From: Oscillospiraceae bacterium | GTDB taxonomy: Bacteria; Bacillota; Clostridia; Oscillospirales; Oscillospiraceae | Assembly (NCBI GenBank): GCA_015068395.1 | Contig: SVKP01000115.1 | Location: 1-64,000, forward strand | Direction: 5' to 3' | Length of the DNA stretch: 64,000 bases | Shown: positions 1 to 64,000 of the stretch, in pieces | Layout of the letters: every line of letters starts with the position of its first letter | Numbering within the stretch: position 1 is the first letter of the stretch | The notes under the pieces: model-generated | Database searches by the model: none | What the model was told of the DNA's origin: nothing | Seen by the model: the letters and a program-made list of their open reading frames with translations, nothing else | Program-made: the position numbers and the translations under genes

Positions 1-158
1 CCTGCATCCCCGCCTTTCCAATCTCATTATACCACAAATTAAGGCACTATGCACCCTTTTCGGCGCATAATGCCTTATTTTGTCTACAGTCTGCGGCGAA
101 GGATTGACCTTCGCCGCATTTTTGGGTATACTGGGAAAAATCAATTTTAGGAGAACGT

Positions 159-1460
159 ATGAACGAAATCACAGAGACGCCGCGCGACCGCGCAATATTG
201 GCGGGACTTTCGTCGCCGCGGCTGGATAAAAAGGAAAACGCCGACGAGAAGAGCCTTGAGGAATTGGAGGCGCTTGTCGAGACGGCGGGCGGCGTCAGCG
301 TCGGCGTTGTGCTGCAATCGCTTGCCTCGCCGAACCCGCGCACCTTCATCGGCGAGGGCAAGGTCGCGGAGATCAAGGAGCTGGTGCAGGCGCAGGAGGC
401 GACGATGGTCATTTTCGACAACGACCTCTCGCCGTCCCAGATGCGCGTACTGACCGACGAGCTGGGCGTGCAGGTGCTGGACCGCAGCGGATTGATTCTC
501 GACATCTTTGCCCAGCGGGCAAGGACGAAGGAGGGCCGTCTTCAGGTGGAGCTGGCGCAATACCAGTATTTGCTGCCGCGGCTGACCGGTATGTGGACGC
601 ACCTTGAGCGTCAGGCGGGCACGAGCGGCAAGGGGCCCATCGGCTCCAAGGGACCGGGCGAGACGCAGCTTGAGACTGACCGCCGCCACATCCACCGCAA
701 GATCGACAAGCTCAAGGAGGACCTTGAGGAGGTGCGCCGCGTGCGCGGCACCCAGCGGGAACGGCGGCAGAAAAACGAGATCCCTGTCGTCGCTATCGTG
801 GGATACACCAACGCCGGTAAATCCACGCTGCTCAACGCGTTGACGGGCTCGGACATACCCGCAAACAACCGGCTGTTCGACACGCTGGACACCACAACGC
901 GCCTGCTGACCGTCAGCGACACGCTGGACGTCGTGATCTCCGACACGGTCGGCTTTATCCGCAAGCTGCCGCACCAGCTGGTCGAGGCGTTCAAGGCGAC
1001 GCTGGAGGAGCTGGAATACGCCGACCTGCTGCTGCATGTGATCGACGTCTCCAACCCCGAGTGGCTGGAACAGGCACAGATCGTGGACGAGCTGGTCGAG
1101 GAGCTCGGTGCCTCGTCGATCCCGTGCCTGCGCGTCTACAACAAGTCCGACCTCTTCTTTGGGGACATCCGCCCGCACGGCGAAATGGCGGTGAGCATCA
1201 GTGCCAGGACCGGCGAGGGGATTGGCGACCTGCTATCGGAGATCAACCGTATTCTTGACAAGGGAACGCGCCGCGTTGCCTTGCATATCCCGTACGATAA
1301 AGGGAATCTCCTTGACATGCTTTACCGCGAGGCAAAGGTCGAAAGCGTGGAATACAGCGAGACGATCGACGTGGAGGCGGTGGTCGATCCTAAGGCGTAC
1401 GGGCAGGTGAAGGCATACGTCGAGGGTTACAGTGAGACAAAAGAGGACGGGGAGACATGA
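159..1460 (+). CDS. hflX: GTPase HflX
   Basis: 433 aa ORF; HflX N-domain, G1 motif GYTNAGKSTLLNAL, DTVGFIRKLPHQLVEAFKATLEE. Confidence 0.95.
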   Translation: MNEITETPRDRAILAGLSSPRLDKKENADEKSLEELEALVETAGGVSVGVVLQSLASPNPRTFIGEGKVAEIKELVQAQEATMVIFDNDLSPSQMRVLTDELGVQVLDRSGLILDIFAQRARTKEGRLQVELAQYQYLLPRLTGMWTHLERQAGTSGKGPIGSKGPGETQLETDRRHIHRKIDKLKEDLEEVRRVRGTQRERRQKNEIPVVAIVGYTNAGKSTLLNALTGSDIPANNRLFDTLDTTTRLLTVSDTLDVVISDTVGFIRKLPHQLVEAFKATLEELEYADLLLHVIDVSNPEWLEQAQIVDELVEELGASSIPCLRVYNKSDLFFGDIRPHGEMAVSISARTGEGIGDLLSEINRILDKGTRRVALHIPYDKGNLLDMLYREAKVESVEYSETIDVEAVVDPKAYGQVKAYVEGYSETKEDGET

Positions 1461-2089
1461 GCGAAACATATTTTGTCCCCTGCGAGGAGTCGGAGACCGA
1501 GTTTACCGAGAAGCGCTCGCGCTTTATCGGGCATTTGAAGCGCGTTGAGACCGAGGCGGACGCCCGCGCGTATATCGAGCAGATGAAAAAGAAATACTAT
1601 GACGCACGGCACAATTGCTGGTGCTATGTGCTCCACGAGGGCGGCGTCGTGCGCTATGGGGACGACGGCGAGCCGCAGGGTACGGCGGGCCAGCCGATGC
1701 TGAACGTGCTCCAGCGCGAGGGCGTGGAGAACGCGGTCTGCGTTGTGACCCGGTATTTCGGCGGCGTGTTGCTCGGCGCGGGCGGGCTGACGCGGGCGTA
1801 CAGCAAAAGCGCCAAGGATGCGCTGGACGCCGCGGGCAAGGCGCCCATGGCGCTGTGGTCGCGGCTGCGCGTCAACGTGCCGTACCCGCTGTTTGAACGG
1901 CTGGGACGCTTGATCGAGGCGCACGGCGGCGTGACAGAGGGCAGCGACTACGGCGCGGACGTGTCGGTGACGCTCCGACTGCCGAAGGAGGGCGTTTCCG
2001 CTTTCTCCGCCGGGCTCACGGAGCTTTCCAACGGCGCGATCTCGCCGGAGGAGTTGGGCGAGGTCTTTTTGCCCGGCAAAAAAATTTGA
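1457..2089 (+). CDS. YigZ/IMPACT family protein
   Basis: ARHNCWCYVLHEGGVVRYGDDGEPQGTAGQPML and VVTRYFGGVLLGAGGLTRAYS motifs; overlaps hflX stop. Confidence 0.92.
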   Translation: MSETYFVPCEESETEFTEKRSRFIGHLKRVETEADARAYIEQMKKKYYDARHNCWCYVLHEGGVVRYGDDGEPQGTAGQPMLNVLQREGVENAVCVVTRYFGGVLLGAGGLTRAYSKSAKDALDAAGKAPMALWSRLRVNVPYPLFERLGRLIEAHGGVTEGSDYGADVSVTLRLPKEGVSAFSAGLTELSNGAISPEELGEVFLPGKKI

Positions 2090-2108
2090 GGATTCAGGAA
2101 TTTTCTGC

Positions 2109-2137
2109 TTGACAATAATACATGCTCTGCGTATAAT
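2109..2137 (+). promoter_or_regulatory. sigma-70-type promoter of tRNA-Pro
   Basis: TTGACA - 17 nt - TATAAT just upstream of the tRNA. Confidence 0.85.
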
Positions 2138-2161
2138 ATCCATGTTGCGCGTATTGCGCAT

Positions 2162-2237
2162 CCGGGTGTAGCGCAGCTGGTAGCGCGCTTGGTTCGGGAC
2201 CAAGAGGCCGTGGGTTCGAATCCCGCCACTCGGACCA
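2162..2237 (+). tRNA. tRNA-Pro(CGG)
   Basis: Cloverleaf by eye: acceptor CCGGGTG/CACTCGG, anticodon loop TTCGGGA, T-arm GTGGGTTCGAATCCCGC, encoded CCA. Confidence 0.95.
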
Positions 2238-2241
2238 ATAA

Positions 2242-2276
2242 TAAAACGACGTCGAAAGACGTCGTTTTATTTTTTT
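2242..2276 (+). terminator. Rho-independent terminator
   Basis: AAAACGACGTC-GAAA-GACGTCGTTTT followed by T-run. Confidence 0.9.
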
Positions 2277-2424
2277 CAACCGTTGCGGTAATAGGCTTCG
2301 CGCCTAAATTCCGTAAAAATGCTAACATACGTCGGCAAACATCGTGCAATATTAATATCTAAATTGCATGACAATGCATGACTTTTTAATTGTTATGATT
2401 TCAAGCGCTGTTCCTATTTGTGCC

Positions 2425-2454
2425 TTGAAAAATCCAGACGAAATCTGTTATAAT
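2425..2454 (+). promoter_or_regulatory. putative promoter of SLH-HAD-SBP operon
   Basis: TTGAAA - 18 nt - TATAAT. Confidence 0.6.
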
Positions 2455-2597
2455 ATCTTATCAAAACTTCGGAAACTGTCGACGGGAGCTGTGCCGGAGC
2501 GCCGGTACAGTAGGAGCTTTCCGGAGGAAGTACTTGATTCAACATGAGGGACAGAGCAGAATCGCTGGCAGATAAGAAAACAGGGGGTGTCTGTAAT

Positions 2598-4844
2598 ATG
2601 AAAAAACTCAACAGTCTGGTGCTGGCTTTGGCGCTTGCCTTCGGCCTTGCCGCTCCTGCCTATGCGGCGGAAACCCATATCGCGGCGGACCCTGCCGCTC
2701 CTGTTGCGCGCTGTGAGGTGATCCAAACGCTCTATGAGCGGGAGGGGCAGCCCATGGTAATCCAATCTATCGCGTTTTCGGATGCGGCGGGCACATGGTA
2801 CGCCAACGCCGCCGCTTGGGCGAAGGGCGCGGGCGTTGCGAACGGCGACGTGGACGGACGTTTCAACGGCGAGCGCCCCGTCACACGTGCAGAGCTTGCC
2901 GTCATCCTCTATCGCTATGCCTGTTACAAGGATATGGACGGCACAGCTGTGCAGAATACGAGTCTCCAACCCTACGACGACGTCTCTGCCACACCGGCAT
3001 GGGCGATGGAGGGATTCCAATTCGTATGCGCCAATGGCATGCTTGCGGACAAGAGAGCAGACGGCCGCCTTTTGCTTGCCGCGGGTGACAGGGTCACACG
3101 CGCGGAGCTGGCGCAGGCGCTGGAGCGTCTGGACAGCATGTCAGACCCGCTTTCACTGTGGACGAACGACGCGGCGGCAAAAAATGAACTGCTTGCCTAT
3201 TTGAAGGTGGTCACGGACGAGAACAGCAAAGATTTTATTCCCGTGAAGGACCGCATCGCCGTTTTCGATCTGGACGGTACACTCTTCTGCGAGACTGATC
3301 CCAACTACTTCGATTATACGCTCCTCAAGTACCGCGTACTGGAGGACCCCAACTACAGGGACAAGGCGTCCGACTTTGAAAAAGAGGTCGCAAACAAGAT
3401 CAAGGAGCAGAACGAGACGGGCAAGTCCTTCTCCGGCCTGGAGGTCGACCACGGCAAGGCGGTTGCCTCCGCGTTCGCGGGTATGACCGTTGCGGAGTTC
3501 AACGCTTATATTCAGGAATTCAAGAAGCAGTCCATGCCGAGCTATGACGGTATGCTGCGCGGCGAGGGCTGGTACAAGCCGATGCTGCAAGTGGTGGATC
3601 TCTTAAAGGCAAATGACTTTACAGTATATGTCGTCAGCGGCACCGACCGACTGATTGTCCGCGGTATTGCGTGCAACTCACCGCTCGGTATTCCCAACCG
3701 GCAGATCATCGGCTCCGACGAGACCATTGTATCCAGTAATCAGGGAGATACGGACGGGCTGAACTACGTATTTGCCGAGGGCGACGAGTTGATCCTCGGC
3801 GGCGAGTTCCTAATCAAGAACCTCAAAATGAACAAGGTCTCCGTCATCATGCAGGAGATCGGCCAGCAGCCGGTGCTTTCGTTTGGCAACAGCACAGGCG
3901 ATTCCAGCATGGCGGAGTATGTGACCAGCGGTAATCCCTATCAGAGCCTTGCGTTCATGCTTTGCTGCGACGATACTGTGCGCGAGAACGGCAATGAGAC
4001 GAAGGCGCAGAAGATGTTCGATCTCTGCGAGGAGTTCGGCTGGGTGCCGGTCTCCATGAAGAACGACTGGACGACCATCTATGGTGACGGCGTGACCTAT
4101 CTGGGCAGCACCGTTTCGGAGATCAAGGCAAGCGGCGTCCTGCGCGTCGGTGCGACGGGGGACTACCGCCCCATGTCCTTCCGCGACCCGGAGACAGGAA
4201 TCTACTGGGGCTTCGATGCAGAGCTCGCCGAAGACCTGGCGGAAGCGCTGGGCGTGAAACTTGAATATGTGCCGACCACATGGCCGACGCTGATGGCGGA
4301 TACGCTTGCCGGAAAGTTTGACCTCGCGATCTGCGGCATCACTGTGACCGACGCCCGCAGAGAACAGGCGCTTATGTCAGACGGATATCTCGGCAACGGG
4401 AAAACCGTCCTTTGCCGTGCGGAGGACGCGGGAAAGTACACCAGTCTGGAGGCAATCAACCGCCCGGAGGTTACGGTGATGGAGAACCCAGGCGGCCTGA
4501 ACGAGAAATTTGCCAGAGAAAGCCTGCCAAACGCTGTGCTGGTCATTCACGACGTCAACGAGGAGATCCCCGGACTCGTGGCGTCCGGCGAAGCAGACGT
4601 GATGATTACCGAGATCCTCGAGGCTGGCTGGTATGTCGGACAGGACAGCCGTCTTGCGGCGCCGCTGATTCACGAACCCTTTACGCAGGGACAGTTGGGC
4701 GTCCTGATGCCGAAGGGAAGCGAGGCGCTTGCGAATTACGTCAATGCATTTCTGGCAAAGGAGAAGGCGTCGGGCAGAATCGACGAGCTGGCGGATGAGT
4801 ACATTTACCGGTTCATTGACGCCAGCGCGGACGCGGCGGCATAA
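2598..4844 (+). CDS. Secreted fusion: SLH-like repeats + HAD phosphatase domain + periplasmic-type solute-binding domain
   Basis: Signal peptide MKKLNSLVLALALAFGLAAPAYA; SLH-like segment; IAVFDLDGTLF HAD motif; C-terminal GVLRVGATGDYRPMSFRDPETGIYWGFDAELAEDLAEALGV (SBP_bac_3). Start chosen over the ORF-track start because of RBS and signal peptide. Confidence 0.85.
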   Translation: MKKLNSLVLALALAFGLAAPAYAAETHIAADPAAPVARCEVIQTLYEREGQPMVIQSIAFSDAAGTWYANAAAWAKGAGVANGDVDGRFNGERPVTRAELAVILYRYACYKDMDGTAVQNTSLQPYDDVSATPAWAMEGFQFVCANGMLADKRADGRLLLAAGDRVTRAELAQALERLDSMSDPLSLWTNDAAAKNELLAYLKVVTDENSKDFIPVKDRIAVFDLDGTLFCETDPNYFDYTLLKYRVLEDPNYRDKASDFEKEVANKIKEQNETGKSFSGLEVDHGKAVASAFAGMTVAEFNAYIQEFKKQSMPSYDGMLRGEGWYKPMLQVVDLLKANDFTVYVVSGTDRLIVRGIACNSPLGIPNRQIIGSDETIVSSNQGDTDGLNYVFAEGDELILGGEFLIKNLKMNKVSVIMQEIGQQPVLSFGNSTGDSSMAEYVTSGNPYQSLAFMLCCDDTVRENGNETKAQKMFDLCEEFGWVPVSMKNDWTTIYGDGVTYLGSTVSEIKASGVLRVGATGDYRPMSFRDPETGIYWGFDAELAEDLAEALGVKLEYVPTTWPTLMADTLAGKFDLAICGITVTDARREQALMSDGYLGNGKTVLCRAEDAGKYTSLEAINRPEVTVMENPGGLNEKFARESLPNAVLVIHDVNEEIPGLVASGEADVMITEILEAGWYVGQDSRLAAPLIHEPFTQGQLGVLMPKGSEALANYVNAFLAKEKASGRIDELADEYIYRFIDASADAAA

Positions 4845-4908
4845 ATCATCGGCAATACGGAAAAAAACCTGGCTGAGGATAGGCTTGTCCGGGAGGCAAT
4901 GAAAGAGC

Positions 4909-6456
4909 ATGGATAAGAACGAAAAACTGCTGCAACGGGTCAGGGCAAAGAAATGGCTGCTTCCCAGCGGCTTTGCCATCCTGTGCACGATGTCGGCGGC
5001 AAGCATCGCTCTTTGCTTTCTCAGCGGGCTTTCACGGCTGGAGCCGGACTGGATATTTAATATCGCGGCTGACGTCGTGGGCATTGCAATCTGTGCCGTG
5101 CTCTTTTACGGCTGCATGAACGGCGACAAGGAAACGCAGGAGACCACATATCTGTTCGTGGCATTGCTTTCGTCCAACGCATCGGCGCTGTTTCTCGATG
5201 AATGCGCCTGGCTGGTGCAGGGCGTACCCTCGCTGCGCGTGTGGAATCTGTTGGTGAATGTATTGTTCTATCTCGTGGGCGTGAACATGGTCTACCAGTT
5301 CTGGCGCTATGCCCGTGCGGCTCTGGACATGAATGATAAGCTGATGCGCTGGGGCGCATACGCCGTCCAGATCCTGCTGGTCCCCGCTATGCTTGCGTGT
5401 TTGGCAAATCTGTTTGTCCCGCTCTATTTCTATGTGGACGAGGCCGGCGTTTACCAGCGCGCAGCGGCGTATCCCCTCAGCTACACATATTTTGTGCTAT
5501 CTATCTGCATCCTGTTCGGCGGATTGCTGCGCTCCAATGTGTCGCGGAGGCAAAAGACGGTCGTGCTCTCCTTTGTTGCGATCCCGCTTCTCAACACGGC
5601 TCTGACGTGGAACACCTTCGGCATCTCAACACAGTATGTAGCGGCGCTGGTGTCCATCGTGATGATCTACAGCCTTTTGTACTCCGAACGCAGCAAAACA
5701 CTTGCCGCGAAGGATGCGGAGCTGAATATGGCAACCGGCATCCAGGCAAATATGCTTCCTCGCATTTTCCCGCCGTTCCCGGAGCGCAAGGAGTTCGACC
5801 TCTACGCTTCCATGGACCCCGCGAAGGAGGTTGGAGGCGACTTCTACGATTTCTTCCTGACTGACGACGACCATCTCGCCATGGTAATAGCGGACGTGAG
5901 CGACAAGGGCGTGCCGGCGGCGCTCTTTATGGTCATCGCCAAAACGCTCATCAAGAACCGCGCGCAGATGGGCGGTACGCCGGCAGAGATACTGGGGGAC
6001 GTCAATGCTAAGCTGTGCGAGGGCAACGAGTCAAAGATGTTTGTGACGGCTTGGCTGGGGATTCTGGAAATCTCCTCTGGCAGGCTTACGGCGACGAACG
6101 CGGGGCATGAATACCCGCTGATTAAGCATGCGGGCGGAGCCTTTGAATTGTTTAAGGACAAGCATGGCTTTGTTCTCGGCGGCATGGATGGTATGAAATA
6201 CAAGGACTACGAGCTTGCGCTTGAGCCCGGCGCAAAGATTTTCCTATATACGGACGGCGTCCCGGAGGCATCGGACGAAACGGAAAACATGTTTGGCGTG
6301 GAGCAATTGCTTGCGGTTCTGAACAAAGAGCCAGACGCTTCGCCGCAACAGATATTGCAGAATGTCCGCTGCGCCGTGGATGAATTTGTGAAGGACGCAA
6401 AACAGTTTGACGATCTGACCATGCTGAGCATGGAATACCGGGGAACAAAGGAATAG
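4909..6456 (+). CDS. Multi-TM N-terminus + SpoIIE/RsbU-type PP2C phosphatase
   Basis: Hydrophobic N-half; C-half MDPAKEVGGDFYDFF, DVSDKGVPAALFM, NAGHEYP, LYTDGVPEA, QFDDLTML. Confidence 0.9.
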   Translation: MDKNEKLLQRVRAKKWLLPSGFAILCTMSAASIALCFLSGLSRLEPDWIFNIAADVVGIAICAVLFYGCMNGDKETQETTYLFVALLSSNASALFLDECAWLVQGVPSLRVWNLLVNVLFYLVGVNMVYQFWRYARAALDMNDKLMRWGAYAVQILLVPAMLACLANLFVPLYFYVDEAGVYQRAAAYPLSYTYFVLSICILFGGLLRSNVSRRQKTVVLSFVAIPLLNTALTWNTFGISTQYVAALVSIVMIYSLLYSERSKTLAAKDAELNMATGIQANMLPRIFPPFPERKEFDLYASMDPAKEVGGDFYDFFLTDDDHLAMVIADVSDKGVPAALFMVIAKTLIKNRAQMGGTPAEILGDVNAKLCEGNESKMFVTAWLGILEISSGRLTATNAGHEYPLIKHAGGAFELFKDKHGFVLGGMDGMKYKDYELALEPGAKIFLYTDGVPEASDETENMFGVEQLLAVLNKEPDASPQQILQNVRCAVDEFVKDAKQFDDLTMLSMEYRGTKE

Positions 6457-6505
6457 CGCACGGCTGTCAAGCGGTAATTGAAGTGTTTCGAAGGGGGAGG
6501 CAAAG

Positions 6506-6976
6506 ATGACAGAAATGACCATTGAGGCGAAAACGGAGAATCTTGATTAGGTGCTTTCATTCGTAAACAGCCAACTGGAAAAGTACGATTGTTCGCCGCG
6601 CGCCCAGATGCAGCTGGAAATCGCGGTGGAGGAGCTGTTTGTCAACATTGCGCACTATGCCTACAACCCGGAGGTCGGCAGTGCCACCGTGCGCGTGGAG
6701 ATGCAGCAGGACCCGATTTCGGCGATCATCACCCTGATCGACCGCGGCGTTCCATACGATCCTCTGGCGAAGGAGGACCCGGACGTTACCCTTTCCGCGG
6801 ATGAGCGCGAAATCGGCGGTCTGGGCATTTACATGGTTAAGAAGAGCATGGACGCTGTTACCTATGAGTATAAAGACGGGCAGAACATTCTGACACTGAA
6901 AAAAAAACTTATGATGCTCTTCATTGAGGCTTGCAGCCGAAGGAAAGGCGACCGGGCGAAAAGGAGCGAAAGATGA
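6506..6976 (+). pseudogene. RsbW-type anti-sigma/HATPase kinase with in-frame TAG at codon 15
   Basis: RBS AGGGGGAGG then ATG MTEMTIEAKTENLD-TAG-VLSFVNSQLEKYDCSPRAQMQLEIAVEELFVNIAHYAYNPE; same frame continues to 6976. Confidence 0.75.
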
Positions 6977-9144
6977 AGATTGTCAGCGGGATAAAGCTTG
7001 GTGGATTGCAACAGAAGATCTTCAACCTGATGCTGTTCTTTATCTTTGTGCTGATCGGCGCATACGTCGCTGTGAGCGTTTTTCAGCAGAAGAATCTGAC
7101 CAGAACAGTTCAGGAGGCGAGCGCAGAGCAGCAGGCGTCCATCGCTGCCGTTTCGGAAGAAACCATGGAGGCGGTTTTAGAAGCGACCATGGGAAAGAGC
7201 AACGCTCTGCAGGCGTACATTGCGGACGATCTGTTCAACGACATACAGACGGATGTGCTGACATTGCAGTCGATTGTCACACAGCTTTTTGAGCATGCGG
7301 AGCTCTTTTCCACACGTTCGGTCGATCCGCCGTCCGCCAAAAATAAGGGAATTCCCTCCGCCCAGCTGATCCATGAGTCCGGGGTGCATCCGGAGGACTC
7401 GCAGATGCTGGGACTTGTGGGCAATTTGAGCGATATCATGCTGGCGATATATGAAAACAACAGCAAGATGAGCAGTTGCTTCATTGGAACGGCAGACGGG
7501 AACATGATCCTCGTGAATGACAGAGCGGATATTTTTATCGCGGCGGATGGAACGCCGCTACCTCTGGATATTCGCAACCGTCCCTGGTTTGTTCAGGCCG
7601 CTAACGCTGGGGAATTGATCTTTACCGGCGTTGAGATCGACGCCTATACGGAAAACCCGATGCTCGAGTGTGCCGCGCCGGTTTACCATGATGGAAAGCT
7701 TGTCGCCGTGGTGGCGGCAGATATCTATCTGACTGCTATCAGCGATTACGTTGAAAGCACGGCGACGGATGGCGGGTATCTTTGCGTAATCAATGAAAAA
7801 GGGCAAGTCCTTTTTTCGCCGGAGCAGAGCCTGTGCTTTAAGGCGGAGCGTTCCGCGGATGCGCCCGACCTCAGGCAAAGTGAAAACGCCGAGCTTGCTC
7901 GCTTTGTGACCGAATCCCTGTCGAGTACGACCGGGCTTGAATCCATCACGGTTGACGGGAAGGAATACTACATGACCGGGACGCCCATGTCGAGCGTGGG
8001 ATGGACAGTCATTTCTGTGGTCGACAAGGAGATCACGCACAGGCCGACGGAAGCGATGCTTGCGCGCTATGATGAGATCAATGAGGATGCCCATAATTCT
8101 TACGCAAAAGGCGCGGAAGCATCCGCAAAGACTCTTGTTATCCTGACGATCATCATTCTTCTGTTTGCGATCTTCGGCGCATTTACTGTGGCTGGTCGTA
8201 TTGTAAAGCCGCTGGAACGCATGACAGCGCGCATCAATTCACTGCGCGACGGAGACACGGCCTTTGAAATGGAGGACGCCTACCGTACAGGCGATGAGAT
8301 CGAGGTTCTGGCAGAGTCCTTTGCAACCCTCAGCAAGCGGACGCGGGACTATATTACACAAATCACACAGATTACCGCGGAGAAGGAGCGCATCGGCACT
8401 GAGCTTGCGCTGGCGACGCGGATACAGGCGGATATGCTGCCAAACATCTATCCCGCCTTCCCGGACCGCCCGGAGTTTGACGTCTATGCCAGCATGGACC
8501 CCGCAAAAGAGGTTGGCGGAGACTTCTATGATTTCTTTCTGATCGACCGGGATCATCTTGGTATCGTCATGGCGGACGTTTCGGGCAAGGGCGTGCCGGC
8601 GGCACTGTTTATGATGATCTCAAAGATCCTGGTGCAAAACTATGCCATGACCGGACACAGCCCTGCGGAGGTGCTGCAGGCTGTCAACGATCAGATCTGC
8701 GCCAATAACCGCGAGGAAATGTTCGTCACAGTGTGGTTTGGCATATTGGATATCAAAACAGGCAGGATCACCGCGGCGAACGCCGGACATGAATACCCTG
8801 CCCTGTTGTACTCGGGCGGACAATTTGAGCTGCTCAAGGACAAGCACGGGTTTGTCATTGGCGGTATGGAGGGAATGAAATACAAGGAATACGAGTTTAC
8901 GCTCACCCCCGGCTCAAAGCTGTTTCTATATACGGATGGCGTGCCGGAGGCCACCAACGCGGAAAAAGAGCTTTTCGGTACGGAGCGCATGCTCGCGGCA
9001 TTGAACGAAAACAAGGCGGCGGAACCGCAGGATGTGTTGAAGCAGGTTCGCCGCGCTGTGGATGGATTTGTGAACGAGGCGGAGCAGTTTGACGATCTGA
9101 CCATGCTTTGCCTGGAATACCGGGGAGAATCGGAAGGCAACTGA
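6973..9144 (+). CDS. Cache-type sensor + HAMP + SpoIIE-type PP2C phosphatase
   Basis: TM, extracytoplasmic sensor (RNRPWFVQAANAGELIFTGVEID), TM, HAMP (GRIVKPLERMTARINSL), PP2C motifs. Confidence 0.9.
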   Translation: MKIVSGIKLGGLQQKIFNLMLFFIFVLIGAYVAVSVFQQKNLTRTVQEASAEQQASIAAVSEETMEAVLEATMGKSNALQAYIADDLFNDIQTDVLTLQSIVTQLFEHAELFSTRSVDPPSAKNKGIPSAQLIHESGVHPEDSQMLGLVGNLSDIMLAIYENNSKMSSCFIGTADGNMILVNDRADIFIAADGTPLPLDIRNRPWFVQAANAGELIFTGVEIDAYTENPMLECAAPVYHDGKLVAVVAADIYLTAISDYVESTATDGGYLCVINEKGQVLFSPEQSLCFKAERSADAPDLRQSENAELARFVTESLSSTTGLESITVDGKEYYMTGTPMSSVGWTVISVVDKEITHRPTEAMLARYDEINEDAHNSYAKGAEASAKTLVILTIIILLFAIFGAFTVAGRIVKPLERMTARINSLRDGDTAFEMEDAYRTGDEIEVLAESFATLSKRTRDYITQITQITAEKERIGTELALATRIQADMLPNIYPAFPDRPEFDVYASMDPAKEVGGDFYDFFLIDRDHLGIVMADVSGKGVPAALFMMISKILVQNYAMTGHSPAEVLQAVNDQICANNREEMFVTVWFGILDIKTGRITAANAGHEYPALLYSGGQFELLKDKHGFVIGGMEGMKYKEYEFTLTPGSKLFLYTDGVPEATNAEKELFGTERMLAALNENKAAEPQDVLKQVRRAVDGFVNEAEQFDDLTMLCLEYRGESEGN

Positions 9145-9228
9145 AAGAACGGGACTGCGGCATGATGCGGCAGGGAACGGGCACGGCGCGTGATGGACTG
9201 TTGAGAAATATGTAGAGGAGGAGATTTG

Positions 9229-10452
9229 ATGGCGGATAGGAATACGCTGCGGACAAAGGCAATTTGGCAGATTACGGAAAGGCTGCGCGATGCGGATGAT
9301 CTGGTCGAAGCCATGGCACACAGTCTTGAGATCATAAAGGACGTGCTGGACTGCGAGGCAGGGTCTGTATGGCTTTTAAGCAAATCGACAAACCGCGTCT
9401 GCGCGGTGGTCAATGTCGGCACGGACGACATTACCGGGTTTAGCGTGGAAAGCGGACAGGGTATTGTCGGTTCGGTTGCAAAATCCGGCGAATCCATCAT
9501 CGTGGAGGATACCTCAACGGACACGCGCTTTTCCAAAAGTGTGGACGAGGAGACCGGCTTTGTGACCAAAAGCATCATCTGCGTGCCGCTGAAAAATGAA
9601 TATGAGACCATCGGCTGCGTGGAGATCATCAACAAGCGTTCCGGCGCCTCCTACACTGCGGAGGACCTTGCCCTTTGCGAGCAAATGGCCGCGCTCGCCG
9701 CCATCGCCATCGAGGAAAAGGGCTTCTCCTTTGAGCCGGAGCAGGAAAAACGCGTAATCATCTCCCTGCGCAACGTGGTCAAGGAGTTCCCGTCGGGAGA
9801 CAGCGTGCTGCGCGTGCTCAAGGGCATCAATCTGGACGTCTACGAGAACGAATTTGTCGTGGTTCTGGGCGAGTCCGGCTGTGGAAAGTCCACCATGATG
9901 AATATCATCGGCGGCATGGACTTTTTGACCTCCGGGACGCTCACCGTTGAGGGCAAAGATTTTTCCCATCCCTCGGATGCGGAGCTGACCGATTTCCGCC
10001 GCAATTACGTCGGTTTCGTTTTTCAGGCATATAATCTGATGCCAAACCTGACGGCGCGCGAGAATGTGCAGTTCATCGCGGAGATCAGCCCCGATCCCGG
10101 CGACGTGGACGCGGCGATCGCCAAGGTGGGATTGACGGAGCGCGCGAATAACTATCCCGCGCAGATGTCCGGCGGCCAGCAGCAGCGCGTGTCCATTGCG
10201 CGGGCGCTGGCAAAAAACCCAAAGGTCATCTTTGCGGACGAGCCGACTGCCGCGCTCGACTTCCAAACGAGCGTGGAGGTGCTGCGTGTGTTTGAAAACA
10301 TCGTGAATTCGAACGGCACCACGGTTATGATGATTACGCACAACGAGGAAATTGCCAAAATGGCGAACCGCGTGGTCAAGCTCAAGGGCGGCACAGTCGC
10401 AAGTATTCGCAGCAATCTGCATCCGCTCCACGCAGACGACCTCTCATGGTGA
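9229..10452 (+). CDS. GAF domain fused to MacB/LolD-type ABC transporter ATPase
   Basis: GAF-like N-half; Walker A GESGCGKSTMMNIIGG, signature MSGGQQQRVSIARAL, Walker B VIFADEP. Confidence 0.92.
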   Translation: MADRNTLRTKAIWQITERLRDADDLVEAMAHSLEIIKDVLDCEAGSVWLLSKSTNRVCAVVNVGTDDITGFSVESGQGIVGSVAKSGESIIVEDTSTDTRFSKSVDEETGFVTKSIICVPLKNEYETIGCVEIINKRSGASYTAEDLALCEQMAALAAIAIEEKGFSFEPEQEKRVIISLRNVVKEFPSGDSVLRVLKGINLDVYENEFVVVLGESGCGKSTMMNIIGGMDFLTSGTLTVEGKDFSHPSDAELTDFRRNYVGFVFQAYNLMPNLTARENVQFIAEISPDPGDVDAAIAKVGLTERANNYPAQMSGGQQQRVSIARALAKNPKVIFADEPTAALDFQTSVEVLRVFENIVNSNGTTVMMITHNEEIAKMANRVVKLKGGTVASIRSNLHPLHADDLSW

Positions 10453-13400
10453 TTGCCATGAAGAAAACACAGATCAAGGATGCGCTGCGCAACATACGCA
10501 GAGAGCGGGTGTCCTATTTCTCAATTCTGCTGATTGCCTTTATGGCGGTGACATGCTACGTTGGCGTAGTCGCCGCCGAGACCGCGCTGCTGCGCTCCGG
10601 CAATCGGTTCTATGACGAGACGTCGTTTCACGATCTGGAAATTGCCTCAACGCTGCTTCTGGAGGAGGGGGACGTCGAAGCCATCCGGGCGGTGAGCGGC
10701 GTTCTCGACGCGGAGGGCGTCTACCTCACCACTGCAAAGGCTTTTGACGGAACGTCCCGCGCGCAGGTTTCGGTGCGTTCGCTGACGGAGCGGATCGACC
10801 TTCCGATCCTGACTGAGGGACATTTGCCCGCCGCTGCAAACGAGTGCGCGGTGGAGGAGCGTTTTCTCGCGGAAACGGATTTCTCCGTGGGCGACACGGT
10901 CCGCCTCACGAGCGGGGACGGCGGGGTGCCGGACTATCTGGCGAATGAGGCATATGTCATCACGGGCAGCTTTCTCCACTCTGAGCACATTTGCGATACC
11001 GTCACGGGTAACGCGCTGATTCTCGTTACCCCGGAGGCATTTGACCTTGACAGGCTGGATGGCTGCTACATGAAGGCGGAGGTGCTGCTTGACAAAGCGG
11101 CATACCCGGACCGCTACGGCGACGAGTATAAAGAGGCTCTGGAATCCATGCGGCTCACATTGGAGTCGCTTGCAGCCGAGCGCGCCGCCATGCGCGACGA
11201 GTCGGTCCATACGCGCTATCAGAGTGAGATCGACGAGAATCAGGCGAAGCTGGACGATGCGGCGGCGCGGCTTGCCGAAGCGCGCACGCAGCTGGATGAA
11301 GGCGTCGCACAGCTGGAGGAGAACCGGCAGAAGCTCGCCGACGCGGAACGCGAGCTTGCAGAAAGCCGGGCGGAGCTGGATCAGGGCAGCGAAGAGCTCT
11401 CTGGAGCGAAAACGCAGCTGGACCGCATCAAGCGAACGCTGAGCGATGCGGCGAAGGAGCTTGCCGATGGAAAGAGCATTCTGGACGATACGGCGGCACA
11501 GCTCGCTGACGCGGCGGCGCAGCTCGCCGATGGCAAGGCGCTGCTGAACGAGAAAGCGGAGGAGCTTGCACAGGGACGGCTCAAGCTGGACAACGCAAAG
11601 CAGGAGCTTGCAGAGGCTAAGGCCAAACTGGAGGACGCCGCCGCGGAGATCGCCGAGAATCGGCAAAAGCTTGTGGACGCGGAGCAGAAGCTTGCCGACG
11701 GATGGAAGGAACTGGAGGAGAACAAAAAACTGCTCGATGCCGCGGCAGAAGAGCTAAAAAGCGCGGAGACGCAGCTGAAAAATGCAGCCACACAAATCTC
11801 CAGAGGCGAGGCGCAATTGAGCAGAGGACGCAGAGAACTGCGCAACGGGGAGGCTCAGATTGCCAACGGAGAAGCACAGCTCGCCGACGGGCACAGGCAA
11901 TTGTCTGAATCCTATGTAGAGATCGAGACGGCGAAGCAAGAGGCGCGAGGTCAAATACAGGATGCGATGATCGATTCGCTCAAGAAATCGGGCTTTGAGG
12001 ATGAGGCGGCGCAAACCATTGTCGGATCCATTGGATGGGTGGAACCAAATTATTCCCCAGACCTGGATGATTCCAGTCTGCGCGCAACAGACTTTCAGGT
12101 AACGGACACTGTCAGCGTGGATTTTGCAAAGGATTCGGAACAGGTAGCCAAAGCGCTGGTCAGTCCGCTTGAGCAGGTGTTGACGGAGGAGGCGTATCAA
12201 ACTGCCGCGTCGACTGTGGAGCAGATTTTGGACTACGTCGGCTACAGCACGGTTTCTGAGCAGCTGCAACAGTGGGACGATGGTCACGAGCAATATCTGA
12301 CCGGCAAGGCGCAGCTTGCGGCTGCGAAAGAAGAACTCGAAGAGGGGCAGGAGAAATACAGACAGGGTGAAGAGCAGCTTTTGAGCGCAAGTGAGGAGTA
12401 TGAAGCCGGGCTCGCACAGTACAATGACGGAAAAACACAGTATGAAAGCGGCCTTGCACAGTACAACGAGGGCCTCCGGCGTTACGAGGAGGGGCTTGCA
12501 CAGTATAACGAGGGCAAGGCGAAGCTGGAAGCCGGCGAGGCGGAGTATGAGGCTGGCGTTGCACAGTATGAGACGGGGCTAGCCGAGTACCTGAGCGGCG
12601 AAGAGCAGTACGCCGACGGCCTTGCACAGTACAACGACGGTGCGGCGGAGTATGAAGCACGGCTTGCCGAATACAACGAGGCAAAGGCAAAGTACGACGA
12701 AGGCGTCGAGACATATGACGCCTCACTTGCCCAATACAACGACGCGCTTGCCCGGTATCAAAGGGGCGTCGCGGACTACCAGGCGGGCATGCGCCGCTAT
12801 GAGGACGGCGAGGCCCAGTATACGGACGGGCTTGCGCAGTATGACGACGGCATGCGGCAGCTGATCGAGGGCAGCGAAACGCTGGCAGAGAAGGAGCGGG
12901 AATACGCCGACGGCATGGCGCAATACAACGACGGCGCGGCACAGCTGGACGAGGCGCGCGAGACGCTTGACGCCCTCTCACCGGCACGCTGGGTTGTGCT
13001 GACGCCAGACGCAAACGGCGGCTACTTGCAGCTGCGTACAAGCTGCAGCTCCGTCAAGATCATCGGCGCACGCTTTACGGTGCTGTTTTTGGTCGTCGGC
13101 GCGCTGGTGATCTACGCCACGGTTGCCAAGATCGTGGACGAGCAGCATAAGCTGGTCGGTGCGACGAAGGCGTTTGGCTTTTTCAACCGCGAGATCCTTG
13201 CCAAATATCTCATATACGGCGTCAGCGCGACCGCCGTCGGCATCCTGCTCGGCGCGGCGGCAAGCATCCCGCTGCAATTGTTTGTCGCATCCAGCTTTGG
13301 CAAGATATTCGTCTTCGGAAGCCCACGCGCGGCAGTGCGTCAGGATCTGATGGTGCTGGTACTGGTGCTGGGCGTCCTGCTCTCCCTTGCGGCGGTTTGG

Positions 13401-14606
13401 TTTGCCTGTACGACGCTGATGCGCTCCACGGCGATCCGGCTGATGCAGGACAGCACACCCGTTGGCGGGAAAAAATCAGGGCATGGCAGCAAGAGCCTGC
13501 TCACACTCTATCAGAGGCTGATCCTGCGCAACATGCGAAGCGACCTCAAGCGTATTACCATCACAGTCGTGAGCATTATGGGTTGCTGCGCGCTGCTGGT
13601 GATTGGGTTTACGCTGCGTGCGTGCGTCTTTGAAACGCCTTCGCGGCAGTATGGACAGATCGTACAGTACGACTATGATCTGAGCTATGAGCCGGGCGCC
13701 GAGGCGGAGATGGAGGCGGTCCTGGAAAGGTATGGTGCGACGGAAACGCCGGCCTACCGCCTGTATACAAGCCTGCGGATCGGGGCTGCCACGGATTTCG
13801 GGGAGCTGATCGTCATCGACGGAGACCGGCTTTCCGAGCTGTACCGGCTCAGCGACAAGGATACAAAGGACACTCTGCACGTTGGATCGGATGGCATATA
13901 CATTTTCTCCGGCATCGCGCAGTCGCACGGGCTTTCCGTGGGCGACACGGTCGTGCTGATGAATGAAAGCGGCACGGAGGCGGAGGCGCGGATCGCGGGC
14001 GTTTTCCGCAATTACTTAGGGCAAATGATCTTCCTGACGCCTGCGTATTACGCGGAGATCTTTGGCGAGGAACCGATAAGCAACAGCATGCTGGGCCATC
14101 TCAACGGCGCAGACTTCGACGCGCTCAGCGGGGAACTGTCGCATTTGGAGAGCTTTCGGTCGCTTGAGCGCTCGGATTCCTTGCGCGCGTTGGTCGAGAG
14201 CTTTACGAAGATCATCAACGCTGTCGTCTGCATTTTGATTGTTGCGGCAGGGGCGATGGCGGCCGTCATTCTGACAAATCTGACGAATATTTACATCCGG
14301 CAGAAAACACGGGAACTGGCGGTCATGCGCGTGAACGGTTTTACCGTGCGCGAGGTCATCCGCTATATGCTGGGCGAGACCTATGTTACAACCGCGCTGG
14401 GCATCCTGCTCGGCTGTGTGGTCGGTTCGGCGCTGGGCATCTGGATCGTCGGCTCGTTCCAGTCTCCGGTCTTCCGCTTTGTGGCGGAGCCGAACGCGAC
14501 GTCCTGCCTGATTTCCGCTGCAATTACCTTGCTTTTTGTCGCCATAATCAACATCCTTGCACTGCGCAAGGTGAAGGATCTCAAGCTGACGGATATTTCA
14601 GGCTAA
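10446..14606 (+). CDS. Giant FtsX/MacB-type ABC permease with long coiled-coil/repeat insertion
   Basis: 1386 aa; N-terminal TM, two heptad-like repeat blocks, two FtsX-like TM blocks (RFTVLFLVVGALVIYATV; IINAVVCILIVAAGAMAAVILTNLTNIYIRQKTRELAVMRVNG). Confidence 0.9.
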   Translation: MVIAMKKTQIKDALRNIRRERVSYFSILLIAFMAVTCYVGVVAAETALLRSGNRFYDETSFHDLEIASTLLLEEGDVEAIRAVSGVLDAEGVYLTTAKAFDGTSRAQVSVRSLTERIDLPILTEGHLPAAANECAVEERFLAETDFSVGDTVRLTSGDGGVPDYLANEAYVITGSFLHSEHICDTVTGNALILVTPEAFDLDRLDGCYMKAEVLLDKAAYPDRYGDEYKEALESMRLTLESLAAERAAMRDESVHTRYQSEIDENQAKLDDAAARLAEARTQLDEGVAQLEENRQKLADAERELAESRAELDQGSEELSGAKTQLDRIKRTLSDAAKELADGKSILDDTAAQLADAAAQLADGKALLNEKAEELAQGRLKLDNAKQELAEAKAKLEDAAAEIAENRQKLVDAEQKLADGWKELEENKKLLDAAAEELKSAETQLKNAATQISRGEAQLSRGRRELRNGEAQIANGEAQLADGHRQLSESYVEIETAKQEARGQIQDAMIDSLKKSGFEDEAAQTIVGSIGWVEPNYSPDLDDSSLRATDFQVTDTVSVDFAKDSEQVAKALVSPLEQVLTEEAYQTAASTVEQILDYVGYSTVSEQLQQWDDGHEQYLTGKAQLAAAKEELEEGQEKYRQGEEQLLSASEEYEAGLAQYNDGKTQYESGLAQYNEGLRRYEEGLAQYNEGKAKLEAGEAEYEAGVAQYETGLAEYLSGEEQYADGLAQYNDGAAEYEARLAEYNEAKAKYDEGVETYDASLAQYNDALARYQRGVADYQAGMRRYEDGEAQYTDGLAQYDDGMRQLIEGSETLAEKEREYADGMAQYNDGAAQLDEARETLDALSPARWVVLTPDANGGYLQLRTSCSSVKIIGARFTVLFLVVGALVIYATVAKIVDEQHKLVGATKAFGFFNREILAKYLIYGVSATAVGILLGAAASIPLQLFVASSFGKIFVFGSPRAAVRQDLMVLVLVLGVLLSLAAVWFACTTLMRSTAIRLMQDSTPVGGKKSGHGSKSLLTLYQRLILRNMRSDLKRITITVVSIMGCCALLVIGFTLRACVFETPSRQYGQIVQYDYDLSYEPGAEAEMEAVLERYGATETPAYRLYTSLRIGAATDFGELIVIDGDRLSELYRLSDKDTKDTLHVGSDGIYIFSGIAQSHGLSVGDTVVLMNESGTEAEARIAGVFRNYLGQMIFLTPAYYAEIFGEEPISNSMLGHLNGADFDALSGELSHLESFRSLERSDSLRALVESFTKIINAVVCILIVAAGAMAAVILTNLTNIYIRQKTRELAVMRVNGFTVREVIRYMLGETYVTTALGILLGCVVGSALGIWIVGSFQSPVFRFVAEPNATSCLISAAITLLFVAIINILALRKVKDLKLTDISG
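11230..11915 (+). repeat. Protein-level heptad-like repeat block 1 (AQLADGKxxLxEAxxEL)
   Basis: Many near-repeats of A/K-x-L-x-(D/E)-(A/G). Confidence 0.8.
12280..12960 (+). repeat. Protein-level heptad-like repeat block 2, Tyr-rich (AQYNEGLxxYEEG)
   Basis: Repeated LAQYNDG / YEEGLAQYNEG units. Confidence 0.85.
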
Positions 14607-14611
14607 CATTA

Positions 14612-14644
14612 GCGGACGGGAAACCATTTTGGTCTCCCGTCCGC
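14612..14644. terminator. Terminator hairpin between convergent genes
   Basis: GCGGACGGGA/TCCCGTCCGC stem. Confidence 0.75.
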
Positions 14645-14665
14645 CTGATTTACTTGTCTGTGCGA

Positions 14666-16822
14666 TTATCTGCTGGTAACGGTGAGGGTACGCGCGTTCT
14701 CGTTCCAGATCACGCTGTAGCCGTAATACCGCATGTCCTCAGCACAGATAAAGGTCCTGCCGTCGGTGTTATAGCCGTTGATGGCATATCCGTCCAGATA
14801 GGTGACGATGTCCGTGTAATAGTAGCTACCCAGCCTTGCGCCGACAGTGCCGGAGGTGCTGGGCGTCGCCGCGCCGCCGGTAACCGGCGCCGTGTTCGAT
14901 CTCGCCGCGCGAAGGGTGCGGGCGCCGCCGTCCCATACCACGCTGAAGCCGTGCGTACGCAGATCCTCAACGTTGATGAGCGTCATGCCGCCAATATTGA
15001 TTGCTTCGATCGGCGTTCCGTTCACCGTGGTGACGATATCGGTGTAGTAGTAGTCGCCGGCAACCTTGCCAACCATATTGGCGGGCGTCGCCGTGACAGG
15101 AGGCAGCTTCGACGGATCGATCTGCGGCGCTGCGGGAACCGTTACGTTCAGAGTACCCGTCCCCAGTGAAACGCCGTTGGTATTGTAGACCGTGAAGCTG
15201 GCGCGGACCACGCCGCCGGACGAGCTCGGCACAAGGTAGAGGCCGTCAAGCACCGAGGAAGTCACATTGATGCTGCTGGTCAGCGCCTGCATGCTGGAAT
15301 TCAGGTACAGCGTGCCGCCTTCGCCGGTGATTGTCGTGAAGCGCAGATAGCTCCAGTTAAGGCTTGAACTGAGCAGCGCGCTCTGGATCGAGCTGCGCAT
15401 AAGCTCGGCGACCGTGCCGGAAGACGTGCTCTGGTTGAACGTGTAGGGGCCGTTGCCGCTGAGCGCGGCAGAAACCGCAATGTTCGCCGCGCGAATGGTC
15501 ACGTCAATGGTGCCGCTGAGCGTTTTGTTGTCATAGTACAGCGAGTAGGGAATACTGAACGAACCGGAAACGGTGGAATCAAAATACATGTTTTTAAACT
15601 GCGCAAGCGAGTAGATGGTGCCAATGGTCGCAGCGTTTCCGTTGCTCAGGCAAAGCGCGGCAACGCCGGAGCCGGAGCCGCGGCTGAACGTGATCTCCGC
15701 ACTGTTGTCATTGGGATATACGCCGAAGGCGCTGCGGAACTGGCCGCGCAGATCCTCGTAGAGCTGCGCATTGTTCGAGGTGGAACCGACCGCGAGCGTC
15801 GCGCTGAGATTATAGGTGGCCTTCTGCTCCTGCTCCACCTTCACCGTGCAGGTGTCGGTGAATTGCTTGCGCGAGGCAAGGTCCGTTACGGTGACGGTAA
15901 TGGTGGCGGAACCACTCTTGTTCTCCGCGTAGATGCGTGCCGTTTCACCGGAGCTGCTGACGGAGACAATGCTCGTGTTGCTGCTGCTCCACGACACGCT
16001 GTACTGCGCTGAAGTGGGATAAACACTGACGCTGAGCCGATCCGACTCATTTGTTTTCAGCGTGAGGCTGCGTGCGTTCAGGGCGATGCTGGAAACGCCG
16101 GACGTCTTGTTCTGAACGGTGACCGAGACATAATCGCTTACATCAACCGAGCCAACCCCGTATGTGCCAACGATCGTCAGGTTTCTTGCCGTGGCATCCG
16201 CCTTGATGACCGTAAAACGGGCGCACGAATTACGCATGCCGGAAAAACGCAAGTAGGAAGAGTTATAGTTCCATGCACCATCCATGTTAAAGATATCCAT
16301 GGAGAAGTTGCCGTTTGTCGGCACAATATAGACCTCAATGGTATCTCCCACATCATAGGGGCCCTGATTCGCGGAGAGGTAGAAGCTCCAGTTGGCATAC
16401 TGGCCGGCGGAGCTTTGGACAGTAACTGTGACTACGTCAGACGCATAAAGGGAGCCGACGTAGTATTCCGCCTTGATCGACAGGGTCTTGACGCTGGCGT
16501 CCGCCCTGAGAACCGTGAACCGGGCTGTCGAGCCGCTCATTCCGGAAAAGCGAAGGTAGGATTTGTCATAAGTCCAGGCAGAGTCCATGTTAAACATATC
16601 CATGGCGAAGTTTCCAGTGACCGCATAGACATATACTTCGATGACTTCCCCTACGTCATAGGGCCCCTGATTCGCGGAGAGGATGAAACGCCCGCTGTTG
16701 TCATCACAGGTTGGCGGGTCTATCCGCCGGGGACCGCTTGCGGAGGCCGATACGCCGAGCCCCATGCACAACACGAGCGCAAGGAGCAGGGACAGGATTC
16801 TTTTCACATGTTTACTCATCAT
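14666..16822 (-). CDS. Secreted protein: two N-terminal tandem repeats, Ig-like (Big_2) domain, two copper-amine-oxidase-N-like repeats
   Basis: Signal peptide; duplicated ANQGPYDVG..RFSGM; SIALNARSLTLKTNESDRLSVSVYPTSA; two YYYTDIVT..NGT..INGRTFI-like repeats. Confidence 0.8.
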   Translation of the reverse strand: MMSKHVKRILSLLLALVLCMGLGVSASASGPRRIDPPTCDDNSGRFILSANQGPYDVGEVIEVYVYAVTGNFAMDMFNMDSAWTYDKSYLRFSGMSGSTARFTVLRADASVKTLSIKAEYYVGSLYASDVVTVTVQSSAGQYANWSFYLSANQGPYDVGDTIEVYIVPTNGNFSMDIFNMDGAWNYNSSYLRFSGMRNSCARFTVIKADATARNLTIVGTYGVGSVDVSDYVSVTVQNKTSGVSSIALNARSLTLKTNESDRLSVSVYPTSAQYSVSWSSSNTSIVSVSSSGETARIYAENKSGSATITVTVTDLASRKQFTDTCTVKVEQEQKATYNLSATLAVGSTSNNAQLYEDLRGQFRSAFGVYPNDNSAEITFSRGSGSGVAALCLSNGNAATIGTIYSLAQFKNMYFDSTVSGSFSIPYSLYYDNKTLSGTIDVTIRAANIAVSAALSGNGPYTFNQSTSSGTVAELMRSSIQSALLSSSLNWSYLRFTTITGEGGTLYLNSSMQALTSSINVTSSVLDGLYLVPSSSGGVVRASFTVYNTNGVSLGTGTLNVTVPAAPQIDPSKLPPVTATPANMVGKVAGDYYYTDIVTTVNGTPIEAINIGGMTLINVEDLRTHGFSVVWDGGARTLRAARSNTAPVTGGAATPSTSGTVGARLGSYYYTDIVTYLDGYAINGYNTDGRTFICAEDMRYYGYSVIWNENARTLTVTSR

Positions 16823-17233
16823 TCTTTTCCTTTCTCAATGATAGTTTGGGTATTTCGATTTTCTGTTCCTGCCGGAAAAGAAAACCTATGTTATGTCTAT
16901 CTTAAACGTTTTTGGCACAAAAGGCAACACCTTTTGCGCGTTTTTCGGAATGTTGGCAAAAAAATCCAGGCCGCTGTCATGCGAAAGAGAATGGGATTTA
17001 TGATTTGCTGCGATAACATATCCGCTTGAAAAAGATAGTAAAGGTAATCGATTCTTGCGTTATTGCAATTTGTCAAAGAGTGTACGTTTTTGTACGCACT
17101 TCGTTGTATAATATAATTGTGTTTTATAATCTGTAGACAATTTATACGGTATACTAAAGAAATGAGAGGGATATCGGACCGACAAGGCCCAGGGAAAAGC
17201 AAAAATCAATCGTCAATGAGGGGGAAAACAAGC

Positions 17234-18487
17234 ATGAAACTGATTCAAAAGTACAACAGCGTAAGCCTCATTCTCCGTATCGCCTGCGGTCTGGCTGTCG
17301 GCATCCTTCTGGGACTGCTCTTTAAGGGCCTGAGCGTCGTACCGCTGCTCGGCAGCATCTTTGTAGGCGCGCTCAAGGCGGTCGCGCCCGTGCTGGTGTT
17401 TGTGCTGGTCGTGTCCGCGCTCGCGCAGGGCAGCAACAAGCTCGACAGCCGCTTTACCCTCGTCATCGCGCTGTATATGGTCAGCACGCTTCTGGCGTCT
17501 CTGTTCGCGGTGGTGATGAGTTTCGTTTTCCCGCAGACGCTGATTTTGACCGAGACCGCGACGGCGGACACCGTACCCACCGGCGTGGGGGAGGTGCTTC
17601 GAAACCTGTTTCTCAACATGGTCTCGAATCCCGTGCGCTCCATTGCGGAGGGCAACTACATCGGTATCCTCTTCTGGGCGGTCATCTTCGGCCTTGCGTC
17701 GAAAAAGCTGGCGGGCGAGGGGACCAAGAAAATGATGGCGGACCTTGCGGAGATCGTCTCCGCCGTGGTGCGCTGGATCATCAATCTTGCGCCCTTCGGC
17801 ATCATGGGGCTTGTCTATGAGAATGTCGCGACCAACGGCCTTGCGATTTTTGCGGATTACGGCAAGCTTCTGCTTTTGCTGGTTGGCTGCATGCTGGCGG
17901 TCGCGCTCATTATCGATCCGCTTATCGCGGCGCTTGTGCTGCGCAGGAACCCCTATCCGCTGGTGTTCCGCTGCCTCAAGGGCTCTGGCGTGACGGCGTT
18001 TTTCACCAGAAGCTCCGCGGCAAACATCCCTGTCAACATGGAGCTTTGTGAGAACCTTGGCCTTGACCGGGAGATGTATGCGGTGTCCATTCCCCTTGGC
18101 GCGACCATCAACATGGACGGCGCGGCTGTCACCATCGCGGTGATGGCGCTTGCCGCCGCGAACACCGTAGGAATCAGCGTCTCCCTGCCGACTGCGATGA
18201 TCCTTGCAATCATTGCAACGCTGGCGGCGTGCGGCGCTTCGGGCGTCGCCGGAGGCTCGCTGCTGCTGATCCCGATGGCGTGCTCGCTGTTCGGCGTGGA
18301 TGCGGACGTAGCGATGCAGGTCGTTGCGGTCGGCTTCATCATCGGCGTGGTGCAGGACTCCGTGGAGACCGCGCTCAACTCCTCCGGCGACGTGATGTTT
18401 GCCGCGACGGCTGAGTACGCCAAGTGGATCAAGGATGGCAAGCCGCTGCCGAAGTTCCTCGGCGGAACGATGGAAATCAAGGTGTGA
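17234..18487 (+). CDS. sstT: Serine/threonine:Na+ symporter SstT
   Basis: DAACS family; LKAVAPVLVFVLVVSALAQG, TRSSAANIPVNMELCENLGL, GATINMDGAAVTI; start chosen at MKLIQKYN. Confidence 0.9.
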   Translation: MKLIQKYNSVSLILRIACGLAVGILLGLLFKGLSVVPLLGSIFVGALKAVAPVLVFVLVVSALAQGSNKLDSRFTLVIALYMVSTLLASLFAVVMSFVFPQTLILTETATADTVPTGVGEVLRNLFLNMVSNPVRSIAEGNYIGILFWAVIFGLASKKLAGEGTKKMMADLAEIVSAVVRWIINLAPFGIMGLVYENVATNGLAIFADYGKLLLLLVGCMLAVALIIDPLIAALVLRRNPYPLVFRCLKGSGVTAFFTRSSAANIPVNMELCENLGLDREMYAVSIPLGATINMDGAAVTIAVMALAAANTVGISVSLPTAMILAIIATLAACGASGVAGGSLLLIPMACSLFGVDADVAMQVVAVGFIIGVVQDSVETALNSSGDVMFAATAEYAKWIKDGKPLPKFLGGTMEIKV

Positions 18488-18542
18488 GCGTTCGATCCGC
18501 GGCTGATGATATCCAAAGAGAGGCGGAGGGACACCTGTTGCC

Positions 18543-20201
18543 ATGAAAAAAAGAAAGAGCATAAAAACGCAAGTAGCGATTTCTGCAATACTGTTTATGG
18601 GCGTCCTCACAGTCGCCATAGCGGTTATCGGATACAAGCTCTATCATGACAGCGTCATGGAAAGCTACGCCACTTATGCGGATACGGTGTTGGAATATGC
18701 GTATCGAGCCGCTCAGGAGTATTCTTTCGGCGATATGATCGCAGCCCGTGATATGCCTGTTGGATATGAGGAGCTGAGATCAGAGCTCAACCGGGTCAAG
18801 GACTGCTCGGATATCGAATACCTCTATGCCATTTATTTTGAGGATATTGACGATATCCACAGCCTGCACTATGCCATCAATGCGAAGACGCAGGCGGAAT
18901 TGTCTGCCGGAGCTTCTCCCTCGGCGATCTACACTTATATGGGGAAGCCCTGCGAGGAAGGCGGGTTTGCAGACGATACCCTTCTTACGCTTCAACAGGC
19001 GGTCAAGGACGGAAAGCGCGAGAACGGAACGCTGGAAGGCTACTCGGATGAGTATGGGCATATGCTGAACGGGTACCGCGTGGTTTTCGACAGCAGTGAT
19101 CATGCGGTCGGCCTGCTCTGCGTTGAGATCGACATCAACAGGATCAACGCGGGCGTGTTTCGTTATGTGCGGACAGTCATACTGACCGCAGCCCTGTTTA
19201 CCGCGGTGATTATTCTCATCTACATGTTTAATACCCAGCGGTATTTGATCCGGCCGATTGAAAGGATCGTTGCAGGCAGCGATGCGTTTGTCAAAAAAAT
19301 GCAGAGCAATGCAGCCCCGGAGGAGCTTGTGTTTGAGGATGTGCGCGTCGATTCCGGGGACGAGCTGCAATTACTTGCCGAGAATGTAAAGAGTCTGGCG
19401 GACGGCGTGGCGTCCTATATGACAAATCTTCAGGCCGCAACGTCCGAGAGGGAACGCATCGGCACGGAGCTTTCGCTTGCGACGCGAATTCAGGCGAGTA
19501 TGCTGCCAAACACCTTTCCCGCGTTCCCGGACCGCCCGGAATTCGATATTTACGCCTACATGGACCCGGCGAAGGAGGTCGGCGGTGACTTCTATGATTT
19601 CTTTCTTGTGGATGACGACCATCTCTGTCTGGTCATAGCGGACGTGTCCGGCAAGGGCGTACCGGCGGCGCTCTTTATGATGGCGTCCAAGATCATTCTC
19701 GCGAACAACGCCAAGATGGGGAAGTCGCCTGCGCAGATCCTGACGGACGCCAATTCCGCGATCTGCTCAAAGAATAATGAGCAGATGTTTGTTACGGCAT
19801 GGCTTGGCATATTGGAGCTTTCCACCGGCAGACTGACTGCCGCCAATGCAGGCCATGAGTACCCCGCGCTGAAGCATAAGGACGGCAGCTTCGAGCTGCT
19901 CAGGGACAGGCACAGCTTTGTCATCGGCGGCATGGACGATACGAAGTACACAGAGTACACACTTACGCTGGAACCCGGCGCCAAGCTCTTCGTATATACC
20001 GATGGCGTGCCGGAGGCGACCAGCGCCGAAAAGGAGCTTTTCGGTACGGAACGGATGCTCACGGCGCTGAATGAGGACGCCGGTGCGTCACCGGAGCAGC
20101 TTCTCAAAACCGTCAGGAGAGCGGTGGACGGTTTTGTGAAGGACGCGGAGCAGTTTGACGACCTGACCATGCTGTGCGTGGAATACAAAGGGAAAAGCTG
20201 A
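18543..20201 (+). CDS. Membrane sensor + HAMP-like + SpoIIE-type PP2C phosphatase
   Basis: Two TMs flanking sensor; MDPAKEVGGDFYDFFLVDDDHLCLVIADVSGKGVPAALFM. Confidence 0.9.
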   Translation: MKKRKSIKTQVAISAILFMGVLTVAIAVIGYKLYHDSVMESYATYADTVLEYAYRAAQEYSFGDMIAARDMPVGYEELRSELNRVKDCSDIEYLYAIYFEDIDDIHSLHYAINAKTQAELSAGASPSAIYTYMGKPCEEGGFADDTLLTLQQAVKDGKRENGTLEGYSDEYGHMLNGYRVVFDSSDHAVGLLCVEIDINRINAGVFRYVRTVILTAALFTAVIILIYMFNTQRYLIRPIERIVAGSDAFVKKMQSNAAPEELVFEDVRVDSGDELQLLAENVKSLADGVASYMTNLQAATSERERIGTELSLATRIQASMLPNTFPAFPDRPEFDIYAYMDPAKEVGGDFYDFFLVDDDHLCLVIADVSGKGVPAALFMMASKIILANNAKMGKSPAQILTDANSAICSKNNEQMFVTAWLGILELSTGRLTAANAGHEYPALKHKDGSFELLRDRHSFVIGGMDDTKYTEYTLTLEPGAKLFVYTDGVPEATSAEKELFGTERMLTALNEDAGASPEQLLKTVRRAVDGFVKDAEQFDDLTMLCVEYKGKS

Positions 20202-20245
20202 ACAAGCTGCCTGCTATACAAACATTATTAAAGGAGGATGTTGAA

Positions 20246-22378
20246 ATGATGAAAAAGAAACTCGCTTTGCTATTGTCCGCGCTTCTGGCATTGAGCGTAT
20301 TGGCGGGCTGCGGAAGCAAAAGCACGACGGGAGCGGAGACGTCGGCAAATGCACAAACGCAGACGCAGACGGAAACACAGCCACAGACGCAGACGGAAAC
20401 AAGGGATACGCAGAGCGCCGGGGCATTCACGCCCGACGGCAGCGTTATTTTTGAAAAGGACGGCGTAACCGTCACGACCGCGGGGCTCGACGTGGACCCG
20501 ACCACAGAGGATGAATCGCCCATCATCTGGGTGGATATTGCCAACAGCAGCGATAAGGACGCCTATCTCGGCGTGGCAGGCGGGTCCGTCAACGGCGTGG
20601 TGACGGAGGTGCGGCTCATTGAGTTTTACATGGAGGATGGAACGTATAACGGCGGCAATTATGAATCGCAGTTGACCATTCCTGCAAAGAGCAGCGCCAG
20701 ATATGCACTTGGCTACTATGGAACGGGTGTGCCCGGTATCAGTCTCGATGCGCTCGGCGAGATGGAATTATGCTTTACCACGTCGGAGGATGAGTTCAGT
20801 TGGTATAACTACATATCGGAACCGGTGATCCTCACCGTCGACGCGAGCGTCCCAACGCCGGACATCACTGCCCTCGGCACGGTAGCTATCGACGATGACA
20901 GAATGACCCTGGTGGTCGGGGAGCAGGACTACGACGACTGGTTTGGTCCCGAGGTCTACCTGTATCTGCGGAACAAGACCGAGAAGTACATTGCCGTTTC
21001 GCCGGACAGCGCCGAGTTGGACGGCGTGTCCTGCGACTATGTGCTCGGCGGCCTTGCGGCTGCGCCCGGCAAGGTGGCGGTCGCGTTTTTGGGCTTTGAC
21101 GGCGAGGCAAAGGCGCTCAAGGGCTTTGAGAACCTGACGCTGAATTTCAGCTTCTCCGAGGCGGAGGATATGGACAGCATGAACATGGAGAACAGCACGG
21201 CGCTCGCTCCTGTTACCGCGACCTACCCTCCGCAGATCTGGGGCGAGTATGAGAACGGCGGGCTGAGGATGGATATTCGGCCCAAGTACAACGACCTCAT
21301 CACGGTGGAAACGCCGCGGGACGACGAGAACGGCATCCTGTTTTCTGTCTCCGAAACGGCGTCCCTCAAGGCGGGCGGCTTCGAGGGCGCGGGCTGGCTG
21401 TTCGCTATCGGAACGGCGGACGAGAACAAGCTCCACGAGCTTCTGTGCTATGACATGTCCGGCGTAGAGGCGTTTGCGAAGGACGCGGACGGCAATTATT
21501 ATATCTATTATCATCCCACGGATGTGCGCTTTGAGCGCGCAACGGTCGAGGAGATGACGCGTGACGCCGAGCAGTGGTCAATGCTCTGCCAGTGGGCGGA
21601 GGACATGAAGGACAGGTTCGCCGATCAAAACGGTCTGGAGTATGTATCCTTCGGCAACACCGACGTCGATATATGTCTTGCCCGTGCGGCGTGGATGGAT
21701 GGCGTGAACGCGACCCTCAGCACCACGGAATACGGTCCCGTGGCGGTGAAGGGCATGGATGGTACGCCCTATGCCAGGTTTGTCATGCAGGGCTTCTACA
21801 TAGAGACGGAGGACGAAACGCCGGACGGCGAATATGTCGTGTTGAATTTCCCCGACGAGGATATCCGTGTCGATTTCTTCTTTGCGCCGGAAAACTACGC
21901 CCGCGTGGTGTCAAATGGCTATGAAACGCTCTATCAGGCAGTGTGGTGGGACGAGAGCGTCAGCTATGCGGACGCGATGCAGGGATGGTATTACGCTGCC
22001 GCGGAGAAGGCGGGCGTCAAGCCCGCGGACAAGAGCCTCGCGCCGTATCTTGGCACCTGGGCGGAAAAGATTGCCGGTCGCGGTTATCTTGAGTGCGCAA
22101 AGAGCGTCGCGCCGGGCAAGGTCACGATCACGGCAAGCTGGCCGGACAGCGCCGCCGTGATGAACACGTGGGAAATGACCGCTGTGCTCGGGGACGGAAA
22201 GCTCGCTTATGAAAACGGCCATTGGGAGGTCAAGGAATACGACGATAACGGCGAGAGCTGGACCACGGACGAGAGCTATGAGGAAAGCGGGTATTTCTAT
22301 CTGAATGACGTAGGCGAGCTCTGCTGGCACAACGACCGCGTCGACGGTGAGGACAGCGTTTTCATCCGCGCGTCATAA
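20246..22378 (+). CDS. Lipoprotein of unknown function
   Basis: Lipobox LSVLAGCGS; TQTQTETQPQTQTETR linker; start reassigned to MMKKKLALLLSALLAL. Confidence 0.8.
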   Translation: MMKKKLALLLSALLALSVLAGCGSKSTTGAETSANAQTQTQTETQPQTQTETRDTQSAGAFTPDGSVIFEKDGVTVTTAGLDVDPTTEDESPIIWVDIANSSDKDAYLGVAGGSVNGVVTEVRLIEFYMEDGTYNGGNYESQLTIPAKSSARYALGYYGTGVPGISLDALGEMELCFTTSEDEFSWYNYISEPVILTVDASVPTPDITALGTVAIDDDRMTLVVGEQDYDDWFGPEVYLYLRNKTEKYIAVSPDSAELDGVSCDYVLGGLAAAPGKVAVAFLGFDGEAKALKGFENLTLNFSFSEAEDMDSMNMENSTALAPVTATYPPQIWGEYENGGLRMDIRPKYNDLITVETPRDDENGILFSVSETASLKAGGFEGAGWLFAIGTADENKLHELLCYDMSGVEAFAKDADGNYYIYYHPTDVRFERATVEEMTRDAEQWSMLCQWAEDMKDRFADQNGLEYVSFGNTDVDICLARAAWMDGVNATLSTTEYGPVAVKGMDGTPYARFVMQGFYIETEDETPDGEYVVLNFPDEDIRVDFFFAPENYARVVSNGYETLYQAVWWDESVSYADAMQGWYYAAAEKAGVKPADKSLAPYLGTWAEKIAGRGYLECAKSVAPGKVTITASWPDSAAVMNTWEMTAVLGDGKLAYENGHWEVKEYDDNGESWTTDESYEESGYFYLNDVGELCWHNDRVDGEDSVFIRAS

Positions 22379-22410
22379 CACGGAACCTGAATACGAAACA
22401 AATAACGTGC

Positions 22411-22449
22411 AAAAGGTATGCTTCCCATTTGCCGGAAGCATACCTTTTT
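22411..22449 (+). terminator. Rho-independent terminator
   Basis: AAAAGGTATGCTTCC/GGAAGCATACCTTTT perfect 15-bp stem. Confidence 0.9.
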
Positions 22450-22560
22450 GCCAACATTTTGCCGACAGCCTGTAAAGGTTGCTTGCCTATTCATGAAGTC
22501 AAGTGCTATAATACAATCAATAATGTGTTGGTCATCTTGCCAAAGGGGGGAAAATGCTCC

Positions 22561-23355
22561 GTGAGGATATTTGCAATTGACGATGAACAGCTTATGCTGA
22601 ACGAGCTTTGCGGGGCTATCGCGGAGGCAGAGCCGAGGGCGGAGATACTGGATTTCAAAAACGCTGAGGATGTGCTGGAAGCAATCAACGGCGGCGTGAT
22701 ACCAGACGTGGTTTTCTCGGATATCCGCCTTCCCGGCATCGATGGCCTGCATCTAGCCGTTCGGATCAAGGAGTTGGCGCCGGAAGCACGTATCGTTCTG
22801 GTCACGGCGTATTCGCAATACGCGCTGGAAGCTTACCGCAGGCACGTCAACGGCTATGTTTTGAAGCCAGTGGACGCAGCGGCGATCCGGGAAGAGCTGG
22901 ATCACCTGCCGAAGCTGCCGGAGCCTGAACCGGATAAGCTGCAGGTGCAGTGCTTTGGCAGGTTTGAGGTATTTTGGCATGGAGAGCCGCTGCGGTTTGA
23001 GCGGCGGCAGACGAAGGAGCTGCTTGCCTTTCTGATCGACAAAGAGGGCGCTTCCTGTACCGCAGAGGAAATCGCTGCCGCCCTGTGGGAACGTGATACC
23101 AACATGCGCGCCGTGAAGGCGAATATCCGCCTGCTGCTCAGTGATTTGAAAAAGACGCTGCGCTCTGTCGGCATGAGCGATGCGCTGATCCGCTCCAGCG
23201 GTCAGGCGGCAATCCGTCGCGGCAGAGTGGACTGTGATTATTTCCACATGCTGGAAGGGGATACCGCCTCAATCAATCTGTTTCATGGCGAATACATGTC
23301 GCAGTACAGCTGGGCGGAACTGACGGAGGGCAGGCTGCATTTTCTGATACGATAA
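22561..23355 (+). CDS. Response regulator: receiver + SARP-like winged-helix C-terminus
   Basis: FAIDDEQLM, DVVFSDIRLPGIDGL, VLKPVD; C-term FGRFEVFWHGEPLRFERRQTKELLAFLIDKEG; GTG start after AAAGGGGGG RBS. Confidence 0.85.
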   Translation: MRIFAIDDEQLMLNELCGAIAEAEPRAEILDFKNAEDVLEAINGGVIPDVVFSDIRLPGIDGLHLAVRIKELAPEARIVLVTAYSQYALEAYRRHVNGYVLKPVDAAAIREELDHLPKLPEPEPDKLQVQCFGRFEVFWHGEPLRFERRQTKELLAFLIDKEGASCTAEEIAAALWERDTNMRAVKANIRLLLSDLKKTLRSVGMSDALIRSSGQAAIRRGRVDCDYFHMLEGDTASINLFHGEYMSQYSWAELTEGRLHFLIR

Positions 23356-23399
23356 TACATCAATTCAATTGTTTGGTTCCCTTACAACAAGGAGGCGTG

Positions 23400-25493
23400 A
23401 TGATGAAGAAATATGGCTGGTTATGCTTGCTGATCCTGTCTCTGCTGTGCGCGACGTCGGTCCTTGCCGGATATGCTGCGGGGCACGACGCTTCGGGAAA
23501 AGCGGAGAACGAGAAGATGGATGGGCAGACGGCGGAAACTCTTGCGTATTGGAACCCGTCTTCTCCGGCGATGCAGTCCTTGATCTCTTATGTGAACGAC
23601 GTAACCGATCCGAAGTCGGACAGTTACATCTCTGCAAAAGACCGCATTGCTGTGTTTGATTTGGACGGTACGCTCTATGGCGAGCGCTATCCCACCTATG
23701 TCGACCAGTGCCTTATGCTGCATCGGTATTTGCACGACCCCACCTTCACGCCTGCAAAGGAGGACGCGGAGTATTGCAGGAGGCTCGAAGCCGCTGTTCG
23801 GAACGGCACGGAAGCGCCGTCCTCTCCGCGCTCTTCGGGTCAGATGATCGCGGAGAGCTTTCAGGGCTTTACGGTGGAAGAATACAGGGCTTATATCCGC
23901 GAGTTTCTGAAGACGGATATTCCGGGCTTTACGGGTATGACCTATGGCGACCGTTTCTTTCAGCCGATGGTTTCCGTGGTGCGCTATCTGTATGAGCACG
24001 ATTTTCAGGTCTATATCGTCAGCGGCGCGGAACGCTCCCTGCTTCGGGAACTGATTACCGGCACGCTGGATGAATATATCCCGTCAGACCGCGTTATCGG
24101 AACCACGTTTTCCCTGACCGCGACGAACCAGGGGGACGTCGAGGGGAGAAAGTATATCTATGGGCAGGACGACGCTGTTCTGATGGAAGGGAATATGACC
24201 TTCAAGAACCTGAGCATGAACAAGGTTGTCAGCATTGTGGATGAGATCGGAAAGCCGCCGGTGCTCGCCTTCGGCAACAGCTCGGGGGATTTCGCGATGG
24301 CTGAGTACACCGTCCAGCATGGCGGCAGGGCATACATGCTCCTCTGCGACGACACGGAGCGAGACTTTGGCGACGTGGAAGAGGCGGAGGCGTTCCGTCA
24401 GGATTGCGAGGCGCGGGGCTTTGTGACCGTATCCATGCGGGACGAGTTTGCCACGATCTATGCAGAGGGCGTCAAAAAGGGCGCATATGACAAGGTCGCT
24501 CCCGTGGAGGAGACGATTGAGGGCTGGGCGCCGGACTCCCCGGCGATGCAGTCGATCGTGGAGTTTGTCATGGACTCGGTGGATGAGAGCTCAGACGGCT
24601 TCATTCCCAAATCCGACAGGATCGCCGTGTTCGACATGGACGGCACGCTGTACGGTGAGCGCTTCCCGACCTATTTCAACGACTGGCTGTTCATCCAGCG
24701 GGCGCTGTATGACGACAGCTACGAGACGCCTAAGTATTTGGAGGAGTTTGCCCGCGCGTGGGAGGACAAGGTGCTCAGGGGCATTCCCATCGAGAATTTC
24801 GACGCGAAGGAGCGCGAGCTGGGGCCGAAGCTCTATCAAGGTCTGACGCAGGATGCCTACGCGGAGGTCGTGCGCCGCTTCAAGGCGCTGCCTGTCTGGG
24901 GCTTTGAGGGGATGACCTACGGCGAGGCGTATTTTCAGCCGATGGTCTCTCTGGTGAAGTACCTCTATGAGCACGATTACAGCATCTACATTGTCAGCGC
25001 CACTTACCGGGACGCGGTGCGTGTGATGACCGAGGGCGTGTTGGATCAATACATCCCCTATGACCATGTCATCGGCACGGACCTGCTGTATGTGTCGTCC
25101 GGGGATGAAGAGTCAGACAGCATGTTCTATGAGCTGAAACCGCAGGACAAGCTGGTCATAGCTGGCGAGCTGTTCATCAAGAACCAGAAGACCAACAAGG
25201 CGACCGTCATCCAGCAGGAGATTGGAAAGCTGCCCGTGCTGGCATTCGGCAATTCCACCGGCGATTTCTCCATGGCGACGTACACGCTTCAAAACGGGAA
25301 GTATGGCGGCAGGGCATATATGCTGCTGTGTGACGACACCGAACGTGATTACGGCGACCCGGCGATTGCGGCGGCCTTCAAGAACAAGTGCGACGCCAAT
25401 GACTTTTACACCATATCCATGAAGGACGAGTTCGAAACGTTATACCCGGACGGTGCAAATATGGCAAGGCCCGGACAGGACGCGGCGGCGTGA
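23400..25493 (+). CDS. Secreted tandem HAD-phosphatase protein
   Basis: Signal peptide; two HAD modules (IAVFDLDGTLYGERYPTY; IAVFDMDGTLYGERFPTY) paralogous to the HAD domain at 2598-4844. Confidence 0.85.
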   Translation: MMKKYGWLCLLILSLLCATSVLAGYAAGHDASGKAENEKMDGQTAETLAYWNPSSPAMQSLISYVNDVTDPKSDSYISAKDRIAVFDLDGTLYGERYPTYVDQCLMLHRYLHDPTFTPAKEDAEYCRRLEAAVRNGTEAPSSPRSSGQMIAESFQGFTVEEYRAYIREFLKTDIPGFTGMTYGDRFFQPMVSVVRYLYEHDFQVYIVSGAERSLLRELITGTLDEYIPSDRVIGTTFSLTATNQGDVEGRKYIYGQDDAVLMEGNMTFKNLSMNKVVSIVDEIGKPPVLAFGNSSGDFAMAEYTVQHGGRAYMLLCDDTERDFGDVEEAEAFRQDCEARGFVTVSMRDEFATIYAEGVKKGAYDKVAPVEETIEGWAPDSPAMQSIVEFVMDSVDESSDGFIPKSDRIAVFDMDGTLYGERFPTYFNDWLFIQRALYDDSYETPKYLEEFARAWEDKVLRGIPIENFDAKERELGPKLYQGLTQDAYAEVVRRFKALPVWGFEGMTYGEAYFQPMVSLVKYLYEHDYSIYIVSATYRDAVRVMTEGVLDQYIPYDHVIGTDLLYVSSGDEESDSMFYELKPQDKLVIAGELFIKNQKTNKATVIQQEIGKLPVLAFGNSTGDFSMATYTLQNGKYGGRAYMLLCDDTERDYGDPAIAAAFKNKCDANDFYTISMKDEFETLYPDGANMARPGQDAAA

Positions 25494-25506
25494 GGAGGAA
25501 TTCATC

Positions 25507-25803
25507 ATGACGATTTCATGGATCAAAAACGGGAGCAAGCTGACCGTCGCGCTGGAGGGGCGTCTTGATACGACTACCGCGCCGCAGCTCGAGGAGGGGC
25601 TTCGCGATTCCCTGGGCGGTGTGACAGAACTGGTGTTTGATCTCGCCAAACTCGAGTATGTTTCTTCCGCAGGCCTGCGCGTTTTCCTTTCAGCACAAAA
25701 GACCATGAATAAGCAGGGAAAAATGGTGATTCGCAATGCGAACAGCGCCATTATGGATGTTTTTGAGGTAACGGGCTTTTCGGATATTCTCAGGATCGAG
25801 TAA
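25507..25803 (+). CDS. STAS-domain anti-anti-sigma factor (SpoIIAA/RsbV-like)
   Basis: VALEGRLDTTTAPQLEE..LVFDLAKLEYVSSAGLRVFLSAQK. Confidence 0.93.
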   Translation: MTISWIKNGSKLTVALEGRLDTTTAPQLEEGLRDSLGGVTELVFDLAKLEYVSSAGLRVFLSAQKTMNKQGKMVIRNANSAIMDVFEVTGFSDILRIE

Positions 25804-25819
25804 TACGGAGCGAAGAAAT

Positions 25820-25852
25820 GCAAAAGGCGGGGCTTTTGACCTCGCCTTTTGC
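25820..25852. terminator. Bidirectional terminator
   Basis: GCAAAAGGCG.GG / CC.CGCCTTTTGC between convergent genes. Confidence 0.8.
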
Positions 25853-25868
25853 ACCATATGGAGATTAA

Positions 25869-26867
25869 TTAGAACATCTGCTCCGGCATCAGCATCATTT
25901 GCGTGATATATGCCACATGCGCCTGCGCCGCGGGGGGCATCATATTGTTTGCATCCCTGATCTGCTTTTGCGCTTCTTCCAGAACCTTGCACGCCTTGAG
26001 ATAATCCGTTGTCAGCCGCCTGAGCCGGTTGGACAGATGCCGGAGGAGCCCCATTACTTTAGCGGGATTCGTCTGGATCAGCTTGTGCAGGTCCTCCTCG
26101 CAGAAAAGCTCGACGCATGTGTCGTCATCCATTGCCACAGCGGTCGCGCTGCGCGGCAGCTTTTCCAAAAGCCCCATCTCACCAAAGTAATCGCCCGGTT
26201 CCAGCACCGCGAGCTGCTTCTGTGCGGCTTCCCCATACCGGGAATAGATACCGACGCGCCCGGAACGGAGGTCGTACAGGTATTTGCCGACCTCTCCTGC
26301 ACGGAAGATCACTGTGCCCTTGCGGTAGGTTTCGCTCCGAACCGCCTCGCCGTCTGCCTCATGGCGCTGCTCGCGCTCCGCTTCCGCGCTGGTCCAGTCC
26401 GCGAGATTCTGGTTCAAAAGATAAACGGCGGCAAATTTCTTGAGCTTATTCAGCAGGCCCTCGTTGACCTTTTCCCCCGAAGTGTCGAGACGCCCGATCT
26501 CGCGCAGCGTCTCGCACAGCTCGGTGTAGTCGTCGCTCAGTTCGCGCAGGCGGCGGCTTAAGTGCCGGAAGATACCGTAAAGCTCCTCGTCTCCTTCGCT
26601 GAGGTAGTCCAGAAGCCTGCTTCCCTCTATTTCAACAAGCTGGGTCCCTTCTGCAAGCGCAACGGCGGTGGCGCTGCGCGGATATGCCTCGATCACTGCC
26701 ATCTCGCCCAGATAGTCGCCGGGCTTGAGCTCCGTCAGTTTCTTTTCCTCCGGCTTGCCGTAGTGTGCATAAATGCCGACCAATCCGTCGAGGACCTTAA
26801 ACATGTTCCTGCCGAGGTCATCCTCCTTGAAAATGACGTCGAGATAATGGAATGATACTGTGGTCAT
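25869..26867 (-). CDS. Tandem cyclic-nucleotide-binding (cNMP) domain protein
   Basis: Two ELKPGDYLGEMAVIEAYPRSATAVA / VLEPGDYFGEMGLLEKLPRSATAVA motifs; no DNA-binding domain seen. Confidence 0.88.
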   Translation of the reverse strand: MTTVSFHYLDVIFKEDDLGRNMFKVLDGLVGIYAHYGKPEEKKLTELKPGDYLGEMAVIEAYPRSATAVALAEGTQLVEIEGSRLLDYLSEGDEELYGIFRHLSRRLRELSDDYTELCETLREIGRLDTSGEKVNEGLLNKLKKFAAVYLLNQNLADWTSAEAEREQRHEADGEAVRSETYRKGTVIFRAGEVGKYLYDLRSGRVGIYSRYGEAAQKQLAVLEPGDYFGEMGLLEKLPRSATAVAMDDDTCVELFCEEDLHKLIQTNPAKVMGLLRHLSNRLRRLTTDYLKACKVLEEAQKQIRDANNMMPPAAQAHVAYITQMMLMPEQMF

Positions 26868-27056
26868 ATTGCTGCCCCTTCTTTCCCGATTTATGCGCCA
26901 AGTACTTTTGCATATGTATGTATATTAAACCAAACCATGTCGGTTTGTAAAGTAAAAAGATGGATACAGATCAGTTTCAAACCCAAATAGTGAGATTCTA
27001 TTGAACCTGAATACATCAATGTGCTATAATACTGCAAAAAAGGGGGGCGATCAGCC

Positions 27057-27713
27057 ATGGGCAGCAACAAAAACGATGTGACCATGGACCCTTCCGGGTT
27101 CGTGTTGCTGGCGGATTATGTGCCGCACATCGTGCAGGAGATCCGATATTATTCCACATATAATTTTATCGGTGAGCGCATCGACGGCTATGAGGAGCCT
27201 TGCGCTCTGCTTACAAAGGAGGCGGCGCGCGCGCTGAAGGCTGTCAGCAGCGAGATGTTCGTGCAGGGCTATCGTCTCAAGGTTTTCGACGCCTACCGGC
27301 CCGCGTGCGCGGTGAAGCAGTTTGTGCTGTGGGGGATCGAAGACCAGGACATCCGAATGAAGCCGTATTTCTACCCGGAGCTGGAGAAACAGGAGCTTTT
27401 TGCAAAGGGCTATATTGCCAAACAGTCCAGCCACAGCCGGGGCAGTGCGGTGGATTTGACGCTTCTGGATATGAAAACGGGGAAGGAGCTCGACATGGGA
27501 AGCCCCTTCGACCTGTTCAGCGAGGCGTCTCACCCCGACTACAAGGGCGTGACGGACGAGCAGTATGAGAACAGAATGCTTTTGCAGCATGTTATGGTTC
27601 GCAACGGATTTGCGCCAATCGACTGCGAATGGTGGCATTTCGCGCTGAAGGACGAGCCGTACCCGGACACTTATTTTGCATTTCCCGTGTCGTCTGAATA
27701 TTTAAGGAGGTAG
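27057..27713 (+). CDS. VanX/DdpX-like D-Ala-D-Ala dipeptidase
   Basis: VFDAYRPACAV, SSHSRGSAVDLTL, CEWWHFAL. Confidence 0.9.
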   Translation: MGSNKNDVTMDPSGFVLLADYVPHIVQEIRYYSTYNFIGERIDGYEEPCALLTKEAARALKAVSSEMFVQGYRLKVFDAYRPACAVKQFVLWGIEDQDIRMKPYFYPELEKQELFAKGYIAKQSSHSRGSAVDLTLLDMKTGKELDMGSPFDLFSEASHPDYKGVTDEQYENRMLLQHVMVRNGFAPIDCEWWHFALKDEPYPDTYFAFPVSSEYLRR

Positions 27714-27720
27714 TAGCACG

Positions 27721-29217
27721 ATGTTTGAGAGAAAGATTTATCGCCCGGATATGTTGAAATGCGCCCTGTGTTCGGACGCGCCATGTTCCAAAGCCTGTGG
27801 GAAAATCGACTGTGCCGCGCTGCTTCGGAGCGTCTGGTTTGATGACGAAAAGGCCGCCGCGGCGCGTTTTCCCGGCGAGAATCCCTGCCTGAGCTGTTCC
27901 GCGCCCTGCGAGAGCGCCTGTGTCCGCGCGCTCGAGGTGCCCATCAAGGAGCTCATGACGCGCCTGCATGACGAGGTGAAGCCTGAACTCGAAATTGCCG
28001 CGCCGACGGACGAGAGTCTGCTTCGCACGGAGCTGTGCGGCGTGCCGCTGGAAAACCCGTTTTTGCTGTCCTCCTCCGTGGTGGCGAGCACCTACGATAT
28101 GTGCGCGCGCGCCTTTGATGCGGGCTGGGCAGGCGCGGCGTTCAAGACGATCTGCTCGCTCGATATCCACGAGGCGTCGCCGCGCTTCTCCGCCATCACC
28201 GGCGACAACGGCAGCATCATTGGCTTTAAAAACATCGAACAGCTCTCCGACCACAGCCTTGCGGAGAACATGGCAATCTTCCGCGAGCTCAAAAAGAACT
28301 ACCCGACGAAGTTCATCCTCGCCTCGCTGATGGGGCAGAACGAGCAGGAGTGGGAGGAGCTTTCGCGGATGTGCGAGGAAAACGGCGCGGACGCCGTCGA
28401 GTTGAACTTCTCCTGCCCGAACATGGCGGAGGGCGGCCTTGGCTCGGACATCGGACAGGTGCCGGAGCTGGTGGAGCGCTTCACCGCCGCGGCGAAACGC
28501 GGCTGCAAGATCCCGGTGCTTGCCAAGCTTACGCCGAACGTCGCGCGCATGAGCCCAGCGGCGGAGGCGGCGAAGCGCGGCGGCGCGGACGGTATCGCCG
28601 CTATCAACACCATCAAGAGCATCGCGGGCATCAACCCGCATACCTACGTTTCCGCGCCTGCGGTGCACGGCATGTCTGCCGTGGGCGGGTACAGCGGCAA
28701 CGCGGTCAAACCCATCGCGCTGCGCTTCATCGCGGAGCTGGGACAGAACCCGGCGCTCGCGGGGATGCATCTCTCCGCCATGGGCGGCGTCGAGAACTGG
28801 TCCGACGCGCTGGAATTCATTCTGCTCGGCGCGGGCAGCGTGCAGGTCACGACCGCGGTAATGCAGTACGGCTACCGCATTATCGACGACCTCAAGGCGG
28901 GGTTGAACTTTTATCTCGCGGAAAAGGGCTTCCGCAGCGTCGACGAGGCGCGCGGCCTGGCGCTTTCATCCGTCAGCGAGACGACGGACGTGCTGGAGCG
29001 CGACACGGTCATCTACCCCAAGTTTCACCGCGAGAAGTGCATCGGCTGCGGGAGATGCGAGATCTCCTGCGCGGACGGCGGGCATCAGGCGATCCGACTT
29101 GGCGAGGACCGCAAGCCGCGCCTCGACGCAAAAAAATGCGTGGGCTGCCACCTGTGCGTACTGGTCTGCCCGCAGCGGGCGATCACGTCCAGCCGCACTC
29201 GCGTTTCAAAGCCGTAA
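27721..29217 (+). CDS. PreA-like dihydropyrimidine dehydrogenase / dihydroorotate dehydrogenase-family ferredoxin protein
   Basis: ELNFSCPNM, AMGGVENW, two 4Fe-4S motifs (CIGCGRCEISC, CVGCHLCVLVCP). Confidence 0.88.
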   Translation: MFERKIYRPDMLKCALCSDAPCSKACGKIDCAALLRSVWFDDEKAAAARFPGENPCLSCSAPCESACVRALEVPIKELMTRLHDEVKPELEIAAPTDESLLRTELCGVPLENPFLLSSSVVASTYDMCARAFDAGWAGAAFKTICSLDIHEASPRFSAITGDNGSIIGFKNIEQLSDHSLAENMAIFRELKKNYPTKFILASLMGQNEQEWEELSRMCEENGADAVELNFSCPNMAEGGLGSDIGQVPELVERFTAAAKRGCKIPVLAKLTPNVARMSPAAEAAKRGGADGIAAINTIKSIAGINPHTYVSAPAVHGMSAVGGYSGNAVKPIALRFIAELGQNPALAGMHLSAMGGVENWSDALEFILLGAGSVQVTTAVMQYGYRIIDDLKAGLNFYLAEKGFRSVDEARGLALSSVSETTDVLERDTVIYPKFHREKCIGCGRCEISCADGGHQAIRLGEDRKPRLDAKKCVGCHLCVLVCPQRAITSSRTRVSKP

Positions 29218-29264
29218 ATGTCACTACACCTGACCGTAAACCTACTTTTTTTGGGGGGCTGCAT

Positions 29265-31463
29265 ATGAAACGCTGGAAGGGTATATTTTGCTTGTCTGCT
29301 TCACTGTTTGCCTGATTCCGTCACTCTGTCCAAACGTATTTGCAGCGCATGAGACCGTGATCCCATCTGCGGAGGCGCAGGCGTTTGCATGGGCAAGAGA
29401 GATGGGTATACTCGATGGGACGGATTACGACCCGGACGCCGCCGTGACGCGCGGGGAAGCCGTTACTCTTTTGTGGAGGGCAAGCGGAAGTCCGGCGCCG
29501 TCCGACATGGAGACGCCGTTTTCCGAGTCCGCGCGGGAGCCGTATCGCTCCGCGATCATATGGGCGTCGGAGAAGGGGATCGCGCGCGGAACCGGCGACA
29601 GGGGCTTTGATCCCGACGCACCGGTCACGCGTACGCAGATGGCGGCGTTTCTCTATCGAGCTGCGGGTGAGCCGGGGTGAGGCGCTGGTCGGACTGATGA
29701 ACACCGTGGGCTATGACGTTGCGATCCCCGGCAACCATGAGTATGACTATGGCATGGAGCAGTTTTTAAAGCTTACGGAGCTTGCGGAATATCCCTATAT
29801 CAGCTGCAACTTTACCAAAGAGGGCGAGACCGTATTTGAGCCCTATCTTCTCATAGAGGCGTCGGGCATGAAGCTCGCCTTTGTCGGCGTGACTACGCCG
29901 CGAAGCATCACTTCGTCCACGCCTGCTTATTTCCAGAACAGCGACGGCGAGTTTGTCTATGGCTTTTTGCAGGATGAGACCGGCGAGGGTGTCTATACCG
30001 CTGTGTAAAGCGCCGTGGATGCCGCGAGAGCGGAAGGCGCGGACTATGTCTATGTCATGGGGCACATGGGCATGGAAACGACCTGCGAACCATGGACCTA
30101 CGCGGATGTGATCGAACACACCAGCGGAATCGACGTGTTTCTGGACGGCCACAGCCACGATACGGAGCAGGTCGTGATGAAGAACAAAGAGGGCGGGAGC
30201 GTTGTGCGCTCCGCATGCGGCACGAAGCTTGCCTGCATCGGCTACAGCCTCGTTTCGCCGACGGATGGCGTCGTGGAAACCGGGATATGGAGCTGGACGA
30301 ATCCTGCCTGCGCTGCGGAAACCCTCGGCGTCAGGAATGAAGTCGGCGAGAAGGTAGACGCTGCAATGACTGCTCTGAGCGAACAGCTGGACCAGGTGGT
30401 CGCCCGCTCCTCCGTTCTGCTGACCCCTTACGGCAACCAGCTCTGCGTGTTGAACGTGACCGGTCAGCAGATATTGGACGCGTTGGAATGGGGATGCCGG
30501 AATCTTCCGGGTGAGAGCGCGGCGTTTATGCATGTGTCCGGCCTATGCTACGAAGCGGACGCCTCCGTCCCCAGCGGCTGTATTGCCGATGAAAACGGCA
30601 TGTTTGTCCAGATCGTGGGGACTCGCCGGGTGCGAAACGTCACAGTCGGTGGGGAACCGCTCGATTCCAAAAGAATATACTCGCTCGCGGGCGTGGATTA
30701 CATCCTGCTTGATGAGGGAGACGGCTTCTCGATGTTTTCCGACGCGGAGGTTTTGCTGGATCGCGTCAAGCTGGACAATCAGCTTTTGATCGACTACATT
30801 GTGGAAACGCTCGGCGGAGAGATTGGAGAGGGCTATACCGAGCCGACGGGAGAGGGCAGAATCAGGATCGCTTCCGAAGAGGCGAAAACCGCGCGCCGGG
30901 ATGCATCAGAGGATCTCCTGCTCGTCGTGGATTTTCAAAACGTCTGCCTTCCCGGCTACGACTGGGAATGCCCCGGAATGCCAGAGGCGATGAAGAACAC
31001 GATCAAGCTCTTGAATGCGTCAAATGCGCCAGACTATCTCCTGACCAGATACATCGCCCCAAGCGAACCGGTCGGGCGCTGGGTTCAGTACAACGAGGCG
31101 TATCGGGAGATCAACGAAAACCCGTTTCTCGCCGAGCTGCCAGAGAAGCTGAAGCCGTTCGCGGCGGAGGGAAAGGTCGTCGACAAATCGACCTACTCCG
31201 CTATGAAGTCGGAGCAGGTGCTTGCCGCACTGGAGGGGAAAAAGGCTGTCGTTTTGACCGGCGTGACTGCGGAGTGCTCTGTACTGGCAACCATGATGGA
31301 CGCGATCGACATGGGCTACGAGGTCGTGTATCTCTATGATTGCGTCGCCCGTCAGAGCGCGGAAGTGGACGCCAACGTCCTTGGGCTCGCGGAGCTCTAT
31401 ATGCCGATCCATACGACGATCATGAGCAGCGAGGAATATCTGTCCGCCATTTCGTCGAAGTGA
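29265..31463 (+). pseudogene. Decayed SLH - 5'-nucleotidase (metallophosphoesterase) - isochorismatase/cysteine hydrolase fusion
   Basis: MKRWKGIFCLSASLFA*, frame change to SLH ORF 29288-29680, frame change to GEALVGLMNTVGYDVAIPGNHEYDYGM, in-frame TAA near 30016 then SAVDAARAEGADYVYVMGHMG to 31463. Confidence 0.85.
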
Positions 31464-31501
31464 GGGTGCCTGACTTTGCCGTAACAACAGAAAAAAACAT
31501 G

Positions 31502-31537
31502 GAACATCCACAGGGTTTTCTGACCCGGTGGATGTTC
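31502..31537 (+). terminator. Rho-independent terminator
   Basis: GAACATCCAC/GTGGATGTTC followed by TTTAT. Confidence 0.75.
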
Positions 31538-31716
31538 TTTATATGGCAGGGGGAGTACCGAGGCAGCAAAGCTGCGGGCTGCATGGCATAAATGAGCCGG
31601 TATGAACGCCATATATGAAAATCCTACACATATATGAAAAAACATCCTGCGATTGAGCTTGAAAAGCACTCGATAGGGTGTTACAATATGAAATTGTGTG
31701 AAAGGGGGTCGCGGAC

Positions 31717-32478
31717 ATGGCTGACGCCAGGATACTCGCCGTCGCCGGGAAGGGCGGCGTCGGAAAGACCTCCGTTTCCGCCGCGATGGTGCGGCTGCTG
31801 GTCAGCGCTTACCCAAGCTCGCGCATTCTCGCCATCGACGCGGACCCTGCCGTGGGGCTTTCGACCGCGCTGGGCATCGAACCGGAGCAGACGCTGGACG
31901 ACGTCCGCCGGGAGATCGCCGACGAGGTCACGCAGCGCGAGGGCGGCGGCGTGAGCGACATACTGGAGAGCGTCGAGGGGCGGTTGCAGCGTGCCATGTT
32001 GCTCCGTCCGGGCTTTGACTTCTTCGCCATCGGCAGGCCGGAGGCAGCGGGCTGCTACTGTGCAGTCAACACCTATCTGCGTCAGGTCATCAGCCTGCTG
32101 ATCCACAAGTACGACTATGTCGTGGTGGACAGCGAGGCGGGCGTCGAGCAGGTCAATCGCCGCGTGCTGGAAAAGGTGACGCATCTGGTCTTTGTCACCG
32201 ACGCGAGCCGCAAGGGCACACAGGTTGTGCGGACGGTCAAATCCGTGGCGGACGAGCTGGTGATGTACGAAAAGTGCGGCGCGATCGTCAACCGCGTCAC
32301 GGACCCGGAGGCGATGGCGTATGTCGAGCTCGGGGACATCCCGCTGCTTGCCGCCATCGGAGAGGATCGGGAACAGACCGAATTTGACATTCTGGGCAAA
32401 AGCGTTTTCGACCTGCCGGACGGCGCGGAGATCCTGCGCGGCACGGAGCAGGCACTGAAAAAGTTGGAAATACTGTAA
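31717..32478 (+). CDS. cooC: CooC-like nickel-insertion ATPase (MinD/ParA family)
   Basis: VAGKGGVGKTSVSAAMVRLL, IDADPAVGLSTALGI, VVDSEAGVEQVNRR, C-x-C motif CYC. Confidence 0.85.
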   Translation: MADARILAVAGKGGVGKTSVSAAMVRLLVSAYPSSRILAIDADPAVGLSTALGIEPEQTLDDVRREIADEVTQREGGGVSDILESVEGRLQRAMLLRPGFDFFAIGRPEAAGCYCAVNTYLRQVISLLIHKYDYVVVDSEAGVEQVNRRVLEKVTHLVFVTDASRKGTQVVRTVKSVADELVMYEKCGAIVNRVTDPEAMAYVELGDIPLLAAIGEDREQTEFDILGKSVFDLPDGAEILRGTEQALKKLEIL

Positions 32479-32493
32479 GGAGGGCCGTTCACG

Positions 32494-32907
32494 ATGCACG
32501 AACATGAGCATGAGCACACCTACACGCATTCGCATCCGCACGAGCATGAGCCGGGCCACGAGCAGGAACATGAGCACTCGCACGAGCCGGGCTCCGCGCA
32601 CGACCATTCCCACGAGCATGACCACGAGCACACGCACACCTACACGCATTCGCACCCGCACGAGCATGAGCCGGGCCATGAGCAGGAGCACGACCATCCG
32701 CACAACCACGGCGACGTTTCGCCGAAGGAGCGCGCGCGGGCGCTGCTTGGCTATATGATCGAGCACAACGAGCACCATGCCGAGGAGCTTGCCGCGCTGG
32801 TCGACGTGCTGGATGGCAGCGCGCGCAAGCGCCTGCTGGAGGCAATCGGCAGCTTTGAGGCGGGCAACGTGCAGCTGCGCGAGGTGCTGGAGTTGATGGG
32901 GGAGTGA
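32494..32907 (+). CDS. His-rich metal-binding protein (CooJ-like)
   Basis: N-half HEHEHTYTHSHPHEHEPGHEQEHEHSHEPG; non-repetitive helical C-half. Confidence 0.75.
   Translation: MHEHEHEHTYTHSHPHEHEPGHEQEHEHSHEPGSAHDHSHEHDHEHTHTYTHSHPHEHEPGHEQEHDHPHNHGDVSPKERARALLGYMIEHNEHHAEELAALVDVLDGSARKRLLEAIGSFEAGNVQLREVLELMGE
32515..32696 (+). repeat. 120-bp-offset direct duplication in the His-rich gene
   Basis: CACACCTACACGCATTCGCAYCCGCACGAGCATGAGCCGGGCCAYGAGCAGGA at 32515 and 32635. Confidence 0.9.
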
Positions 32908-32910
32908 GCC

Positions 32911-33102
32911 ATGTGCCTTTCCAGCGTATATAAAAACGAGAAGACCCCGGAAAACCTGCTTGCCTCGGACGTTTCCACGATCGAGACGGAGGGCGGCACC
33001 GTGACGCTGACGGACCTGTTCGGACGCCGTGTCACGGTCGAGGGAACGCTCAAGCGCGCCGATCTGACCGGCGGCGTCGTAATCTTACAGGTCAATTCCT
33101 GA
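32911..33102 (+). CDS. cooT: CooT family nickel-binding protein
   Basis: 63 aa; MCLSSVYKNEKTPENLLASDVSTIETEGGTVTLTDLFGRRVTVEGTL. Confidence 0.85.
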   Translation: MCLSSVYKNEKTPENLLASDVSTIETEGGTVTLTDLFGRRVTVEGTLKRADLTGGVVILQVNS

Positions 33103-33148
33103 TTCTGTGTTCACCGCATTACAATAAAAAAAGAGGAGTTTGGTCATC

Positions 33149-34006
33149 ATGTATCGAATCGTAACCAAAAAGGCGCTGACGCCGACGCTCATTCTCATTG
33201 AGGTGGAAGCGCCGATGATCGCCAAGAAGGCGGAGCCGGGCCAGTTCATCATCCTGCGCGTGGATGAGGACGGCGAGCGTATCCCCATCACCATCCACGA
33301 CTTTGACCGGGAGAAGGGCACCGTGTCGATCATCTATCAGATCGTCGGCGCGACGACCGAAAAGCTCAGTCACAAGAACGAGGGCGACTATATTCAGGAC
33401 TTTGTCGGCCCGCTGGGCAACGCCACCGAGATGCCGGGCGTCAAGAAGGTCGCGGTCGTCGGCGGCGGCGTGGGCACCGCCATCGCGTTCCCGGTCGCCA
33501 AGAAGCTGCACGAATCCGGCGTGACGGTCGACCTGATCGTCGGCTTCCGCAACAAGGACGTCGTGGTGCTCGAGGACGAGTTCAAGAAGGCGTGCACCAA
33601 CTTCTTCGTCGGCACGGACGACGGCTCCTATGTCCGCAAGGCGCTCGTGACCGAGCTTTTGGAGGAGCAGATCCAGGCGGGCGCGAACTATGACGCTGTG
33701 TTCTGCGTGGGCCCGATGATGATGATGAAATTCGTCTGCAAGCTCACCGAGAAGTACAACATTCCCACGATGGTGTCCATGAGCCCCATCATGGTCGACG
33801 GCACGGGCATGTGCGGCGGCTGTCGCCTGACGCTCAAGGAGCCGGACGGCACCAGCGTGACGAAGTTCGCCTGCGTCGACGGCCCGGATTTCGACGGCTT
33901 CAAGGTCGACTGGGACGAGGCGGTCAAGCGCAGCCGCATGTACGGCGAGTGGGAGCGCAAGAAACACGAGGAGACCTGCAATCTCTTCAAGAAGGAGGTC
34001 AAGTGA
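33149..34006 (+). CDS. NfnA/SudB-like FAD/NAD-binding ferredoxin:NADP+ reductase subunit
   Basis: PGQFIILRVDEDGERIPITIHD, FCVGPMMMMKFVCKLTEKY, MCGGCRLTL 2Fe-2S cluster site. Confidence 0.9.
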   Translation: MYRIVTKKALTPTLILIEVEAPMIAKKAEPGQFIILRVDEDGERIPITIHDFDREKGTVSIIYQIVGATTEKLSHKNEGDYIQDFVGPLGNATEMPGVKKVAVVGGGVGTAIAFPVAKKLHESGVTVDLIVGFRNKDVVVLEDEFKKACTNFFVGTDDGSYVRKALVTELLEEQIQAGANYDAVFCVGPMMMMKFVCKLTEKYNIPTMVSMSPIMVDGTGMCGGCRLTLKEPDGTSVTKFACVDGPDFDGFKVDWDEAVKRSRMYGEWERKKHEETCNLFKKEVK

Positions 34007-34007
34007 G

Positions 34008-35396
34008 ATGCCTAACATGAGTTTGACGAAGAATCCGATGCCCTCTCAGGAGCCGGACGTTCGCAATAAGAATTTCCTTGAGGTCGCTCTCGGCTACACC
34101 GAGGAGCAGGCGCTTGACGAGGCGCAGCGCTGCCTCAATTGCAAGAACCCGCTGTGCGTCAACGGATGTCCCGTGAACGTACATATCCCGGAGTTCATCG
34201 CGAAGATCGTGGAGAAGGACTACGAGGGCGCGTATCAGGTCATCCATGAGACCTCGTCCCTCCCGGCGGTCTGCGGCCGCGTCTGCCCGCAGGAAACCCA
34301 GTGCGAGATGCACTGCATCCGCGGCAAGAAGGGCGACCCCGTCGGCATTGGCCGTCTAGAGCGCTTTGTCGCCGACTGGCACAATGAGCATGTGCAGGAG
34401 GCGCCCGCCAAGGTCGAGAGCAACGGCCACAAGGTCGCGATCATCGGCTCCGGTCCCGCGGGCCTGACCTGCGCGGGCGACCTGATCAAGAAGGGCTACG
34501 ACGTCACCGTGTTCGAGGCGCTGCACCTCGCCGGCGGCGTGCTGGTGTACGGCATCCCTGAATTCAGACTTCCCAAGAAGATCGTGCAGAAGGAGGTCGA
34601 CGGCCTCAAGGCGATGGGCGTCAAGTTCGAGACGAACATGGTCATCGGCCGCGTCGTCTCCATCGACGAGCTGATGGAGCAGTACGGCTTTGAGGCGGTG
34701 TTCATCGGCTCCGGCGCGGGCCTGCCGATGTTCATGCACATCCCGGGCGAGAACCTTTGCGGCGTGTACAGCGCGAACGAGTTCCTGACCCGCATCAACC
34801 TGATGAAGGCGTACAAGCCCGATTCCGACACGCCGCTCATGCCGCTTGCGGGCAAGAAGGTCGCGGTTGTCGGCGGCGGCAACGTCGCAATGGACGCCGC
34901 CCGCTGCTCCAAGCGCCTCGGCGCGGAGGTGTACATCGTCTACCGCCGCGGCATGGAGGAGCTTCCCGCCCGTCGCGAGGAGGTCGAGCACGCGGTCGAG
35001 GAGGGCATCATCTTCAAGACCCTGCACAATCCCATCGAGATCCACGGCAACGACAACGGCTACGTGTCCGGCATGACATGCATCCAGATGGAGCTTGGCG
35101 AGCCTGACGCCTCCGGTCGCCGCCGCCCGATTGAGATCAAGGGCAGCGAGTTTGAGCTGCCGGTCGACTGCGTCATCATGGCGCTCGGCACCAGCCCCAA
35201 CCCACTCATCAAGAACACGACCCCGGGCCTTGAGGTCAACAAGAAGGGCGGCATTGTCGTCAACGAGGCGGGTCTCACCTCCCACCAGGGCGTCTATGCC
35301 GGCGGCGACGCCGTCACCGGCGCGGCGACGGTCATCCTCGCCATGGGCGCGGGCAAGCTCGGCGCGAAGAGCATCGACGAGCAGCTCGCCAAGTAA
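34008..35396 (+). CDS. NfnB/SudA-like, GltD-family NADPH-dependent flavoprotein
   Basis: RCLNCKNPLCVNGCPVNVHIPEFI, CGRVCPQETQCEMHCIRG, GSGPAGLTCAGDLIKKGYDVTVFEA. Confidence 0.92.
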   Translation: MPNMSLTKNPMPSQEPDVRNKNFLEVALGYTEEQALDEAQRCLNCKNPLCVNGCPVNVHIPEFIAKIVEKDYEGAYQVIHETSSLPAVCGRVCPQETQCEMHCIRGKKGDPVGIGRLERFVADWHNEHVQEAPAKVESNGHKVAIIGSGPAGLTCAGDLIKKGYDVTVFEALHLAGGVLVYGIPEFRLPKKIVQKEVDGLKAMGVKFETNMVIGRVVSIDELMEQYGFEAVFIGSGAGLPMFMHIPGENLCGVYSANEFLTRINLMKAYKPDSDTPLMPLAGKKVAVVGGGNVAMDAARCSKRLGAEVYIVYRRGMEELPARREEVEHAVEEGIIFKTLHNPIEIHGNDNGYVSGMTCIQMELGEPDASGRRRPIEIKGSEFELPVDCVIMALGTSPNPLIKNTTPGLEVNKKGGIVVNEAGLTSHQGVYAGGDAVTGAATVILAMGAGKLGAKSIDEQLAK

Positions 35397-35415
35397 ACGA
35401 TTCCATCCCATTTCA

Positions 35416-35450
35416 AAATCTCCCTGTCGAATTCGATGGGGAGATTTTTC
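35416..35450 (+). terminator. Rho-independent terminator
   Basis: AAAATCTCCC ... GGGGAGATTTTT. Confidence 0.75.
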
Positions 35451-35461
35451 ATCAAAGGCTC

Positions 35462-35524
35462 TTGACAAGAAACTGTATTACTCGTATAATACGGTCAGAA
35501 ACCGTGTTAAGCGAGTGATACAGT
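35462..35524 (+). promoter_or_regulatory. Promoter overlapped by a long inverted repeat, probable GntR operator
   Basis: TTGACA-17-TATAAT; arms ACTGTATTACTCGTATAATACGGT / ACCGTGTTAAGCGAGTGATACAGT. Confidence 0.85.
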
Positions 35525-35546
35525 TTTTGCGCAGGGGGTGAGGCGC

Positions 35547-35933
35547 GTGATTTCCTTTGACGATTTCCGTGCGGAAGACGGCAGCCCGCTCTACTACCAG
35601 ATATTACGCCATATCCGGCGCGGGATCGCCTCCGGCGTGATCGAGGACGGGGACGCGCTGCCCTCTCGCCGGGTGCTGTCCGCCACGCTGGGGATCAACC
35701 CGAACACCGTGCAGCGGGCGTACCGCGAGCTGGAGGAGGAGGGACTGATTAGCAACCACTCCGGCGCGAAGAGCTATGTGGTGCTGAATAGCGCCGCGGT
35801 TGAGCGCGTGCGGCGGGAGCTGGTCGAAAGCGAAGCGCGGGCGCTGGTCGTTTCGCTCAAAAAATCCGGCGTCACAAAAGGCGAGGCGCTTTCGCTGGTC
35901 GATAAGCTTTGGGAGGAGGATGAGGAGGCATGA
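35547..35933 (+). CDS. GntR/YtrA-family transcriptional regulator
   Basis: PLYYQILRHIRRGIASGVIEDGDALPSRRVLSATLGINPNTVQRAYRELEEEGLI. Confidence 0.92.
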   Translation: MISFDDFRAEDGSPLYYQILRHIRRGIASGVIEDGDALPSRRVLSATLGINPNTVQRAYRELEEEGLISNHSGAKSYVVLNSAAVERVRRELVESEARALVVSLKKSGVTKGEALSLVDKLWEEDEEA

Positions 35934-36640
35934 GCCTGTTCGGTTTTTGGGCGCGGCGCTGCCGGAAATGGCTATTGTGGATCGTTGCGGTCATGGCGGC
36001 TGTGGAGACCGTGCTTTTTGTATGGGCAATATACCGTTCCATGGAGGGGCATTTGGAGCAGATCATAACGAACAGCGGCATGCCTCTCGTGGCGGCATGC
36101 GCGTTCTTCTCGCTGACGTCCGCTCTTTACACCATCGGCACGGACCGGGGCGCACAGTCGAGCTATACGCTGCGCCGCCTCGCGCTGTCGGAGCGAAGGG
36201 CGTTTTTCTGCCGCGCCGCGCATAATACGCTGTGCTACATTGTCCTCTGGGGCGCGCAGCTTGCCGTGGCGCTGGGTTTTTGCCTGCTGTGGAAACAGAT
36301 GCTTCCGAAGCTTTGGGGAACGCAGACGGTGCTGCTGGCGTTCTACCGCGTGCCGTTTTTGCACAATCTGCTGCCGCTGGGCGACTGGTATCTTTACCCG
36401 CGCAATCTCCTGTGGTTTACGGCGATTGGCTGTGCAACGGCGCGGGAGAAGAGGGGGATGCTCACTGCGATGTCGATTATGACCTTCCATGTTTTTCGAA
36501 TCGAAATGGGGTCTGTCCCTGGACTCGCCGTGATAGACATGGCGTTGGCGCTGCTCTGCATCGTGTGGTGCACGATCTACCCGGGCGGGGCGGAGGAGGA
36601 TACGGAAAAGGAGGCGGTCGCTAATGGCACGAAGGCTTGA
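35930..36640 (+). CDS. Multi-pass membrane protein, ABC-associated
   Basis: Hydrophobic; overlaps regulator stop. Confidence 0.7.
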   Translation: MSLFGFWARRCRKWLLWIVAVMAAVETVLFVWAIYRSMEGHLEQIITNSGMPLVAACAFFSLTSALYTIGTDRGAQSSYTLRRLALSERRAFFCRAAHNTLCYIVLWGAQLAVALGFCLLWKQMLPKLWGTQTVLLAFYRVPFLHNLLPLGDWYLYPRNLLWFTAIGCATAREKRGMLTAMSIMTFHVFRIEMGSVPGLAVIDMALALLCIVWCTIYPGGAEEDTEKEAVANGTKA

Positions 36641-37148
36641 CCTGTCCCGCTGTGTCCTGCCGGGGCAGGATGGACGCGCTGTGCTGCGCAGTCTGTCGTT
36701 CGGGCTGCCGGCTCTCGCGGCGCTGCTTCTTGTCCTGTTTGGGACAGATTACAGGGCGCAGCGACAGGCGGAGCTGGAGCGGTTTCGGTATTACGCCGAG
36801 TTTCCCGGTCGGATTTTGGCGGACCACGTCAACTACATCGGACTGCAGCCCTTCTGGACGCTGGCGGATCTCTATCTGCTTCCTGCTCTTGTGCTGGGCG
36901 TATGGCTGTTCTGCTTTGGCGCGGCGTCCAACTATCGGCGCTGCCGCTCCGGCGCGCGCTGCGACTACACGCTGCGCCGTCTGCGCGACCCGTGGGAGTA
37001 CCATCGCCGCTGCCTTGCGATGCCGCTGTTGGAGGCGTTAGCGTGTCTGCTGACATTTCTCCTGCTGACGGGGCTGTTCTACGCGATCTATCGGCTCTGC
37101 ACGCCGACGGAGCTGCTGCCGCCGGTGGGGCAGAGATTTTGGGGGTGA
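36624..37148 (+). CDS. Membrane protein, ABC-associated
   Basis: Several hydrophobic segments; overlaps preceding gene. Confidence 0.65.
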   Translation: MARRLDLSRCVLPGQDGRAVLRSLSFGLPALAALLLVLFGTDYRAQRQAELERFRYYAEFPGRILADHVNYIGLQPFWTLADLYLLPALVLGVWLFCFGAASNYRRCRSGARCDYTLRRLRDPWEYHRRCLAMPLLEALACLLTFLLLTGLFYAIYRLCTPTELLPPVGQRFWG

Positions 37149-37154
37149 AGTGCC

Positions 37155-37886
37155 ATGTTGGAACTCAAAAACGTCAAAAAAAGCTATGGAGCGAAGGAAG
37201 CACTCAAGGGCGTGGACCTTGCGCTGCCGCGCGGCGAGATCGTGGGACTGTTCGGCGAGAACGGCGCGGGCAAAACCACGCTGATGAAGTCGATCCTGCG
37301 CCTCGTACGCTTCGAGGGCAAAATCACGCTGGACGGGGAAAGCGTTGGGCGGAAGAACATTGAAAAGATTTCCTTCGCCACGAGCGAGCATTCCTTTTTT
37401 CCGGACCTGACGGCGAACGCGCACCGCGATTTCTACGCGGAGCACTTTCCGACCTTCCATGAAAAGCGCTTCCGTAGCCTGATGGAGTTCTTTGCCCTGC
37501 CTTCAAACAAAGCGCTCAAGACCTTTTCGACCGGGCAGAAGAACCAGTTCGAGGTCATTCTTGCGCTCTCGCAGGGCGCGGACTACATTCTCATGGACGA
37601 GCCGTTCGCGGGCAATGACGTGTTCAACCGCGAGGACTTTTACAAGGTGCTGCTGGGGCTTTTGTCCGAGAACGAGGCCGTGATGCTCTCGACCCACCTG
37701 ATTGAAGAAGTCTCGGACTTTATTGGCCGCGCGGTGCTGCTCCGAGATGGCGTCATCATTGGAGACGTGCAGACAGAGGAACTGGACGAGAGGGGAGAGA
37801 CGCTGCTGAACTATGTGAAGACCGCATACCACTACCGCGCCGACCGCGTGGCGAAGGCGCTGGACGGAATGGAGGACGAGGCATGA
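37155..37886 (+). CDS. ABC transporter ATP-binding protein
   Basis: Walker A LFGENGAGKTTLMKS; TFSTGQKNQFEVILALSQGADYILMDEPFAGND. Confidence 0.93.
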   Translation: MLELKNVKKSYGAKEALKGVDLALPRGEIVGLFGENGAGKTTLMKSILRLVRFEGKITLDGESVGRKNIEKISFATSEHSFFPDLTANAHRDFYAEHFPTFHEKRFRSLMEFFALPSNKALKTFSTGQKNQFEVILALSQGADYILMDEPFAGNDVFNREDFYKVLLGLLSENEAVMLSTHLIEEVSDFIGRAVLLRDGVIIGDVQTEELDERGETLLNYVKTAYHYRADRVAKALDGMEDEA

Positions 37887-39616
37887 AACGAAGCGCAATC
37901 GCGCTGTACATCCTCGCGGCGCTGTGCCTCGGCGGGATCGCCGCCGTGCATGTGCGGCTTCTGGGCGCGGCGGACGACGTCTCGTTCCGCGAGACGGTGC
38001 TGTATGGGGACATCGCCGCGGCAGAGGGGCTGACGCTGACGGCGCGGCAGTCCTGCAACCGTCAGCTCTATTGGGACTCCGTCATGCCGGTTTCCGCGCC
38101 GGGGCTTGCGCAGACGGAATTCACGGCGCTGAGTCGGCAGAAGCCGCCGGGCGAGTGGTATTTCCCCAGGGGAATGACTATGTCTCTCGCGCTCGAAACC
38201 AGCAGCTTCAATTTCGGCAGCGGCGCGGAGCCAAGCAGCGTCATCGTGATGATGCAGAATGCCTATTGGGAAGTGGGGACGGGAACCGACGCCTTGGGGG
38301 CGATGATCCGTGACGCCCTGGAGCGGACGGAGGTGGGCACAAAGCATACGGAAACCTTCCGGATCAGGGACTACGTAGAATACCTTCCGATCTCGCTCCA
38401 CCTCGATCTGGGCAACGGTGTCATGGAGTGGTGGAACGGCAGGCAGTATGTTCCGGGAGACGATACGAGCGGGCTTTCGGGCCTGTTCGACAGCATATTC
38501 CGCATCCCGGTGCCGGAGGACGCGACTTACACCGTCAAGCTGGAAAAGGACGAGCAGGGCATGGTCACGCTGCTGGAAACGGAAACCAACATCGAAGGCG
38601 GTCTGGATGCAGTCAGTCTGGTGACGGAGGGCAAGTGCTGGTTCGTGCCTTACAGTCTCGTTGAAGAACCGCTGGACCTCAGCGAGCTGCGCGACGGATA
38701 CGGGCTTTACTGCCTGCCGTTTTCCTACCGGGCGCAGCCGGACGAGCTCGGGAACAAAGCCGTGGACCTTGACACGGATGTACTGCACATGGTGTTTCCA
38801 CTCGCGGCAGAGGAGACGCCCGTGGAGCTGTACGAGGGAGCAGACGGCACGCTGCTGCTCGTGCTGAGAACGGAGCAGGGGATTGACGCTGCGGTGCTGG
38901 ACATTGAGACGGAACAGCTCCGCGAGCGTGTTACCTTGTTTGACAATGCGCAGTTGGGCGAGGGCGGCTGGGTATTCGCCCTGCAGGAGGACGGCAGCCT
39001 GTACGCGCTCTGCGACCGAAGCGTCCGCTATTACGAGCGCGGTGCAGACGGCTGCTATAAGCTTTTGCTCGATGCGCCGTGCAGCCTTACGGACGCGTTG
39101 CCGGAAGAGTATCGACGGAACTGGCTGTACGACAAGCCGGAGGCGCTGACGTGGGATGGGGAACGCCTCGCCGTCGTCATCGGCGGCAGCATCAGCGGTA
39201 TGAACGGCTGGTACTATTCCAATACGCGCAGCGAGCTGCTGCTCGCAGTATTCAATGCCTCGGGTTTTCGGTACTGCGCCACGCTGCAAAGCGGCGGGAT
39301 CTCGGCGGAGACGAACGACTACGAAAAGCGCGCCGTCTGGGGCGAGCACAACATGGGCGTCGGCGAGAGCACAGGCCTTGCGCTTGCCTTTGACACCCGC
39401 TGGAGCGCGGAGAAAACCGCCGCCCACGAAGGGATTTCGTTTGAGCCGGACGGAAATGCGACGTCCGGCAGCGCGATCATTGGCGGCGCGGACGGCGCAA
39501 CCGCGATCTTTGTCACACAGGAACTGTCGTGGACAGCAGGTTTGCCGGTGCTCGGCGTCATTGTGCTGCTGTCAGTACCGCTGATCCTCTGGCTGAGAAA
39601 ACGGAAAAAGGCATGA
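37883..39616 (+). CDS. Membrane-anchored extracytoplasmic protein of unknown function
   Basis: TMs at both ends; overlaps ABC ATPase stop; GSAIIGGADGATAIFV motif before C-terminal TM. Confidence 0.75.
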   Translation: MKRSAIALYILAALCLGGIAAVHVRLLGAADDVSFRETVLYGDIAAAEGLTLTARQSCNRQLYWDSVMPVSAPGLAQTEFTALSRQKPPGEWYFPRGMTMSLALETSSFNFGSGAEPSSVIVMMQNAYWEVGTGTDALGAMIRDALERTEVGTKHTETFRIRDYVEYLPISLHLDLGNGVMEWWNGRQYVPGDDTSGLSGLFDSIFRIPVPEDATYTVKLEKDEQGMVTLLETETNIEGGLDAVSLVTEGKCWFVPYSLVEEPLDLSELRDGYGLYCLPFSYRAQPDELGNKAVDLDTDVLHMVFPLAAEETPVELYEGADGTLLLVLRTEQGIDAAVLDIETEQLRERVTLFDNAQLGEGGWVFALQEDGSLYALCDRSVRYYERGADGCYKLLLDAPCSLTDALPEEYRRNWLYDKPEALTWDGERLAVVIGGSISGMNGWYYSNTRSELLLAVFNASGFRYCATLQSGGISAETNDYEKRAVWGEHNMGVGESTGLALAFDTRWSAEKTAAHEGISFEPDGNATSGSAIIGGADGATAIFVTQELSWTAGLPVLGVIVLLSVPLILWLRKRKKA

Positions 39617-39620
39617 AAAA

Positions 39621-39656
39621 AACGCGCGGGGAAGGTGCGAACCAATCCCGCGCGTT
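39621..39656. terminator. Terminator hairpin
   Basis: AACGCGCGGG/CCCGCGCGTT. Confidence 0.75.
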
Positions 39657-39675
39657 ATCCGTATGGTGCCTTGCT

Positions 39676-39981
39676 TTACTGCTGGTTCTTTTTGGCTTCG
39701 GCGGTTTCCCTCATGACCTGCGCCTTGAGCTCGGCGTTCTCCTTGAGCTGGCGAAGGTCCGCCTCGACCTTTTCCTTCTTGATCTCGCCCTCCATCAGGA
39801 TCGCGTCCTTCTTCGCGGCAAGCTCCTTGACCTCGTCGCTGTCCGCCTTGCTCTTTAGCTCCTGCTTGATCTTCCTGAGCTCGCCCTTAACCTCACGCAT
39901 ATTCTCCTTGCTCTCGGCAAGACCTGCCTTCAAGCCGCTTTTCAGCTCTTTCGCGGCTTCCTTCAGTTCCTTTTTATCCAT
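39676..39981 (-). CDS. Small Lys/Glu-rich coiled-coil protein
   Basis: MDKKELKEAAKELKSGLKAGLAESKENMREVKGELRKIKQEL. Confidence 0.65.
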   Translation of the reverse strand: MDKKELKEAAKELKSGLKAGLAESKENMREVKGELRKIKQELKSKADSDEVKELAAKKDAILMEGEIKKEKVEADLRQLKENAELKAQVMRETAEAKKNQQ

Positions 39982-40164
39982 GGTACATTCCTTTCTGATT
40001 CATCAAAATACGGATGTAGTTTCAAAGTCTAGGTGACAACATATTGATGATAACATACTTTTCATCCGAATGCAAGGGAAAAGCGAGCGCAGCTCCGGGT
40101 TTTTTACAAATATTCCCACGCCAGTCTTTTTCCATTAGTTGTAACAAACAAAACTTTTGTTCAA

Positions 40165-41175
40165 TTACTGTTCCTTCTTTGGCGGTTTGACGCGGGAGAG
40201 GGGATTGGCCTTCGCGGCGACACGGAGGGCTTCGTTGTCGATGTGCGTATAGATTTCCGTGGTGTTGAGGTGCTCATGCCCAAGGACCTCCTGCACGGCG
40301 CGCACGTCGACGCCATTTTGCAGCATCAGCGTGGCGGCGGTATGGCGCAGCTTGTGGGAGGAGTACTGCGTTTCATCCAGCCCTGCGGCGGAGAGATGCT
40401 TTTTGACCAGCGCGTGAACGGTCGACTTGCTGATCCGCTCATTGCGGGATGAGAGGAACAGGGCATTGCGATCCCGTCCCGTAATGGGCCGACGCACGGC
40501 AAGGTAGGCGTCCAGAGCATCCTTGCATGCCTCGTTGAGATAGACGATGCGGACCTTGTTGCCCTTGCCGAGCACGCGAAGGGCTTCGTCCTGTATATCG
40601 TTCAGATTGAGGCCGCACAGCTCCGAGATACGAAGCCCGCAGTTGAGGAAAAGCGTCAGAATGGCATAGTCGCGCTCGCGGTTCGCTCCGTCGACCGATT
40701 CGAGAAGATGGAGGCTTTCATTCAGCGTGAGATATTTGGGAAGCGTTTTCATCAGCTTGGGCGAATCCATGTCCTTGATTGGATTTTGCTCAATCAAATG
40801 TGCCTTGTTGGTCAGATAATTATAAAAGGAACGGATCGTCGAAATCTTACGCGCTCTGGAAGCCGCATTGAGACCGTAGTCCGATCTGTCGCTGTTCTGG
40901 TGGCGTACGCGGTCGCGGCTCAGATAGGTCATATAGCCGTAGATATCGGTCAGCGTCACCGAGCGCACGAACTCCAGATCAACGTCCATGATGCCGATCT
41001 CGTTGAGTTCCTTATCCTTGCAGGCTTGGTCCCGCGTCATTTTCAGGTAGCGGAAGAAATTCCGCATATCCAGAAAATATTCGTCCACGGTCCGCTGCGA
41101 ATGCGCCTTGATCGTTTCATGATAGGACAGAAAATCGCGCAGGATCGGCGGCGCTTCGGTACGATAGTCAATCAT
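40165..41175 (-). CDS. Tyrosine recombinase, XerC/XerD family
   Basis: NCGLRISELCGLNLNDI, HKLRHTAATLML, LGHEHLNTTEIYTHI. Confidence 0.92.
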   Translation of the reverse strand: MIDYRTEAPPILRDFLSYHETIKAHSQRTVDEYFLDMRNFFRYLKMTRDQACKDKELNEIGIMDVDLEFVRSVTLTDIYGYMTYLSRDRVRHQNSDRSDYGLNAASRARKISTIRSFYNYLTNKAHLIEQNPIKDMDSPKLMKTLPKYLTLNESLHLLESVDGANRERDYAILTLFLNCGLRISELCGLNLNDIQDEALRVLGKGNKVRIVYLNEACKDALDAYLAVRRPITGRDRNALFLSSRNERISKSTVHALVKKHLSAAGLDETQYSSHKLRHTAATLMLQNGVDVRAVQEVLGHEHLNTTEIYTHIDNEALRVAAKANPLSRVKPPKKEQ

Positions 41176-41390
41176 GGGGAAGACTCCTTTGTAACTCCGG
41201 CGTCCAAGCGCCGGAAATTGAAGTCGCCCTATTTAGAAAACGAAGCTTGAATTATGTCAGTTGCGCGTCAACGCACAATTGAACAAAATAAAAACTTTGT
41301 TCAATATAGGGGAGGCCAAATTAAAAAAACATAGAATAGCAGAAATGCGGGTAAACTAAGGCAAATCCAATGAATAAGGAGCAAATCAAT

Positions 41391-41600
41391 ATGAGCTATA
41401 TTCCATGCAGCGCAAACTGTGCGTTTCAGGCGGACGGCTTGTGCAGCCTGAATCACGCAAGCGCGGTTGGTTCGACGGCGGCGCAGACTTATGAGAACGG
41501 ATGCCTGCATTATATGCCGCGCAACAGCGTTCTCAAGAGCGCGCAATTTCACGGAGCGCATCAACGATATTCGATACCGAAATCAGCTTCAGACCTTTGA
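41391..41600 (+). CDS. Small Cys-containing protein, DUF1540-like
   Basis: MSYIPCSANCAFQADGLCSLNHASAVGSTAAQTYENGCLHY. Confidence 0.65.
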   Translation: MSYIPCSANCAFQADGLCSLNHASAVGSTAAQTYENGCLHYMPRNSVLKSAQFHGAHQRYSIPKSASDL

Positions 41601-42903
41601 TGCTGTCCAACTGGTCCGCGTGGCGTTTGGGTATGATACAGCTTTCAAAGCCGAGGCGCTGCACCTCGCTGAGCCGCTGGCCCAGATTGCTGACGCTGCG
41701 CACTTCGCCGGTCAACCCAACCTCGCCGATTGCGGCGACTCGTGAGCCGATGGGCTTGTCCAGATAACTTGACGCCAGAGCAAGAATGGCGGCGAGGTCC
41801 GCGGCAGGCTCGTCGAGCGTCAGACCTCCGATAACGTTCAAAAAGGCGTCGCAGGTCGAAAGCCTGAGCGCGCCGCGCTTTTCCAGGACCGCCATCAGCA
41901 TGGCGGCGCGGTTGTAATTGAAGCCGTTGCTCGTGCGCCGCGGGTTGCTTTGCGCCGTTGGCGCAAGCAGCGCCTGCACCTCGGCAAGCACCGGGCGCGC
42001 GCCCTCCATCACGCAGGTCACGCAGGTGCCGGGCACGTCGATCGGGCGGCCCGAGAGCAGAAGCTCCGACGGGTTCGGCACCTCCGCAAGCCCTTCGTTT
42101 TGCATCTCAAACACGCCGATCTCGTTCGTCGCGCCGAAGCGGTTTTTCGCGGCGCGCAAAATGCGGTAGGTCATATGCTGATCGCCTTCAAAGTACAACA
42201 CGCAGTCGACCATATGCTCCAGCACCTTGGGGCCGGCAATCGAGCCCTCCTTGTTGACGTGCCCGATGATAAAAACCGTAATTCCCTGGCTCTTGGCAAG
42301 CTGCATCAGCGCCATGGTGCAGTCCTTCACCTGCGCAACGCTTCCGGCAGGCGAATCCAACTCGTCGTTGTAGAGCGTCTGGATCGAATCAACGATCAGA
42401 ACATCCGGGTGTTCCTCGTTTACGGATTCCAGCACGTCGCCAAACCGCGTCTCGGACAGCACAAGCAAATCGCCGTCCGTCACTTTCAGACGCTCCGCGC
42501 GAAGCTTGAGCTGGTGCGGCGATTCTTCGCCGGAGACGTACAACACCCGATTCGAAAGGCAGAGCTGCGAGCATATTTGAAGCATCAGCGTCGACTTGCC
42601 GATTCCCGGCGCACCGCCGACCAGCACGAGAGAGCCTTTGACCGCGCCGCCGCCGAGCACGCGGTCCAGCTCGCCCATGCCGGTAGGAAAACGAAGCTCC
42701 TCCGCGGCGTCCAGATCGTTGAGCCGGCGCGCCTTTGCGCGCGGAAGCATGGCGCTTCTCCCCTTCGCTGACGGCGCGGCGGTGCCGGGAGACGCCTGCT
42801 CAACAATCGTATTCCAGGCTCCGCACGCCGGGCAGCGCCCCGCCCATTTGGAAACCTCATTTCCACACTCTGTGCAGAAAAACACGCTCGTTTTATTCTT
42901 CAT
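41533..42903 (-). CDS. radA: DNA repair protein RadA
   Basis: Zn motif FFCTECGNEVSKWAGRCPACGAW; Walker A GGAPGIGKSTLMLQI; KNRFG motif. Confidence 0.95.
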   Translation of the reverse strand: MKNKTSVFFCTECGNEVSKWAGRCPACGAWNTIVEQASPGTAAPSAKGRSAMLPRAKARRLNDLDAAEELRFPTGMGELDRVLGGGAVKGSLVLVGGAPGIGKSTLMLQICSQLCLSNRVLYVSGEESPHQLKLRAERLKVTDGDLLVLSETRFGDVLESVNEEHPDVLIVDSIQTLYNDELDSPAGSVAQVKDCTMALMQLAKSQGITVFIIGHVNKEGSIAGPKVLEHMVDCVLYFEGDQHMTYRILRAAKNRFGATNEIGVFEMQNEGLAEVPNPSELLLSGRPIDVPGTCVTCVMEGARPVLAEVQALLAPTAQSNPRRTSNGFNYNRAAMLMAVLEKRGALRLSTCDAFLNVIGGLTLDEPAADLAAILALASSYLDKPIGSRVAAIGEVGLTGEVRSVSNLGQRLSEVQRLGFESCIIPKRHADQLDSIKGLKLISVSNIVDALREIARS

Positions 42904-43631
42904 GGTGCGTTTTCTCCCTCTGCCGGATCATGGTCCAGCAGCCCTGCCGCAATCACGACGGCGAGCTTTTTTTGATAATCCGGCTTTTGAAGCATTGCGG
43001 CCTCTGCGGAGTTGGACATAAAGCCGCATTCAACCAGTACTGCCGGACATTCTGCTTTTTTCATCAGATAGATCGTTGGATCTATCTTTTTTTCATGCTT
43101 TTCATTACCCTGATTGACCGTTTGGTTCAGTACGCTTTGTAAACACGCCGCAAGCGTATCACTTAAAGCGGTATTCGCGTAAAAAACCTGAGCGCCGTGG
43201 ACGCTGGGCACGGACGGCAGGCTGTTTTGGTGGATGCTGACCAGTACCGCACCGGGAACGCTGTTGACAAGCGCTGCACGGTTTTTTAAGTCGGAAGCTT
43301 TCTTCTCCCGAAGCGTCTCCGCTTCCTCCGAGCAGACAGAAGCGTCCTCCCTGCGCGTCAATACGGTATTGTATCCCAAAAACCGGAGCAATTCGTCCAA
43401 ATCGAGTGTTACGGCAAGATTGACGTCGCTTTCCTTCGACCCGTCTGCGGAAACCGCGCCGCCATCCTCGCCGCCGTGCCCCGCGTCTAGTACATAAACG
43501 GGAAACTCGCGCTCCTGTACATGAAATGCGGGCATCGCCTCTGATTGGGTCATGTGCAGGACGACCCCTGCCAAAAAAAGAATGGCTGGGATGGTCCAGA
43601 GCCGTTTATGGAGATTGACCGCTAAAAACAA
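42900..43631 (-). CDS. cwlD: N-acetylmuramoyl-L-alanine amidase, CwlD-like
   Basis: YVLDAGHGGEDGGAVSADGSKESDVNLAV..VSIHQNSLPS..VLVECGFMSNSAEA. Confidence 0.85.
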   Translation of the reverse strand: MFLAVNLHKRLWTIPAILFLAGVVLHMTQSEAMPAFHVQEREFPVYVLDAGHGGEDGGAVSADGSKESDVNLAVTLDLDELLRFLGYNTVLTRREDASVCSEEAETLREKKASDLKNRAALVNSVPGAVLVSIHQNSLPSVPSVHGAQVFYANTALSDTLAACLQSVLNQTVNQGNEKHEKKIDPTIYLMKKAECPAVLVECGFMSNSAEAAMLQKPDYQKKLAVVIAAGLLDHDPAEGENAP

Positions 43632-43788
43632 AATCCCACCTCCCGAAAGAAGCTATGCGTGGGATTTTGTCCCTTATTCGGATTATAGCAGGGTTTGCGG
43701 GAAAAGAAAAGCGTGTTTCCCTTTTTTCTTCGACCGCATATGATAGATTGAGCATAGGCTCAAGTGATCTTTGAGGAGGAGATACTTC

Positions 43789-44310
43789 GTGGAATCCGCC
43801 ACAAGACCGGGTACAAAGCCGGTCCAGAATACCAATGTCAATTCCGCGGAAAGCGCCGCGGCACAGGCAAATCCGTCTGCCGTCGGCTGCGAAAACGGGT
43901 CCGGCATGCTGCCGGGCGTCTGCGCGCCGATGGTTTTTCCCTATATCCCGATGCAGGGCAATAATCCGCAGCGCTATTCGCAAAATGACGCCATGCGCGC
44001 CGGAACGCTGTTTCCGGGACTCAATCTGCCGTTCCATAAGGAGCTGCGCTCCCGTTTTCCCGCCGATAATACGGCGCTGAGCGAGCTGATGGCGCTGGAT
44101 TTTGCCATTGACGAGCTGGGGCTGTATCTGACAACGCATCCAAATGACAGTGAAGCGCTTGACCTTTACTGGTCTTATATTCGCTTGGGTCAACAGGGGC
44201 GCGAGAAGTATGAAGCGGCTTACGGACCGCTAATGCAGACCGATATTACACCCGGAAGCTTCAAATGGCTGAATGATCCGTGGCCTTGGGATATGGGAGG
44301 TAACGCCTGA
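43789..44310 (+). CDS. Fused CotJA-CotJB spore coat protein
   Basis: CotJA-like YSQNDAMRAGTLFPGLNLPF; CotJB-like LMALDFAIDELGLYLTTHPNDSEALDLY..YGPL..WLNDPWPWDMGG; GTG start after GAGGAGGAG. Confidence 0.8.
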   Translation: MESATRPGTKPVQNTNVNSAESAAAQANPSAVGCENGSGMLPGVCAPMVFPYIPMQGNNPQRYSQNDAMRAGTLFPGLNLPFHKELRSRFPADNTALSELMALDFAIDELGLYLTTHPNDSEALDLYWSYIRLGQQGREKYEAAYGPLMQTDITPGSFKWLNDPWPWDMGGNA

Positions 44311-44552
44311 TGTTTGTCTATGAAAAAAAGCTGCAATATCCAGTCAAGATCGCAACGCCCAACCCCAAGCTTGCCGCGCTCATCATTTCGCAGTACGGCG
44401 GACCGGACGGCGAGCTCGGCGCGTCTATGCGCTATCTGAGCCAGCGCTTTTCCATGCCTTATCCCGAGCTCAAGGGCCTGCTAACCGACATCGGTGTATC
44501 AGTCCCGATATTGCGCATCTTGTTCTTGTTCTTCCTCGATTGGCTCAAATGA
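44310..44552 (+). pseudogene. cotJC: 5' fragment of cotJC (spore manganese catalase), interrupted by integrated element
   Basis: MFVYEKKLQYPVKIATPNPKLAALIISQYGGPDGELGASMRYLSQRFSMPYPELKGLLTDIG matches the CotJC N-terminus; homology stops near 44492, then unrelated VSVPILRILFLFFLDWLK*. Confidence 0.85.
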
Positions 44553-46214
44553 TTCGATTTCCACCTTGAAAAAGTCCATTTTTCCAGACGCTTTGTATTT
44601 GATGCGTACACCATAGGGCAAGCATTTGAGATATAGGTCGACTATGTTGTCCGTGTAGACAACTGCATGATCTAAAAGAATGCCTAAGACTTCATCGTCG
44701 TCCAAATCGACCTCAGTCATCTTCTCAATGCGCTTGATGTACTCTTCAAATCGCTGCGCTTGCGTCATCTGCGTTATGGTTAGCCTTTCCGCCTCAACCG
44801 CCTTGGCTTCCAGCTCTGCAATCTGCGCCGTATAGTATTCGTTCTGCTCCTTCATGTCTGCGGTTGAGATTGCGCCCTCGGCGGCCAGGTCGATAATACG
44901 CAGCTTTTTCTTGCGCAGGCTCTCAATATCCCTTTCGATTTTGTTCTTGTCTACGGTTTTCGGGGCTTTTGCGGTCAGAGCCTTGACGATCTGCTTTGTC
45001 TCGGCGATGATTTCCCCCTTGTGCGCCATGATGTCATTGACCGTATAAGCGACCATATATCTAAGGGTTCTGTCGCCGATTGACTTGCCCTCGCAACCAA
45101 TCTTGTTACCATAGGGATCATATTTAACCGTGCCAAATCGCGCCGATTGTATGCAACGCCAGGATTTATAAGTTGTTCCGTTCTTGAGGTGTTTTGTCCG
45201 GCTGACAAATCGGCTCCCGCAGTCTCCGCAAATGAGCTTGCCGCTGCACCAATAGCGGTTACTGTGTTTTGACTTCATTTCCTTCGTAATCGTGCGCCGC
45301 TCAAGCTCCGCTTGCGTCCGATTCCATAAATCGCGGTCAATGATTGCGATTTCTGGATGATGGTCTTTAATATAGACCTTCTCTTCTGCTCCACGGTTGT
45401 ATTTTTTGGCGTGATCCAGATAGTCCGGCGTGTAGGTCTTCTTTTGGCAAAGGTCGCCGACATACTTCTCATTCCGCAGAATGGTAAGGATAACGTGCGC
45501 CGACCATTCCTTTACACGGCTTTTCGGTAAGCACCCCTCTTCTTTCAGTTCGCGTGCTATGACGTGCGTACCTTTCCCTTCGTTTGTGTACTTGTGAAAA
45601 ATCTTCTTGACAATTTCCGCCTCGTCCTCGATAAGGTATAGCTTTCCGTCTCTTACGGCATACCCAAGCATATCGCGCCCAAAAACAACGCCCTTTTCCA
45701 TCTGTCTCTTTTGCCCCCACTTCACGCGCTCCGACGTCTTTCGGCTTTCGTCCTGCGCTATGGTCGCCATAATGGAAAGGCGCAGTTCACCGTCATTGTC
45801 GCCGGTATTTATGTTATCATTCACAAATATAACATAAACGCCCAGCTTTTTCAAATGCCGTGTGATTGCAAGGGTATCAACAGTATTGCGAGCGAATCGG
45901 CTGACCTCTTTTGTGATAATGAGGTCAATCAAGCCGTTTTCGCAATCCTCAATCATCTGATTGAAGTGCTCGCGCTTCTTGGTTGTCGTTCCGCTCCTGC
46001 CCTCGTCGGGATAGATACCTACGAATTGCCAGTCCCCATGCTGTTTTATATATTCGCTAAAATATCGCTGTTGCGATGCAAAAGAATTTTGCTGATCGTC
46101 CTTGTCCGTTGACACACGGCAGTATGCGCATACCCGCAATTTCCTTTCAATTTTGCGGATATTCGGGAAAGCATAAATACTTGTCATGTCTGGAGCCAAG
46201 ACGGTTGCACTCAT
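44499..46214 (-). CDS. Large serine recombinase (integrase)
   Basis: RVCAYCRVSTDKDDQQNSFASQQRYF; recombinase domain; Zn ribbon CGDCGSRFVSRTKHLKNGTTYKSWRC; C-terminal coiled coil. Confidence 0.95.
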   Translation of the reverse strand: MSATVLAPDMTSIYAFPNIRKIERKLRVCAYCRVSTDKDDQQNSFASQQRYFSEYIKQHGDWQFVGIYPDEGRSGTTTKKREHFNQMIEDCENGLIDLIITKEVSRFARNTVDTLAITRHLKKLGVYVIFVNDNINTGDNDGELRLSIMATIAQDESRKTSERVKWGQKRQMEKGVVFGRDMLGYAVRDGKLYLIEDEAEIVKKIFHKYTNEGKGTHVIARELKEEGCLPKSRVKEWSAHVILTILRNEKYVGDLCQKKTYTPDYLDHAKKYNRGAEEKVYIKDHHPEIAIIDRDLWNRTQAELERRTITKEMKSKHSNRYWCSGKLICGDCGSRFVSRTKHLKNGTTYKSWRCIQSARFGTVKYDPYGNKIGCEGKSIGDRTLRYMVAYTVNDIMAHKGEIIAETKQIVKALTAKAPKTVDKNKIERDIESLRKKKLRIIDLAAEGAISTADMKEQNEYYTAQIAELEAKAVEAERLTITQMTQAQRFEEYIKRIEKMTEVDLDDDEVLGILLDHAVVYTDNIVDLYLKCLPYGVRIKYKASGKMDFFKVEIESFEPIEEEQEQDAQYRD

Positions 46215-46246
46215 TAGTAAATACCTCCGTTAAGTATTTGGCTGCA

Positions 46247-46420
46247 TTATACAGCAATCTTTTGAGATGTGCAACTATTTTTTCTGCGAATCATTGCTAT
46301 TCCCTCTTTTAGTTGCGCATCTGAAAGCATACCTTCTTTATGAAGCTGTTTCAACATTCCAATCTTGAACAGCTCTTCAAATTCCTTTCGGTTTTTCTCC
46401 GAAAGTGTGATTTTACTCAT
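46247..46420 (-). CDS. 57-aa small protein, SHOCT-like, upstream of recombinase
   Basis: Hand translation: MSKITLSEKNRKEFEELFKIGMLKQLHKEGMLSDAQLKEGIAMIRRKNSCTSQKIAV*; below the ORF-track length cutoff. Confidence 0.65.
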   Translation of the reverse strand: MSKITLSEKNRKEFEELFKIGMLKQLHKEGMLSDAQLKEGIAMIRRKNSCTSQKIAV

Positions 46421-46480
46421 TCGACAACCCCCTTATAGGTCATTTCTATTCCAATTTAGAAATAAATATCACGAAATTGC

Positions 46481-46515
46481 AAAAAAAAGAGCCGGCTACA
46501 TATCGTAACCGGCTC
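46481..46515 (-). terminator. Rho-independent terminator on minus strand
   Basis: GAGCCGG...CCGGCTC followed by T-run on minus strand. Confidence 0.85.
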
Positions 46516-46524
46516 CGTTCAGAT

Positions 46525-46800
46525 TCATTTCAGGTTTTCGATTGCCCTTTCGAGCTGTGCAATCTCAACCGTCAAAGCGTTCTTCATCTGTTCGCGGCGT
46601 TGCTTCGCATAGTTGAGTGCAAACAGCGCAAGCGCCTTTTGCTTCGGGTTCTCGAACATAAGTTCCCCTCCCCTTGCGGCAATAGCTTCCGCAAAGTTGA
46701 AGAGCTGTCCGTCTTCGTCCACCCAATAACCGACAACGCTGCGCCATTCCTCCGTAGGCGATACGCTTTTGGTATCACCGTTTTTGTCAATGTAGAGCAT
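46525..46800 (-). CDS. Small phage hypothetical protein
   Basis: 91 aa ORF, last gene of the phage operon before the terminator. Confidence 0.6.
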   Translation of the reverse strand: MLYIDKNGDTKSVSPTEEWRSVVGYWVDEDGQLFNFAEAIAARGGELMFENPKQKALALFALNYAKQRREQMKNALTVEIAQLERAIENLK

Positions 46801-46826
46801 AAAGTTTCCTTTCTGTCACAAAAAAC

Positions 46827-49139
46827 CTATTTCTTGAAATGGATTCCTTGCAGCACATTGTTTTGCTGTTTTCTTGTCGGCGCATAGTTTTGATTGAACA
46901 CCTCAAGCCCATCCTTGCTAAAAACAAGGTTATAAATATCGTGCGCATGATCTTCAAGTGCTTTGCGGAAGTCCTGCACTGTACTATCGTCTGCATTCCC
47001 TTCAATGACAATATCACCATAGGACAGAGTAAACGGGCTTGAAATTGTTGTAGCGCCTGCCTGCGTGGTTGTAACGCCCGCCGCTTCATAAGCCGGATTG
47101 TTGCGGATTTTGGAAACGACGTCAGATTGCACCTCAAATTCAGTGTTGATTGAGTCCTTGATCTGACGGTTTACCTTGTCGATTTCTTCCTCGAAACCGA
47201 CACCGATACCGTCAGCAAGGTTTTTACCGATTTCATCGCGCATGAGCTTAGACGGCGACGCAATGCCGAAAATGCGCTTGATTCCGTCGACAACCTGATC
47301 GCCGAAACCGCGAATCTTGTTGAGCACCCAACCAACTTGATCGTTGATACCGTTCCAAATGCCCTTGACAAGGTTTCCGCCGATAGAAACCATCTGAGAA
47401 GGTAGGTCAGAAAGCGTTTCGACGATGCCCTGAACAAGCGTCTGCATTGCTTTGACTGCGGTGTTCTTCATCTCCGTCCCCCAGCTCGTAACCTTGGAGA
47501 GAGCGGCACGAATGGTGTTGTAAATCTTCTCAGGCATATCCTTGATGCCTTGAATGGTCGTATTGACAAAGTTGCTTGCGGCCTCTTTTGCCTTGGCGAC
47601 CATCTCGCCCGCCCATTTTGCGATACCGTCAAGAATACTCTTCAAGAATCCCAAAATAGGCTCCACAACGCCCCTAAAGACATCCTGAATGACTTTCCAC
47701 CCGTCTTCAGCGACCTTTTTGAGCGATTCAAACGCCCCTTCCCAATCGCCGTTAAGAGCTTTGATAAAAACATCCACAATATCAGTAATGAGCGTCAAAA
47801 CGTCCTGAATTACGGTCATAGCGCTGTTAAACGCCGTGCTCACAACGCTGATAATGTCTTCTCCCCATTTGTCCCAAACCGCTGAAATAAGGTCAACAAA
47901 TGCCTGAATTACAGCGCTGACAGCTTCCAGGACGCTTGAAATCGTACCCTGCAGAGAATTGAACGCCTCGCTTGCCGTTCCCTCGCCGTCCGTAAAGCTC
48001 TGGAAAAGACTCTGCACGACGTCAATGAGCGGTTGCACGAATGCAATAATCTGATCGACGACACCGCTCACCGTGGAGACGATAGCCGGCATATTATCCG
48101 AAACCCAGCCTAAAACAGTATTCAACACGGGCAAGAGCTTTTCGCCGACTTCCAGTGTCACACCTTGAAATTGCTTTTTCAAAAGCTCAAGTTGTACGTT
48201 GAAATTGCTGTCGAACGCCGCACTTGCATCGGAAACCGCGCCCGTACACTCGTCCAGCGTAAGGATGTATTCATCCAGCGCCGCCGTACCGTCAAAGACG
48301 TTTGCGAGCGCAACACCCGCTTTTGAACCGAACAGCTCGACCGCCGCTTGTGCGCGTTCTGTCGGGTCAGTGATCGCCTCAATGTCCGAAAGCATCTCTT
48401 TGAACGCTTCGGGGCTTTCAACCTTCTTGGCAGCGTAGGAAAGCGCCGTCATTGCCTGCCCTGCGTCCAAACCGCTACTTGCAAATAGATTCATCATTCC
48501 ATTGACTTCATCAATGGAAAGTCCAAGAGCACTTGCAGCCGGCGCGCAGGAAGCCAAGGCGTCAGTCACAGCGGCGACGTCTGTACCAAATTGTTCAGAG
48601 GATTCCTTGATAACATCCAAATATGCAACGGTATCCTCTGCGGTCATGCCCCAGGCGTCGCCGATTTTGTCGACGCCGGCGACGACATCAGTGTTAGACT
48701 GCCCTGTCGTCTTAGCGAAATCCATGATAGACTGTTGCAATGCCTCAACCTGATCGGTCGTAAGTTGCATTTGCGTCATCATAGCGGTTGACGTCGCAAC
48801 GATGTCCTCCATGCTGTCGGTGTTCGTTGCGTACAGCGATTTAGCAAGATCGTTGATTTTCTCGACTTCTTCCGCCGTTGCGCCGGTACTCGCCTGAAAC
48901 TGCGACATCTGCTCTTGTAGGTCTGCCGCCGCGTCGACGCCGGACTTGATCGCCGCAGCGACCGCAATACCTGCCGCCGCAAGTCCTGCGGTCAGCGCTG
49001 TACTGAGATAATCGCCGATGCCGGAAACCTTGCTTTTCATGCTATCGGCGGTTTTCTCCGCCTCAGCCATAGACTTTGTATATTGACTGTCATCCAGCGA
49101 AAGTGTATATTGATATTCCGCTAAATTGATTGTTGCCAT
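46827..49139 (-). CDS. Phage tail tape measure protein
   Basis: 770 aa; LQEQMSQFQASTGATAEEVEKINDLAKSLYATNTDSMEDIVATSTAMM; Ala-rich coiled coil. Confidence 0.92.
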   Translation of the reverse strand: MATINLAEYQYTLSLDDSQYTKSMAEAEKTADSMKSKVSGIGDYLSTALTAGLAAAGIAVAAAIKSGVDAAADLQEQMSQFQASTGATAEEVEKINDLAKSLYATNTDSMEDIVATSTAMMTQMQLTTDQVEALQQSIMDFAKTTGQSNTDVVAGVDKIGDAWGMTAEDTVAYLDVIKESSEQFGTDVAAVTDALASCAPAASALGLSIDEVNGMMNLFASSGLDAGQAMTALSYAAKKVESPEAFKEMLSDIEAITDPTERAQAAVELFGSKAGVALANVFDGTAALDEYILTLDECTGAVSDASAAFDSNFNVQLELLKKQFQGVTLEVGEKLLPVLNTVLGWVSDNMPAIVSTVSGVVDQIIAFVQPLIDVVQSLFQSFTDGEGTASEAFNSLQGTISSVLEAVSAVIQAFVDLISAVWDKWGEDIISVVSTAFNSAMTVIQDVLTLITDIVDVFIKALNGDWEGAFESLKKVAEDGWKVIQDVFRGVVEPILGFLKSILDGIAKWAGEMVAKAKEAASNFVNTTIQGIKDMPEKIYNTIRAALSKVTSWGTEMKNTAVKAMQTLVQGIVETLSDLPSQMVSIGGNLVKGIWNGINDQVGWVLNKIRGFGDQVVDGIKRIFGIASPSKLMRDEIGKNLADGIGVGFEEEIDKVNRQIKDSINTEFEVQSDVVSKIRNNPAYEAAGVTTTQAGATTISSPFTLSYGDIVIEGNADDSTVQDFRKALEDHAHDIYNLVFSKDGLEVFNQNYAPTRKQQNNVLQGIHFKK

Positions 49140-49154
49140 AGTTCACCCCCAATC

Positions 49155-49799
49155 TTAGAGGTTAGCGCCAAACCTCTTTAATCCCTCTAAATCAAGGCGT
49201 GTATGCCGTGTTTTTCCGTTTTTAAGTTGCTGAACGCGCTGTTGCTTTTCGATTGCCTCACGATAGTCAGGATTTTTCATGGCCTCGGCAATGACCAAGC
49301 TGCGCAACAATGCCGCAAATGTCACATAGGGCATATCAAGAATGTCTTTGAGTGTTTGCGACGTCTGCCGCATGACGAAAGCGATGTCTTGCATCATTTC
49401 GTGATCGCTGTCGCTCGCCTCATTGCTGACGCCGCCGTCAACGGCACTTAAATCAGGCATTTCAAGCCCGCTTTGGTTCAGCATGTCGGGAATCATCCCA
49501 TATACTGCCGTTACAAGCTCTCTTAGAGCGTGAAAACCGGATATAGCCTCGTCTACTTCGGCGGCGGTTATATCCTTATGCCGCCTGTCCTCACGGATAA
49601 TTGTTAAGGCAATTTCCTTTACCGCCTCGATAGATTCAATGCTGCTTAGGTCTTCCCATTTCTGAGAAAGCATCAACAGCTTCAAATACAGGCGTGTCGA
49701 AATCCCACCCTCCAGACAGACAAAAAATCGCCCCTCCGCTTTCGACGGAAGGGCGATAGTCAGGTCATCAGGGACGATAAAGGCAAGATCGCGGATCAT
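49155..49799 (-). CDS. Phage tail assembly-related protein
   Basis: Position between tail chaperone-like ORF and tape measure. Confidence 0.55.
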   Translation of the reverse strand: MIRDLAFIVPDDLTIALPSKAEGRFFVCLEGGISTRLYLKLLMLSQKWEDLSSIESIEAVKEIALTIIREDRRHKDITAAEVDEAISGFHALRELVTAVYGMIPDMLNQSGLEMPDLSAVDGGVSNEASDSDHEMMQDIAFVMRQTSQTLKDILDMPYVTFAALLRSLVIAEAMKNPDYREAIEKQQRVQQLKNGKTRHTRLDLEGLKRFGANL

Positions 49800-49800
49800 G

Positions 49801-50121
49801 TCAGTCGTTCGCCATCTTCAGCAGGTTTGTCAACAGCATTTCCAGCACCTTGAAATCGTTGAACTCACGTTCGACCGTTTCCATACTGACCTGCTGAGAC
49901 TTATCCATGCTGATAATGGCAAGCGCCCACTCTTTGAGCATTGCAAAAGCGCGCTCAATGTCGGTGTTCTTCAGCGCTTTCAGCTCGTCATAAGTCTTAT
50001 AAAGCTCAATGAAAAGCTCGCTGGAGAAGTTACCAGGGATAGTGTAGGTATGTCCGGTCAGACTGACGATCTCAATGTCGTCCTTTTTCAGGCCGGAAAG
50101 GTCAATCTTACGATTTGCCAT
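49801..50121 (-). CDS. Phage tail assembly chaperone-like protein
   Basis: Position after major tail protein; IDLSGLKKDDIEIVSLTGHTYTIPGNFSSELFI. Confidence 0.6.
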   Translation of the reverse strand: MANRKIDLSGLKKDDIEIVSLTGHTYTIPGNFSSELFIELYKTYDELKALKNTDIERAFAMLKEWALAIISMDKSQQVSMETVEREFNDFKVLEMLLTNLLKMAND

Positions 50122-50149
50122 TTTTATTGTCTCCTTGTATTGTCAAATT

Positions 50150-50770
50150 TTAGGGATTGTTCGGATCGGGATCGGGATCGTTCGTATCCTCGACGTTTTC
50201 CTCGTCGACATAGAAGTAATAGGACTTCTTATCGGCAGGATCAACCGCAGTCATCAGGTCAAAAGCATAGTTGAAGCTGACCGGATTCTCTGCGGAGAAA
50301 TTCATTTCAAGCTCGCCCTGAAACTGTGCGATAGGCATGACAATAGAGATAGTCTTGCCTTCCTTCTGATCGTCAGCGATGAACTTCAGCAGCACCTTGG
50401 GCGCATTGTCGTCGACGCCGTAATAATAGCGGCTTCCGCTTGCGGCAGTCTCAAACTTCGATCCAGTCAGGAACTTGGAAACATTATCCAAATTCCAAGA
50501 AATGATACCAGTCGTAAAGGTAACTTCCTTGTCAGAGTAGATCTTGCCGATTTTGCCATAGTTTGCGGTCGTCAGGTCAACGCTCGCGGCAGTCGCTTTG
50601 AGCGTTGCGTCGCCCTGAATATAGCCAATCTCAATCAGCTTGTCGACGTCCTCGGCGGACATGTCGAACGGGTTTTCGATGGTATCGGCGTCGATTGCAT
50701 ACAGATAGCCGGAACCAACGATAACGCTGCTCTTTTCGCCGCCGCGCAGCTTATTAGTAACAACGTGCAT
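50150..50770 (-). CDS. Phage major tail protein
   Basis: Position and size; SGYLYAIDADTIENPFDMSAEDVDKLIEIGYIQGDATLKATA. Confidence 0.75.
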   Translation of the reverse strand: MHVVTNKLRGGEKSSVIVGSGYLYAIDADTIENPFDMSAEDVDKLIEIGYIQGDATLKATAASVDLTTANYGKIGKIYSDKEVTFTTGIISWNLDNVSKFLTGSKFETAASGSRYYYGVDDNAPKVLLKFIADDQKEGKTISIVMPIAQFQGELEMNFSAENPVSFNYAFDLMTAVDPADKKSYYFYVDEENVEDTNDPDPDPNNP

Positions 50771-50795
50771 GTTGTTTCTCTCCTTTCATGGTTTT

Positions 50796-51176
50796 TCAAA
50801 CAATGACGTAAAAATAGAGAAAGGCGTTGTATTCCCCATTTTCCGCCTTAGCAATGCCTCCGCCGTTAATCAGCCTGATCTTGCGGATATAAGCGTCGGC
50901 GTCGCTTATTCTGGTTGCGCGGTCGTGATTGTCAAGAAGATCAACCAGCCGCGACTTGATGGCGAGTAATTTCAGTTTGTCCTTGCTGATAACGCGAATA
51001 TCGAGCTGATAAGCGCGGACACCTCCGCCGATACTGCGCATTTCTTTGGGATTATACACGATATAATCCTTGCAGGCGCTTTTTTCAGGCCGTTCCAGCA
51101 AGAAAATGTTGTCGCCGACCATACCATAAAGCTCGGCGTCAGCGATAAGATACTCGCGGATGGTATTGAAATCCAT
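50796..51176 (-). CDS. Phage tail terminator-like protein
   Basis: Synteny; 126 aa. Confidence 0.55.
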   Translation of the reverse strand: MDFNTIREYLIADAELYGMVGDNIFLLERPEKSACKDYIVYNPKEMRSIGGGVRAYQLDIRVISKDKLKLLAIKSRLVDLLDNHDRATRISDADAYIRKIRLINGGGIAKAENGEYNAFLYFYVIV

Positions 51177-51178
51177 AT

Positions 51179-51484
51179 TTATCGGCCTCCATCCTTCAGC
51201 GCGTTGGTGAACATTTCTTGCACTTTTTGCGTGTTTTCTTCGACCGCGCGCGTCAAATGCGGCTGTTTCAGGTCAGCCCAAACCGCATATTCTACGTTTG
51301 AACCAACCGCGCCGCAGATAACGCCGTCCACGTCGCGCGCGTCGCTCTGGTATGAGCGCCTGAGCGTGCCGGTTTTAACGGGACAAATTAGTTGTGTCTC
51401 GGCTTGGATAATCTTCATGGCCTCGGCCATCGTTTCCAGCGCTTTAGCGTGTACGATGTCCGCCGCCTCTGTAAACTCACTCAT
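51179..51484 (-). CDS. HK97-gp10-like phage protein
   Basis: Synteny; ALETMAEAMKIIQAETQLICPVKTGTLRRSYQ. Confidence 0.7.
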   Translation of the reverse strand: MSEFTEAADIVHAKALETMAEAMKIIQAETQLICPVKTGTLRRSYQSDARDVDGVICGAVGSNVEYAVWADLKQPHLTRAVEENTQKVQEMFTNALKDGGR

Positions 51485-51794
51485 TTTGCAGATAGTCCTT
51501 TCCGATTACATCAAGATAGTCGTCCCACTTGATGACCTTGACGATCTCGTATTGCTGACCGCTATACTCGGCAATATCCCCCACGCGAATATCGCACAGA
51601 TCGCACCAAATACGGATAGAACAGTCGATTTCAAGGCCATATTCTTTATAGAGCTGTTCCCTGTTGACCGGCTGCACATCGCAGGCAGGTCGACACACCT
51701 CATGCAATTCGCCCTCTACCCATGATCCGTGATAAAGGTGTCCTCCTTCCTCACGGAAGATCGTACACTCTTTGTCATAAAACCACTTTGTCAT
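51477..51794 (-). CDS. Phage head-tail adaptor-like protein
   Basis: Synteny; start reassigned to MTKWFYDKECTIFREEG. Confidence 0.55.
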   Translation of the reverse strand: MTKWFYDKECTIFREEGGHLYHGSWVEGELHEVCRPACDVQPVNREQLYKEYGLEIDCSIRIWCDLCDIRVGDIAEYSGQQYEIVKVIKWDDYLDVIGKDYLQNE

Positions 51795-51795
51795 A

Positions 51796-52164
51796 TCAGA
51801 ACACCCGCAATCTCGGCGGCGGCAGCATCGCACGGACTGCGGCGGTCAAACCGTACTCGTCCAGCTCTGCGCCCTTGCCGTAACCGTAGGAAACCGACCG
51901 GCTCCCCTGCGTCTGCTGTGTGACATAACCGTTGGTAGAGCGGTCAGAAAAGCAAATTAAGGTAGGCGCGAGCGCCCCGACCGCACTCACAAGGCGTCGG
52001 GGCAGCTCGTCGCACCAAAGATAGGTGCAAATGCTCAGATAGGCGCGCTCAATGTTGATGGCGACAAGATCGTCGTCCGTTTGGCCGGATTCCTTTTTGA
52101 CTGTTTCCGCGCAAAGCTCAATGCACTCCGCAACGGTTACGGTGTCTTGGTACATGTCGCCCAT
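51796..52164 (-). CDS. Phage head-tail connector-like protein
   Basis: Synteny downstream of capsid. Confidence 0.5.
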   Translation of the reverse strand: MGDMYQDTVTVAECIELCAETVKKESGQTDDDLVAINIERAYLSICTYLWCDELPRRLVSAVGALAPTLICFSDRSTNGYVTQQTQGSRSVSYGYGKGAELDEYGLTAAVRAMLPPPRLRVF

Positions 52165-52179
52165 ACGCAACGCCTCCTA

Positions 52180-52986
52180 TCAAGCAGTCTTCTTGACAAA
52201 AATCGCGTTCGCGTTGCTGACCTTGTGACCGTACACCATGCGGCCAGAAATGGCGGATGCGCCGATATGCTTGCTGTCCTGCAGCGGACGCACCTGAACC
52301 GGAACGCTCCACTCCTTGACGCGCGTCGCATAGTTCGGATGACCGAAAATAGCCTCGACCTTCTCGCCAAGGTTAGCGCTCTCGTAGATTGCGAAACCAG
52401 CGATAGCGCCGACCGCGCCGGTTGCCTTGACCTTATCGCCAAGATCGGAAGCGGCGATAAACTCAGGAGACTTCAGCAGCTTTGCATAGGTCTCAGGATT
52501 GACAAGAGCATAACGACCGTTCTGCGGCACGCCCGCCTCAGACATTGCCTGACGCACATCGACAAAACCGTCGTAGATGTTGGACTTGGTGTAGGCGGTC
52601 GTGGTGTCAAGAGTGGTGCCGCCGCTGACCAGCTCTGCAGCGCCGTCCTTATCCATTGCCTCAGCAAGACCATAGGTAGCAGCGTCAAGACGATCGGCAA
52701 CGATGCCGTCAGGAATTGCGGCGGCCTCATAACCGTCGACGATCTCGTTGACCGCCTTGTCCTTATTGATGTTGCAGGTGATCCACTGAGAAGCGCCGGA
52801 AGTCAGATCGACGCCGTTCACGCGGTCATAGTCGTTCACGGTTGCGCTGCCGCTCTTGCGAATCTTGACCGCGCCCGCCTTGGGATCGCCCTCGAAATAG
52901 TTGTTGAAGATAACGCCGTCCTTCAGGACAAGCTCATTGCGCAGCTTGGCGTCTACCAGCTTGCTATAACGCACAGAGATTTCCAT
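52180..52986 (-). CDS. Phage major capsid protein
   Basis: MEISVRYSKLVDAKLRNELVLKDGVIFNNYFEGDPKAGAVKIRKSG...GRYALVNPETYAKLLKS; follows scaffold gene. Confidence 0.85.
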   Translation of the reverse strand: MEISVRYSKLVDAKLRNELVLKDGVIFNNYFEGDPKAGAVKIRKSGSATVNDYDRVNGVDLTSGASQWITCNINKDKAVNEIVDGYEAAAIPDGIVADRLDAATYGLAEAMDKDGAAELVSGGTTLDTTTAYTKSNIYDGFVDVRQAMSEAGVPQNGRYALVNPETYAKLLKSPEFIAASDLGDKVKATGAVGAIAGFAIYESANLGEKVEAIFGHPNYATRVKEWSVPVQVRPLQDSKHIGASAISGRMVYGHKVSNANAIFVKKTA

Positions 52987-53012
52987 AATTTTATTCTCCT
53001 TTTCTTAGTATT

Positions 53013-53603
53013 TTAGTCGGTGATCTTGATGTCAGGATTACGTTCCAGGAATGCGGCGGTTACGCCGTCCATTTGGGCGCTCTTGTCGTCGCTTGGAACG
53101 TGATTTCCCTGCTTCAAGCGAGCATCGACACTTGCGGAAATCGCCTCTGTAAAGGCTTTCTCCAGCACGCCGATGTTCTCGGTGGTTTGCTTTTCATCCT
53201 CGCCAATGAAGTAGTTTACAAGGCTTACGGGCAGTTTCTTCTCCGTTGCGACGGCCTGCGCCTTGATAAGCAGTTCCTTCCGCGCCGCTTCCTTTTCGAG
53301 CGCCGCGATTTTGGCTTCCATTTCGCCAAGTTTGACGTCCTTGGGATCGGCGTCGGGGAAACGCTTCTTGATCTCGGCGTCGATCAAACCCTGCAGGTTG
53401 TTCGTCTTCCAAGTCTCAAGCCCCTTGGCGCTCTGCTTGTCGATATACGGCTGCATGGCTTTCTGCCCTGCCTCCGTATCAAGGAACGCCTTGACTCGCT
53501 CAGGCGTGAAAAGCCCGTCCACAAACTTCTTATAGTCGTCCGTCGTCTCAAACTGCTTCATAGCAGCGATAATTTCAGCAAAAGTCATTGTTTTTTCCTC
53601 CAT
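53013..53603 (-). CDS. Phage scaffolding protein (DUF4355-like)
   Basis: Coiled-coil, acidic; upstream of capsid. Confidence 0.75.
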   Translation of the reverse strand: MEEKTMTFAEIIAAMKQFETTDDYKKFVDGLFTPERVKAFLDTEAGQKAMQPYIDKQSAKGLETWKTNNLQGLIDAEIKKRFPDADPKDVKLGEMEAKIAALEKEAARKELLIKAQAVATEKKLPVSLVNYFIGEDEKQTTENIGVLEKAFTEAISASVDARLKQGNHVPSDDKSAQMDGVTAAFLERNPDIKITD

Positions 53604-53701
53604 AATGCCCGTGCGATTCGCTTACGCGCCCCGCACATTCATTTCAAAATGAAAACGCCAGTCGTACAGACTGACGTTTTGAACAAATTATTTTAAGGCT
53701 A

Positions 53702-54577
53702 TTATAGCCCCTTTGAGCGTTTCCAATCGCTCACGGTCGTATAGTCTATGACCTCTTTGCCGATTCCAGACTTGCTATTGTCAAGCCTCTGCGTCGGCTC
53801 CCATCCCTCGATGACGGGAATACATGCGCAACGGCAATTTGGATGCGCCGGCAATGCCGGATGATCGCCAACGGGGAAATACTGCCCGTCATAGCTCGCG
53901 CACTCGTCACAGGTGTTATCCTCCAGAGTCGCCGTCCACATGACCATACCCACGACGCCGCTGTTTTTATATGCTTCGTCCTGCGCCTCAGAGACGGCGC
54001 GCGCGACCTCAGTATTGATAAGGCGCTTTGCCTCATAAGCTGAGCTTCCAAAGTCCTTTTTGATTTGCCGCGCGAGCTTTTCGGTGCTCTCTCCGTTTAT
54101 CATCGCCCTTTGCACGTCGCGCCTGACGCGGTTTGCCAGCTCCCCGCAGTTATCCCAAATGCGGTTAGAGAAGGTTTTGCCGTCAATCTCCAAGTTGAGC
54201 GCTGTGTCGATGAACTCACGGCTGAGCATCGCAAAGGATTTGTTTATCTCGATACCCTTGTCAATGGTGTATGCCGTAGATACATAGACGTCATCAAGCA
54301 CCTTTTCCACTGTCGCGGTCGTCGCGTCGGTCTGATACTCGGCCAGCTCGCGGCACTCTTCTTTCAGACGCACGGCAAGCTGCAACAATGCCTTTGCGCG
54401 TTGCGCTTTTGAAATCTTAATTTCACCGTTTACAGTGTATTCCAATGAAATTTTTGCGATTTCCGTCAAGATGTCATTCATGGCACGCTTATACTGCAAT
54501 AGCACGTTGCGAGTCGTTTTTGCTCCGGTTTTCTCTGCTTTCTTGTAAATCTCAAGCGCTTCCTGCTCTAAGCTCAT
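53702..54577 (-). CDS. Phage minor head protein (SPP1 gp7-like)
   Basis: C-terminal MVMWTATLEDNTCDECASYDGQYFPVGDHPALPAHPNCRCACIPV. Confidence 0.9.
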   Translation of the reverse strand: MSLEQEALEIYKKAEKTGAKTTRNVLLQYKRAMNDILTEIAKISLEYTVNGEIKISKAQRAKALLQLAVRLKEECRELAEYQTDATTATVEKVLDDVYVSTAYTIDKGIEINKSFAMLSREFIDTALNLEIDGKTFSNRIWDNCGELANRVRRDVQRAMINGESTEKLARQIKKDFGSSAYEAKRLINTEVARAVSEAQDEAYKNSGVVGMVMWTATLEDNTCDECASYDGQYFPVGDHPALPAHPNCRCACIPVIEGWEPTQRLDNSKSGIGKEVIDYTTVSDWKRSKGL

Positions 54578-54588
54578 GCCGCGACACC

Positions 54589-55842
54589 TCACTCGTCGAT
54601 CGCGTCAAGGTCGATCGTCTCTTCCTCTTCGCGTTCCTTTCGGATGCGCTCCATCTCAACAGACGGATTCTCAATGAACGGCAACAGCGAAAGCGCCGTT
54701 TCCGTACTGAGCTTGTCGCCAAGTTGAGAAATAGCCTGCACAATCGTCATAATGTCCGTAGGCACGTTAGGCGTGTAATTGATCTGAATGTCGCTGACGT
54801 TGTAGTCCAGCCCTTTCAGTGCCAAATACTCGAATAATCGTTCGATACGGTCATAGATTGCATCTTGGATGTAGTCATACATGGATTTTGCGCGCTGCTC
54901 CAAGAAGATTAGGCGCGAGCGGATCGCCAAAGAACTTGTATTGCTCTGGAGCTTTTCGTTTCCGTCAATATGGTTGCAGACGCTATACATGGCGTTTCGC
55001 AGGTCGTCAAGCGTATTCTGAATATAGCTGTCGTTCATTTCCTTCATCAGCCAATGAACATCAGCATTTTTGTTTGCCGGCAGGTTCAAAAGCCCGTGAT
55101 CGTCCATCTTTTTAGCGATTTCGTCGGTCACTTCGACGCCGGTGACAACCAAATAAGCGTTGCGATAGTCGCCGATAATAGACGCCTGATCGGAAAGCGT
55201 ATCGTTGTATGTGTCCTGCAAATGGCGGATTTTGGCGAAAATCGTCTCGCTTACGTCATCCATTTCGCAGACAGAGACAGGGCAGCCCTTAAACGGATGC
55301 GTCGCATGACCGATTTTGCTCCCGCCCTTGTAGATGTCAATATTGCCGTTGTCGTCGTAAATGTCGTAATACTCCGCACTTTCATACTTTTTGTGATAAA
55401 AATGAATAAAAAGCTGAGGTACGCCGTCCTCGTCGCAGTATGCAATAGCGTTTGTCGGGTTCAAAATCCGCTCGCAGTAACGCCCTTCCCTGTCGATATA
55501 GGAAAGCGAGTAGACCTTTCCGAAAATCTCCAAATCGCGCATGAGTAGCGCATTATGGTTTGTCTTCCAGTGGAAAAGGTTTTCGTCGATCGCAGTGATT
55601 GCGTCAGTGTTGCCGGATTTAGAGACGTAAGAAAGCGGATTCCCCAAAACATAGTTGACTTCTTCATCGACAAACTTTGAAATAAAGTTTTCAATGGCGA
55701 TTTTGTTGCAACGCTTTGGATTGTTCCAAACCTTATAGACAATATCCTGATCGCCCCTATAATAGCGCTGCATGACCTCATAGAACGGCAGCGACGCCCG
55801 ATAATCGGCAATCATCTTTTTTACAAGCGTTTCTTGTTTCAT
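54589..55842 (-). CDS. Phage portal protein (SPP1-type)
   Basis: YYRGDQDIVYKVWNNPKRCNKIAIENFISKFVDEEVNYVLGNPLSY. Confidence 0.92.
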   Translation of the reverse strand: MKQETLVKKMIADYRASLPFYEVMQRYYRGDQDIVYKVWNNPKRCNKIAIENFISKFVDEEVNYVLGNPLSYVSKSGNTDAITAIDENLFHWKTNHNALLMRDLEIFGKVYSLSYIDREGRYCERILNPTNAIAYCDEDGVPQLFIHFYHKKYESAEYYDIYDDNGNIDIYKGGSKIGHATHPFKGCPVSVCEMDDVSETIFAKIRHLQDTYNDTLSDQASIIGDYRNAYLVVTGVEVTDEIAKKMDDHGLLNLPANKNADVHWLMKEMNDSYIQNTLDDLRNAMYSVCNHIDGNEKLQSNTSSLAIRSRLIFLEQRAKSMYDYIQDAIYDRIERLFEYLALKGLDYNVSDIQINYTPNVPTDIMTIVQAISQLGDKLSTETALSLLPFIENPSVEMERIRKEREEEETIDLDAIDE

Positions 55843-55853
55843 AATTCACCCCC

Positions 55854-57575
55854 TTACAGTCCCAAAACGGACAAGTCATATACCCGCATAAGCGGTGTTT
55901 CTTCTTTCAGGATGTCAAGCAGTCGGTCAGCTTCCGCCAAAACGTCCGGCGCGTCGTCGTGCAGCGTGTAACCCTCGCCCTCATAGGCAAGCACCTGACT
56001 ATAAAAAGGCTCGTCATCGTCGCAAAACACAATGAAACCACTGTCGACCTTGCCGCCGATTGCCCTGATTTTGTTTTCCTTGTTCTTCGTCTGCCGCTCA
56101 TTGATGATCTCGATGCGGCGGCGCTTCAAGGTGTCGTGTGCCTCGATGCGCTTGCGGATTTCGCGGACATCCGCGCCGTTAAAGGTGTTTTTCTCCACCC
56201 AAACGAAAGAAATGTCCTCGAACGTCTCCAAGAGCTGAATCACACGGTCGACATAGGCGTCAAAGCTGTATCGCTCGATCTCGCCTCTGCGCACCCAGCG
56301 AAAACCGTTGCTTGTCTTCCCTGCGACGCAAAGCGCCGTATAGTCATTCTCTTTGTTTGTCTCGACCGCCGGATCGCAAACCAAAATTGTCAAATCGAAA
56401 TCGTTGTCCTCGATCTCTGCGGCGGGAACATGCTTGACCGCATGGAACGCCTTTTCTCCGACCTTGCTGACGTCGTTTTGCAGCTCTTGCTTGAAAGCGG
56501 ATGGATTCGCATAGTAGTCAAGCGCCAAGTCAAGACAGTTGTACTTGTCAGGCCATAGCGTTTTGAATTGCATTTCCGCCTCATGCGCGTAATAGTATTC
56601 TGTCGCGTTGTCTTTTGCTAACATATCCTTAGCATTGAACAGGATCGCCTTGAACTTTGCCCAATGCCCCGAATTGAAAAATGCGTCCACGTCGGCGACA
56701 TCCACGGCGCGCCGAACGATATGCTTATAGCTGCTGTCATTCAACAGCCTGCTCATAAAACAGTCACGGTGCATCAGTGTACCCAGCACGACAAACTTTG
56801 TCGCCTGCTTGACCTTCTTTCCGTTGCGAAAGACGGCAGTGTCGCCGGCATAGGTGCAATCTTCCACCCAAGTATTATATTTGCGGTCACGCGCCTCCTG
56901 CGTCAGGATGTCGCTTTTGCCCTGATAATCGTCGGCAATAATGAGGCTCGGCCTGTGATTTCCGAACTTCTTGCCGCGCATGGAGCTTGTGGAGCTGATT
57001 GCCTGCACCTTTGTATGGTTTGTTAGCTCCAATTCAAGGGAATTGCAGACAAAACGCTTGTTTCTTGGGTCAAGCAGTTTGCCGAAAGCGGCGTTGATAT
57101 AAGGGTTTTCCTCCAGCGCCGTGCGGACATTCCGCACAAATTCGGTAGCGTCCTGCTCCGTTTTGCCGCAAATCAGCGTATAAACGGACAATTTATAACA
57201 ATGCGCCCACACGGTAAGCGCAAAATCGCAGGTAGTTGTCTTGGAAGAGCCGCGCGGCATGACAAGCTCCAGTTTATCGTAGGCGTCGCGGATAAACATG
57301 TCTTCGAGAGCGTCCCACACCTCATAATGGATAGGGGCAAGCTCGCGCGCGGTGTTGTCCGGTTTTGGCCTGAATGTGTCTTGAAGGAAGTAGCGGCAGA
57401 AAAACGGCAGAGATTCCCGCCCAATAATGAACGCAAGCCCGTCGCGCCCCCAAAGGTTGCCGCCGTACTGCTCCAGAATCTTTTGCGCGTTGTCGACGCC
57501 GTATAGATCGGTGACGGTCTGGAACAGCAGCGCCATGTCTTCCGGCGTGACGATCTGGTTGATGTTCTTCGCCAT
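55854..57575 (-). CDS. Phage terminase large subunit
   Basis: VMPRGSSKTTTCDFAL ATPase motif; SLIIADDYQ; nuclease-domain residues LTILVCDPAVETNKENDYTA. Confidence 0.9.
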   Translation of the reverse strand: MAKNINQIVTPEDMALLFQTVTDLYGVDNAQKILEQYGGNLWGRDGLAFIIGRESLPFFCRYFLQDTFRPKPDNTARELAPIHYEVWDALEDMFIRDAYDKLELVMPRGSSKTTTCDFALTVWAHCYKLSVYTLICGKTEQDATEFVRNVRTALEENPYINAAFGKLLDPRNKRFVCNSLELELTNHTKVQAISSTSSMRGKKFGNHRPSLIIADDYQGKSDILTQEARDRKYNTWVEDCTYAGDTAVFRNGKKVKQATKFVVLGTLMHRDCFMSRLLNDSSYKHIVRRAVDVADVDAFFNSGHWAKFKAILFNAKDMLAKDNATEYYYAHEAEMQFKTLWPDKYNCLDLALDYYANPSAFKQELQNDVSKVGEKAFHAVKHVPAAEIEDNDFDLTILVCDPAVETNKENDYTALCVAGKTSNGFRWVRRGEIERYSFDAYVDRVIQLLETFEDISFVWVEKNTFNGADVREIRKRIEAHDTLKRRRIEIINERQTKNKENKIRAIGGKVDSGFIVFCDDDEPFYSQVLAYEGEGYTLHDDAPDVLAEADRLLDILKEETPLMRVYDLSVLGL

Positions 57576-57775
57576 CACAAAACCCCCTCCCGCCAAAAGA
57601 AGTATTGCAGCGCAGGCGTGAAAGCAAAAAGCGCCTGTTCTTTGCTCGTCTTGCCGTCGCTTGAAATGCTGAAACAGCCCTCAATCTCCACATCTTCACG
57701 ATATGGCAGGCGAGAAAATCCGGCGCTTTCAAGGTCAGCAATCGCGCCCGCGCCGCAAGCAACGATGTATTTCAT
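57575..57775 (-). CDS. Small phage hypothetical protein
   Basis: 66 aa; overlaps terminase start. Confidence 0.5.
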   Translation of the reverse strand: MKYIVACGAGAIADLESAGFSRLPYREDVEIEGCFSISSDGKTSKEQALFAFTPALQYFFWREGVL

Positions 57776-57787
57776 GGCTGCGCCTCC

Positions 57788-57946
57788 TTATTTTCCGTGC
57801 CGCAGGAAATAGCGGAAGAAAGCCTTAGTGTCCGGCGATTTTCCGATAACGATGTGAAAACCGTCGTCGTGCTCTTCAAAGGTGTACTTCTCCTTAAAGG
57901 CGTGCTTCAACGCTTCAAGGAATGTCGGCGGCGTGATCTCACTCAT
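57788..57946 (-). CDS. Small phage hypothetical protein, 52 aa
   Basis: Hand translation MSEITPPTFLEALKHAFKEKYTFEEHDDGFHIVIGKSPDTKAFFRYFLRHGK*. Confidence 0.5.
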   Translation of the reverse strand: MSEITPPTFLEALKHAFKEKYTFEEHDDGFHIVIGKSPDTKAFFRYFLRHGK

Positions 57947-58304
57947 GATGAACACCGTCCTTAGTCGGTTCAGATAAGAACGGCGCGAGAATCTTCCGCG
58001 TGACCTCAGTATCTTCTACCATCCAGACTTTTGCGCCAGGGAAAGCCTTATCAGGCGATATAGCATAGATCGTGTGGAGCATCTCAGCATCCGCAAGGGC
58101 ATAAAGCGCACGCTGATCGCATACAACAATGCCGCGATTCCGCTGCGCTTTCTTGGCCGGTCTCTTCTTTGCTTTGGGCTTTTCGGGCTGGACTTTCTCA
58201 GCCTTGGGCTTTTCGTCCGGCTGCGTAGGCTCCAGATCCGCCAGAGTCTTCAGCATGTCCTGCATGATACACAGCTTCATTTCGTCATAGGCTTGCTTTG
58301 TCAT
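57939..58304 (-). CDS. Phage hypothetical protein with Lys/Pro linker
   Basis: EPTQPDEKPKAEKVQPEKPKAKKRPAKKAQRNRG. Confidence 0.55.
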   Translation of the reverse strand: MTKQAYDEMKLCIMQDMLKTLADLEPTQPDEKPKAEKVQPEKPKAKKRPAKKAQRNRGIVVCDQRALYALADAEMLHTIYAISPDKAFPGAKVWMVEDTEVTRKILAPFLSEPTKDGVHHE

Positions 58305-58444
58305 AACGTGTCCTTTCGGTTTGAAAATTTTGCAAAAAATTGTGAGGGGAACCGAAACCGCCGCGCGCGCCGTCAGAAATAGAAACCTACCCCCTAACGA
58401 CGCAAGAAGACCGCGCCCAAATGAGGCACGGTCTTTCTATCGCG

Positions 58445-59128
58445 TCAAGCTCCGGCTCCCCGTAGCTGCGCCTTATATGTGTAAAAAGTGTTTCGAGAAA
58501 TTCCAGCGAGCTTCATAACGTCTTTATCACTCAGCGTTCCGCCGAAATCCTTTGAATGTTCAAGTATGATCTGCTTTGCCGCCTTACTCTTCTTCGTCGT
58601 CAGCTTTGCCCCTGGTACTTGCCCGATTTGCTTACCATTGAGGCGCGCCGTTTCGATACCTTCCTTTGTGCGTTGGTGCAAGTCGCTGACTTCCTTTTCA
58701 GCCTGTTCAAAAGCAAGTCTTATCTGCTCCTTGGCCAGTGCCATGAGGTAGCGGTTTACACCCTCCAGTATCAGGTCGACGGTGGTGCCGGTCATAGGGA
58801 CGGCGCTTTCAAGCGTGGCCTTGTATGTGCCGGTGTTGATATGTGGCTCTTTCAGGAAAACCAGCTCGACGCCCTTTTGATAAAGCGCCTCGTATGTCTC
58901 GAATCCCTCGGCGGCGTTGCGGCTCATACGGGAAACGCTGTCAAAGACAATCGTATCTCCCGCCTTGATCTTCTTTATCAGCTTGTTCCATTCTCTACGG
59001 TCGATCTCCGTACCCGTATAAACTTCCTGCACAATAACAGCGTTGGGGAAAGCCTGCTTGATGTTCCTGATCTGCCGGTCGATGTTCTGCGTCGGCCTGC
59101 TGATTCGGGCATATCCGTACATGCACAT
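58445..59128 (-). CDS. Small serine resolvase/invertase-type recombinase
   Basis: YGYARISRPTQNIDRQIRNIKQAFPNA, FDSVSRMSRNAAEGF; C-terminal HTH. Confidence 0.9.
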   Translation of the reverse strand: MCMYGYARISRPTQNIDRQIRNIKQAFPNAVIVQEVYTGTEIDRREWNKLIKKIKAGDTIVFDSVSRMSRNAAEGFETYEALYQKGVELVFLKEPHINTGTYKATLESAVPMTGTTVDLILEGVNRYLMALAKEQIRLAFEQAEKEVSDLHQRTKEGIETARLNGKQIGQVPGAKLTTKKSKAAKQIILEHSKDFGGTLSDKDVMKLAGISRNTFYTYKAQLRGAGA

Positions 59129-59259
59129 AGCTTTATCTCCTATCGGCGTAGTGTAAAATCTGACGTTCGTTAGATTCGATACCACTATACTAAACCATGT
59201 CGGCGCTAAAGTCAAGCAGTTTTGATACTTTTCCCTAATACGTTACTTTTGGTACTACC

Positions 59260-59544
59260 TTAGTCGTCGTACCTGAAAGCCATTTTAAGCCCTGCGACGT
59301 CATCATTGACGACAAGGCTCTTGATTCGGCAGTTGCTACCAATCCACGCGCCATTTACCGCCGTCCAGGTGAAACCGTCCATTGTGAACGTGAACGCGCT
59401 CGCGGCGTGCAGTTCAAGGAAATGCAGCTCGTCCGCTTTCCAGTTGGGACGGCGCGCCTTGATCTCACGGTAAATGTATGCCGTGACGTCATCGCCCGCG
59501 CTGAAATCGTGTTCCAGATAGCCGGCGTTTCTCAGCTCATTCAT
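59260..59544 (-). CDS. Phage hypothetical protein
   Basis: 94 aa ORF in operon. Confidence 0.45.
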   Translation of the reverse strand: MNELRNAGYLEHDFSAGDDVTAYIYREIKARRPNWKADELHFLELHAASAFTFTMDGFTWTAVNGAWIGSNCRIKSLVVNDDVAGLKMAFRYDD

Positions 59545-59974
59545 TGTTGGTGTCCTCCTTCTCAGGTTTGTAATATCCGTTCTTCGTTAAGAACTCCTTA
59601 AAGCTGCTGAGTACATCGGCGGCGTCGGTCGTGCCGTCATTCACGTCGATATTGACCTGCTCCGCCGCCTTACCCATAGAACGATCAAGGAGATATTGCA
59701 GCGCACCGCTGCGAACGCGCGCCTCTGTCTTTGGATTCGTTGCAAGCTCTAAAAGCTGACGCATAAGATCATCTGTATTGTTGCGCAGCCTAATATTCGC
59801 GTTCTCCATAATGGAGCGTAAACGGCGGTCAAGCTCTGCCTTTACCTCCGCTTCCTTGCTATAATTCCAAATGCTCTGTCGCGTCACTCCAATCCTGTCC
59901 GCAATCTGAGCGTTTGTCAACTGCGGTTGACTGATTTTCAGCTCGATATATTGCTGTCTGAAATAATCAAGCAT
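59537..59974 (-). CDS. Phage terminase small subunit-like/HTH protein
   Basis: LTNAQIADRIGVTRQSIWNYSKEAEVKAEL; position upstream of terminase large. Confidence 0.6.
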   Translation of the reverse strand: MLDYFRQQYIELKISQPQLTNAQIADRIGVTRQSIWNYSKEAEVKAELDRRLRSIMENANIRLRNNTDDLMRQLLELATNPKTEARVRSGALQYLLDRSMGKAAEQVNIDVNDGTTDAADVLSSFKEFLTKNGYYKPEKEDTNNE

Positions 59975-60149
59975 GTGTACCTCCTTTCTATCGAAGAAAT
60001 GCTTTGACAAGTTTTACAGATTTCCTCTGAATAATTTACTTCAATTCCCGCCGAAACGATACCAGCGGGAAAACATGCCATCCCCAAAAGCAAAGGGGAA
60101 ATACACACGAAAAGACTGTGTTTTCGTGTAACTCTGCCTTAAAGCAAAA

Positions 60150-60182
60150 AAATAAAGGCTCAGGCACAAGCCCAAGCCTTAT
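60150..60182 (-). terminator. Minus-strand terminator
   Basis: AAGGCTTGGGC-TTGT-GCCTGAGCCTT followed by TATTTTTTT on minus strand. Confidence 0.75.
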
Positions 60183-60184
60183 AA

Positions 60185-60772
60185 TCAAAATGGCAGATCG
60201 TCCGCCGCCTCTACCTCACAAACAGCTTCAGCTACATAGGGACGATCATTTGCAGGACGTTCATACGTTTCAACGTCTCCGTCAAACTCTTCTTCGTCCT
60301 CGTCTGCTACTTCCGAAAAATCGTTGTAAGGTTGACGATCCCCTTTAGTTGTTTTTGTAGTTGCTGTTGTAGTTGTAGTTGGATACGGGTCGTTATCGCT
60401 CGTTATCGGTCGATGTCGACCGTTATCGACCGTTATCGGTCGATGTCGGTCGTTATCGGTCGATAATTCCTTCTCTTTATACGCATCGAACGAAAGCGGC
60501 TCTTGGTTGTGCCGCTTGCTTTCGCGCGAGTACACAGCATATCGCCGCTGTATGATCGCCTCATTATAGCGCGCCTCGTCTCGATCTAAGCACGTTTTTA
60601 TACTTCCCCATGCCATTTTAAGAATACGATCATCGAACGATGGTTCGATTGAGCTTTTCGCATAATCGAACGATGCGCGGAACAGCCGGCCTAACTCTTC
60701 GTCGTTCAGTTGTTCAAGCAGCGGTTCAACCGTGTCAAAATACAGTAAGATTCCAGGTCTTCCCTTGGCCAT
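60185..60772 (-). CDS. Phage DUF6291-like protein
   Basis: GILLYFDTVEPLLEQLNDEELGRLFRASFDYAKSS. Confidence 0.65.
   Translation of the reverse strand: MAKGRPGILLYFDTVEPLLEQLNDEELGRLFRASFDYAKSSIEPSFDDRILKMAWGSIKTCLDRDEARYNEAIIQRRYAVYSRESKRHNQEPLSFDAYKEKELSTDNDRHRPITVDNGRHRPITSDNDPYPTTTTTATTKTTKGDRQPYNDFSEVADEDEEEFDGDVETYERPANDRPYVAEAVCEVEAADDLPF
60391..60460 (-). repeat. Seven contiguous 10-bp units (CGTTATCGGT-like), iteron-like
   Basis: cgttatcgct cgttatcggt cgatgtcgac cgttatcgac cgttatcggt cgatgtcggt cgttatcggt. Confidence 0.9.
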
Positions 60773-60784
60773 ACACGCGCCGCC

Positions 60785-61189
60785 TCACTTCCAGCCGTAG
60801 GCGTCGCGCACCATCTTCTTGCGCGTTTCAGGCAGTGACATAAGGAATTGACGGCGTTTGTCTTCGTCCCATGTCCGATATGCCATAAGGACGCCGACAT
60901 TGCAGAAGGTGAAACCGTAAAGGTCGATCTGTTCGGGGCTTGTGTTCGGAAAAGCATCCATGACGCCGCCGACATAGCTCCAAAAGTGACGATCGTTCTT
61001 GCATTTTGCCTGACGCTTGTTCATCTCTTTCAGCGCCGCAGCGAGCTGAGGCGTCCGATGAAAAATAAAGACATCATGGCAATTTGCGAAAAATTCAACA
61101 TTTTTCGGCTCAAATCCCTTGTCAAGCAGCGCAAGACCAGTGCGGACGTCAACACGTTCGTTCGGAAAACCGTTCGGATAGAGGCACAT
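60785..61189 (-). CDS. Phage hypothetical protein
   Basis: Start at MCLYPNGFPNERVDVRTG; overlaps neighbouring stop. Confidence 0.5.
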   Translation of the reverse strand: MCLYPNGFPNERVDVRTGLALLDKGFEPKNVEFFANCHDVFIFHRTPQLAAALKEMNKRQAKCKNDRHFWSYVGGVMDAFPNTSPEQIDLYGFTFCNVGVLMAYRTWDEDKRRQFLMSLPETRKKMVRDAYGWK

Positions 61190-61698
61190 TATTCCACCTC
61201 CTTGCCGCCGACAAATGTACGGGCATTGTCTCCGCTGATCGCGCAGAAATTGCCGCACGCCTGCAAGATCGTCTCGCGTTCCTCGTCGGTCTGCGCGGCG
61301 TTGTATTTGGCGCGTTGCTGAGACGTCAGCGCCGCATACCGCAGCACATCGACGACACGCCGGTCGTTCCTGATCGCGTTCAAGACGCGCTCCACGGTGA
61401 CGCCATGCACGCGCGCGATGGTCTCGACGTTCTGGTTGCCAATCAAATAAAGGTCTGCAAGCGCTTCGTTGCTGACGTTTTGTGTCGTTTTCTTCGTCTC
61501 CGGCTTGTTTGCCTTTGCGCGCGCGGACTCAGCGATATAGTCAGCACAAGCGGCCTCAAACTCAGGCGTAGAATCAAACAGCCAAACCGTTTTCGTCATG
61601 TCTCGCGCATTTGGAGCCTGTGAAACAGGCATAAAGCCCTGATTGATAAGAGCTTGCGCCATTCCGTAGGTGTAGATCATTCTTTGTCTCGTTTTCAT
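61189..61698 (-). CDS. Phage hypothetical protein
   Basis: Start reassigned to MKTRQRMIYTYGMAQALINQG. Confidence 0.5.
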   Translation of the reverse strand: MKTRQRMIYTYGMAQALINQGFMPVSQAPNARDMTKTVWLFDSTPEFEAACADYIAESARAKANKPETKKTTQNVSNEALADLYLIGNQNVETIARVHGVTVERVLNAIRNDRRVVDVLRYAALTSQQRAKYNAAQTDEERETILQACGNFCAISGDNARTFVGGKEVE

Positions 61699-62083
61699 GT
61701 GTTTTGTCCTTTCTTGTAATGTGTTTTGTTTTGAAATTACGGGACGATGGCAGCATATCCCAAGGCAGCCGGCAGGCAAACCAAGAAGACGTGATACCAT
61801 CGCCCCGCAAGGCGGCGCACGGTCGCTTAAACGGCCAAAAGGCCGCAGACATGTCACACCATCCACCCTTACAGTTGACAATGGACGCCCGTTTTATGTA
61901 GGAGGTCGGGCAAAGGGTCAATGATGCAGGTAAGACTGCCACCGTGCGCCTACCGCGTGAAGGTCGCGGCTTGTATATCTACAGCTTGCGCTGTTGATAC
62001 CTGTTGGCGACCGCTCAACGCAAAAAGCGGTCGCCGGTGAAAGAAAGATGTTATACTAAACGGCTTGTGCCGTCAGTACCGTG

Positions 62084-62263
62084 TCAATAGCCGTGCTGCA
62101 CAAGATAGGCGTCCAGCACGGACACCCAGCGGCGCGGTAGGGGTCTACGCCCCGTAATAAACCTATTGATTGTATCAAGTGGCATATTCAGCGTTTTTGC
62201 AACATGTGTTTGACTCGATCCGCTCTGTTCCAGAAAAAGCTGCAGCCTTGTTCTCAGGGGCAT
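62084..62263 (-). CDS. Small XRE-like HTH protein, about 59 aa
   Basis: Hand translation MPLRTRLQLFLEQSGSSQTHVAKTLNMPLDTINRFITGRRPLPRRWVSVLDAYLVQHGY*; stop coordinate may be off by 1. Confidence 0.6.
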   Translation of the reverse strand: MPLRTRLQLFLEQSGSSQTHVAKTLNMPLDTINRFITGRRPLPRRWVSVLDAYLVQHGY

Positions 62264-62283
62264 AATTTCACCTCACTTTTGCC

Positions 62284-62303
62284 ATGTCGAAATTTATCGA
62301 CAT
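62284..62303. promoter_or_regulatory. Palindromic operator-like site
   Basis: ATGTCGA-AATTTA-TCGACAT about 20 bp upstream of the XRE-like start. Confidence 0.6.
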
Positions 62304-62758
62304 AAAAAAATTTGGGTTAGTAGCGGCTGGATATGCCGATTCCAGCCGCACAACCATGTGGAACATCCGCCAGTACGGTAAAATCAAAGGATTTACTTGG
62401 TCTAAAGGCACATTCGTTTCTTGCAAACGTCGGTACTTCCCTTAAAGCTATTTATCTAAACAGAAAAGGAACAAAGCGTAATATAACGACCTATTCCGCA
62501 TGAAAACCGGACATATTTCAGGTTTTGCAGAGTCGGGAAAGCCCGTTATATATCGGCATATTCGGCGCTTAGACTTTCAAAAACAAAAGTGGAAACGCTT
62601 TTCTTTCCCTTAAAGCTCTTTTTGTAATCTATTGGACATTATGCCGTTATATTTCGACTTGTTTTTATGGTAAATTGCTGATTTTTCGATGCAAACATAG
62701 TTTTAATATATCGTTGTATAACGGCTTGTTTATCTTATCGAAATTAGAAAACACAGCG

Positions 62759-63220
62759 TTACACCCGCCCTTGTATTTGCCTCGATCTTATATAGCACTC
62801 AATTTGATATTTGGCGGATTCTCTTGCTTCATCGGTGATACCCTGCGCGCCGTTCTCTAAAAATGCCATTACCAGATTTACAGCGGAGGCGCTGGATTCC
62901 TTTACAAAAACCTCTCGTTTTAGCTCTCTCCCGTCTGCAAGCCGGACTCTGACGATAAAGCCGACGTGCGGGCTTGTGCATGAGGGTATTAGATCAAGGC
63001 AAACGCTGACCATCGCCTTATCCAGTTCATCGGTGATTCTGTCCTCGATCTGCCATTCTTCCGCAGCATTCCACATATCGGCGCGCACCTGCTCTGACAC
63101 CATAGCAATTACAGCCTTACGCACTATCGAATCATCCAGATATGGCAAAATGATACGGTCGGGCGAAATACTTACCCATGAAACAATGTTCTCTCCACTT
63201 ATAAATCCGAAATCAGCCAT
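62759..63220 (-). CDS. Phage hypothetical protein
   Basis: MADFGFISGENIVSWVSISPDRIILPYL; similar layout to 63394-63981. Confidence 0.5.
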   Translation of the reverse strand: MADFGFISGENIVSWVSISPDRIILPYLDDSIVRKAVIAMVSEQVRADMWNAAEEWQIEDRITDELDKAMVSVCLDLIPSCTSPHVGFIVRVRLADGRELKREVFVKESSASAVNLVMAFLENGAQGITDEARESAKYQIECYIRSRQIQGRV

Positions 63221-63393
63221 TCCCTTTACCTCCACACCTTTTTATAATTGAGATAACGGCGGGCATTTTGCCCGCCGCAACCCCATAGCATATCTTACCT
63301 ACCAGGTCTATCAGAGGAAAAATTACTCAGTCCACTGCATTCGCTATTGTTGACAACAGTGACGGCCTCGAATTGTGCATTTTGCAAAGCAAA

Positions 63394-63981
63394 TCAGGAG
63401 AGCGCCGCAAGGATGGTTCTCGGCTGATAACCTTTGTTGACAAGCGCACGGACTGCCGCGCAGCACTCGCGGGACATACCAGCAAGGCCAGCTCCACCGC
63501 TTAGGATAGCGCGGTGCAGGAAACGACCGTGCTGCTTTTCGTAGAAGTCGCGTATATCTGCGCGGAGACCAGGCGCGCCGTCGGCCAGATAGTCCGTGAT
63601 GATGTCAGGCGCAAGCGCATTGCCGGCAGGCGTATAGATTTGCCTTGTAATGCGATGTCCGTCAGGCAGATCGACGCCGATCATAATGCCAGTAAGGGGC
63701 TTTTGTGTCGACACGTCCAAGGTCAAAACCGCTGTAACCGTGCTCTTTTCGAGAATCATCGCGCAGTCTTCACAAAGGCGCTGATTGCCGTCGTCGGTAT
63801 CGGGATAATCGTCAGCCGGCATTACCTCGGCGATTAGTGCCTCGGCATAATAGAGGACGTCGCCCGTTACTGCATACGGCAAATGTATTCTATCGTTGCG
63901 GATGGTGCTCATGCTGAGGATGTTCGCGCGGTCAATCACAAAATTCTGATCTGTCATGTTTTGTTCCTTTCCGCCCGTCAA
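63394..63981 (-). CDS. Phage hypothetical protein
   Basis: MTDQNFVIDRANILSMSTIRNDRIHLPYAV; LPDGHRITRQIY resembles neighbour LADGRELKREVF. Confidence 0.45.
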   Translation of the reverse strand: MTGGKEQNMTDQNFVIDRANILSMSTIRNDRIHLPYAVTGDVLYYAEALIAEVMPADDYPDTDDGNQRLCEDCAMILEKSTVTAVLTLDVSTQKPLTGIMIGVDLPDGHRITRQIYTPAGNALAPDIITDYLADGAPGLRADIRDFYEKQHGRFLHRAILSGGAGLAGMSRECCAAVRALVNKGYQPRTILAALS

Positions 63982-64000
63982 GCCGATAGCGCAGCTTTTT

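Follow-up and report, generated by a model that had tools for sequence, protein, structure and literature searches.

A 748-residue protein encoded in the genome of an Oscillospiraceae bacterium joins a cell-wall-binding region, a phosphatase domain, and a domain with a solute-binding protein (SBP) fold, and the question it raises is whether the last of these is an enzyme or a binder, which decides how interesting the fusion protein is. The evolution of cyclohexadienyl dehydratase (CDT) from an SBP is a well-known case of an enzyme originating from a noncatalytic fold, studied largely via reconstructed ancestors. The window, the whole 64,000-nucleotide stretch analyzed here, belongs to a 3.1-Mb draft genome of 225 contigs (88.5% complete, 5.46% contamination), the nearest named relatives of which are Oscillospiraceae MAGs, frequently of rumen and gut origin. 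The fusion gene lies on the forward strand at 2598–4844, where the ATG at 2598 is preceded by a ribosome-binding-like stretch, AGGGGGTG, and the stop falls at 4844; the open reading frame could also open at 2544. A tRNA-Pro (CGG) gene just 5′ of it, at 2162–2237, is a possible integration point. Pfam profile search gives the domain order as signal peptide, SLH region, HAD domain, and PF00497 domain, with Pfam and PDB scores far above chance. A preliminary description had proposed a single secreted polypeptide with these three parts, and the open reading frame, Pfam, phmmer, and Foldseek agree on it; in the profile searches PF00395, PF12710, and PF00497 were all matched, the first two over their stated cut-offs.

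The N-terminal third of the protein is that of a surface protein. Residues 1–23 (2598–2666, forward strand) form a Sec-type signal peptide, MKKLNSLVLALALAFGLAAPAYA, with cleavage after AYA, judged by eye on the translation, and the SLH region follows at residues 45–182 (2730–3143, forward strand). A single repeat exceeds the PF00395 threshold (residues 60–101, 2775–2900; 43.7–43.9 bits against a cut-off of 20.8), flanked, as judged by eye, by a partial copy before it and a degenerate copy after it. The signal peptide and SLH repeats that define SLH-anchored surface proteins are thus both present; as a single repeat scores above threshold, attachment to the wall may be weak. The source genome contains 69 SLH matches, and a search for a CsaB-type enzyme, which would make a pyruvylated cell-wall polymer, found two homologs of PF04230 (polysaccharide pyruvyl transferase), both in unusually long frames.

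The HAD-IB phosphatase domain spans residues 183–500 (3144–4097, forward strand) and carries D224, D226, and T228 (DLDGT), S347, K413, and G430-NSTGD435. PF12710 matches residues 221–373 with 29.6 bits (cut-off 27); the NCBIfam HAD-IB model TIGR01488 scores 17.5 bits and does not reach its cut-off of 45, which marks this HAD group as divergent. In phmmer searches of the PDB, 4ovy, an uncharacterized HAD from Planctopirus, was matched across the whole domain (1.4e-30), and a profile built from 44 HAD sequences had the Pseudomonas aeruginosa phosphorylcholine phosphatase 4as2 as its sole characterized match (0.00095). Foldseek searches with an AlphaFold model of the domain (pLDDT 87) returned 4ovy (2e-20) and 4as2 (4e-9), then, among characterized proteins, phosphoserine phosphatases and 5′-nucleotidases. 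The domain is unusually conserved, most Clostridia loci lying at ∼75–88%, one Treponema MAG at 72%, and one Spirochaetales MAG at ∼62–67%. All 44 homologs have D224, D226, T228, K413, and D435, and residue 347 of motif II is S or T; because, in addition, the counterparts of the motif residues in PchP are catalytically important by mutagenesis (PMC3170909), the domain is very probably an active phosphatase. The idea of a wall-anchored phosphatase is therefore upheld by the signal peptide and SLH region, by the catalytic residues, and by relatives in which another surface module, Cu_amine_oxidN1, is swapped in for SLH.

The C-terminal domain (residues 503–738; 4104–4811, forward strand) matches PF00497 with 103.6 bits over residues 515–736. 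PF00497 names the fold; judged by sequence comparison, the specific relatives of the domain are the cyclohexadienyl dehydratases (CDT/PheC). In the PDB, phmmer ranked 5jos (AncCDT-3, 1.9e-71), 6wup (2e-59), and 3kbr (PaCDT, 4e-47) far above typical amino-acid SBPs such as the ABC binding protein 3k4u (3e-26), identity being 52% to AncCDT-3 and 40% to PaCDT, and no NCBIfam SBP equivalog was matched at cut-off. In a maximum-likelihood tree, which is rough, with several long branches and bootstrap values short of fully settled, 12 gut sequences form one clade (99/99) that is joined by Cetobacterium (98/94) and lies inside the PaCDT group (90/82), apart from SBPs. Structure prediction from 12 close sequences was too poor for use (pLDDT 65). 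No ABC amino-acid permease was found among the immediate neighbors scanned at several CDT loci; the ABC genes near the fusion in the window are an unusual GAF-domain-bearing ABC ATPase (9226–10452, same strand as the fusion gene) and a large permease-like protein. The latter (∼1386 aa, 10446–14606) adjoins the GAF-ABC ATPase gene and contains a very long, repetitive, coiled-coil-like insert. The preliminary description had taken the domain for an amino-acid-type SBP acting as a ligand sensor; the fold holds, and the PDB ranking, the tree, and the active-site residues do not support the identity.

Active-site data for this comparison came from PMC10520331 and PMC7683729, the nine PaCDT residues being taken from PMC10520331 and mapped via alignment. 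Eight of the nine are kept in the window domain, where Y523, W562, K602, N630, N635, N654, T671, and E675 correspond to PaCDT Y22, W60, K100, N128, N133, N152, T169, and E173. L634 stands in place of T132 and L700 in place of K198, and D170E (E672) and F156P are further replacements, all four at positions that probably help determine the substrate; with eight residues in the alignment to PaCDT rather than the full nine, the domain is filed as CDT-lineage and not as CDT. The general acid Glu173, whose change to Gln abolishes activity in the study that lists the nine residues (PMC10520331), is present in all 12 gut clade members, as are K100, N128, N133, N152, and T169; at several of these positions ordinary SBPs have another residue. 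Ten other members share the score of eight with the window protein, and L089 alone has all nine, with Thr at position 132 where the other 11 have Leu; the clade is marked by D170E, F156P, and Leu or Ile at 198. Among comparators, the arginine-binding ancestor AncCDT-1 scores 5/9, and two SBPs of the source genome score 1/9 and 3/9. E173 also occurs in Ruegeria, Vibrio, and Leisingera proteins that do not have the rest of the signature. T132 and K198 correspond to JbCDTCM Thr159 and Lys225, which contact the sulfonate of the product-like MES (PMC10520331), and since their replacement by Leu alters these contacts, the substrate choice of the gut domain has probably moved. AncCDT-3 has all the catalytic residues, yet its activity is weak, so the residues alone are no proof of an efficient enzyme. 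The Cetobacterium relative (L100:3935–4690; fish gut, plasmid), annotated only as substrate-binding, carries the D170E and F156P of the gut Clostridia clade and has Met at 198. Most CDT-clade proteins end in ...AA (PAA, EAA, or AAA) after differing tails (L086, 8113–9396; L045; L087–L091; the window protein, 4820–4841).

The CDT clade is rare: within the family 7 of 301 genomes carry it, and among the other 390, drawn from the class, one does in addition to the genome of the window; its members are 70–86% identical to the window domain. Resolvase and relaxase genes near two of its loci hint at horizontal spread. With gene calls at the comparison loci taken from a codon-usage caller, the domain appears as SLH-HAD-CDT in the window and in another genus (L087), as Cu_amine_oxidN1-HAD-CDT in another family (L099), as SLH-CDT (L086), fused to a DUF3089 hydrolase (L089), with a longer N-terminal extension (L048), and as a stand-alone exported protein (L045–L047, L088, L090, and L091). 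The HAD-CDT fusion thus occurs in three genera and two families. In congeners (L009/L092 and L010/L093), SLH-HAD proteins without CDT stop, with ...GVTKK or a like ending, at the point from which the fused form continues into CDT. The HAD tree places the window HAD as sister to the unfused L009 (98/93), and a single clade of the three fused HADs is disfavored (AU p=0.038), whereas the CDT tree makes the window and L087 sisters (93/94); from these trees, either several fusion events or repeated losses of CDT are probable. Either way the HAD-CDT pairing recurs, which argues for a functional tie, and co-occurrence across the 301 genomes points in the same direction: an HAD homolog is present in 4 of 7 CDT-bearing genomes versus 17 of 301 overall (hypergeometric 2e-4; 0.02 without the two fused genomes). 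Both halves are under purifying selection, with differences of 35–66% at codon position 3 versus 7–24% at positions 1 and 2. The architecture, which by the preliminary description's own criterion should not be common and well described, is rare in the genomes surveyed, and a search for papers on HAD with SLH and on domain fusions of CDT found none describing SLH-HAD-CDT in the literature covered, most subscription journals lying outside it.

Downstream of the fusion gene lie genes of the partner-switch type, all on the forward strand. A multi-TM SpoIIE-type PP2C (4909–6456; PF07228, 162.7 bits) follows after a 65-bp gap, and then come an RsbW-like anti-sigma/switch kinase of the HATPase_c_2 family (6551–6976; PF13581, 75 bits) and a dCache-HAMP-SpoIIE PP2C (6976–9144, by profile search). 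Farther along are a secreted tandem HAD-HAD paralog of the same HAD family (23373–25493, forward strand; 39% and 34% identical) and a STAS anti-sigma-factor antagonist (25453–25803, forward strand; PF01740). The HAD-HAD gene, of which a longer homolog occurs in another genome (G304, L096), sits beside a response regulator, the STAS gene, and a third PP2C (18543–20201). When HAD-clade loci are taken only if 7 kb or longer (33 distinct ones, counted irrespective of kinship), a SpoIIE-type PP2C is near the HAD gene in 7, where ∼1, and at most ∼1.2, would be expected from the density in the source genome (7 PP2C genes in 3.1 Mb). Twelve of the loci, one in a Treponema among them, have at least one gene of the partner-switch type, whether PP2C, HATPase, or small STAS. 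In contrast, nine unfused CDT loci have no PP2C, HATPase, STAS, or M15 neighbors, so the link belongs to the HAD part. The earlier proposal of sensing upstream of the PP2C is accordingly supported in part, at the level of linkage and not of signaling by the CDT/SBP domain. In one Treponema MAG (L040:7917–8954, forward strand) the HAD protein is 72% identical, a PP2C gene lies 22 bp downstream of it, and a STAS gene is nearby, which suggests that the HAD/PP2C cassette was transferred across phyla.

Taken together, the domains, the conserved catalytic residues, the placement in the CDT clade, and the recurrence of both fusion and gene neighborhood are best explained by a two-enzyme protein that is secreted and probably attached to the wall, in which a small-molecule phosphatase is coupled to a dehydratase of shifted specificity, a reading drawn from sequence to which we give a probability of about one-half. 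The SLH region would tether the protein to a cell-wall polymer, and the HAD-IB domain would hydrolyze a small organic phosphomonoester outside the cell through an aspartyl-phosphate mechanism with D224 as nucleophile. The C-terminal domain, descended from exported CDTs, most likely still closes on a small carboxylate and would eliminate water with E675 (Glu173) as general acid. Its specificity would have shifted, since T132L, K198L, and D170E alter the pocket at the end where the pyruvyl carboxylate is held; arogenate or another substrate of the amino-acid type is a candidate. The protein may be produced alongside, and perhaps under the control of, the PP2C/HATPase/STAS partner-switch system, and its role may be scavenging or regulatory. 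Against the two-enzyme reading, no biochemical chain connects the phosphatase product to the CDT substrate.

The main alternative, possible but in our view on the unlikely side, is that the C-terminal domain, though of CDT ancestry, has little or no catalytic activity and serves as a binding module, either holding a ligand for the phosphatase (cleave and bind) or sensing one. It would fit the PF00497 fold, the loss of K198 and T132, with Leu198 being also the state of the noncatalytic ancestor AncCDT-1, and the domain's repeated joining to surface proteins that are otherwise unrelated (SLH by itself, the DUF3089 hydrolase, and HAD in three loci), as expected of a carry-along binder. However, E173 and the five residues invariant with it in the clade weigh against such a module, and there is no obvious reason for a pure binder to retain the catalytic Glu. 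A role of the C-terminal domain in exported Phe biosynthesis, giving the cell phenylpyruvate or Phe by a second pathway, would suit the CDT lineage, whose member PaCDT is such an exported enzyme (PMC10520331). We hold it to be most improbable: of seven CDT-bearing genomes examined, six encode a canonical PDT domain and the remaining one, G130, is 85% complete, so the fusion is not needed for housekeeping Phe synthesis; moreover, CDT is absent from most relatives, and no chorismate mutase or aminotransferase was recognized among the scanned neighbors of the CDT genes. The cytoplasmic prephenate dehydratase of these genomes makes a nutritional or signaling role outside the cell likelier than Phe biosynthesis.

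A further possibility extends the protein into a surface scavenging complex for cell-wall or dietary peptides, in which a VanX-like dipeptidase, the HAD domain, and the binding or dehydratase domain would release amino acids and phosphate from extracellular debris. The window has a VanX-like M15 D-Ala-D-Ala dipeptidase gene (27057–27713, forward strand; PF01427, 140 bits; PDB 1r44, 3.5e-48), a homolog of the gene that abuts HAD in relatives, and 7 of the 33 long-flank loci, as well as L011, have such a gene next to the HAD gene or close to it. Yet the commonest M15 form (∼219 aa, the window's included) has no signal peptide by eye and may be cytoplasmic, and the window M15 gene is 22 kb from the fusion, so we regard this complex as improbable. 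A lipoprotein (L020:805–2640, forward strand) fuses the M15 dipeptidase to the same HAD domain, a point in its favor, and the M15 gene is beside or overlaps the HAD gene in L009–L012, L037, L044, L087, and L094. The draft state and contamination of the genome, and the closest congeners (L009 and L010), whose SLH-HAD proteins stop right after the HAD domain, could also suggest that assembly or binning joined an SLH-HAD gene to an unrelated CDT gene. We reject such an artefact as next to impossible: other genera and a second family have the fusion as well, G130 showing the same domain order with an almost identical junction and G438 the same order behind another N terminus, and the reading frame is open throughout.

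The gut clade is a living test of the potential of the CDT lineage: a natural group ∼52% identical to AncCDT-3 in which the catalytic Glu is kept and the contacts to the substrate carboxylate are changed. An active domain would also extend exported CDT fusions, so far reported from a few proteobacterial species with CM-CDT, to Gram-positives, and would indicate an extracellular use of CDT chemistry other than Phe biosynthesis. We can advance only tentatively, as a doubtful extension, that gut Clostridia possess a new exported bifunctional enzyme class, in which a wall-anchored HAD phosphatase and an active CDT-lineage dehydratase with a new substrate (e.g., an arogenate-like amino acid) were assembled more than once and are run with a PP2C partner-switch cassette.

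Each part of the protein has relatives among known systems. PheC/PaCDT of P. aeruginosa (PDB 3KBR/5HPQ) and the AncCDT series share with the C-terminal domain the PBP-like fold, Tyr22, Trp60, Lys100, Asn128, Asn133, Asn152, Thr169, and Glu173, and placement in the CDT tree, whereas the gut domain differs in T132L, F156P, D170E, and K198L/I, in its fusion to HAD and SLH, and in its occurrence in Clostridia. For the HAD domain, 4ovy and PchP (4AS2), which is exported and is the nearest characterized member, have the same DxDGT, S/T, K, and terminal G-D motifs, but identity is ∼30% to 4ovy and 16% to PchP, and motif IV here is GNSxGDxxM rather than GDTPDSD. SLH-anchored surface enzymes of Bacillota likewise place a signal peptide and SLH before a catalytic domain; here there is one strong repeat, and a cargo of HAD and CDT was not found described. 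SpoIIE-type PP2C/RsbW/STAS partner-switch systems have the same adjacent PP2C, HATPase, and STAS genes, without the secreted HAD enzyme that is a recurrent neighbor here. The closest precedent in kind is the exported CM-CDT and CDT-CM fusions (PMC10520331), in which a rare exported CDT is joined to a second enzyme in hosts that also have a cytoplasmic PDT; Stocker et al. (2023) propose a signaling role for the CM-CDT fusions and argue for nutritional or signaling use over Phe biosynthesis (PMC10520331). Exported CDT fusions are thus already known, and what is new here is an exported, wall-anchored CDT-lineage fusion whose partner is an HAD phosphatase instead of a chorismate mutase, with Gram-positive gut hosts, a wall-anchoring module, and an altered CDT pocket.
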